Shown here: piece after piece, positions 1 to 27,079 of the stretch
How positions within the stretch are numbered: the stretch's first letter is position 1
Layout: every line of letters starts with the position of its first letter
The notes under the pieces: generated by a model
What the model saw: the letters and a program-made list of their open reading frames with translations, nothing else
What the model was told of the DNA's origin: nothing
Databases searched by the model: none
Made by a program: the position numbers and the translations under genes
Source: a virus
DNA length: 27,079 nucleotides
Strand: one strand, 5' to 3'
Virus record (IMG/VR): IMGVR_UViG_3300007533_000012
Span: 1 to 27,079 of that record

Positions 1-1
1 A

Positions 2-1141
2 TGGGTTGCAGCCTGGAACCGGCGGGAAATACCGCTGATGTTGGCTCACCCCCAGTCAGCCGGCCACGGGCTCAATATGCAGGAAGGTCAGGCATGTAAC
101 GTTGCCTGGTTCTCTGCGACGTGGGACTGGGAAGCATACGACCAATTTATTCGGCGTGTGCGGCGCTCCGGTAACAAAAACGAGCAGGTGTTCAATCACA
201 TCCTGGTTGTCAAGGATACGCTGGACGAAGAGAAGCTGAAGGCGATCCACGACAAAGACTTTACTGAGCGACGGCTGAATACCGCGCTCAACAACGAGAT
301 TCTGCGGGATTCGCAGGATGCAGGCAAAAGGCGATCAGAAACAGGAGATTCAGATATGGTAGCCAAACTCTCACGACCCGATAACGCAGCAGCTCCGGCG
401 CCTGGCGCCGGTGGTTGGGGTGCTCAGCCCCAGACCGCACCGCAGACCGAGCAGGCTGCACCACCCCAGCAGACCGCTGTGCCGACCGGGTGGGGGCAGG
501 CCGCGGCTGACCCCAACACCGAGCAGCGCGAGCGCATTCAAGAGCAGATTGCTCCGCAGCCGGATCGCGCCGCCGATGCCGCCGCGGCATTCAGCTCTGC
601 TGTGAGCGATCAGCAGAATAACATTGCCAACGCTGACTATGGTGCAGTTGGTGCGCCGTCTGACGACCGGCCAGTACAGGGTGGTTGGGGCGCTCCGGTG
701 CCGCAGCAACAGGAAGCGCCGCAGCAAAACCAGCAGGCGCCGCAGCAGGCGGCCGCAGGGTGGAACGCACCGCAGCAGACTGAGCAGCCGCCGTTTGATG
801 GCGGTAACCCCACTGTGCAGGAGACCAGCGGGTTCGTCGCGCCCGGCGAAGTACCGGAGCCTGACAAGCCCGTCAGCAAGATGAAGAAAGACGAGCTGGT
901 GCAGTACGTCGAGCAGCTGGAGAAACAGTTGGCGGCTGGCGGCGGTTCCTCACCGGCCAGCGGCGCACGCAGCGGCGGTTACGTGATGGATGCGGCCAAC
1001 GCGTCGGCCCAGGAAGCGATTGAGATTTCGCGACTCCGGGCCGGGGTGCTGACCAGCATCATTACGTCGTCACCTGACTTGCCCGCGGAAGACATCATTG
1101 ATGCGGCAAGAGATATGATGGAGTTCGTGTTGCGCGGCTGA
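2..1141 (+). CDS. SNF2-family DNA helicase, C-terminal part (5' truncated), fused in frame to a Q/P/A-rich tail
   Basis: The reading frame is open from the left edge of the window, so the start is missing. The first ~40 codons carry the late SNF2 helicase motifs: HPQSAGHGLNMQ, then AWFSATWDWEAYDQFIRRVRR, which matches the motif V/VI region of phage SNF2-like ATP-dependent helicases used in replication or recombination. Family members usually end soon after a stretch like the TERRLNTAL seen near base 290. Here there is no stop and the frame runs on for ~270 codons of low-complexity Q/P/A/G sequence with four GWG/GWN motifs. A KMKKDELVQYVEQLEKQL helix near base 880 and a helical end (EDIIDAARDMMEFVLRG) follow. 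Either this is a true fusion or two genes have lost the stop between them. The helicase call is firm; the function of the tail is unknown. Confidence 0.75.
   Translation, partial: WVAAWNRREIPLMLAHPQSAGHGLNMQEGQACNVAWFSATWDWEAYDQFIRRVRRSGNKNEQVFNHILVVKDTLDEEKLKAIHDKDFTERRLNTALNNEILRDSQDAGKRRSETGDSDMVAKLSRPDNAAAPAPGAGGWGAQPQTAPQTEQAAPPQQTAVPTGWGQAAADPNTEQRERIQEQIAPQPDRAADAAAAFSSAVSDQQNNIANADYGAVGAPSDDRPVQGGWGAPVPQQQEAPQQNQQAPQQAAAGWNAPQQTEQPPFDGGNPTVQETSGFVAPGEVPEPDKPVSKMKKDELVQYVEQLEKQLAAGGGSSPASGARSGGYVMDAANASAQEAIEISRLRAGVLTSIITSSPDLPAEDIIDAARDMMEFVLRG
356..1141 (+). CDS. Q/P/A-rich protein with GWG repeats, possibly translated on its own from an internal start
   Basis: Inside the helicase frame an ATG at 356 (MVAKLSRPDN) is preceded by AGGAG at 343-347, spaced 8 nt, which is a strong ribosome binding site. 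Starting here gives a 261-residue protein. It has GGWGAQPQ, TGWGQ, GGWGAPVPQ and AGWNAPQQ repeats in a disordered Q/P/A-rich background. A charged helix (KMKKDELVQYVEQLEKQLA), a Gly/Ser linker and a compact helical C-terminus follow. I do not recognise a family. The internal site suggests that this was, or still is, a separate gene whose product may also be made as the tail of the helicase. The terminator at 1169-1200 ends the transcript just behind it. Confidence 0.55.
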   Translation: MVAKLSRPDNAAAPAPGAGGWGAQPQTAPQTEQAAPPQQTAVPTGWGQAAADPNTEQRERIQEQIAPQPDRAADAAAAFSSAVSDQQNNIANADYGAVGAPSDDRPVQGGWGAPVPQQQEAPQQNQQAPQQAAAGWNAPQQTEQPPFDGGNPTVQETSGFVAPGEVPEPDKPVSKMKKDELVQYVEQLEKQLAAGGGSSPASGARSGGYVMDAANASAQEAIEISRLRAGVLTSIITSSPDLPAEDIIDAARDMMEFVLRG

Positions 1142-1156
1142 CCCCGCACAGAGGGC

Positions 1157-1185
1157 TTGACATTAAAGCGCCCAGAGGCTGTAAT
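1157..1185 (+). promoter_or_regulatory. Near-consensus sigma70 promoter inside a terminator
   Basis: TTGACA at 1157-1162 and TGTAAT at 1180-1185 are separated by exactly 17 nt. The -35 matches consensus in all six positions and the -10 in five. It would start transcription near 1192 and drive the lipoprotein and small-gene cluster from 1233. The -10 box lies at the loop of the terminator hairpin 1169-1196, so the two signals overlap. Confidence 0.6.
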
Positions 1186-1200
1186 GCTTCTGGGCGTTTT
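1169..1200 (+). terminator. Rho-independent terminator after the helicase-fusion gene
   Basis: CGCCCAGA (1169-1176) pairs with TCTGGGCG (1189-1196). The stem extends inward by a G-U and two G-C pairs to about 11 bp around a TGTAAT loop, and TTTT follows at 1197-1200. It sits 28 nt after the stop of the upstream gene. Confidence 0.8.
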
Positions 1201-1232
1201 ATATTGTCAACACCCTATGGAGTCAGCAACCT

Positions 1233-1646
1233 ATGCTACGCATTCGCAATGCACTCTGCGCCGCCGGCCTTGTTTGTGCCCTGGCGCTCACCTTCTCCAG
1301 CTGCGCGCTCTACGATAGCGCAGTGTCCACCACGGTCACCCGCAACGACGCTATTCAGCTCGCGCTGACCACCAAAACCCTCCAGGACGTTGCCACGGCC
1401 ACCATCAATGGCTGCGTGGCCACCGAGAGCACCAAGGGCGTATGCGCCCCGTCCGCCGTTGACGCGGTTCACAAGGCGCTCGTGGCTACCCGAGAGCCCC
1501 GCGACGCGTTGCTTGAGTTTGCTGACGAGCACGCCGGGAGCGAGCTGGGGGCGGTTGGCCTATACGACGCGCTTCTCAGGGCCAAAGATTCCCTTTTGTC
1601 GGTCCTTGCTCAGTACGGCGTGACTATCCCGCCTACCGGATCGTAA
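1233..1646 (+). CDS. Putative phage lipoprotein
   Basis: The 137-residue product begins with a classic lipoprotein signal: basic MLRIRN, a hydrophobic core (ALCAAGLVCALALT) and a FSSC lipobox, giving a lipid-modified Cys24. The mature part is mostly helical with two further cysteines (NGCVATESTKGVC) that could form a disulfide. GGAG at 1219-1222 lies 10 nt before the ATG. It is the first gene after the 1157-1185 promoter and is followed 2 nt later by a small membrane protein. Possible roles are lysogenic conversion, superinfection exclusion or an outer-membrane lysis function. It does not look like a typical short, proline-rich Rz1 spanin. The family is not recognised. Confidence 0.65.
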   Translation: MLRIRNALCAAGLVCALALTFSSCALYDSAVSTTVTRNDAIQLALTTKTLQDVATATINGCVATESTKGVCAPSAVDAVHKALVATREPRDALLEFADEHAGSELGAVGLYDALLRAKDSLLSVLAQYGVTIPPTGS

Positions 1647-1648
1647 CC

Positions 1649-1927
1649 ATGCGGCGCGGTAACCCCATGATGTTCGGGGCGGCTATGGCAGCTGTCATGG
1701 GCGCCATTGGCATGGCCAGTACGGGACCGAACATGCCGATCATGATTGTGGACGAGCAGCCCACACCCAGCATCAACGTGAACAAGCGCCGCAAGAAAGC
1801 GCGGTCCACGGGCTACATCCACAAGCTGCCACGCTCCAAGCGCGAAGCAGGGCGTCGCAACAAGAAAACCAACCGCCTGCATGTGTCACGCAAAGCAAAG
1901 TCGCGGCTGAAACGCCGGGCTGCATAG
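1649..1927 (+). CDS. Small membrane-anchored protein with a very basic C-terminal tail
   Basis: 92 residues. The N-terminal part (MMFGAAMAAVMGAIGMAS) is one hydrophobic segment. After a linker (IMIVDEQPTPSINVN) comes a strongly Lys/Arg-rich tail, from KRRKKARSTG to the final KSRLKRRAA. The start is 2 nt after the stop of the lipoprotein gene, so translation is probably coupled. The tail could bind nucleic acid or acidic lipid at the membrane. No family is recognised. It might be a minor virion or lysis protein, but nothing in the sequence proves that. Confidence 0.55.
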   Translation: MRRGNPMMFGAAMAAVMGAIGMASTGPNMPIMIVDEQPTPSINVNKRRKKARSTGYIHKLPRSKREAGRRNKKTNRLHVSRKAKSRLKRRAA

Positions 1928-1937
1928 GAGTCTACCG

Positions 1938-2174
1938 ATGAAAACGCAAGAGATCACAGCTGCTCTGAACCTGGCAACGACGCTCATGCCGATTGTGGAG
2001 GCCGGAGCTGTCGGCCTGCTCGACGACATTCAGATGCTGCTGCGCGGCGCCCATGCATCGGAGGACGCGACGCCGGAACAGCTGCACCAGGTTCAAGAGC
2101 TGCTGGCCAAGTCTGATGCGGCCCAGGACGCCGCCTATCAGAAGTATCAGCAGATGATCAATCCGGGAGCATGA
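1938..2174 (+). CDS. Hypothetical small helical protein
   Basis: 78 residues, predicted mostly helical and acidic (MKTQEITAALNLATTLMP, then a Gln-rich helix PEQLHQVQELLAKSDAAQ). AGGAG at 1927-1931 precedes the ATG by 6 nt. The stop overlaps the start of the next small membrane protein, so the two are probably translated together. The function is unknown; its position beside a holin-like gene would fit a lysis or membrane accessory. Confidence 0.6.
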   Translation: MKTQEITAALNLATTLMPIVEAGAVGLLDDIQMLLRGAHASEDATPEQLHQVQELLAKSDAAQDAAYQKYQQMINPGA

Positions 2175-2380
2175 CAATGGAACAGTCGAAGCCTTGGTAC
2201 AAGTCGAAGGGCATGTGGGGCGGTATCTTCACCGTTCTGGGAACCGCAGCCACGGCCATTTTCCACACTGGCGCCATTCCTGTTGGTGAGGCCACCGACG
2301 CGGCCGTAATGGCCGCCACGGGAATCTCTGCCCTTGTCGCAATCATTGGACGCGCAGTCGCCAAGCACAAGATCGGCTGA
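2171..2380 (+). CDS. Holin-like small membrane protein
   Basis: 69 residues with two hydrophobic segments (about residues 16-37, GGIFTVLGTAATAIFHTGAI, and 44-62, AAVMAATGISALVAIIGRAV). They are separated by a short acidic turn, with a charged N-terminus (EQSKPWYKSKG) and a basic end (KHKIG). The size, topology and WYKSKGxWGG start resemble small phage holin-like proteins. The ATG overlaps the preceding stop (ATGA); a second in-frame ATG at 2177 is possible. Holins time lysis by opening the inner membrane. This gene is on the opposite strand and far from the endolysin (11881-12390), so the role is inferred from topology only. Confidence 0.5.
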   Translation: MTMEQSKPWYKSKGMWGGIFTVLGTAATAIFHTGAIPVGEATDAAVMAATGISALVAIIGRAVAKHKIG

Positions 2381-2424
2381 CTTCGTAGCCGGCAGGCCGC
2401 CGGGGAGTGCCTAGAGGGGTCGAA

Positions 2425-2637
2425 GTGTTTTCCCATGAGAAGACTGAGAACTTGTCTCAGTGCGCCGGAAAGAAGGGTTACGTCACCTATGACGAAGCCA
2501 GCGGCGTACTGAAGAGCCGCAGGTTCCGGTCCAAGAACAAGGTGAAGCACACTCGACTTGTCATCTACCGCTGCCGTCACTGCGCCTGTTGGCACATAGG
2601 CAGCACAGGAAGCCAGAATAAGGATGACCGTCGATGA
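2425..2637 (+). CDS. Small Cys/His-rich (zinc-ribbon-like) phage protein
   Basis: 70 residues from GTG 2425, chosen because CCTAGAGGGGTCGAA (2410-2424) forms a ribosome binding site directly ahead; GTG 2407 in the same frame is an alternative. The sequence has an early Cys (SQCAGKKGYVTYDEA), a basic middle (KSRRFRSKNKVKH) and a C-terminal YRCRHCACWHIGS. This matches a common type of small phage protein with a CxxCxxWH end, likely metal binding. Its stop overlaps the start of the next gene by 4 nt. The exact function is unknown. Confidence 0.65.
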   Translation: MFSHEKTENLSQCAGKKGYVTYDEASGVLKSRRFRSKNKVKHTRLVIYRCRHCACWHIGSTGSQNKDDRR

Positions 2638-3128
2638 TCTGGAAACCAAAGAGACCAGCTGACTATATCGTCAGGGGCAGTGGGAGCGACGATAGGCCGT
2701 ATCTTCGGCGCTGGTGGATCATCCCCAAAAACAGATTCTTCAATATCTACCTACACCAGATACTTGAGAGCGACGACGACCGGGCGCTCCATGATCATCC
2801 CTCGTTCAATGTCTCTATCGTGCTCAAGGGCGGATATTGGGAAGTCATGCCGCTGTACAAGCGCATGTGGCCGCACAGCCGCGATGTGACCATGAAATGG
2901 CGGCGGGCGGGCTCTATCATCTTCCGGCGCAGCACAACCCCTCACAGGCTCGTATTGTCCAAACGCAACGGCTACCTGCATGGCCGCCGGTGCCAGGAGA
3001 GCTGGACCTTGTTCATTACCGGCCCACGCGTCCGGCAGTGGGGTTTCTGGTGCCCGTCCGGCTGGCGCGACTACAAGACATTCTCAGACCCCAAGAATCC
3101 CGGCGAAATCGGCCGGGGGTGTGACTGA
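2634..3128 (+). CDS. Cupin-like phage protein
   Basis: 164 residues. The features of a small single-domain cupin are present: RWWIIPKNRFFNIYLH, then SDDDRALHDHPSFNVSIVLKGGYWE (HxH and a downstream Glu as metal ligands), followed by RRAGSIIFRRSTTPHRL (the second histidine motif). The end has TLFITGPRVRQWGFWCPSGW. Similar uncharacterised proteins are common in phages and prophages of proteobacteria. Cupins bind a metal and may act as dioxygenases or sugar isomerases, but no substrate can be read from this sequence. It overlaps both neighbours by a few bases. Confidence 0.65.
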   Translation: MIWKPKRPADYIVRGSGSDDRPYLRRWWIIPKNRFFNIYLHQILESDDDRALHDHPSFNVSIVLKGGYWEVMPLYKRMWPHSRDVTMKWRRAGSIIFRRSTTPHRLVLSKRNGYLHGRRCQESWTLFITGPRVRQWGFWCPSGWRDYKTFSDPKNPGEIGRGCD

Positions 3129-3436
3129 TGGCCAAGTGGACAAAGCGCGAGCTGAAAATCGTTTCCGACACCATGGACATGGACGTTGAGAAGGTCGCTG
3201 AGCTGCTGCCGGGCCGCACAGAGGCCGCCATTGTGACGAAGCGCAGTTACTTCCGCAAGGGCGAAGGCGAGCGGTTCGTCAGCTACTACAACCAGCCAAA
3301 AGTTCGGTCCGACTACCTCTTGTCGGACGCTGCCATAGAAGCGCTCTACAAGCCCCACGGGGGTGAGGTCGCTTACTACAGACCAGCCAGATTGTCTGGA
3401 AAAACCATCATGCAAACGGAGAAACGACATGGTTAA
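3128..3436 (+). CDS. Small Myb/SANT-like DNA-binding protein
   Basis: 102 residues. The N-terminal ~40 residues (WTKRELKIVSD, then DVEKVAELLPGRTEAAIVTKR) have the tryptophan, helix spacing and PGRTxxAI turn of Myb/SANT-like helix-turn-helix domains. The C-terminal half (SYFRKGEG to the end) is basic and aromatic with no known domain. The start overlaps the cupin gene stop, and the end overlaps the GapR-like gene by 8 nt. It is probably a DNA-binding regulator or accessory of the early cluster. Confidence is moderate because the domain is short. Confidence 0.6.
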   Translation: MAKWTKRELKIVSDTMDMDVEKVAELLPGRTEAAIVTKRSYFRKGEGERFVSYYNQPKVRSDYLLSDAAIEALYKPHGGEVAYYRPARLSGKTIMQTEKRHG

Positions 3437-3986
3437 GAAGAGCACCAATGCAAAGTCACCTGCTTCCAAAGGCACCCCGAGCTGGGGAGACCCCACGCCG
3501 GAGGTCATCAAACCCGCTGAAACCGCAGCGCCGGCTGAAACCAAGAAGCTCAGCCCCGAGGAAGCCACCCCGGAGACCATCGCCGCTGAAGCGGAACGCC
3601 CCGCCGAAACCGGAGCGGAAGATACGGCGGTCGCCGCCACGGAAGAACAAGCCGACGCGAAGCAGGATGAAGCCAACGCCACCGCGCAAGCCTTCGTGAA
3701 CGAAGATTCTGGCAAAGAGCCGGTATTCGGCACACAGATTCCCGGCGTCGCCCAATCCGGCAGCAACGCCAGCAAGGCACTTATCAGCTTCGTGGAGCGC
3801 ATCGAGCGCGTCACGGAAGAGATCAGCGGTCTCCAACAGGACCGCAAGGAAATCTTTGCCGAGCTGAAGGCCCAGGGTTTCGAAGTCTCTATCCTTCGCG
3901 AAGTGCTGCGGCGCCGGAAGCAGGACCCTGAATCGGTCAAAGAGCACGACGCGCTGCTGGAGCTTTACGAAGAAGCGATCCGGTAA
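3429..3986 (+). CDS. GapR-like (DUF2312) DNA-binding protein with a long disordered N-terminal extension
   Basis: 185 residues from ATG 3429, preceded by CGGAG. The C-terminal ~70 residues match the DUF2312/GapR family: FVERIERVTEEISGLQQDRK, then AELKAQGFEVSILREVLRRRK and EHDALLELYEEAI. GapR proteins are nucleoid-associated coiled-coil proteins that bind overtwisted, AT-rich DNA and stimulate topoisomerases; they were described in Caulobacter. Normal members are ~90 residues. Here about 100 residues of Ala/Glu/Pro/Thr-rich acidic sequence precede the domain. The extension could mimic DNA or tether a partner, which is inference. The family call on the domain is strong. Confidence 0.8.
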   Translation: MVKKSTNAKSPASKGTPSWGDPTPEVIKPAETAAPAETKKLSPEEATPETIAAEAERPAETGAEDTAVAATEEQADAKQDEANATAQAFVNEDSGKEPVFGTQIPGVAQSGSNASKALISFVERIERVTEEISGLQQDRKEIFAELKAQGFEVSILREVLRRRKQDPESVKEHDALLELYEEAIR

Positions 3987-3991
3987 CGACC

Positions 3992-4564
3992 ATGGGCAAG
4001 CGCTCTGAAGGTTTTGAACGTCGTCAACGGGGCTTCTACCCAACCCCGTTGGCTGCGTTCAAGCCACTCGTACCGCGGCTATCTCACGTCGCTACCTATA
4101 TCGACCCTTGCGCCGGTGACGGGGCGCTATGCCACCACCTCGCTAATGGTGAGTTCTACGTCGGCGCTGCGTTCGATATAGAGCCTCAGCACCCTCATGT
4201 GAAGCGCTTCGACGCTTGCGAGCTGACTGCTGAGCAGCTTGCAGAGCTGCCGAACATAATGTTCGTCACCAACCCACCATGGCCTGAGCCCCACCAGAAT
4301 GGTGAACCCACGCTTTCTATCCTGGAGCACCTGCGCGGCATAGCGCCTACGTGGCTGCTGCTGCCGTCCGACTTCATGCACAACGTCTATGCCGCGGAGC
4401 CGATGAGGTTTTGCGCCGAAATCGTGTCTGTAGGGCGTGTGAAGTGGATTCCCGGCTCCAAGGACGACGGTAAGGACAACTGCGCCTGGTACCTCTTTAT
4501 GCCCTTCGCCAATGGCGGGGTGCTGGGTTTCACCGGGCGGCAACCCAAGAGGAAAGCAGCATGA
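3992..4564 (+). CDS. Phage SAM-dependent DNA methyltransferase-like protein (N6-adenine type)
   Basis: 190 residues. RRQRGFYPTPLAAFKPLV is the typical start of phage DNA adenine methyltransferases. Motif I is DPCAGDGAL (residues 38-46, SAM binding), with an acidic FDIEP after beta-2 (61-65). The catalytic motif IV is NPPW (94-97). No separate target-recognition domain is visible, as in small phage orphan enzymes that protect DNA from host restriction. The gene starts 5 nt after the GapR-like gene and overlaps the next by ATGA. Specificity cannot be read. Confidence 0.75.
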   Translation: MGKRSEGFERRQRGFYPTPLAAFKPLVPRLSHVATYIDPCAGDGALCHHLANGEFYVGAAFDIEPQHPHVKRFDACELTAEQLAELPNIMFVTNPPWPEPHQNGEPTLSILEHLRGIAPTWLLLPSDFMHNVYAAEPMRFCAEIVSVGRVKWIPGSKDDGKDNCAWYLFMPFANGGVLGFTGRQPKRKAA

Positions 4565-4773
4565 CCAACAAAGAGACATACCGCGCGCTGAGCATGCCTG
4601 AGCAGTGCGCCATGCAGGATGAGAACCGTAAGCTAGCCACTGCACTTCAGCGTATCGCACGGGGCCGCTCAGACTGCGGCAAACCATTGGCGGGGGCCGC
4701 GGCGAGAGAAGTGGCCAGAGCCGCCTTGATTGGTACGGGCAACGACTTCGCAGCTGCACGGAGAGCTGACTGA
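4561..4773 (+). CDS. Hypothetical protein
   Basis: 70 residues with helical, charged composition (MTNKETYRALSMPEQCAMQDENRKLATALQRIARG and a basic second half). It overlaps the methyltransferase stop (ATGA) and the next start (TGATG), so it is translated in the chain of coupled early genes. No domain is recognised. Confidence 0.55.
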   Translation: MTNKETYRALSMPEQCAMQDENRKLATALQRIARGRSDCGKPLAGAAAREVARAALIGTGNDFAAARRAD

Positions 4774-5030
4774 TGTTTACCTTCATCCAGCACCAGCGTT
4801 GCAAACTCTCAGACTGGTTACAGAGTCGATGGGATGCCGGCCGCCGCGAAATGGATGTGACCGTACTGTGGCCATACATCTGCCAACAAACAGACGATAT
4901 AGACGAGGCCAAGGCGGCGTTCGCCTTCCACATCATGCACGACCCCGCATGGACGCGTGAATTCTCGGAAATGGAGCTGATCTATTTCGTTGACCGCCTG
5001 GAAGCTCCAAAGAGGTCAGTCACATGGTAA
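4773..5030 (+). CDS. Hypothetical protein
   Basis: 85 residues, rich in Trp and aromatic residues (KLSDWLQSRWDAGRREMDVTVLWPYI, MHDPAWTREFSEMELIYFVDRLEAP). The start is TGATG-coupled to the upstream gene and the end overlaps the metalloprotein gene by 7 nt. It is probably a small soluble helical protein. No family is recognised. Confidence 0.55.
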   Translation: MFTFIQHQRCKLSDWLQSRWDAGRREMDVTVLWPYICQQTDDIDEAKAAFAFHIMHDPAWTREFSEMELIYFVDRLEAPKRSVTW

Positions 5031-5590
5031 AAATGGAGCTGCTAAACAACGGGCTGAATCTTATGGGCGAGTTCTGCCACGCCAATAAGCTGGATGCGCC
5101 CGGAGTCCATGTGCGCCAGCGCAGCGACTGGAGGATAGCGAGTGCATGTGCCTATTACCGGCCGGTGGCCATCGCTATCTGCCCTGCTCGCTGCTCTGCA
5201 ATCGGCACTGCTCACCGTGCATGGTCCTACCCCGGCTACGTGATCGACAAGACACCCTATGGAGTGATTCAGCACGAGCTAGGCCACCACGTTGACCATA
5301 CCCTTTCAGAGCGCAAAGGGAGCTATGGCGGCGACTTCAGCATAAAGCTCCGCCAGCTGTCTGGTGAGCCGAAACTGACGAACTACTGCCCCAACGACTG
5401 GGAGTGGTTTGCCGAGATGTTCCGGCTTTTCGTCACCAACTCTGATCTTCTGAAGGCCCTGCGACCACGGCTTTTCGAGCAGCTGCGCGAGCGGTTCAAA
5501 CCCGTGGTTGATAGGCCGTGGCGAGAGGTGTTGAAGGACGCGCCGGAACGGACCATAGCGATGGCCCAGAAGAAGGTGGAGGCTGCATGA
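5024..5590 (+). CDS. HExxH zinc metallopeptidase-like protein
   Basis: 188 residues. The zinc-binding motif HELGHH is at residues 84-89, followed ~40 residues on by NDWEWFAEMFRLFVTN (E127/E131), the usual place of a third ligand in gluzincin-type enzymes. Five cysteines lie in the first 60 residues except one at 122, and no signal peptide or membrane segment is seen, so it is probably cytoplasmic. Phage proteins of this shape are widespread but poorly studied; they may cleave a host or phage protein. It sits directly upstream of xis/int with a 4-nt overlap. Confidence 0.65.
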   Translation: MVKMELLNNGLNLMGEFCHANKLDAPGVHVRQRSDWRIASACAYYRPVAIAICPARCSAIGTAHRAWSYPGYVIDKTPYGVIQHELGHHVDHTLSERKGSYGGDFSIKLRQLSGEPKLTNYCPNDWEWFAEMFRLFVTNSDLLKALRPRLFEQLRERFKPVVDRPWREVLKDAPERTIAMAQKKVEAA

Positions 5591-5916
5591 CTACATTCTC
5601 GCCCAGCACCCTAGCCAACAGGTGGCACTGCTCAGCGCAGCATATTCGCGATCTGATCAAAAAGGGAGACTTGCCAGCATGGCGCTGCGGCGCGAAACTG
5701 TGGCGCATCAACGGAGAGGATGTGGAGGCATACGAATGTCGGACTGGAAGCTCACCCGGCTCAGGGGAGAATTCTGCATCGCCTGGTACGAACGGCGAGA
5801 AGACGGAACCAGATTCCGCCGACGTTATTCCCTTGGAACAGAGGACGCCAAAGAGGCGGAGCGCCGCGCCCCGGCTAGATACGCAGAGCTTACGCGGCCG
5901 CAGGGTACGACGGTAA
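5587..5916 (+). CDS. Excisionase / AlpA-like helix-turn-helix protein
   Basis: 109 residues. The first ~48 residues are a MerR-type winged helix-turn-helix: SPSTLANRWHCSAQHIRDLIKKGDLPAWRCGAKLWRINGEDVEAYE, as in phage excisionases that bend DNA at att sites. The rest (CRTGSSPGSGENSASPG to a basic RRVRR end) is low complexity. It is encoded entirely within the 181-base overlap with int in another frame. The gene begins inside the stop of the metalloprotein (ATGA). Position directly before int supports excisionase over a general regulator. Confidence 0.75.
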   Translation: MTTFSPSTLANRWHCSAQHIRDLIKKGDLPAWRCGAKLWRINGEDVEAYECRTGSSPGSGENSASPGTNGEKTEPDSADVIPLEQRTPKRRSAAPRLDTQSLRGRRVRR

Positions 5917-6731
5917 AGGACTTGTGGACCGGCTACTGCGCCGACATGGCCGGGCGTGCTGTTGTCGGCACCATGCAACATACCTGGAAGGCACTGGAGA
6001 AGCGATTCGGCGGCCTGGAGGGCGAAGCCATCGCCGTAGCCGACTGTCGCGCTCACACGGCCGAGAGACGCGCCGCAGGGATAAAAGACGGTACAATACA
6101 CACCGAGTTGGGCCACCTGCGCATGGTGCTTCTGTGGGCCGTTGACCATGGCGCCATACAGAAAGCCCCGAAAATAGAGCGGCCGCCCAAACCAGAGCCC
6201 AAGGATGGGTACCTTACTCGCGAGGAAGTGCGCCAAAGTATAGGTGCCGCGACGGCTGCGCATGTGCGGTGCTTTATCTATCTGGTGATCGGCACCGGCG
6301 CCCGTAATGAAGCGGCCGTGCAGCTGACATGGGATCGTGTGGATTTTGACCGCGACATGATCCAGCTGCGCAACCCCTTCGACAACTCCAGGCGCAAAGG
6401 CCGCGCTACCATACCCATGAACGCTACATTAAGAGCGGAGCTGTGGGCAGCCAAACAGAACGCCCTAACACCGTTCGTGATCGAGTGGGCCGGGCAGCCC
6501 GTGAAATCGCTCAAGAAAGCCCTGAAGCGGCTGGGGAAGAAGATCGGCCGGCCGGACCTATCGCCACATATGCTACGCCACTCCGCAGCCGTGTGGCTGG
6601 CGGAAGACGGCCACTCCATGGAAGAGATCGCGCAGTTTCTGGGCCACGACGACGTGAAGACGACCAGGCGCATCTATGCCCGGTACTCGCCTACCTATCT
6701 GCGGAAACTGGCGGACTCCTTGGCAGTCTAG
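5736..6731 (+). CDS. int: Tyrosine-family phage integrase
   Basis: 331 residues from ATG 5736. The catalytic set is visible: R190 in GTGARNEAAVQLTW, K221 in KGRATIPM, H278 and R281 in HMLRHSAAVW, H304 in FLGHDD, and the nucleophile Y314 in TTRRIYARYSP. The N-terminal region (EFCIAWYERREDGTRFRRRYSLG) is the arm-binding type and residues ~60-150 form the core-binding SAM-like domain. It joins attP and attB to insert the phage. Upstream in-frame ATG 5622 would run deep into xis and was not chosen. The stop is immediately followed by a 13-bp palindrome of the attP arm and then the tRNA-Val core. Confidence 0.92.
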   Translation: MSDWKLTRLRGEFCIAWYERREDGTRFRRRYSLGTEDAKEAERRAPARYAELTRPQGTTVKDLWTGYCADMAGRAVVGTMQHTWKALEKRFGGLEGEAIAVADCRAHTAERRAAGIKDGTIHTELGHLRMVLLWAVDHGAIQKAPKIERPPKPEPKDGYLTREEVRQSIGAATAAHVRCFIYLVIGTGARNEAAVQLTWDRVDFDRDMIQLRNPFDNSRRKGRATIPMNATLRAELWAAKQNALTPFVIEWAGQPVKSLKKALKRLGKKIGRPDLSPHMLRHSAAVWLAEDGHSMEEIAQFLGHDDVKTTRRIYARYSPTYLRKLADSLAV

Positions 6732-6763
6732 GTTCAATGAACCTGACGACCCCTATGTAAACC
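6731..6763 (+). repeat. attP arm repeat, copy 1
   Basis: It starts at the last base of int with GGTTCAATGAACC and ends CTATGTAAACC; the second copy is at 6929-6960 (GGTTCATTGAACC to CTATGTACACC). The two copies flank the tRNA-Val core in the same orientation, about 198 bp apart. They are probable arm-type integrase or excisionase binding sites. Confidence 0.6.
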
Positions 6764-6785
6764 ACCACTAAGTCATTGATTTAAA

Positions 6786-6835
6786 TGGTGGGCGCGGCTG
6801 GGATTGAACCAGCGACCCCTACGATGTCAACATAG
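6786..6835 (-). other. tRNA-Val(GAC) 3' fragment: probable att core
   Basis: Read on the minus strand this gives tRNA positions 27-76. The anticodon stem is CTATG/CGTAG (one G-U), the loop is TTGACAT with anticodon GAC (Val), the variable loop GGGTC, the T stem GCTGG/CCAGC around TTCAATC, the 3' acceptor strand CGCGCCC, and ACCA. No GGGCGCG 5' acceptor strand or D arm is found upstream, so it is not a functional tRNA by itself. A phage carrying this piece would restore a host tRNA-Val(GAC) gene on integration. Confidence 0.8.
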
Positions 6836-6928
6836 TGACCCCACGCCAAAACCGCACAATTCTGCCAACCGACCCCACTACGATTTGTCGATTTCGCCAA
6901 ACTGTTGGTGTTTCGTTCGTGTGTTCCA

Positions 6929-6960
6929 GGTTCATTGAACCAGGGAGCACTATGTACACC
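6929..6960 (+). repeat. attP arm repeat, copy 2
   Basis: Second copy of the 6731-6763 repeat. The 13-bp palindrome GGTTCATTGAACC (6929-6941) differs from copy 1 only in the central base, and CTATGTACACC follows after a similar spacer. It lies on the pilin side of the core. Confidence 0.6.
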
Positions 6961-6998
6961 GGGAAGAGCAATAATCCAGTATTGCTAAGTAAAATAAC

Positions 6999-7016
6999 AT
7001 AGGCCAATCGGCCTAT
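6999..7016. promoter_or_regulatory. Inverted repeat upstream of the pilin gene
   Basis: ATAGGCC and GGCCTAT form a perfect 7-bp inverted repeat with a 4-base loop (AATC) in an AT-rich leader 67 bp before the pilin start. A second, shorter one (TTAAC/GTTAA) lies near 7026-7040. They could be an operator or an RNA hairpin. No convincing -35/-10 pair was found. Confidence 0.35.
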
Positions 7017-7082
7017 ATGAAGAATTAACCCGTTGTTAAATAGACAATGTGAGACTCGAGTCATCAACCACGGAGTCGACAC

Positions 7083-7295
7083 ATGAAAATACTGAAATCT
7101 TTTAAGCGCAACGAAAGTGGCGCCACCGCTATCGAGTACGGTTTGATTGCCGCCCTAATTGCCGTCGCAGCTATTGCAGCGTTTTCGGCCGTTGGTGACT
7201 CGCTGGATTCTACCTTTACTCAGGTGAGCGACTGCCTCAACGACGCTGGAAGCGGCACTAACTGTAACGCAACTACCGGCGGATCGGGCGGTTAA
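7083..7295 (+). CDS. Flp/Fap type IVb prepilin
   Basis: 70 residues. The Flp prepilin signature is complete: a short basic leader (MKILKSFKRNESG) is cut after Gly13, giving a mature start ATAIEYGLIAALIAVAAIAAFSAV with Glu at +5 and Tyr at +6, then the hydrophobic helix. The C-terminal part has Cys51 and Cys61, likely a disulfide loop, and a Gly/Ser/Thr tail. Flp pilins are polymerised by Tad machinery in the inner membrane; no Tad assembly gene is near, so it would depend on host genes. GGAGTCGA (7072-7079) is the ribosome binding site and matches other genes of this phage. It has its own terminator at 7335-7370 and lies between attP and the late operon, a typical site for a lysogenic-conversion gene. 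Confidence 0.88.
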   Translation: MKILKSFKRNESGATAIEYGLIAALIAVAAIAAFSAVGDSLDSTFTQVSDCLNDAGSGTNCNATTGGSGG

Positions 7296-7334
7296 AGTAT
7301 TGCCCGTTCATTCTCTACCAAGAAAGGCCGGCGG

Positions 7335-7371
7335 CCCCGCGCTTCTTAGGAGGCGCGGGGTTGGTTTTATT
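7335..7371 (+). terminator. Terminator between the convergent pilin gene and late operon
   Basis: CCCCGCGC (7335-7342) and GCGCGGGG (7353-7360) form a perfect 8-bp GC stem, followed by TTGGTTTTATT. It ends the pilin transcript. Read from the other side, the same stem is followed by CCGCCGGCCTTTCTT, so it may also stop late transcription at the end of the minus-strand operon. Confidence 0.75.
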
Positions 7372-7681
7372 GACCAGACTTATCAGCCTTGGCGTTGATC
7401 TGGTCATAGATGCGGCCCAGGTGCTGGTCCATCTTCTCGCCCGCCTTGTCGAGCTTGTCTTCGAACCGCTGCATACTGTCTTTTACCTCTGTCTGCACGG
7501 TATCGAGCCGGCCCAGCTCCCGGTGAATATCCTCTTTCGGCTTGTAGTGCTGCTGAACATGGGCAGCGTGCTTTACGTGGTTTTCTTCCATTTTGGTGAC
7601 CCTTCGCCAGAGCCAGCCATCCATGGCTAGCCCAAGACTGATGACACCCCCTAAAATCCATCTGATTGTTACGTCGTCCAT
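7367..7681 (-). CDS. Small membrane protein with a cytoplasmic or periplasmic coiled coil
   Basis: 104 residues from ATG 7681 (MDDVTIRW). One transmembrane segment (about residues 8-26, WILGGVISLGLAMDGWLWRR) is followed by a long charged heptad-like helix (KEDIHRELGRLDTVQTEVKD to MDQHLGRIYDQINAK). A longer frame to 7846 overlaps the upstream gene and was not used. It is the last gene of the late operon. The topology fits a phage lysis accessory (holin or i-spanin-like) or a tail-associated membrane protein; no family is certain. Confidence 0.6.
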   Translation of the reverse strand: MDDVTIRWILGGVISLGLAMDGWLWRRVTKMEENHVKHAAHVQQHYKPKEDIHRELGRLDTVQTEVKDSMQRFEDKLDKAGEKMDQHLGRIYDQINAKADKSGQ

Positions 7682-7706
7682 TGAACCAAACTCTAGTACA
7701 CTTGTT

Positions 7707-9449
7707 TCACTGCACGGCGGGGCGCGGATTCTGCTCGCCCGTCGCTTCAGCAGCCCCGGCACCGAGCAGACCGCCCAGACCGATAGATAGCTGCCGCACA
7801 CTTTCCTGGTCAGCGCCGGCCTGCCGCAGCTTGCCCAGAGTCGCATTGACGGCCGCAGGGTCGCGAGTAAGCAATCCCTGCGCCAACTCCCTTTGATAAT
7901 TCTCAGGTAGCCCGTCCATCATAGAATGTACGCCACGCGCAATATGGAACAGACCAAGAGCTTGGCCGCCAGTTGCCGTGTGTGCGGCGCCGCGTGAGGT
8001 TTCAGAAAACACGTTTCCGCCTTCCTCCGCTATCGGGGTTGACGGAGCCATGTTGCTAAGTGTGCGTTGCCCCTGTCGCGTGGCAGCACCGGCCACATGC
8101 CCTGCTTGCCCTTCAGCGGTATCGACCGTATCAGAAACCTCTGAAAGCGCCTTACCGCCCTTGCCGGATTCGAAACCTTCCAGAAACTTCGAATTTTTGC
8201 GGTACTGGTCCAGCGCTTCGCCGTACTTCGGAACCTGAGCGGCCGTGTCTTCGCGGAGCTGATCGGCGAAATCCCCGAATGGGCCGCCGGGCTCAGCCTT
8301 TTGCATGCCGCGCAGCTTCAGCCTGATACGGTCCACGTCGCCAACGGTCAACGGTTCGCCGTTACCTACCTTGATGCGGATGTCTTTCATTTTAGGGCCG
8401 GCCAGCGCATCGTTGACATGTGGACTGGTCAGAATCTCTTCGCTCACCTTCACCGGCGTTTCGCGAATTGGGTTCACGGATGCTTCGAAAGTATCGCTGC
8501 GAACCTTCTTCAACTGCCCAGCACTCATATCAGCGCCGCGGGCCGTTTGCGCGGCTTCGTCGAACGCAGCACCAAGGGTGTTGTGGCGCGCAGCCCAGCC
8601 CTGGAGAATGCCCTGGTCCCGTGCGTCGAACACCTGAGCAACAGACGGGACGCGGCCGGTCTGCTGGCGATAGGTCTCCACATAGCTCGCCAAATCGTCT
8701 GGGGAGGCGCGTAGCTTATCTGCCAGGCGGCGCCACGCACGGGTCATTGTCGGCCGGGTCTGGCGGCCCAAAGCCGCGGCGGCCGTTTCGCGCACTGACG
8801 CTGGTAGCCTCTCAGTCAGCGCCTCAATCCGGCTAGTGACGCGCGGAAGTATTTTCTCAGCGGCTGCGCCGCCCACTACACCAGCACCACCACCAACTAA
8901 TCCAGCTCTCAGAGTATTCCCGTTTACTTCGCGCTCACGCAGCACCTGGTCAGCCATACCGCCAGCAGCGCCACCACCAAAATACTGAGCTGCCCGGCCG
9001 CCAAATGTCGCAGCAGGGGTGACGCCAGCCGCGCGGGCCACGTTGCCAGCGACGCGCCCACCGGCGATAGCCCCTGCCACAGTACCAGCAGCGGAAGAAT
9101 AGGGGTTGTCTTCCGTGAGGTTGCGAGTGCGCTGCTCAGCCAGCTTCAGAGCTGTGTTGTAGAGCGTACCCAAAGGCTGTTGCTGCGCACCTTCACCAAA
9201 CAGGCCCAACTTGGCACCGAGAGCAGCCATGCCGGCCACGCCATAATTTATGGTGCCCATGGTCGCCGTGTCGGCAAACGAATTGATGGCGGTTTCAAGA
9301 GGATGGTCGCCCTTACCAATCTTCTGGCCCGGATCACTCTGCATGTTGCGACGGATCAACTCACGGGCCGCATCAGCGCGCTTCCCCGTCAGCTTGCCGC
9401 GTCGTTCCAGCTCCATCATGGCAGCGATTTGTTTTTCAGAGAGCGCCAT
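7707..9449 (-). CDS. Large internal virion / DNA ejection-type protein
   Basis: 580 residues. The N-terminus is charged (MALSEKQIAAMMELERRGKLTGK). A long Ala/Gly-rich region with membrane-like character follows (GTVAGAIAGGRVAGNVARAAGVT; GLVGGGAGVVGGAAAEK), then long charged helices. A Q/G-rich end follows. In P22-like phages the gene after the gp20-like protein is gp16, an ejected protein that helps DNA cross the inner membrane; position, size and glycine-rich hydrophobic stretches agree. No lytic transglycosylase motif is seen. It starts 2 nt after the upstream stop. Confidence 0.6.
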   Translation of the reverse strand: MALSEKQIAAMMELERRGKLTGKRADAARELIRRNMQSDPGQKIGKGDHPLETAINSFADTATMGTINYGVAGMAALGAKLGLFGEGAQQQPLGTLYNTALKLAEQRTRNLTEDNPYSSAAGTVAGAIAGGRVAGNVARAAGVTPAATFGGRAAQYFGGGAAGGMADQVLREREVNGNTLRAGLVGGGAGVVGGAAAEKILPRVTSRIEALTERLPASVRETAAAALGRQTRPTMTRAWRRLADKLRASPDDLASYVETYRQQTGRVPSVAQVFDARDQGILQGWAARHNTLGAAFDEAAQTARGADMSAGQLKKVRSDTFEASVNPIRETPVKVSEEILTSPHVNDALAGPKMKDIRIKVGNGEPLTVGDVDRIRLKLRGMQKAEPGGPFGDFADQLREDTAAQVPKYGEALDQYRKNSKFLEGFESGKGGKALSEVSDTVDTAEGQAGHVAGAATRQGQRTLSNMAPSTPIAEEGGNVFSETSRGAAHTATGGQALGLFHIARGVHSMMDGLPENYQRELAQGLLTRDPAAVNATLGKLRQAGADQESVRQLSIGLGGLLGAGAAEATGEQNPRPAVQ

Positions 9450-9451
9450 AC

Positions 9452-11005
9452 CTACCTACCAAGCACCGTGTTCATAAGCTGCTCGTCGCTCATACCCTTG
9501 AACGCGGCGCCTTTATCACGTTGGTTGCCGAACGTGTCATAGTTCGTTTCTGCGTATTGGGAATCGATCTGCGCGGAAAGCTCCGACGAGATTTTGCCCT
9601 GCTGCACCAGCTTGTCGCGTTCCTTTTTCGATCCATACAGGATGTCCAGAAAGGCGTTATGCAGCGAATTGATGTTTTCTCGCAGCTTGTCAGGCGGGAG
9701 CGAGAAATCAATCGCACCAAGGCTGTTCTGAAGCATCTTGTGTTCAGCTTCCGTCACCTGACCGAGCCCACTGGCGCCCGTAGCTGACTGCTCACGCATC
9801 TGGCGCAGACGCTCCAGGCTGACATTCGACAAAGGCGTTATAAACTCCGCCTTGAATTTGTTCTCAGCAGTGCCGGGGATGAACGACTTCGCCACCCGCT
9901 CAGTCGCCGAAAGAACGGAATCGCCCTGCGTGAAGTTAGGGAGGTAGTCTTTCTGGGCGCGGCTGAAGGTACGCAGAATAGGCGCGGCCACAACGCCGGC
10001 CATGGTTTCGGCTTTCATCTGAGCCTGTTCAGCATCCGCGGCCGCCTGTCGTTGCTCAATATCGAGCTTAGAACCCGGCGTCGGAACAACACCAGGAGAC
10101 GAATACTCAGCCGCTTGCTGCCTATGCAGGGTCTGAGCATAGTTCGTCGCATCCTGCGGAGTTTTGAAAACGCCCAAATGCCGGCCGGTGCGTCTATACG
10201 TATCTACGGCCTCTTGATTCGACATTATACGGCCGTCTTCAGACACTGTAGGAATCAGCACCTCGCCCTGGTCCGTACCAACAGAAATAGAGCGCACAGT
10301 GCTGATTGAGCCGTCTGGGTTTTTCACGACCGGGCGATTGTGGGTATCGATGTTTCCGGGCGTGACGAGGCCCGGAACATCCTGCCCCTGAGTTGCGGGC
10401 GGCGTAGTTTGCGACGGACCTGCTGGCGCCGCGGGCGGATTACCAACACCCCAGCCCGGCCCGGCTGGACTCTGATCAGCGGAGGGGTTGCCGCCCTTCG
10501 GAACGACACCAACCAGCTGCCGCGTCACAGGATCAAGCAAAGCTATGCGGTCGCCCAAATCCATGCGGACGGGCTCTTTGCTGACGCTAACACCTTCAGG
10601 CATTTGAGAGCGCACAAGACGGCCACTTTTGGTCGGCTGCATGAGAACAGTATTGCCGTTCGCATCCGTCCCATAGATCGGCGTCAATCCCGCGTCCACT
10701 GAACCAGTACCGGCGTTTTCCTGCATCTGCGCTTCGTTGGCGAGGCGCTGTGCTTCGACCTTCAGAGGGTGGTACTGGGACAGGTAGTTGTTATTCTCTC
10801 GTGTCGCCGCAAGCTGCAAAGGATTCGCCTGTTGGTTATAGGCGTAGTCCTGCATCTGGCGCGTCGCTACAGGGTCACCAGCGATGTCCCCATAGGTATG
10901 CTTCAGCGCATTGTAAGCAGCCTGTTTGCGCTCTTCAGCCTGTCGCAGATTGACCGTCTGCTGAGCCTGCTGAGAAAGGGCCGTGACGGGGGTGAGCCTA
11001 GCCAT
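9452..11005 (-). CDS. Ejection / internal virion protein with a GVLIPT-type domain
   Basis: 517 residues. The N-terminus is a Gln-rich helix ([22 protein letters not shown]). In the middle there is a compact module: [20 protein letters not shown], then [20 protein letters not shown] and [22 protein letters not shown]. This recurs in internal proteins of podoviruses and related phages. The C-terminal half is helical ([22 protein letters not shown]). It overlaps the upstream gene by 8 nt and is probably the counterpart of P22 gp20. Confidence 0.65.
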
Positions 11006-11714
11006 AATACGGTAGCCTTTGCACGTTGTCGGGCACAGTTATAGGGTCAAGGCTGGGCGTTCTACGGCGGTTGAACCAATTCGTCGCGGCCGTCCCTAGA
11101 TTGGTTGCCGCGTCGATGATTCCAGCGGCTTGTGCGTTGCCGCTCTCCAGCTGCGCATTCGCTGCTATAGGCGCCCCAGCGGCCGCGGCATTGCCCACCG
11201 TGCCAAGCTGCTGCTGACCGGCGCCAGACAGGTTTCCGAGCTGGTTGAAATAGTTGTTTTCGTATGTGCTGGCGAGCCCCGTGCCGTAATCCTGTAGCGC
11301 CTTCAGCGTGGCGCCAGATTCAAGCTGACCGGCCGCCGCTGCATTGGACGTGATGGCGTCCTGCCCCTTCCGCATGAGGAAGTTACCACCAGCAGAATTG
11401 TAGAAGTTGTCGAGCCCCGCAGCCGCGTTCGGGTCGCCACCAGGAAGCCCCAGAACACCAGCTTGCATAGCAAGCGCGTTACCGCCAGTGTCGATAATGT
11501 CATTGGATAGAGGGGAGCCAGCGCCGCTGGTGAAGTAGTTATAGCCGGCCATACCAGTATCAGCCGCCCGATTGGCCGCATGGCTTTGTGCCCCGCTAGC
11601 CACAAGGCTGGAAGCGGCCTTGCCTGCGGCCGCGCCGATAGGCCCACCTACAACGCCACCAACGACGGGCGCAGCAACACCAACCGCTTTTTTGAGGAAA
11701 TTACCGAGCCCCAT
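10998..11714 (-). CDS. P22 gp7-like DNA transfer/ejection protein
   Basis: 238 residues. A Gly/Ala-rich hydrophobic N-terminus ([33 protein letters not shown]) is followed by helical Ala/Asn/Gln-rich sequence. It includes [20 protein letters not shown] and [19 protein letters not shown], typical of a widespread family of podovirus DNA transfer proteins. GGAGCGG lies just before ATG 11714. It is first of the three ejection-type genes, behind a possible promoter at 11832-11860. Ejected proteins form a conduit for DNA across the cell envelope. Confidence 0.7.
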
Positions 11715-11767
11715 TCACACCGCTCCATTTTGCATTTCACGCGTGAGCGGCCGCTATGGGGACCGGG

Positions 11768-11796
11768 GTACCTTTGTAGCGTGAATTCAAAGGTAC
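11768..11796. repeat. 9-bp inverted repeat before the ejection genes
   Basis: GTACCTTTG (11768-11776) and CAAAGGTAC (11788-11796) are perfect arms around 11 bases. A second small stem (CCCG/CGGG, 11806-11819), read on the minus strand, ends in TTTC. Together they occupy the 166-base gap after the lysin gene and could attenuate or terminate, or be an operator for the ejection-gene promoter. Confidence 0.45.
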
Positions 11797-11831
11797 GTGG
11801 CGAAACCCGCAAACACGGGAAACGCACATCG

Positions 11832-11860
11832 ACAATAAAGCGTGCCACCCGCAATGTAAA
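11832..11860 (-). promoter_or_regulatory. Possible promoter for the ejection-gene block
   Basis: On the minus strand TTTACA (11860-11855) and TATTGT (11837-11832) are spaced by 17 nt. It would start the transcript for the three ejection proteins and the small membrane protein, independent of the upstream structural genes. Confidence 0.4.
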
Positions 11861-11880
11861 GGGGTGACTTATAGTGCAAG

Positions 11881-12390
11881 TCAGGCTTCGTTGGTCGAGA
11901 GCTGCTGCCCATAGCTGTTGATAACAGGTAGCGTAAACCGCTCTTCGTAAGGGTAGAATCCAGGCCAGCGGTACCCCAATACGCGGTCACGCGTGAATGG
12001 GCGGATGTTAACCGCGTTGCCCTGGTTGCCACCCAGCACCATCAGATTGCCTCGCTCGTCTTCACCAACGACGAAGCCCACATGGCCGGACCAGCCATCA
12101 GGGCTGCCGCGCCAGAATACGACGACGGCGCCATAGGCTGGCTTGTCCAGCTTCACCGGCAGATTCAGCCAATGGCGGGCAGCTGCACCGCCAGCAACTG
12201 GCGTTATTCCAGCTTCAGCAAGGCAGCCACCGACGAAGCCACCGCACCAGGGCGTCTCGTCATCGTCGAACGGCGCGCCTATATCTTTCCACCATTTAAC
12301 AATACGTGGGTTGTTCTGGGGGCCACGAGTTTCATGAAGCCCGATATAAGATCGGGCGACCTTCAGCCACTCAGGGTCTGGATGATACAT
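11881..12390 (-). CDS. Endolysin-type cysteine/histidine peptidase (TIGR02594-like, NlpC/P60-CHAP fold)
   Basis: 169 residues. The family pattern is clear: EWLKVARSYIGLHETRG at the start, the nucleophile Cys49 in ETPWCGGFVGGCLAEAG, His103 in WSGHVGFVVGE, and the polar third site in LGGNQGNAVNI (about residues 119-129). These enzymes cut the peptide part of peptidoglycan. No signal peptide is present, so release needs a holin, or the protein may be part of the virion. It sits within the structural operon after the adhesin gene, in a looser-spaced block. AAAGGTG precedes the start. Confidence 0.8.
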   Translation of the reverse strand: MYHPDPEWLKVARSYIGLHETRGPQNNPRIVKWWKDIGAPFDDDETPWCGGFVGGCLAEAGITPVAGGAAARHWLNLPVKLDKPAYGAVVVFWRGSPDGWSGHVGFVVGEDERGNLMVLGGNQGNAVNIRPFTRDRVLGYRWPGFYPYEERFTLPVINSYGQQLSTNEA

Positions 12391-12425
12391 TTAAACACCT
12401 TTCAAAACACACGCTTAAGGTTTAC

Positions 12426-12455
12426 ATCTCGGTCGAAGTGTTGAGGTTCCGAGAT
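12426..12455 (-). promoter_or_regulatory. Stem-loop ahead of the lysin gene
   Basis: ATCTCGG (12426-12432) and CCGAGAT (12449-12455) form a 7-bp stem with a 16-base loop, 36 nt upstream of the lysin start on the minus strand. No T-run follows, so it is more likely a leader structure than a terminator. The rest of the gap 12391-12485 holds nothing I recognise. Confidence 0.35.
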
Positions 12456-12485
12456 ACGCTGCATTACGGCGGTTCGAACTTGACG

Positions 12486-12626
12486 CTAAACCGAGTAATC
12501 CGTGCGTCTAATATCCATCTGATACTCATGTCCGGCAGCCACAGTGGGGAACACACAGGGATGGTTGATGACGTCATTGATCCACACACTAATTAGCTGA
12601 CCTGATGCAAAACCATGATGTGGCAT
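12486..12626 (-). CDS. Possible small protein between adhesin and lysin
   Basis: 46 residues (ATG 12626; GTG near 12584 is another option). The second half (ISVWINDVINHPCVFPTVAA, GHEYQMDIRRTDYSV) looks like a folded beta-type module, not random sequence. It overlaps the end of the adhesin gene by 38 bases in another frame, and no good ribosome binding site is seen. It may instead be a former C-terminal extension cut off by a frameshift, or not real. Confidence 0.3.
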   Translation of the reverse strand: MPHHGFASGQLISVWINDVINHPCVFPTVAAGHEYQMDIRRTDYSV

Positions 12627-13398
12627 AGTCAAAAATGATGTCCAGCGCACCACCTGAAGTTTGGGTAACATACAGTTCAAAATAATCGCCGTATGAGACA
12701 GCAATCCTACCGGAACTCAGATTGACAAACGTAAAAGCCCCTTGCGTCGCTTGAAATCTTTCCTGCGGCATACCAACGAAATTAGCCCCATTCTTCGATA
12801 TGAAGGCCTGCCTATACCCAGTATTATTTGTGTCGAAAGTTACATTCGCAGTTAGCTCCACAAAATCAACGTCATACGGAACTGTTAAGCGTCCCGTATT
12901 AACGCTGGTCGAGTGAAACCCCCCTTCGTCATAAACTTCAGTATCAAAACCAAGAACGGAATCGGTGGCATTATTTACCGATGGATTTGACGAATTCGTC
13001 ACCAAAGCCCCTATAACGGAACTTTGAGAGGCGCTGTCCGGCACACTCCACCTGTTCTCAGGAGACCAAGATAAAGTCTTCCCTGCTCCTAAAACGCGCC
13101 GATGGATAGGTCGTTGGGTGCCGTCATCAAAGATGATAGAAACTTCATGAGGAATATCGTCTGCATTAAATACATTTAAGTATTTCAACTGACGCAAAGT
13201 GTCATCGCTCGGAGCGTTCACAATAGTAATATTCATCGTATCGTTGAAGTCGCCCACATTTGGCGCGCCATCTGAGAGTTTCACATTCGGTGAAGTCGCC
13301 AAATCAACGTAATCCACAGCAAAAACCGGCTGTGTTATATTAGCGGCCTCTCCTAGAACTGCTTTGAGGCTTTGCGAGGTTGTTCTCAGAAACATCAT
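12589..13398 (-). CDS. Receptor-binding/adhesin protein with a C1q-like C-terminal domain
   Basis: 269 residues. The N-terminal part (to ~residue 115) is a beta-rich attachment region (TMNITIVNAPSDDTLRQLKY). The C-terminal ~110 residues resemble the C1q/TNF-like trimeric jelly roll. They run from FHSTSVNTGRLTVPYDVDFV through ANVTFDTNNTGYRQAFISKN to SGRIAVSYGDYFELYVTQTS and end FDYATSWFCIRSAN. Such domains tip phage fibres and bind surface sugars. The gene is clearly more AT-rich than its neighbours, as is common for host-range modules swapped between phages. It overlaps the stop of the upstream gene (ATGATG). Confidence 0.65.
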   Translation of the reverse strand: MMFLRTTSQSLKAVLGEAANITQPVFAVDYVDLATSPNVKLSDGAPNVGDFNDTMNITIVNAPSDDTLRQLKYLNVFNADDIPHEVSIIFDDGTQRPIHRRVLGAGKTLSWSPENRWSVPDSASQSSVIGALVTNSSNPSVNNATDSVLGFDTEVYDEGGFHSTSVNTGRLTVPYDVDFVELTANVTFDTNNTGYRQAFISKNGANFVGMPQERFQATQGAFTFVNLSSGRIAVSYGDYFELYVTQTSGGALDIIFDYATSWFCIRSAN

Positions 13399-13670
13399 AC
13401 CACCAAGGTTTGAATTGCCATTACGACGGCCTCGTCAGTCAGGTATCCATCAATGCTTAACGTGAGGTCTTCCGAGAGATCGCCGCCACCCTGGAGCGGT
13501 GACGTGGTGTTGATGAGGCGAGAGGCTGGTACCGCACTACCTGCAACATTACCTGTGTTGTCCAAAACCTGCTGGAACAACCGCAGAAATTGCGGAGTAG
13601 GGTGACCATGCCCGTCAACAATCGGCACATTGAGCTGGAGATGTGGAGTTGTCTGCTGGTTGAATGCCAT
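13395..13670 (-). CDS. Short tail-fibre linker/needle-like protein
   Basis: 91 residues. LQLNVPIVDGHGHPTPQFLR, FQQVLDNTG and RLINTTSPLQGGGDLSEDL resemble the stretch before the shaft of phage tail fibres. With the adhesin directly downstream (4-nt overlap), it probably forms the base to which that protein attaches. It could also fill the place of the P22 gp26 needle; a long coiled coil is not visible. Confidence 0.5.
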   Translation of the reverse strand: MAFNQQTTPHLQLNVPIVDGHGHPTPQFLRLFQQVLDNTGNVAGSAVPASRLINTTSPLQGGGDLSEDLTLSIDGYLTDEAVVMAIQTLVV

Positions 13671-13674
13671 GGGC

Positions 13675-14454
13675 TTACTCCGGCATTTCCAGGCCGTCGA
13701 TACGATTCACGGCGCCGTCGTCTTCGATGGAGAACAGCCGGCCGGGGGCCTGCATGACGCCCAGGGACCGCCAAGCGATTTCGGCCGTGTCTTCGCCGTC
13801 AACCACTTCAACAGAGCCAGCGCTCCACCAAGACTTGCCTTTGTCATCGCTGATATTCAGCGTGACAGACGCACCAGTGTAAGCGGGCTCTCCCATGTTC
13901 GCAGCCAGATACACGCCGTCGCATGGTACACTGTCACGCATGCGGACGGGGAGGGCACCCGTCACCACGCGGTCAAAGTAAGACACTCCATTATCCAGCG
14001 CATTGTCATCGTAGGCTTGCTGCGGCCTGAGCTGCCAGAGAATGCCCTGATCGTCGTCACCGGCCACCACGTCGCAGACTGCACCAGCGGCGTAGGTGGG
14101 GGCCGCCATGCCAACCCAGGGAATGCCCTGGTGAGCGCGCCAGTAAGGTAACCCCTCACCCTTCCAGACATACCAAGTGCGGGACAGTCGATCATAGACA
14201 AGGGTTTCAGTCTCACCCAGCCGAATAGCCCACATGTCGTGCCCATCCAGCGTAAACCCCCACGCCCGCAAATGCCGGTTCTCGGTGCGGCCCTTGACCA
14301 GCACCAATGTTCTCAGCTGCGTGACCTTGATCCCAACATTCTTGACAGACGCAATCTGCACCCGAACCTGCGTCGCCTTCAGAAACTCCGTAGGAAAGTT
14401 ATAGATGGCCAGGGCACGGGTTTGAGTGTCCTTGATGTTGGGGGTCGCGACCAT
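13675..14454 (-). CDS. Tail hub protein resembling the C-terminal half of P22 gp10
   Basis: 259 residues. After ~60 residues of unrecognised sequence comes a pattern seen in the last third of gp10-type packaged-DNA stabilisation proteins. It runs DGHDMWAIRLGETETLVYDR, then RTWYVW, VSYFDRVVTGALPVR, TLNISDDKGKSWW and AWRSLGVMQAPGRLFSIED. The gp10-like gene at 15559-16809 ends just where this pattern would continue. I infer a gp10 hub made from two chains, with a lectin-like gene between the halves. It starts 2 nt after the upstream stop. Confidence 0.55.
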   Translation of the reverse strand: MVATPNIKDTQTRALAIYNFPTEFLKATQVRVQIASVKNVGIKVTQLRTLVLVKGRTENRHLRAWGFTLDGHDMWAIRLGETETLVYDRLSRTWYVWKGEGLPYWRAHQGIPWVGMAAPTYAAGAVCDVVAGDDDQGILWQLRPQQAYDDNALDNGVSYFDRVVTGALPVRMRDSVPCDGVYLAANMGEPAYTGASVTLNISDDKGKSWWSAGSVEVVDGEDTAEIAWRSLGVMQAPGRLFSIEDDGAVNRIDGLEMPE

Positions 14455-14456
14455 TA

Positions 14457-15548
14457 CTACAGCGTCCGGTCAAGCGTGATTGTCGCCGCGTCAACCGCGC
14501 CAGGCAGCCATGCGACACCTGTGTCGGGGTCAGTCTCGAAGAAGTCGTAATAGTAGGTGTACGACGACGCTATGGCCCGATCAGTGCCGTTGTTCTCTGT
14601 ACCGGCCGACTTCATGCCAACCTGCATCTGCCCGTCGCCGCCATCCGTCTTGCTGGCGCGTAGCAAGGTCATCAAACCCTTCACGCTGGAGACATTGGCA
14701 GGGAGGTTGGACAGACCAAACTCGGACTGTGCCGGCGGCGGATCGGGTGCCTCAATATAGTCCGTGTCATCGTTGGGCGGAGTTTCGTCGATAAGAGCAT
14801 ACCCGTCCGTTCCGGTGCTCAGCGTCCAGCCGGCCGTCGCCACATCGGAATCCGGGGTCAGCGCCGTGACCGACACAGAGCCCAGGAAGTCGTTGTTCTC
14901 TGTGCCGGCGCCGTTCCACGTCACGAAATCCTTGACATAGTACGTCTCTGCGGCGCTGGTGCTCGTGGGGTCAAGGGCTACCTGAATGATGCCGATATTA
15001 GTGGCAGAGAGAGCCAGCCCCGTAAGATTGATAACGGGAATGCCTTCGATACGAACTTCGAGAGTGCCGGCCGCGGCGTCCATGTGTAGCTTTGCTTCGA
15101 TATGAATCCACGATCCCGCAACAATCTTGTTCGGGTCAGACGTTCCCAGGGTCGTACCATAGAAACTGCCCGAGTTCACCGACACCGAGCCATCCGTGTT
15201 GATGCGCAAGGCCGCCAGAATGTTGTTGCTGCTGTCACACCAGACAATGGGGTAAGGCCCATATCCGTTGCTGCTGGGAAGTGTGGGCAGGTATACGCGG
15301 ATCGCAACCCCGACTGTCAGATGCGGGTTGTCAAGGTTCTTGCGTATAAGCGAATATGCGCCACCTCCCCCATAGGGGTTGGCGTCGAATCTGAACACCT
15401 TGTTACTGTAGAGCGGGTCCGGGTCCGTCACCAAAGCCACATCAGAGCCCGTGCCGCCGGTCGTGTGACCAGCCTGCGCATAAAGCCCCTGCACCATATA
15501 GGCCACGTTTGAGCCGTAGCTGTTGAAGTCGTCGCACCACTGGAGCAT
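14457..15548 (-). CDS. Structural protein with a concanavalin/LamG-like jelly roll
   Basis: 363 residues. The N-terminal ~210 residues (DDFNSYGSNVAYMVQGLYAQ, IRVYLPTLPSSNGYGPYPIV, GSWIHIEAKLHMDAAAGTLE, INLTGLALSATNIGIIQVAL, YYVKDFVTWNG) match the LamG/concanavalin-like fold of many phage virion proteins. It probably binds carbohydrate on the host surface. The C-terminal part has a second beta domain (PANVSSVKGLMTLLRASKTD, QMQVGMKSAGTEN) with a conserved type of virion wording. It lies between the two gp10-like genes and may decorate the tail hub. Confidence 0.6.
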   Translation of the reverse strand: MLQWCDDFNSYGSNVAYMVQGLYAQAGHTTGGTGSDVALVTDPDPLYSNKVFRFDANPYGGGGAYSLIRKNLDNPHLTVGVAIRVYLPTLPSSNGYGPYPIVWCDSSNNILAALRINTDGSVSVNSGSFYGTTLGTSDPNKIVAGSWIHIEAKLHMDAAAGTLEVRIEGIPVINLTGLALSATNIGIIQVALDPTSTSAAETYYVKDFVTWNGAGTENNDFLGSVSVTALTPDSDVATAGWTLSTGTDGYALIDETPPNDDTDYIEAPDPPPAQSEFGLSNLPANVSSVKGLMTLLRASKTDGGDGQMQVGMKSAGTENNGTDRAIASSYTYYYDFFETDPDTGVAWLPGAVDAATITLDRTL

Positions 15549-15558
15549 GGTAGTTCTC

Positions 15559-16809
15559 CTAAACCGAGGTTTTCTGTGTCGCGATAGCGCGACGGATACG
15601 TTCGATGACGCCGGGCGGGGCGATTGGTTCCGGGCTCGCCGTCACTTCAACCGGAATTCCATCCTTGTCGATGAGAAACACCGCGTCCCGAATCTGCACG
15701 TCGGTACCGGGCCACACGCCTCGGTCAAAAAGCTGCCCTTTCATACGAGCGAAAGGTGATGTTCCATCGCCAGTGAGGTACCAGACTTCTGAGGTTTCGA
15801 CGCCGAACAGCCAGAAGACATCACCCACGACGCGCACACTCCAGAGGCCATCAGGGCTGCGCTCAGCGGTGTAATAACTGAGCGGGTCAATTGTGGTTTC
15901 TCCGGGTTTGATATAGTAAAACCGGCCGTTCACGTCATATCCCTGCGCAACCACGACGATGACATAACCAGCAATGTAGCCGACACTCACAACGCCCACA
16001 TCGTCAGGGGTAGCCACAGTTGTAAACGACGGATCACCGCCACCGGAGAGTGTCGCTGCTCCCCACGTCAGATTGGCGCCGGTCACCACAGTTGTTGATA
16101 ATGAGTTGCCCGCCGTTCCAGCGGTGCGTGCTGATACACTGAGGCCCACACCGGTCGCGCTGTCACCTTTCACGTCCGCATTGGCGGTGAGGCTGGTACT
16201 GTAGGTAGTGCCGGCCACTCCCGACGCATTGAGCGCTTTGTACAGGTTGGTAAGCGATTCCAGAGTGTCGCTTCCCAGGCTCACAAGCCATGGAGTGCCG
16301 GAAGTGCCGTCTGGGGTGCCAGCGTCAACGCTACCACTGGTCCACTGGTAGTAAACCCCGGCGATTTCCACCTCGTCAGCGTCGGCAATGGCACCGGAAG
16401 TTGACAAACTGCCGGTGGCGAAACCGTCTTCCATATAGAGGTAAAGGCTGCGGCCATCGGCCATGAACAGCTTGTCCGGCGTAGCAGCCATGTAGACGGT
16501 GCCGCGAATCCCGGCGCCAAAGATACCGGACCCTATCAACGTGGCGCTCTCGTCCGTATCTATGCGGTATGCCTCTGTGCCGCTTACCAGAAAAAGAGCA
16601 TCCGAAAACGCGCCAGGTTGCGAAAAGAGGCCGCGAATAGGGCCATCGCCGACAGTTTTCCACTTGCTGAGGCCGGGACGGGCAATGAGCGCGGCCTGCT
16701 CCACCTGGTTGGTGGGGTCCTGCTCAAAAAAGCGGTTCACCACTTTGATGTCGGGCTCGGAAGCTACCAGCCGGCGGCTTTCGGAGTAGCCCAGAGGAAT
16801 CCCAGTCAT
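15559..16809 (-). CDS. P22 gp10-like packaged DNA stabilisation / tail hub protein (N-terminal half)
   Basis: 416 residues. The start (SRRLVASEPDIKVVNRFFEQ, LIARPGLSKWKTVGDGPIRG) and the beta-propeller repeats (YRIDTDESATLIGS, GTVYMAATPDKLFMADGRSL, FYYIKPGETTIDPLSYYTAE) fit the gp10 family. So do VFWLFGVETSEVWYLTGDG and FDRGVWPGTDVQIRDAVFLI. The protein ends at VIERIRRAIATQKTSV, where full-length gp10 would go on for ~150 residues. A Ser/Thr/Gly-rich insert (about residues 140-250, TSLTANADVKGDSATGVGLS, LTWGAATLSGGG) resembles a decoration domain. It overlaps the gp4-like gene by 4 nt. Confidence 0.7.
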   Translation of the reverse strand: MTGIPLGYSESRRLVASEPDIKVVNRFFEQDPTNQVEQAALIARPGLSKWKTVGDGPIRGLFSQPGAFSDALFLVSGTEAYRIDTDESATLIGSGIFGAGIRGTVYMAATPDKLFMADGRSLYLYMEDGFATGSLSTSGAIADADEVEIAGVYYQWTSGSVDAGTPDGTSGTPWLVSLGSDTLESLTNLYKALNASGVAGTTYSTSLTANADVKGDSATGVGLSVSARTAGTAGNSLSTTVVTGANLTWGAATLSGGGDPSFTTVATPDDVGVVSVGYIAGYVIVVVAQGYDVNGRFYYIKPGETTIDPLSYYTAERSPDGLWSVRVVGDVFWLFGVETSEVWYLTGDGTSPFARMKGQLFDRGVWPGTDVQIRDAVFLIDKDGIPVEVTASPEPIAPPGVIERIRRAIATQKTSV

Positions 16810-17555
16810 TCAAGATCAAACCAGCCCTGCGCGTAGGACTGATACCCTGGTTGGAGAAGTTCACCGCCGGACGTTGCTGGAGCATTCTGCCAATAGCGCG
16901 CCTGTATCTCAGACTTCATATGCCTGAATCTGGCCACGGTGGCAGAGGCCACTTCCTTGCCGTATCGAGGCGCCAGGCGGATAGCGAGCCCACAAATCCA
17001 GAAATCATCAAGCTCCGGTGGGAATGGACAATCATCAGCCAACGCCAGGTCCGCCAGCGCTTTCCAGTCAGCGAGATCGGCTCGGTACATCCACTTGCTG
17101 CCAGAGACGCCAGCCGTGTACGTATTAGAGCCTTCAATCGTGCGGCCGTTACCATCCAAGGTCAGCGTGCCAGTGCCGGACGCAGCGGCGCCAGACGCCT
17201 TCACAAGTGCCATGCGGGCGCCGTCTTCGGGGCTTTCCGGGAAATATACGGTCCTGGTGGAGCCATCCCACACCAAGCGAACATTGGCCGCCGGATAGCT
17301 GTTATTAAGCGACACCAGCGGCTGTTTCGAGCCTGGAAGAAGGGGAGGGTTTGCGGCGACTGAACCGGTGCGTTGCACTGCTGGAATGGGCCAGTCAGTA
17401 AGGTTTTCACCAACCACGAACCCATAAACCGAGTTGAGGTCGCGGTTCAGAAGGCCGAGACCTTCCGTTTGCTCAGCGGTGGTGGGGTCCTTTCCAACCG
17501 GTATGATGTTGTTTTCACGGAACCCCGCCTTGACCAGCTCAGACGCCGCAGTCAT
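16806..17555 (-). CDS. P22 gp4-like tail accessory / head-tail adaptor protein
   Basis: 249 residues. The start (ASELVKAGFRENNIIPVGKD) and the long second half with CPFPPELDDFWICGLAIRLA, PRYGKEVASATVARFRHMKS and QARYWQNAP resemble the gp4 family. That family binds below the portal, closes the filled capsid and joins it to the tail. The position between coat and gp10-like genes is as in P22. P22 gp4 is shorter (166 residues); here an extra beta-rich segment (LVWDGSTRTVYFPESPEDGA) lies in the middle. Confidence 0.65.
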   Translation of the reverse strand: MTAASELVKAGFRENNIIPVGKDPTTAEQTEGLGLLNRDLNSVYGFVVGENLTDWPIPAVQRTGSVAANPPLLPGSKQPLVSLNNSYPAANVRLVWDGSTRTVYFPESPEDGARMALVKASGAAASGTGTLTLDGNGRTIEGSNTYTAGVSGSKWMYRADLADWKALADLALADDCPFPPELDDFWICGLAIRLAPRYGKEVASATVARFRHMKSEIQARYWQNAPATSGGELLQPGYQSYAQGWFDLE

Positions 17556-17559
17556 ACCC

Positions 17560-17937
17560 TCACTCCTGCTGAACGCCTACCTTGCTGAGCAGCGTCTTGG
17601 CGTCTTCGTTCTCTTCGTAGGCGATACCGCGGCTCGTGAGGACATTCTTGAGAGCGGTGATGAGCTGTTGCGTCAGCACCTCTTTCTTGTCCTTGTCGTT
17701 GAATTCGATACCGCCAGCCTGGAGAGCGTCGGCAATCTCAGCCTTGCTCATTCCGCCGGACAAGTCGTTGTCCGGTTTGCTACCGGCGCCGTCATCCGAC
17801 TTCGGCTTGCGCTTCGGCGCAGAACCAGCCTTCTCGCTGTCATTGGGGTGGTAGGGGAGATAGTTTTCGGGCGGCGTTTCGTCGTCCTCGAAAATGTGGC
17901 CTTCGCCCGTCTCAGGGTCCCAGAATTTCTTCGACAT
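17560..17937 (-). CDS. Hypothetical virion-region protein with a HeH/SAP-like end
   Basis: 125 residues. The first ~60 are acidic, Pro/Lys/Asp-rich and probably disordered (DPETGEGHIFEDDETPPENY). The last ~60 look like a small helix-extended-loop-helix unit (GGMSKAEIADALQAGGIEFN, DKDKKEVLTQQLITALKNVL, TLLSKVG). Such small domains occur in phage genes next to the coat gene. It follows the stem-loop after the coat gene, which may lower its expression. Confidence 0.55.
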   Translation of the reverse strand: MSKKFWDPETGEGHIFEDDETPPENYLPYHPNDSEKAGSAPKRKPKSDDGAGSKPDNDLSGGMSKAEIADALQAGGIEFNDKDKKEVLTQQLITALKNVLTSRGIAYEENEDAKTLLSKVGVQQE

Positions 17938-17960
17938 TGCTTCTACCCTTATAAATGTTG

Positions 17961-17995
17961 CAACGCCGCCCAGTCTAGCTGAAAGGGCGGCGTTG
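17961..17995 (-). terminator. Stem-loop after the coat gene
   Basis: CAACGCCGCCC (17961-17971) and GGGCGGCGTTG (17985-17995) form a perfect 11-bp stem with a 13-base loop in the 81-base gap after the coat gene stop. The U-rich tract on the minus strand is poor (CAACATTTAT), so it is probably a partial terminator or a stability element that raises coat mRNA over downstream genes. Confidence 0.55.
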
Positions 17996-18018
17996 TCAAT
18001 CTATCTGGCTCAGATAGG

Positions 18019-19356
18019 TTACGTTCCGATGAGGCGCGTACCCAGGAACGGGTCAAGCACTTCAGCGCCGTACAGACAATCCCAGCGGTGAATGTGTTTG
18101 CCGGTGGAGATGTCCGATCCACGCCAGTACCGCACTGCGATACCGGTATCGGGATCGACCGCGTAGCTTGCAACACCGGTGAACGGCATCTGAAGACGGG
18201 CCGAAACCAGGCTGATTGCACGGCGATGGAACACCGACCGAATGCGCGCCTTGTCGGACGCGGCGCCCACCCACTTGACGTAGGCATTGTCAGCCGGCGC
18301 ACTGTCCACGGTACCGAATGCCGTATTGGCGTCGGTGGATGTGCCATCGTTGGTGCCCTGCACGATGATGGGCGGCGAAATCGTGACGGTTGCCGTGGTG
18401 GCAGCACCGCCAACGGTCACATCTTCGGTCACACGGAACTGCTGAAGATGCTCAGTCGCCTGCTGTGCTCGCCAATCCCAAGCATAGACGCCTTCGATGG
18501 TGAACACCTCACCGGCCTTGATCGTGGCATTGTTCGCGAGGCCCTTGAGGTCCAAGGTCTGCGTCATCTGCGCATTGCCCGCGGTACCCTTCACGTCACG
18601 ATAGTTGACGTTCTGGCTGGCGCCGTCGATCTGGTTACCGGAGCTGGAGCCATCGCCCTGAGCGCGCGTGCCCATGGTAATCAGCGGCAGCTGCTGCGTC
18701 GCATACCAGTTGACTTCCGAGATGATGGGGATGCGAACGCGTTGGAGAGCCGGAACGTTCAGGTCCTCAGTGTAGTTCGTCTGCATGGAGCCGCGAATCT
18801 TCTGGCCATCCACGAAGTTCACAACACCAGACAGGTCCTCATTGGGAACACCCTGCTCCATGAGGCGGGTATGGCCGGCCATCGCCTGAGACGGCGACGC
18901 AATACCCACCGTGGGATCGCTGGCGTTTCCGGCCGGGTCCGCGTCGGTGGGGTCGCCACCTGCCACCCACGAATGGAACTTCTTGGTCTGTCCGATCAGG
19001 AAGCCGTCAATCGAATGGGCCAGGGTGGACGCCGCCGAACGCATGGTCGAATTCTGCATGAGAGCGTTGAAGCTCGACACATATTCGATGTCGCCGATTT
19101 CAATGTGGACTTTCGAATACTGGTCCACGGAAACCGGTGCGGTACCGGTCACGATGTCCTGAGCCGCCAGGGCTGCCGTGCCGTCCTTCTTGTCGAGGAA
19201 GCGGGGCGGGCGCTTGACGTTGATGGTCAGGCCGTTTTCGTCGGAGGTCTCGTTCTTGAACTGCCCGTCAACCAGGCGGCCCATAACGAGCTGGTTCTTC
19301 AGAAGCAGGAGCATCACATTGGAGTATTCCTGCGCGTCGAGAAATTGGTTCGCCAT
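18019..19356 (-). CDS. P22 gp5-like major coat protein
   Basis: 445 residues, close to the 430 of P22 coat. MANQFLDAQEYSNVMLLLLKNQ, then FKNETSDENGLTINVKRPPR, FLDKKDGTAALAAQDIVTGT and YSKVHIEIGDIEYVSSFNAL are typical of the P22-like HK97-fold coat family. It lies right after the scaffold gene (4-nt gap) and ahead of a strong stem-loop, as expected for the most abundant virion protein. No decoration or protease domain is seen, which agrees with P22-type assembly without head protease. Confidence 0.82.
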   Translation of the reverse strand: MANQFLDAQEYSNVMLLLLKNQLVMGRLVDGQFKNETSDENGLTINVKRPPRFLDKKDGTAALAAQDIVTGTAPVSVDQYSKVHIEIGDIEYVSSFNALMQNSTMRSAASTLAHSIDGFLIGQTKKFHSWVAGGDPTDADPAGNASDPTVGIASPSQAMAGHTRLMEQGVPNEDLSGVVNFVDGQKIRGSMQTNYTEDLNVPALQRVRIPIISEVNWYATQQLPLITMGTRAQGDGSSSGNQIDGASQNVNYRDVKGTAGNAQMTQTLDLKGLANNATIKAGEVFTIEGVYAWDWRAQQATEHLQQFRVTEDVTVGGAATTATVTISPPIIVQGTNDGTSTDANTAFGTVDSAPADNAYVKWVGAASDKARIRSVFHRRAISLVSARLQMPFTGVASYAVDPDTGIAVRYWRGSDISTGKHIHRWDCLYGAEVLDPFLGTRLIGT

Positions 19357-19360
19357 ATCG

Positions 19361-20371
19361 CTAATCCTGTTTCTTCATCGCCAGGCGCTCGAACTGCTTG
19401 AAATCAGTCGTAGCCGGCGAGACTTGCTGCGTTTCTCCGCTGCCACGGGTTTTGCCCTTCGGCGGCGGGGGTGCTTGCGTCGTCTTTGGAGAAGTGCTGG
19501 ATTGCGGGGTCTGTTGGCCCGAATGCTCTTCGGCGTCCGACGACTCGGACGAAAGTTCAGCTTCCTTGGTGCCGAACCAGGCGGCTTGCCGCGCAGGCGA
19601 CATGGCCGAAACACTTTTGGCTTCCTTCGGATTGGAGGCCATCGCGTAGATGATCTGTGGACCGTGCTCGCTCTCCATGGCCAATTCGCCAAGAGTCGAG
19701 CTGATCTTCAAACCATCGTCACTGATAACTTCTTCGAAGTCATCTGCTATGTCAAGCCCCTTGGTATAGAATGCGTCAAGACGCTGGTTCTTGGCCTGCT
19801 GCGCTTCCTGCTCGGATGCAGTGCGCTGCTGCTTCTGACTGTTGGTCGTCTGCGTCTCGAATTCCTTACGGGCCTCATAGCGGGCAAGGTCGCGAATATA
19901 GGCAGCATCCAGCTCCCCATACTCGTAATCGGCCGGCTGCGGCGCGTTCGGGTCTGTCTTCGGCTTGCCGTTCTGCTGCTGCTGTTGCTGACCACCCTGC
20001 TCCAGAGCCGTGAGCCGCTGCGTCATCTGGCTCAGCTGAGCCTCCAAGTTATCTGCCCGGCGTTCCGCTGCGCGCTGACGGCCAATGGCCTGGTTGATAC
20101 GCTTCTGAGCGCTTTTATGCTGCTCATTATCCGCATCATCACCACCTTCAGGTTTCTTGTCTTTCTCCTGGTCGCCGCCCTTGGCCTTCTGTTCGCCGCC
20201 CTTGGGCGCCGGTGCGTCAGGTTCTTTGGGTGTGGGCTCAATACGTTCACCGTCGCGAGTTGCGAAGCCCTGGAACTTGTCCATGGCCTGCTCGTCGGTC
20301 ATCAAACTGTTACCCTGCGTCTGTGTGTCGGTGGTCTGTTCAGCGCTCTGCTGCGTATTTTCGTTCGTCAT
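19361..20371 (-). CDS. Scaffolding protein
   Basis: 336 residues, charged and largely disordered or helical. It has a Gln/Lys/Asp-rich N-terminal half with QQGGNSL-type and PKPKEPD-like stretches and a coiled coil (RINQAIGRQRAAERRADNLEAQL). A Q-run then leads to a helical middle (GELDAAYIRDLARYEARKEF, MESEHGPQIIYAMASNPKEA), and the C-terminus is basic, the usual coat-binding end. Placed between portal and coat as gp8 is in P22. It directs procapsid assembly and leaves the head before packaging. Confidence 0.75.
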   Translation of the reverse strand: MTNENTQQSAEQTTDTQTQGNSLMTDEQAMDKFQGFATRDGERIEPTPKEPDAPAPKGGEQKAKGGDQEKDKKPEGGDDADNEQHKSAQKRINQAIGRQRAAERRADNLEAQLSQMTQRLTALEQGGQQQQQQNGKPKTDPNAPQPADYEYGELDAAYIRDLARYEARKEFETQTTNSQKQQRTASEQEAQQAKNQRLDAFYTKGLDIADDFEEVISDDGLKISSTLGELAMESEHGPQIIYAMASNPKEAKSVSAMSPARQAAWFGTKEAELSSESSDAEEHSGQQTPQSSTSPKTTQAPPPPKGKTRGSGETQQVSPATTDFKQFERLAMKKQD

Positions 20372-20393
20372 CGTTTACTCCGTTGTGCGGCAT

Positions 20394-22406
20394 TCAGCCG
20401 GGGTGCGCGGTTTCGATAGCGTCGAGACGATCTTGGAATCGACGGCTCGCGATCTGACTGTTCGTGTCTGCAACCTTGCGGGCCTCTTCAACCGGAGCAT
20501 TTTCGGTCTGGGCGCCGTAGTGGCGGGCACGGGCGAAGTTCATAGCGGCTTTCGACTGAGTTTCGAGGTAGTCAGCCATAGCCTGCCGCACTTCGGCCTG
20601 GATTTGCTTACTCTGCTGGTCAGCCTGCTGCTTGGCACGCTGCGCGATAGCGGGGGTGATTTCATCCGGCGACAACAGGTCAGCCGGCATACCCATACGT
20701 ATGCGATTGGCGATCTTGTCAGCGCCCGGCCAATCCTGCGCCTCAACGATAAGGTCAGCTGCCAAGCCAAGAGTCTGCGGCATGGCAGTAGCAAGGGCCA
20801 TCATGTTCTCAGCCTGCTCAACCCGCTTGGTTTCGTAGCTCGGGCCGGTGGATACGGTCACGCTGTACTTGCCAGCCGTAATGTCTATGGAATTCGGGTT
20901 TGTCGTATCGTTAATAGCCTGCATGAGCGGCCGGGCATCTTTGCCCAACGCACGAACCACGCGGGGCGTGTCATACACCACCGGGAAAAGCTCGTTGATG
21001 ACGCGGCCGCAGGCTTCGATAGCTTTGGTCAGGTTGGAGTTGTAAACCTCTGTTCCCTGCTGGCTTACCATCTGGCGAGCCTTAATAGCCTTGCCCGACA
21101 CCTCATTGGACGGCATGCCCAGGTTAGCCTCGTGGATGTTTGAAACATCCTTCATGTCCTGCTCAGTCATCTGCGACTGAAGGATAAGGGCTTGCTCCAC
21201 CTGTATGGGGTCAAGGCGCTCCGGCTTCTGCCCGGATTCGGCATTCCAGATAAGTACGTTACTGTCACTTCTGTTGGACTGGTGCCATTCTTTTTCGCGG
21301 CCTGCGATAGCTTCGTTGGAGGCGAGCCATAGCTGCCGCGGCGACTGCATGATTTTCTCGGCAATAGACGAACGCCAATAGTTGTGCAGGCGCTGCGGGT
21401 CCTTCATCTGCCGGATAAGGCCCCACCGGTGCGTCTGGCCACCTATCCTGATTTCCCAGCCCGGTACCCGGAAAATAGGCACGCGGCTGATGGGCAGGTC
21501 ATATGGGCCTTCAAGAACATCGCTGCCTGAGCACCGATACATGCGCGCATATTTGCGGTACACGTCTCTGATATAAGGCTCGCCAGTAGCTGGGTGTTGC
21601 TGAATATTGGCCAGCAGCTCAGGATCATTTTTGTCAGTTATATCGACCGTTTCACCGTTTCGAAGTAGCGCAATGGTGCGTTTGCGCTCACGCATTTGCC
21701 AGTAAGCGACAATGCGAACATCTTCACGGTCAAACCACCCGCTGTTCATCAACTCAGCCGGCATCTGACTGCTTATGATGTCGGTGGGGGTGGCCCACGG
21801 ATATTCATGGCGGTAGGTGCTCAACGGCATCGTTTCGACAACGAAACAACGGCCGGCGTCTTCGCCCGTGGGCTCGGTTCGGCTTCGGTCCCATACGACG
21901 CTGAAATGGTCCGCAATCGGCCCAATCTTCATTGATTGGTGCCAAACCTCGTCATTGTCGTAGTCGATTTCCAGCTGAAAATTGCCAATGCCGGCGCACA
22001 CAGAGCCTGTCAGAGCATTGTCAAATGCCATATCTGCGCGGCTGTTTTTCTGAATGCTGCGAACGATACCTTCGCGCACCTTCGCCACGTCCTTAGTGCC
22101 GCCATGGTCAGGGATGATACGAATAGCAGTTTCGTTCATCAGGCGGGCGCCGAGAACCTGTCCAACAAAGGCCGGGAGACGGTTGATTGTCAGCACGGGC
22201 TTGCGCTTGCGAATACGGGCCTGCTTTACTTTCTCGTCCCACTGCTCACCAACGAGAAACTGCAAATCCTCGATACCAGCTTGCCGGTTGTTAAGATCAT
22301 ATGATTCATCGCCGGCGAACTTCTCACGCATATCGCGCAGGAATGCGGCTTCGTCGCCATTGAATTCAGGCGGTAACTGGATTTTGGGCTTTTTGTCCCG
22401 CGCCAT
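20394..22406 (-). CDS. P22-like portal protein
   Basis: 670 residues from ATG 22406, which overlaps the terminase stop (TAATG); an in-frame ATG at 22418 is less likely. Family features include GIEDLQFLVGEQWDEKVKQA, RKRKPVLTINRLPAFVGQVL and RIIPDHGG near the start. The middle has WRSSIAEKIMQSPRQLWLAS and NEAIAGREKEWHQSNRSDSN, followed by MPSNEVSGKAIKARQMVSQQ. A helical barrel-like C-terminus rich in Gln and Ala follows. Twelve copies form the ring through which DNA enters and leaves the head. Confidence 0.85.
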   Translation of the reverse strand: MARDKKPKIQLPPEFNGDEAAFLRDMREKFAGDESYDLNNRQAGIEDLQFLVGEQWDEKVKQARIRKRKPVLTINRLPAFVGQVLGARLMNETAIRIIPDHGGTKDVAKVREGIVRSIQKNSRADMAFDNALTGSVCAGIGNFQLEIDYDNDEVWHQSMKIGPIADHFSVVWDRSRTEPTGEDAGRCFVVETMPLSTYRHEYPWATPTDIISSQMPAELMNSGWFDREDVRIVAYWQMRERKRTIALLRNGETVDITDKNDPELLANIQQHPATGEPYIRDVYRKYARMYRCSGSDVLEGPYDLPISRVPIFRVPGWEIRIGGQTHRWGLIRQMKDPQRLHNYWRSSIAEKIMQSPRQLWLASNEAIAGREKEWHQSNRSDSNVLIWNAESGQKPERLDPIQVEQALILQSQMTEQDMKDVSNIHEANLGMPSNEVSGKAIKARQMVSQQGTEVYNSNLTKAIEACGRVINELFPVVYDTPRVVRALGKDARPLMQAINDTTNPNSIDITAGKYSVTVSTGPSYETKRVEQAENMMALATAMPQTLGLAADLIVEAQDWPGADKIANRIRMGMPADLLSPDEITPAIAQRAKQQADQQSKQIQAEVRQAMADYLETQSKAAMNFARARHYGAQTENAPVEEARKVADTNSQIASRRFQDRLDAIETAHPG

Positions 22407-24037
22407 TACGCCATCCACGAATTGTCACCGCCCCAGCCATCTTCGTAATCCAAATCTTCAGTATAGGTTGGCTGTGCAGTTGGTGAATCTAGGTTGCCAT
22501 ACCTTGGCACGTTTACAGGCTGGTGGAAGTTTTGTAAATACTCTTTGAACGCAAACGTTAGCGCTATGCTGTCCGCCAGGTCAGGGGAACGGACGCCGCG
22601 CTTCTTCATTTCTTCCTTGCTCTCCAGCATGAAGAAGTTATCCAGCCGCGGTTTCTGCTTCGGAGCACATAGGTCAGACTGGATTGCGCCGTCATCAGGG
22701 ATTGCGACGCCTTCAGGCAGCTCAAGCCACTGCTTCATGCGCTGCCACATTTCAGCGCGGCGATTATATGGCCCAGGCACCTTCGGCTTGGCGTTGCGCC
22801 ACTCACTGGTGCCACCGAAATTCACGCCGCGAACAATATTGGCATAGCGCGGCCCAAGATTTTTGAGAGATGTGACGACGTTGGCGCCAATGTTGCCTGC
22901 GTCGATATTCATGCGCGCCGGCTGCTCTTCGTCGATAATCGTGCGCAGCCAGGCCACCGCCTCTTCGTGGTTGAGCTTATTCCGGTAAATCACCTTCTCA
23001 ACGCGCAAGCTGCGCCGGAAAGCGATAGCGAACCGGTCACCACCACCGGACGCCGGATCGACACCAACAATCAACGGCCCATAGGATTCTACACTGTGAC
23101 GCTTGCGGGCGCGCAGAGCTTCCAGAGGTGCGATGTAAGGTTCGTGGCCGGGCGGCGCGGTCCACGCATCCTGCACCGTTGCCGGGTATTCACGGCGGAA
23201 CAGTAGCGGGTCACGTAGCTCCCTCAGTTTGGCGCGGCGCCACGCCATCTGCCGTAGAGTGAGCTTGAACGTGTCCTGGTATTCCTGCTCTGACATATCG
23301 CCGGAAACTTCTTCCTGCGACAACGAGAAACCGGGCTCTGGATCACGCGCATACTCGTCAGAGAACCACCAGGGAATGAATATGAGTTGGTAGTCGCTGT
23401 TCCCGTTCTCTGCGTCGCAGCAACGCTCATAAAACTCGCCCCCGGCGCCCGCCGACGTGCTCTCTAGGATCACTTCGGTTCCGGGCTCCAGGGGCACACC
23501 CTGAACACTGGCGGCAAAGTGCTCAGGAGCGTTTGGCCAGAATGCTACTTCTGAGCCGTGAAAGAAGGATATGGCTTTTGACCGGCCGCCGGCTTTTTGG
23601 CCAGCGGTCGCCACGGAATACGCTGAATCCAGCTTGTCGAACTCCAGCTCTTTGGCGTTTGAAGTGCCGACGTGAGGCGCGATTGGGTTGTTGCGCTGGT
23701 AGCGGTCCACAATACCAAACAAGGTATCCGAGGCGGGCTGCTCGTGCGTCAGAATGTAGGTGTTGCGGCCGCGGTTGAGACTTGTCTTATGGTAGAAGCG
23801 CGCACCCACATAGGTAGAGCAGCCCTGCTGGCGGCCTTTCAGAATGAGTGCGCGCACCCACCCATATTGTTCGCGCTGCTGCTCCAGACGGCGATGTATT
23901 TCAAGTTGCGCGCGGTTGAACTGGAGATGTTCAAAAGTACCGGATTTGGTGCGGACGGTCAGGCACTGCTGCGCAAACAGGCGCAAATCACCGCGGAGCT
24001 GGGCTAGGTACCTGAGCTTATCTTCGTCATTCATCAA
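22406..24037 (-). CDS. Terminase large subunit
   Basis: 543 residues. The ATPase part has a Walker A-like loop LKGRQQGCST (residues 67-76), a Walker B-like FFHGSEVAFW with Glu163, and a coupling motif LESTSAG (191-197). The nuclease (RNase H fold) part has Asp327 in LIVGVDPASGGG, Asp379 in MNIDAGNIGANV and Asp486/Asp489 in SPDLADSIALTFAF. It drives DNA into the procapsid and cuts it. It overlaps the small subunit gene by 11 bases and the portal start by TAATG. Confidence 0.9.
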   Translation of the reverse strand: MMNDEDKLRYLAQLRGDLRLFAQQCLTVRTKSGTFEHLQFNRAQLEIHRRLEQQREQYGWVRALILKGRQQGCSTYVGARFYHKTSLNRGRNTYILTHEQPASDTLFGIVDRYQRNNPIAPHVGTSNAKELEFDKLDSAYSVATAGQKAGGRSKAISFFHGSEVAFWPNAPEHFAASVQGVPLEPGTEVILESTSAGAGGEFYERCCDAENGNSDYQLIFIPWWFSDEYARDPEPGFSLSQEEVSGDMSEQEYQDTFKLTLRQMAWRRAKLRELRDPLLFRREYPATVQDAWTAPPGHEPYIAPLEALRARKRHSVESYGPLIVGVDPASGGGDRFAIAFRRSLRVEKVIYRNKLNHEEAVAWLRTIIDEEQPARMNIDAGNIGANVVTSLKNLGPRYANIVRGVNFGGTSEWRNAKPKVPGPYNRRAEMWQRMKQWLELPEGVAIPDDGAIQSDLCAPKQKPRLDNFFMLESKEEMKKRGVRSPDLADSIALTFAFKEYLQNFHQPVNVPRYGNLDSPTAQPTYTEDLDYEDGWGGDNSWMA

Positions 24038-24341
24038 CGGTCTCAGCTTTGCCGTTGATTACGCGGGCATTCTCCCCGGCATCCAGGCGCGAAAGCAGGT
24101 TTTCAACACTATCGTCGGCAGTCAGCTCAACATTGCTGGAGCGAACAGCGCCGCGCGCATAGATTTTGAAGAATTCGCCGTAGTTCTCGTCGCTTTTGTT
24201 GATCCACGTAAGCGCACGATCAAAACCGCCAGCACCTACGAACAGCGCATCCACCATTTCGGTGCGCAGCTTCGCACTCATATGGGGCGCGAGCGGGCCG
24301 CCGGGCATGGCTACAGGGAGGTGTGAGAACTTCTGAGACAT
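24027..24341 (-). CDS. Probable terminase small subunit
   Basis: 104 residues. The position directly before terminase large and short helical sequence (PLAPHMSAKLRTEMVDALFV, FDRALTWINKSDENYGEFFK, DSVENLLSRLD) fit a DNA-recognition subunit. It is shorter than P22 gp3 (162 residues). The ATG at 24341 lies only 2 nt after an 11-bp hairpin, and no ribosome binding site is visible, so translation may depend on structure. Confidence 0.6.
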   Translation of the reverse strand: MSQKFSHLPVAMPGGPLAPHMSAKLRTEMVDALFVGAGGFDRALTWINKSDENYGEFFKIYARGAVRSSNVELTADDSVENLLSRLDAGENARVINGKAETVDE

Positions 24342-24343
24342 AA

Positions 24344-24371
24344 TAGGCGAGAATATGGTGATTCTCGCCTA
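24344..24371 (-). promoter_or_regulatory. 11-bp hairpin touching the terminase small subunit start
   Basis: TAGGCGAGAAT (24344-24354) and ATTCTCGCCTA (24361-24371) are perfect arms with a 6-base loop. On the minus strand the stem ends 2 nt before ATG 24341. The following TTATG is not a terminator tract. It could block or allow translation, or be a processing site. Confidence 0.6.
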
Positions 24372-24397
24372 CATGCAACCTAGTGAGTCGAAATAGA

Positions 24398-24613
24398 TTA
24401 CTTCCGCCGGTGCTCCCGGTCGGCCAGCTCGTGCATGGAGCTTTCCATGCCGCTGTCGGACTTGCGGTCAGGCACCGCCTCGCGGTCCTGGAGTGGCGCG
24501 CGGCGCATGGGCTCAGTGAACTGAGTGGTGGGCGTGCCATCCATCTGCTTCACGCCGCGAAAGCCCTTGGGCACGCCGGACGGGACGGGACGGTCTGTTT
24601 TCATACGGCTCAT
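24398..24613 (-). CDS. Hypothetical small charged protein
   Basis: 71 residues, very charged and probably disordered (KTDRPVPSGVPKGFRGVKQM, REAVPDRKSDSGMESSMHEL, ADREHRRK). The start overlaps the preceding gene's stop (ATGA). It belongs to the trio of small genes ahead of the terminase. Function unknown. Confidence 0.55.
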   Translation of the reverse strand: MSRMKTDRPVPSGVPKGFRGVKQMDGTPTTQFTEPMRRAPLQDREAVPDRKSDSGMESSMHELADREHRRK

Positions 24614-24900
24614 GCTGCGTTTTCTCCATCAGCTTCAACGGAAGCATCCGCCGGCCCGGCGCGCGTGAAATCGACGTATAACTCGTCGCCAGGCTTGAAC
24701 TTGCCATGCAGCGCCGGGTTCATGATCAAGATGTTCAGCTCCGCTTGCGGCGTAAACTTCGCGTAGGTGTTATCCTCGTCGCTCCCGTCTTCCGGGTATG
24801 CGTCGTTGCGACCCACCGCATGCATCTGAAGAGATTCCGCGGGGTTGGGGAAACGAGTAACAGAGGCTACCCGCATCTTGGCACGCATCGTTGCCGTCAT
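24610..24900 (-). CDS. Conserved phage hypothetical protein
   Basis: 96 residues. A string of features (SLQMHAVGRNDAYPEDGSDE, DNTYAKFTPQAELNILIMNP, KFKPGDELYVDFTRAG) is familiar from small genes ahead of the terminase in related phages; it looks like a compact beta-rich protein. AGAGGT precedes ATG 24900. Overlaps both neighbours by ATGA. No biochemical role is known to me. Confidence 0.65.
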   Translation of the reverse strand: MTATMRAKMRVASVTRFPNPAESLQMHAVGRNDAYPEDGSDEDNTYAKFTPQAELNILIMNPALHGKFKPGDELYVDFTRAGPADASVEADGENAA

Positions 24901-25169
24901 TTTCTACCTCTCGTCGGATGCTCGCTGTCGGCATGGGCGCTCATGGCGCTATCCAGCCCGGAAACGTTCATGTTCGGATACTTCGTCGCCACGGCGCTGC
25001 GAACCTTCTTCTTCTCAGCCGGCGTGCCATTGGCGGCGACGCGGGAGAGGGCAGCCCGTGCGTGGGATTTGTCGTTGATTGGGTAAGAGCCGGAACCAGG
25101 CGCCTTGGACGGGATCGCGAACTGCGATTTCGCCAGGCTGTTGCGTTGCTGCGTGTTGAGCTTCGCCAT
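24897..25169 (-). CDS. Small DUF6582-like phage protein
   Basis: 90 residues from ATG 25169, chosen because CTGGAGCAG lies just upstream; a longer frame to 25244 has no such site. The core (KSQFAIPSKAPGSGSYPIND, KSHARAALSRVAANGTPAEK, KKVRSAVATKYP) matches a small domain common in phages and found next to or inside capsid-protease and portal proteins. It is the first gene of the late operon. The C-terminus is His/Arg-rich. Function unknown. Confidence 0.65.
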   Translation of the reverse strand: MAKLNTQQRNSLAKSQFAIPSKAPGSGSYPINDKSHARAALSRVAANGTPAEKKKVRSAVATKYPNMNVSGLDSAMSAHADSEHPTRGRK

Positions 25170-25196
25170 GGTTGAACTGCTCCAGAATTGGTGGGC

Positions 25197-25261
25197 GGCT
25201 GCGGGGATCGCCCTAGAGGAGTCGAACTGGGTTTCGCAGGCCAACGAATGACCCCGCAGCC
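25197..25261 (-). other. tRNA-like stem-loop in the late leader
   Basis: GGCTGCGGGG (25197-25206) and CCCCGCAGCC (25252-25261) are a perfect 10-bp inverted repeat with a 45-base interior containing GTTCGA on the minus strand. It looks like an acceptor stem plus part of a T arm, but the T stem does not pair and the length is too short for a tRNA. It may be a degenerate tRNA or a leader structure. Confidence 0.4.
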
Positions 25262-25312
25262 ACTATGAGCAACCTAGAGCCACCGTGAAAGGTTGTCAAG
25301 CATCTTTCAAAA

Positions 25313-25388
25313 TGGTGGAGCCAGCAGGAATCGAACCTGCGGCCTCCGGTATGCAAAGCCGGCGCTCTTCCAACTGAGCTATGGCCCC
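25313..25388 (-). tRNA. tRNA-Ala (UGC)
   Basis: 76 bases including an encoded CCA. Acceptor GGGGCCA/TGGCTCC with the G3-U70 pair that defines alanine tRNAs, D stem GCTC/GAGC, T stem GCAGG/CCTGC with loop TTCGATT, and anticodon TGC. The anticodon stem has one C-A mismatch next to the loop (positions 31/39). It lies 143 bases ahead of the first late gene, in the same direction, so it is probably cut from the late leader. Confidence 0.9.
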
Positions 25389-25394
25389 TGAGAT

Positions 25395-25482
25395 GCCCCT
25401 GCAAACCCGCTACAACTCTGCAATGTTCACCGGCTGGTGGCGCCATGTTTGCAGACGTGACGCATAGCGGGTTTGCAGGGGC
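25395..25482. repeat. Perfect 18-bp inverted repeat with inner hairpins
   Basis: GCCCCTGCAAACCCGCTA (25395-25412) and TAGCGGGTTTGCAGGGGC (25465-25482) are perfect arms 52 bases apart. Inside are a second pair (CTGCAA at 25418-25423, TTGCAG at 25449-25454), a CACC/GGTG hairpin, and the palindrome TGGCGCCA. It would form a long nested stem in RNA or a cruciform in DNA, directly upstream of tRNA-Ala in the late direction. Confidence 0.7.
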
Positions 25483-25486
25483 GGCG

Positions 25487-25536
25487 GTCGCCGCAGCCGA
25501 TGCAGTGTCGGGGGACGGCTACGAGGCTGCGGCGAC
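25487..25536. repeat. 12-bp inverted repeat next to the 18-bp one
   Basis: GTCGCCGCAGCC (25487-25498) and GGCTGCGGCGAC (25525-25536) are perfect arms with a 26-base loop. A small GGTGT/ACACC hairpin follows near 25545-25559. With the preceding repeat it forms a ~165-base structured block. Confidence 0.6.
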
Positions 25537-25704
25537 ACCCCCATGGTGTGGCAGACACCGAGTCGCACCATAAGCGCGGTGATATAGGTTGTCAATACTG
25601 ATTTCCACGCCGTCGGTTTTGCCGACGCAGCCGCTGGGTTTCTTCGTTTCGCAGGTGATTTCCATTTCGGGTTTGTTTTTGAGCCTCGCTGCTTGGTTTC
25701 TTCG

Positions 25705-25727
25705 TTGCAATGTATAATATATTGCAA
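25705..25727. promoter_or_regulatory. Operator-like palindrome over a perfect -10 box
   Basis: TTGCAAT (25705-25711) and ATTGCAA (25721-25727) flank an AT-rich 9-base centre holding TATAAT (25713-25718, plus strand). The -35 position is weak. It looks like a promoter covered by a dyad operator. Minus-strand frames starting inside it use TTG and have no ribosome binding site. Confidence 0.45.
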
Positions 25728-26057
25728 GTCTGATGAAATTTGGAATCTATCGCTAACTCAGCCCTTAGCGAAGCAACTCAGACCGCTATCGAACCACCCC
25801 ACCCCCGAAACGACGCAGCCAGGTACCCTAGCCCGCCGGCGTTAACCACGTAACTAGTTGATTTTACTAGTGAAGCAACGGCGCGGCGCGGTTGCGTGGC
25901 CGCCTGGTAACCACGAATGCAATACAAACTACGTTGCAAAGTTAACGAAGTGCAATGCAATCAACCTTGCAACAATGTTAACTAGGTTGCTTGGTTACTT
26001 GGCAGGGGAAAAAGTCTGAGTTGGCGAGGTTGCCGGGCAGGTGGGTGAGCGCTTTCT

Positions 26058-26072
26058 AATACAAATTGTATT
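26058..26072. promoter_or_regulatory. 15-bp operator-like palindrome
   Basis: AATACAAATTGTATT is a perfect dyad with 7-base arms around a central A. It borders the large inverted repeat at 26071-26175, and would suit a dimeric repressor of the early or late promoter. Confidence 0.45.
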
Positions 26073-26175
26073 GGTCTAACTAATTGCGCGTATAACCTTG
26101 AGAAAGAAAGATAACAAGGTATAAAAGAATAGCAAATAAGAAGCCTAAGGTTATACGCGCAACTTTATTGACCAA
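26071..26175. repeat. Large interrupted inverted repeat
   Basis: TTGCGCGTATAACCTT (26084-26099) and AAGGTTATACGCGCAA (26147-26162) are perfect 16-bp arms 47 bases apart. The symmetry continues outward as TTGGTC (26071-26076) and GACCAA (26170-26175). Each arm contains TATAAC/GTTATA, so it could be a symmetric pair of promoters or operators. The centre is AT-rich and polypurine (agaaagaaag). Confidence 0.65.
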
Positions 26176-26304
26176 CACATATTAGGTTGCACGAAGCAAC
26201 CAAGCAACTAAGTAGCTGAGTTTAAACAGAAAACATATAAAGTTGGACGTATCCTATTACAATGAACTATGTTGACGCTGAAACCACGCAACGGAGTCAG
26301 CGAC

Positions 26305-26676
26305 ATGTCAACAGACTACAAAGCATTGCTACGCGAGTACCATCCAGACATAGAAAAACGTCCGGCACGTCATCAACCAGGCGAGTCCAGCATCATCATG
26401 GGCGAGTGTGTGGAGCATCCGCACCGCCCCGCAATACTCTTTATATTACGTGTTAGCGAGCGCGTACCGCGTGAGCGCATGGCTAGACAGGGCGTACGGG
26501 CTGGCGAGTCTCAATCGGGCAGCACATATCCGCGAATCACATACGTCACCGCCCGCCGCGAATACCGCGTTATTGAGTGGAATGCGCTAAACGACGGCTT
26601 GGCCGTGCGCCATATAACCCCGTCAATACAACAGGCTAGGGAAAAGTTGCACGTGAGGCTTGACGCTGCAACATAG
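26305..26676 (+). CDS. Hypothetical early protein
   Basis: 123 residues from ATG 26305, chosen over ATG 26269 because GGAG at 26293-26296 lies 8 nt before it. The protein is basic with a helical start (MSTDYKALLREYHPDIEKRP), a cluster of His and Cys (GECVEHPHRPAIL) and a charged middle (RVPRERMARQGVRAGE). A beta-like segment (YPRITYVTARREYRVIEWNA) and a helical C-terminus follow. First gene of the rightward early cluster. No family recognised. Confidence 0.6.
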   Translation: MSTDYKALLREYHPDIEKRPARHQPGESSIIMGECVEHPHRPAILFILRVSERVPRERMARQGVRAGESQSGSTYPRITYVTARREYRVIEWNALNDGLAVRHITPSIQQAREKLHVRLDAAT

Positions 26677-26723
26677 TTGAGGCATATATAGTGCAACAAC
26701 TTTGCAGAAAACAGGAGTCGAAC

Positions 26724-26957
26724 ATGGCCAAGCAAGCATTTCTCTATGACGGGCACGAATACAGCGTCGCGCTTTGTGAGGGGCGCGCGGAAGTGCGTAA
26801 CAATTACGGTTCCGTGATTGGCGTTCTTTTCCCGGATGGCGGGTGGAGCGCGTTGCAGGCGGGCGGCCCGGTCACCAATGGCGGTCACCAGACACACACC
26901 TATGCGGAAGCCACGCGCGCTATCCGCGATGAGATTGCGCAGCAGTCTTTGGCGTGA
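26724..26957 (+). CDS. Hypothetical small early protein
   Basis: 77 residues from ATG 26724, right after AGGAGTCGAAC (26713-26723). Small beta-rich sequence (KQAFLYDGHEYSVALCEGRA, VRNNYGSVIGVLFPDGGWSA) followed by a helical end (HTYAEATRAIRDEIAQQ). Such short proteins are common in phage early regions. Function unknown. Confidence 0.65.
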   Translation: MAKQAFLYDGHEYSVALCEGRAEVRNNYGSVIGVLFPDGGWSALQAGGPVTNGGHQTHTYAEATRAIRDEIAQQSLA

Positions 26958-26970
26958 GCCTTGCCCCTTG

Positions 26971-27013
26971 CTGCCTGGGCAACCGGGCAGTCTGGGCTAG
27001 GGCTCAACCCTAG
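26971..27013 (+). promoter_or_regulatory. Two small hairpins between early genes
   Basis: CTGCC/GGCAG (26971-26990) and CTAGGG/CCCTAG (26997-27013, loop CTCAA) lie in the 84-base gap before the last gene. No T-run follows, so they are probably leader or processing structures. Confidence 0.35.
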
Positions 27014-27018
27014 ATCAC

Positions 27019-27040
27019 GCAACCTAGAAGGAGTCGAAAC
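27019..27040 (+). promoter_or_regulatory. Recurring junction/ribosome binding element
   Basis: GCAACCTAGAAGGAGTCGAA followed by AC sits directly before ATG 27042. Related elements occur at 2410-2424, 24375-24393 and 25211-25227, and its core GGAGTCGAA also at 7072 (with a C) and 26714. AAGGAG is the ribosome binding part. Confidence 0.55.
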
Positions 27041-27041
27041 T

Positions 27042-27079
27042 ATGTCTACCCTGATGAAAGCTAGCAACCAGTGGATGAG
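27042..27079 (+). CDS. Start of a further early gene (3' cut by the window)
   Basis: Only MSTLMKASNQWM is visible, after a good ribosome binding site. The wording (KASNQW) resembles the first residues of phage DUF932-type proteins, which lie in replication modules, but 12 residues cannot establish this. Confidence 0.4.
   Translation, partial: MSTLMKASNQWM

Follow-up and report, generated by a model that had tools for sequence, protein, structure and literature searches.

We analysed the whole 27,079-nt sequence of the IMG/VR record IMGVR_UViG_3300007533_000012 (hereafter the window), which comes from an uncultured virus and carries a P22-like head-tail module on its minus strand. The genes are ordered as a terminase-position gene, the portal, a scaffold-position gene, the coat, a gp4-position gene and three consecutive, nearly touching genes that we call N416, LEC and C259. 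Pfam profiles matched the portal (PF16510, E-value 2e-137) and the coat (PF11651, E-value 6e-26), both upstream of N416; small structural genes, a CHAP-domain protein and ejection-type proteins follow 3' of C259. N416 (15559-16809, minus strand), whose start is overlapped by the gp4-position gene, and C259 (13675-14454, minus strand) encode the N- and C-terminal halves of a gp10-like hub, at the genomic place expected for phrog_578, the head closure Hc3 family of P22 gp10. The 363-residue LEC (14457-15548, minus strand) is lectin-like. Its ribosome-binding site, AGGAG (15556-15560, minus strand; sequence TAGGAGAACTACCATG), overlaps the N416 stop codon and lies 7 bases before the LEC start, and the C259 start is found 2 bases past the LEC stop; N416 and C259 are in the same reading frame, 1.1 kb apart. 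A sequence-only reading had proposed a P22 gp10 hub split into two genes with another gene between them, and these three minus-strand ORFs bear it out. Elsewhere, the window holds a tRNA-Ala (tgc; 25313-25388, minus strand), a small protein with a HELGHH zinc-peptidase-like motif and a sub-threshold Pfam match (5024-5590, plus strand), and a Flp/Fap pilin gene (7083-7295, plus strand; PF04964, E-value 1.4e-17) with the integrase on one side and the ejection-gene end of the phage module on the other; this pilin gene is either host DNA or phage cargo.

Each half was searched separately against PHROGs. N416 matched phrog_578 with an E-value of 3.5e-28 (best stretch at profile positions 134-248), and residues 58-243 of C259 matched positions 285-452 of the same profile with an E-value of 2.5e-7; neither half matched PF11134 (Phage_stabilise). 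In searches with alignment profiles, the N-half profile matched residues 2-259 of the 446-residue Pan3 hub (PDB 9vyg, E-value 3.7e-56) and the C-half profile residues 263-438 (E-value 3.1e-26), adjoining stretches with almost no overlap, so that the halves are complementary. Profiles from relatives also matched the Pam1 needle head protein, and the N profile P22 gp10 (E-value 7e-7). The separate searches that had been suggested for each half therefore both lead to phrog_578 and Pan3, at different stretches. N416 holds nothing equivalent to Pan3 263-438, in agreement with the claim that the 416-residue protein stops before the C-terminal part of the family. That C259 carries this missing part is upheld by phrog_578 and by Pan3 263-438, with the correction that homology starts earlier than the first motif cited for it, at LRAWGFTLDGH (residue ~63). 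Ahead of it, C259 has a repeat region of ~62 residues that is missing from single-chain gp10. About 130 residues of N416 (~128-265; approximately 16015-16428, minus strand) form an inserted domain, so that its gp10 part is only ~280 residues long. The domain is lacking in the N halves of four relatives (L082, L084, L089 and L095) and in fused hubs; it is a mobile tail domain. Without any Pfam match, it also recurs in long lectins and in other phage proteins. Members of phrog_578 are single polypeptides of ~440-480 residues; since the window hub is encoded by two genes 1.1 kb apart, it is a split variant and not a standard member of the family.

AlphaFold models were obtained for both chains alone (pLDDT 85.5 for N416 and 72.6 for C259, whose residues 1-56 were unstructured when modelled alone) and compared with the PDB using Foldseek. 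The top folds were those of Pan3, Pam1 and P22 gp10 for N416, and of the Pan3, Pam1, P22 and Sf6 hub proteins for C259, with CBM-like folds among the lower-ranked hits of C259. An unrelated fold for C259 was thus not found, and N416 is no complete gp10, the equivalent of Pan3 263-438 being missing. The prediction of single chains gave hub proteins as the best folds, with only a rough superposition of the monomers (query-normalised TM of 0.51 for N416 and 0.40 for C259). From the DSSP strand lists, and not from coordinates, we read about five propeller blades, the first platform strands and a terminal helix in N416 (residues 399-415, VIERIRRAIATQKTS; 15565-15615, minus strand), just after which the chain breaks. 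C259 continues with the last two blades by strand order (residues 63-155; 13990-14268, minus strand) and a platform-like jelly roll (residues 157-257; 13684-13986, minus strand), modelled at a pLDDT of ~90 (ten-residue means of ~86-95) and returning hub proteins in Foldseek. The blades of the two chains add up to seven, as in the T7 and SU10 nozzles. Residues 1-50 of N416 have mostly low confidence in the chain modelled alone and yet include several conserved columns, as expected if they complete the platform in the other chain.

LEC residues 1-356 matched phrog_2448, annotated as function unknown, over positions 1-328 of the 335 of its profile (E-value 4.4e-29), that is, over the full length; LEC had no match in Pfam, and its best PDB profile match was weak (E-value 1e-3), so the jelly-roll and lectin labels of the sequence-only reading remain putative. 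Longer homologues are lectins enlarged by an additional LamG domain (Laminin_G_3, PF13385). LEC would bind cell-surface glycans. A structural protein encoded downstream (12589-13398, minus strand) matched phrog_13989 with an E-value of 2.7e-13. It may bind a receptor in its own right, so that LEC is not necessarily the sole adhesin.

Relatives were gathered with coat protein, N416 and alignment queries, yielding about ninety loci, several of which are overlapping pieces of one contig, and the IMG/VR loci were grouped by similarity of the N half. The hub halves were separate genes in 40 clusters and gp10 was fused in six, with L040 also fused; since split forms served as queries, these counts favour them. 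In 37 of the 40 clusters the halves flank a phrog_2448 lectin-like gene, and the other three (L018, L070 and L095) have no such gene and a C half fused to another N-terminal domain of ~400 residues. In one locus (L081), 2.4 kb separates the lectin from the C half. In another (L030, 4793-6938), the hub halves enclose a tandem pair of phrog_2448 lectin genes. Split N chains terminate just past a conserved helix of the GIEERIR type, a few residues away at most, and RAWxFxxDGH opens the C core, while fused proteins have a linker of 4-15 residues between the two profile matches, so the break falls in the same inter-blade linker throughout. In the N-core tree, a single split clade was not rejected (p-AU 0.10). 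The fused gp10 of L005 (4679-6910), truncated at the contig end and therefore at least 744 residues long, lies inside the split clade on a long branch and has extra inserts; a single irreversible split is therefore not certain, and this position may reflect re-fusion or misplacement in the tree. In this tree, the window and L018 branch together (support 96/86); L018 has a fused domain instead of the lectin, so that the insert changes and the hub halves stay. Of the "unusual neck design" suggested from the window, the split thus stands and the implied one-off does not: a large uncultured clade has this as its regular arrangement.

The shared frame of N416 and C259 could suggest one continuous hub polypeptide, made by frameshifting, bypassing or splicing across the lectin gene. 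We consider this highly improbable, as 1.1 kb and the stop codons of N416 and of the lectin intervene, the lectin gene possesses a separate start and an AGGAG site across the N416 stop, C259 begins with a conserved start of its own, of the MALTP/MVATP type, and an Rfam search of the window returned no intron or other RNA element but a tRNA. Frameshift and intron readings were accordingly rejected on the stop codons, the separate starts and the lack of an Rfam intron in the window. A decaying prophage gene or an assembly artefact might come to mind for a 27-kb record of an uncultured virus, and it has next to no probability in our judgement: dozens of independent contigs carry these three genes intact, and dN/dS in close pairs of relatives lies at 0.02-0.14. 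On this intact gene trio and low dN/dS we rejected both decay and artefact. The view that the locus is no simple frameshift is likewise confirmed by dozens of relatives with three intact genes and by dN/dS far below 1.

By gene, dN/dS was 0.03-0.10 for the N half, 0.05-0.14 for the lectin and 0.02-0.03 for the C half, values that come from pairs of relatives, none of which is close enough to the window itself to be paired with it. Judged by these ratios, all three ORFs are under strong purifying selection and hence functional. We then compared pairwise distances among 15 distinct phages: those of the N and C halves were correlated with a Spearman coefficient of 0.80 (Mantel p 0.0002), against 0.30 for N and lectin (p 0.08) and 0.37 for C and lectin (p 0.03), in a test limited to 15 taxa in which the lectins may be nearer saturation. 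By this measure of parallel divergence, the hub halves travel as a unit, and the lectin appears to be exchanged more freely than they are.

The co-inheritance of the halves bears on a reading in which C259 has left the propeller to become an adhesin anchor elsewhere on the tail and N416 alone closes a smaller hub. Five-bladed propellers do exist, and the large N-terminal domains fused to the C half in L018, L070 and L095 would suit an anchor. We nevertheless give this reading little credence, because the N and C halves co-occur and diverge in parallel, no other gene seen in the window supplies the missing blades and platform, and the N-terminus of N416 has no platform partner inside N416.

The N-terminal extension of C259 (residues 1-62; 14269-14454, minus strand) is a stalk of degenerate SQ/TQ repeats. 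In C halves of lectin-bearing phages, the first ~60-105 residues consist of such repeats of ~20 residues around [ST]Q, for which fused gp10 has no room, its linker being only 4-15 residues long. A model of the repeat unit, searched against ~6,000 ORFs, matched 44 C-half ORFs and only two others: an ORF of a Mesorhizobium phage (L002, 9050-9361; E-value 0.0024), immediately following a phrog_2448-type gene, and, weakly (E-value 0.77), one beside a phrog_2448-type gene, on the opposite strand, in an uncultured giant phage (L110). In Tetraselmis viridis virus S20 (L001, 7989-10799), a phrog_2448 gene is followed by an ORF combining a LamG domain, four SQ repeats, which were counted by eye and not detected by the repeat-unit model, and a baseplate hub protein (PF09931, E-value 1.5e-37; PF09356, E-value 1.4e-20). 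Like the window, S20 has an SQ-repeat hub protein immediately preceded by a phrog_2448 gene; it differs in its siphovirus-type tail module and its whole hub of the phiJL001 gp84 type. Although these three loci were fetched for their lectin gene, the pairs in L001 and L002 are independent support for a module of lectin, SQ repeats and hub. From the repeats and their neighbourhood, the stalk of C259 is probably the site where the lectin docks.

The same evidence can be set against a reading in which the halves form the hub and the lectin gene, a cargo or tail-fibre gene, is a mere neighbour with no physical link to it. Such a neighbour would account for lectins that diverge partly independently of the hub halves, for the presence of phrog_2448-type genes in other phage tail modules, among them that of the siphovirus S20, and for the three clusters that lack a lectin. 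We find it unlikely, as 37 of 40 clusters keep the lectin between the halves, the three others have a domain fused to the C half, so that something is normally mounted there, and SQ repeats stand beside phrog_2448 genes in unrelated phages.

The explanation we favour, and regard as probable, is a functional two-chain tail hub with an exchangeable cell-surface-binding cassette, in which the lectin is docked on the C-half stalk. N416 would give about five blades and the first platform strands and C259 the remaining two blades together with the platform jelly roll, and the chains would assemble non-covalently into a gp10-like hexamer below a gp4-like adaptor. The split at one inter-blade linker would free the N-terminus of the C half, and the SQ repeats would extend it into a stalk docking the lectin-like product of the gene immediately upstream; in some relatives, a different domain fused at that N-terminus would take the place of the lectin, and the hub would thereby bear its exchangeable cassette. 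We infer the assembly of two chains, its stoichiometry, lectin docking and glycan binding, and likewise the role of the lectin as a third hub part that had been suggested. As a more tentative extension, to which we would give somewhat less than even chances, the SQ stalk may be a general multivalent dock for phrog_2448 lectins, with one lectin per repeat; splitting the chain there would have created a cassette slot in which cell-binding modules are swapped, as separate lectins or fused domains, with the DNA channel undisturbed.

P22 gp10, the Pam1 needle head protein and the Pan3 stabilization protein (phrog_578; PF11134) are homologous to both halves, in the same order along the chain and at the same position after the coat and gp4-like genes. 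They are one chain, whereas the window has two with a gene between and adds the repeat stalk to the C half and the ~130-residue domain to the N half. In T7 gp12 and the SU10 nozzle, a seven-bladed propeller stands with a platform, three strands of which come from the N-terminus of the protein in T7, and extra domains at the propeller openings dock fibres or form the nozzle (PMC6702177, PMC9509320). Those insertions lie within one polypeptide, whereas in the window the chain is interrupted and a gene of its own encodes the extra part. Binding of a host receptor by tail tubular proteins of a Vibrio podophage is reported in the accessible part of PMC7241545, making a binding role at the level of the hub plausible.

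Split hubs were also sought beyond these loci. Scans for close relatives found none with C259 alone in viral and genome contigs and none with the lectin alone in viral contigs. Aligned together, the C halves proved too diverse to scan genomes with, and a narrower alignment found only an Achromobacter prophage with a fused gp10; among 398 Pseudomonadota genomes, six had hits, and their open frames, at 454-819 residues, exceed the length of a lone C half. A tblastn search of the C halves against 50,697 phage records returned only gp10/stabilization-type proteins, most of them so annotated, and those inspected were single-chain (Pam1, Pan3, VvAW1, P26218, DSL-LC05 and two metagenome-assembled phages). 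Full-text literature searches found no description of a split hub, and none is mentioned in the searched passages of a study of tubeB/gp10 evolution (PMC10386132).

The hub (gp10, tubeB, nozzle) has been described as belonging to the best-conserved proteins of short-tailed phages, with a part in gating the genome (PMC6702177). A stable two-chain hub would show that this part tolerates cutting, and where. In this clade, half of the hub may escape annotation, and phrog_2448 and the SQ repeats, of unknown function, would gain a testable role. The arrangement points to change in surface binding at the hub itself, beyond spikes and fibres.
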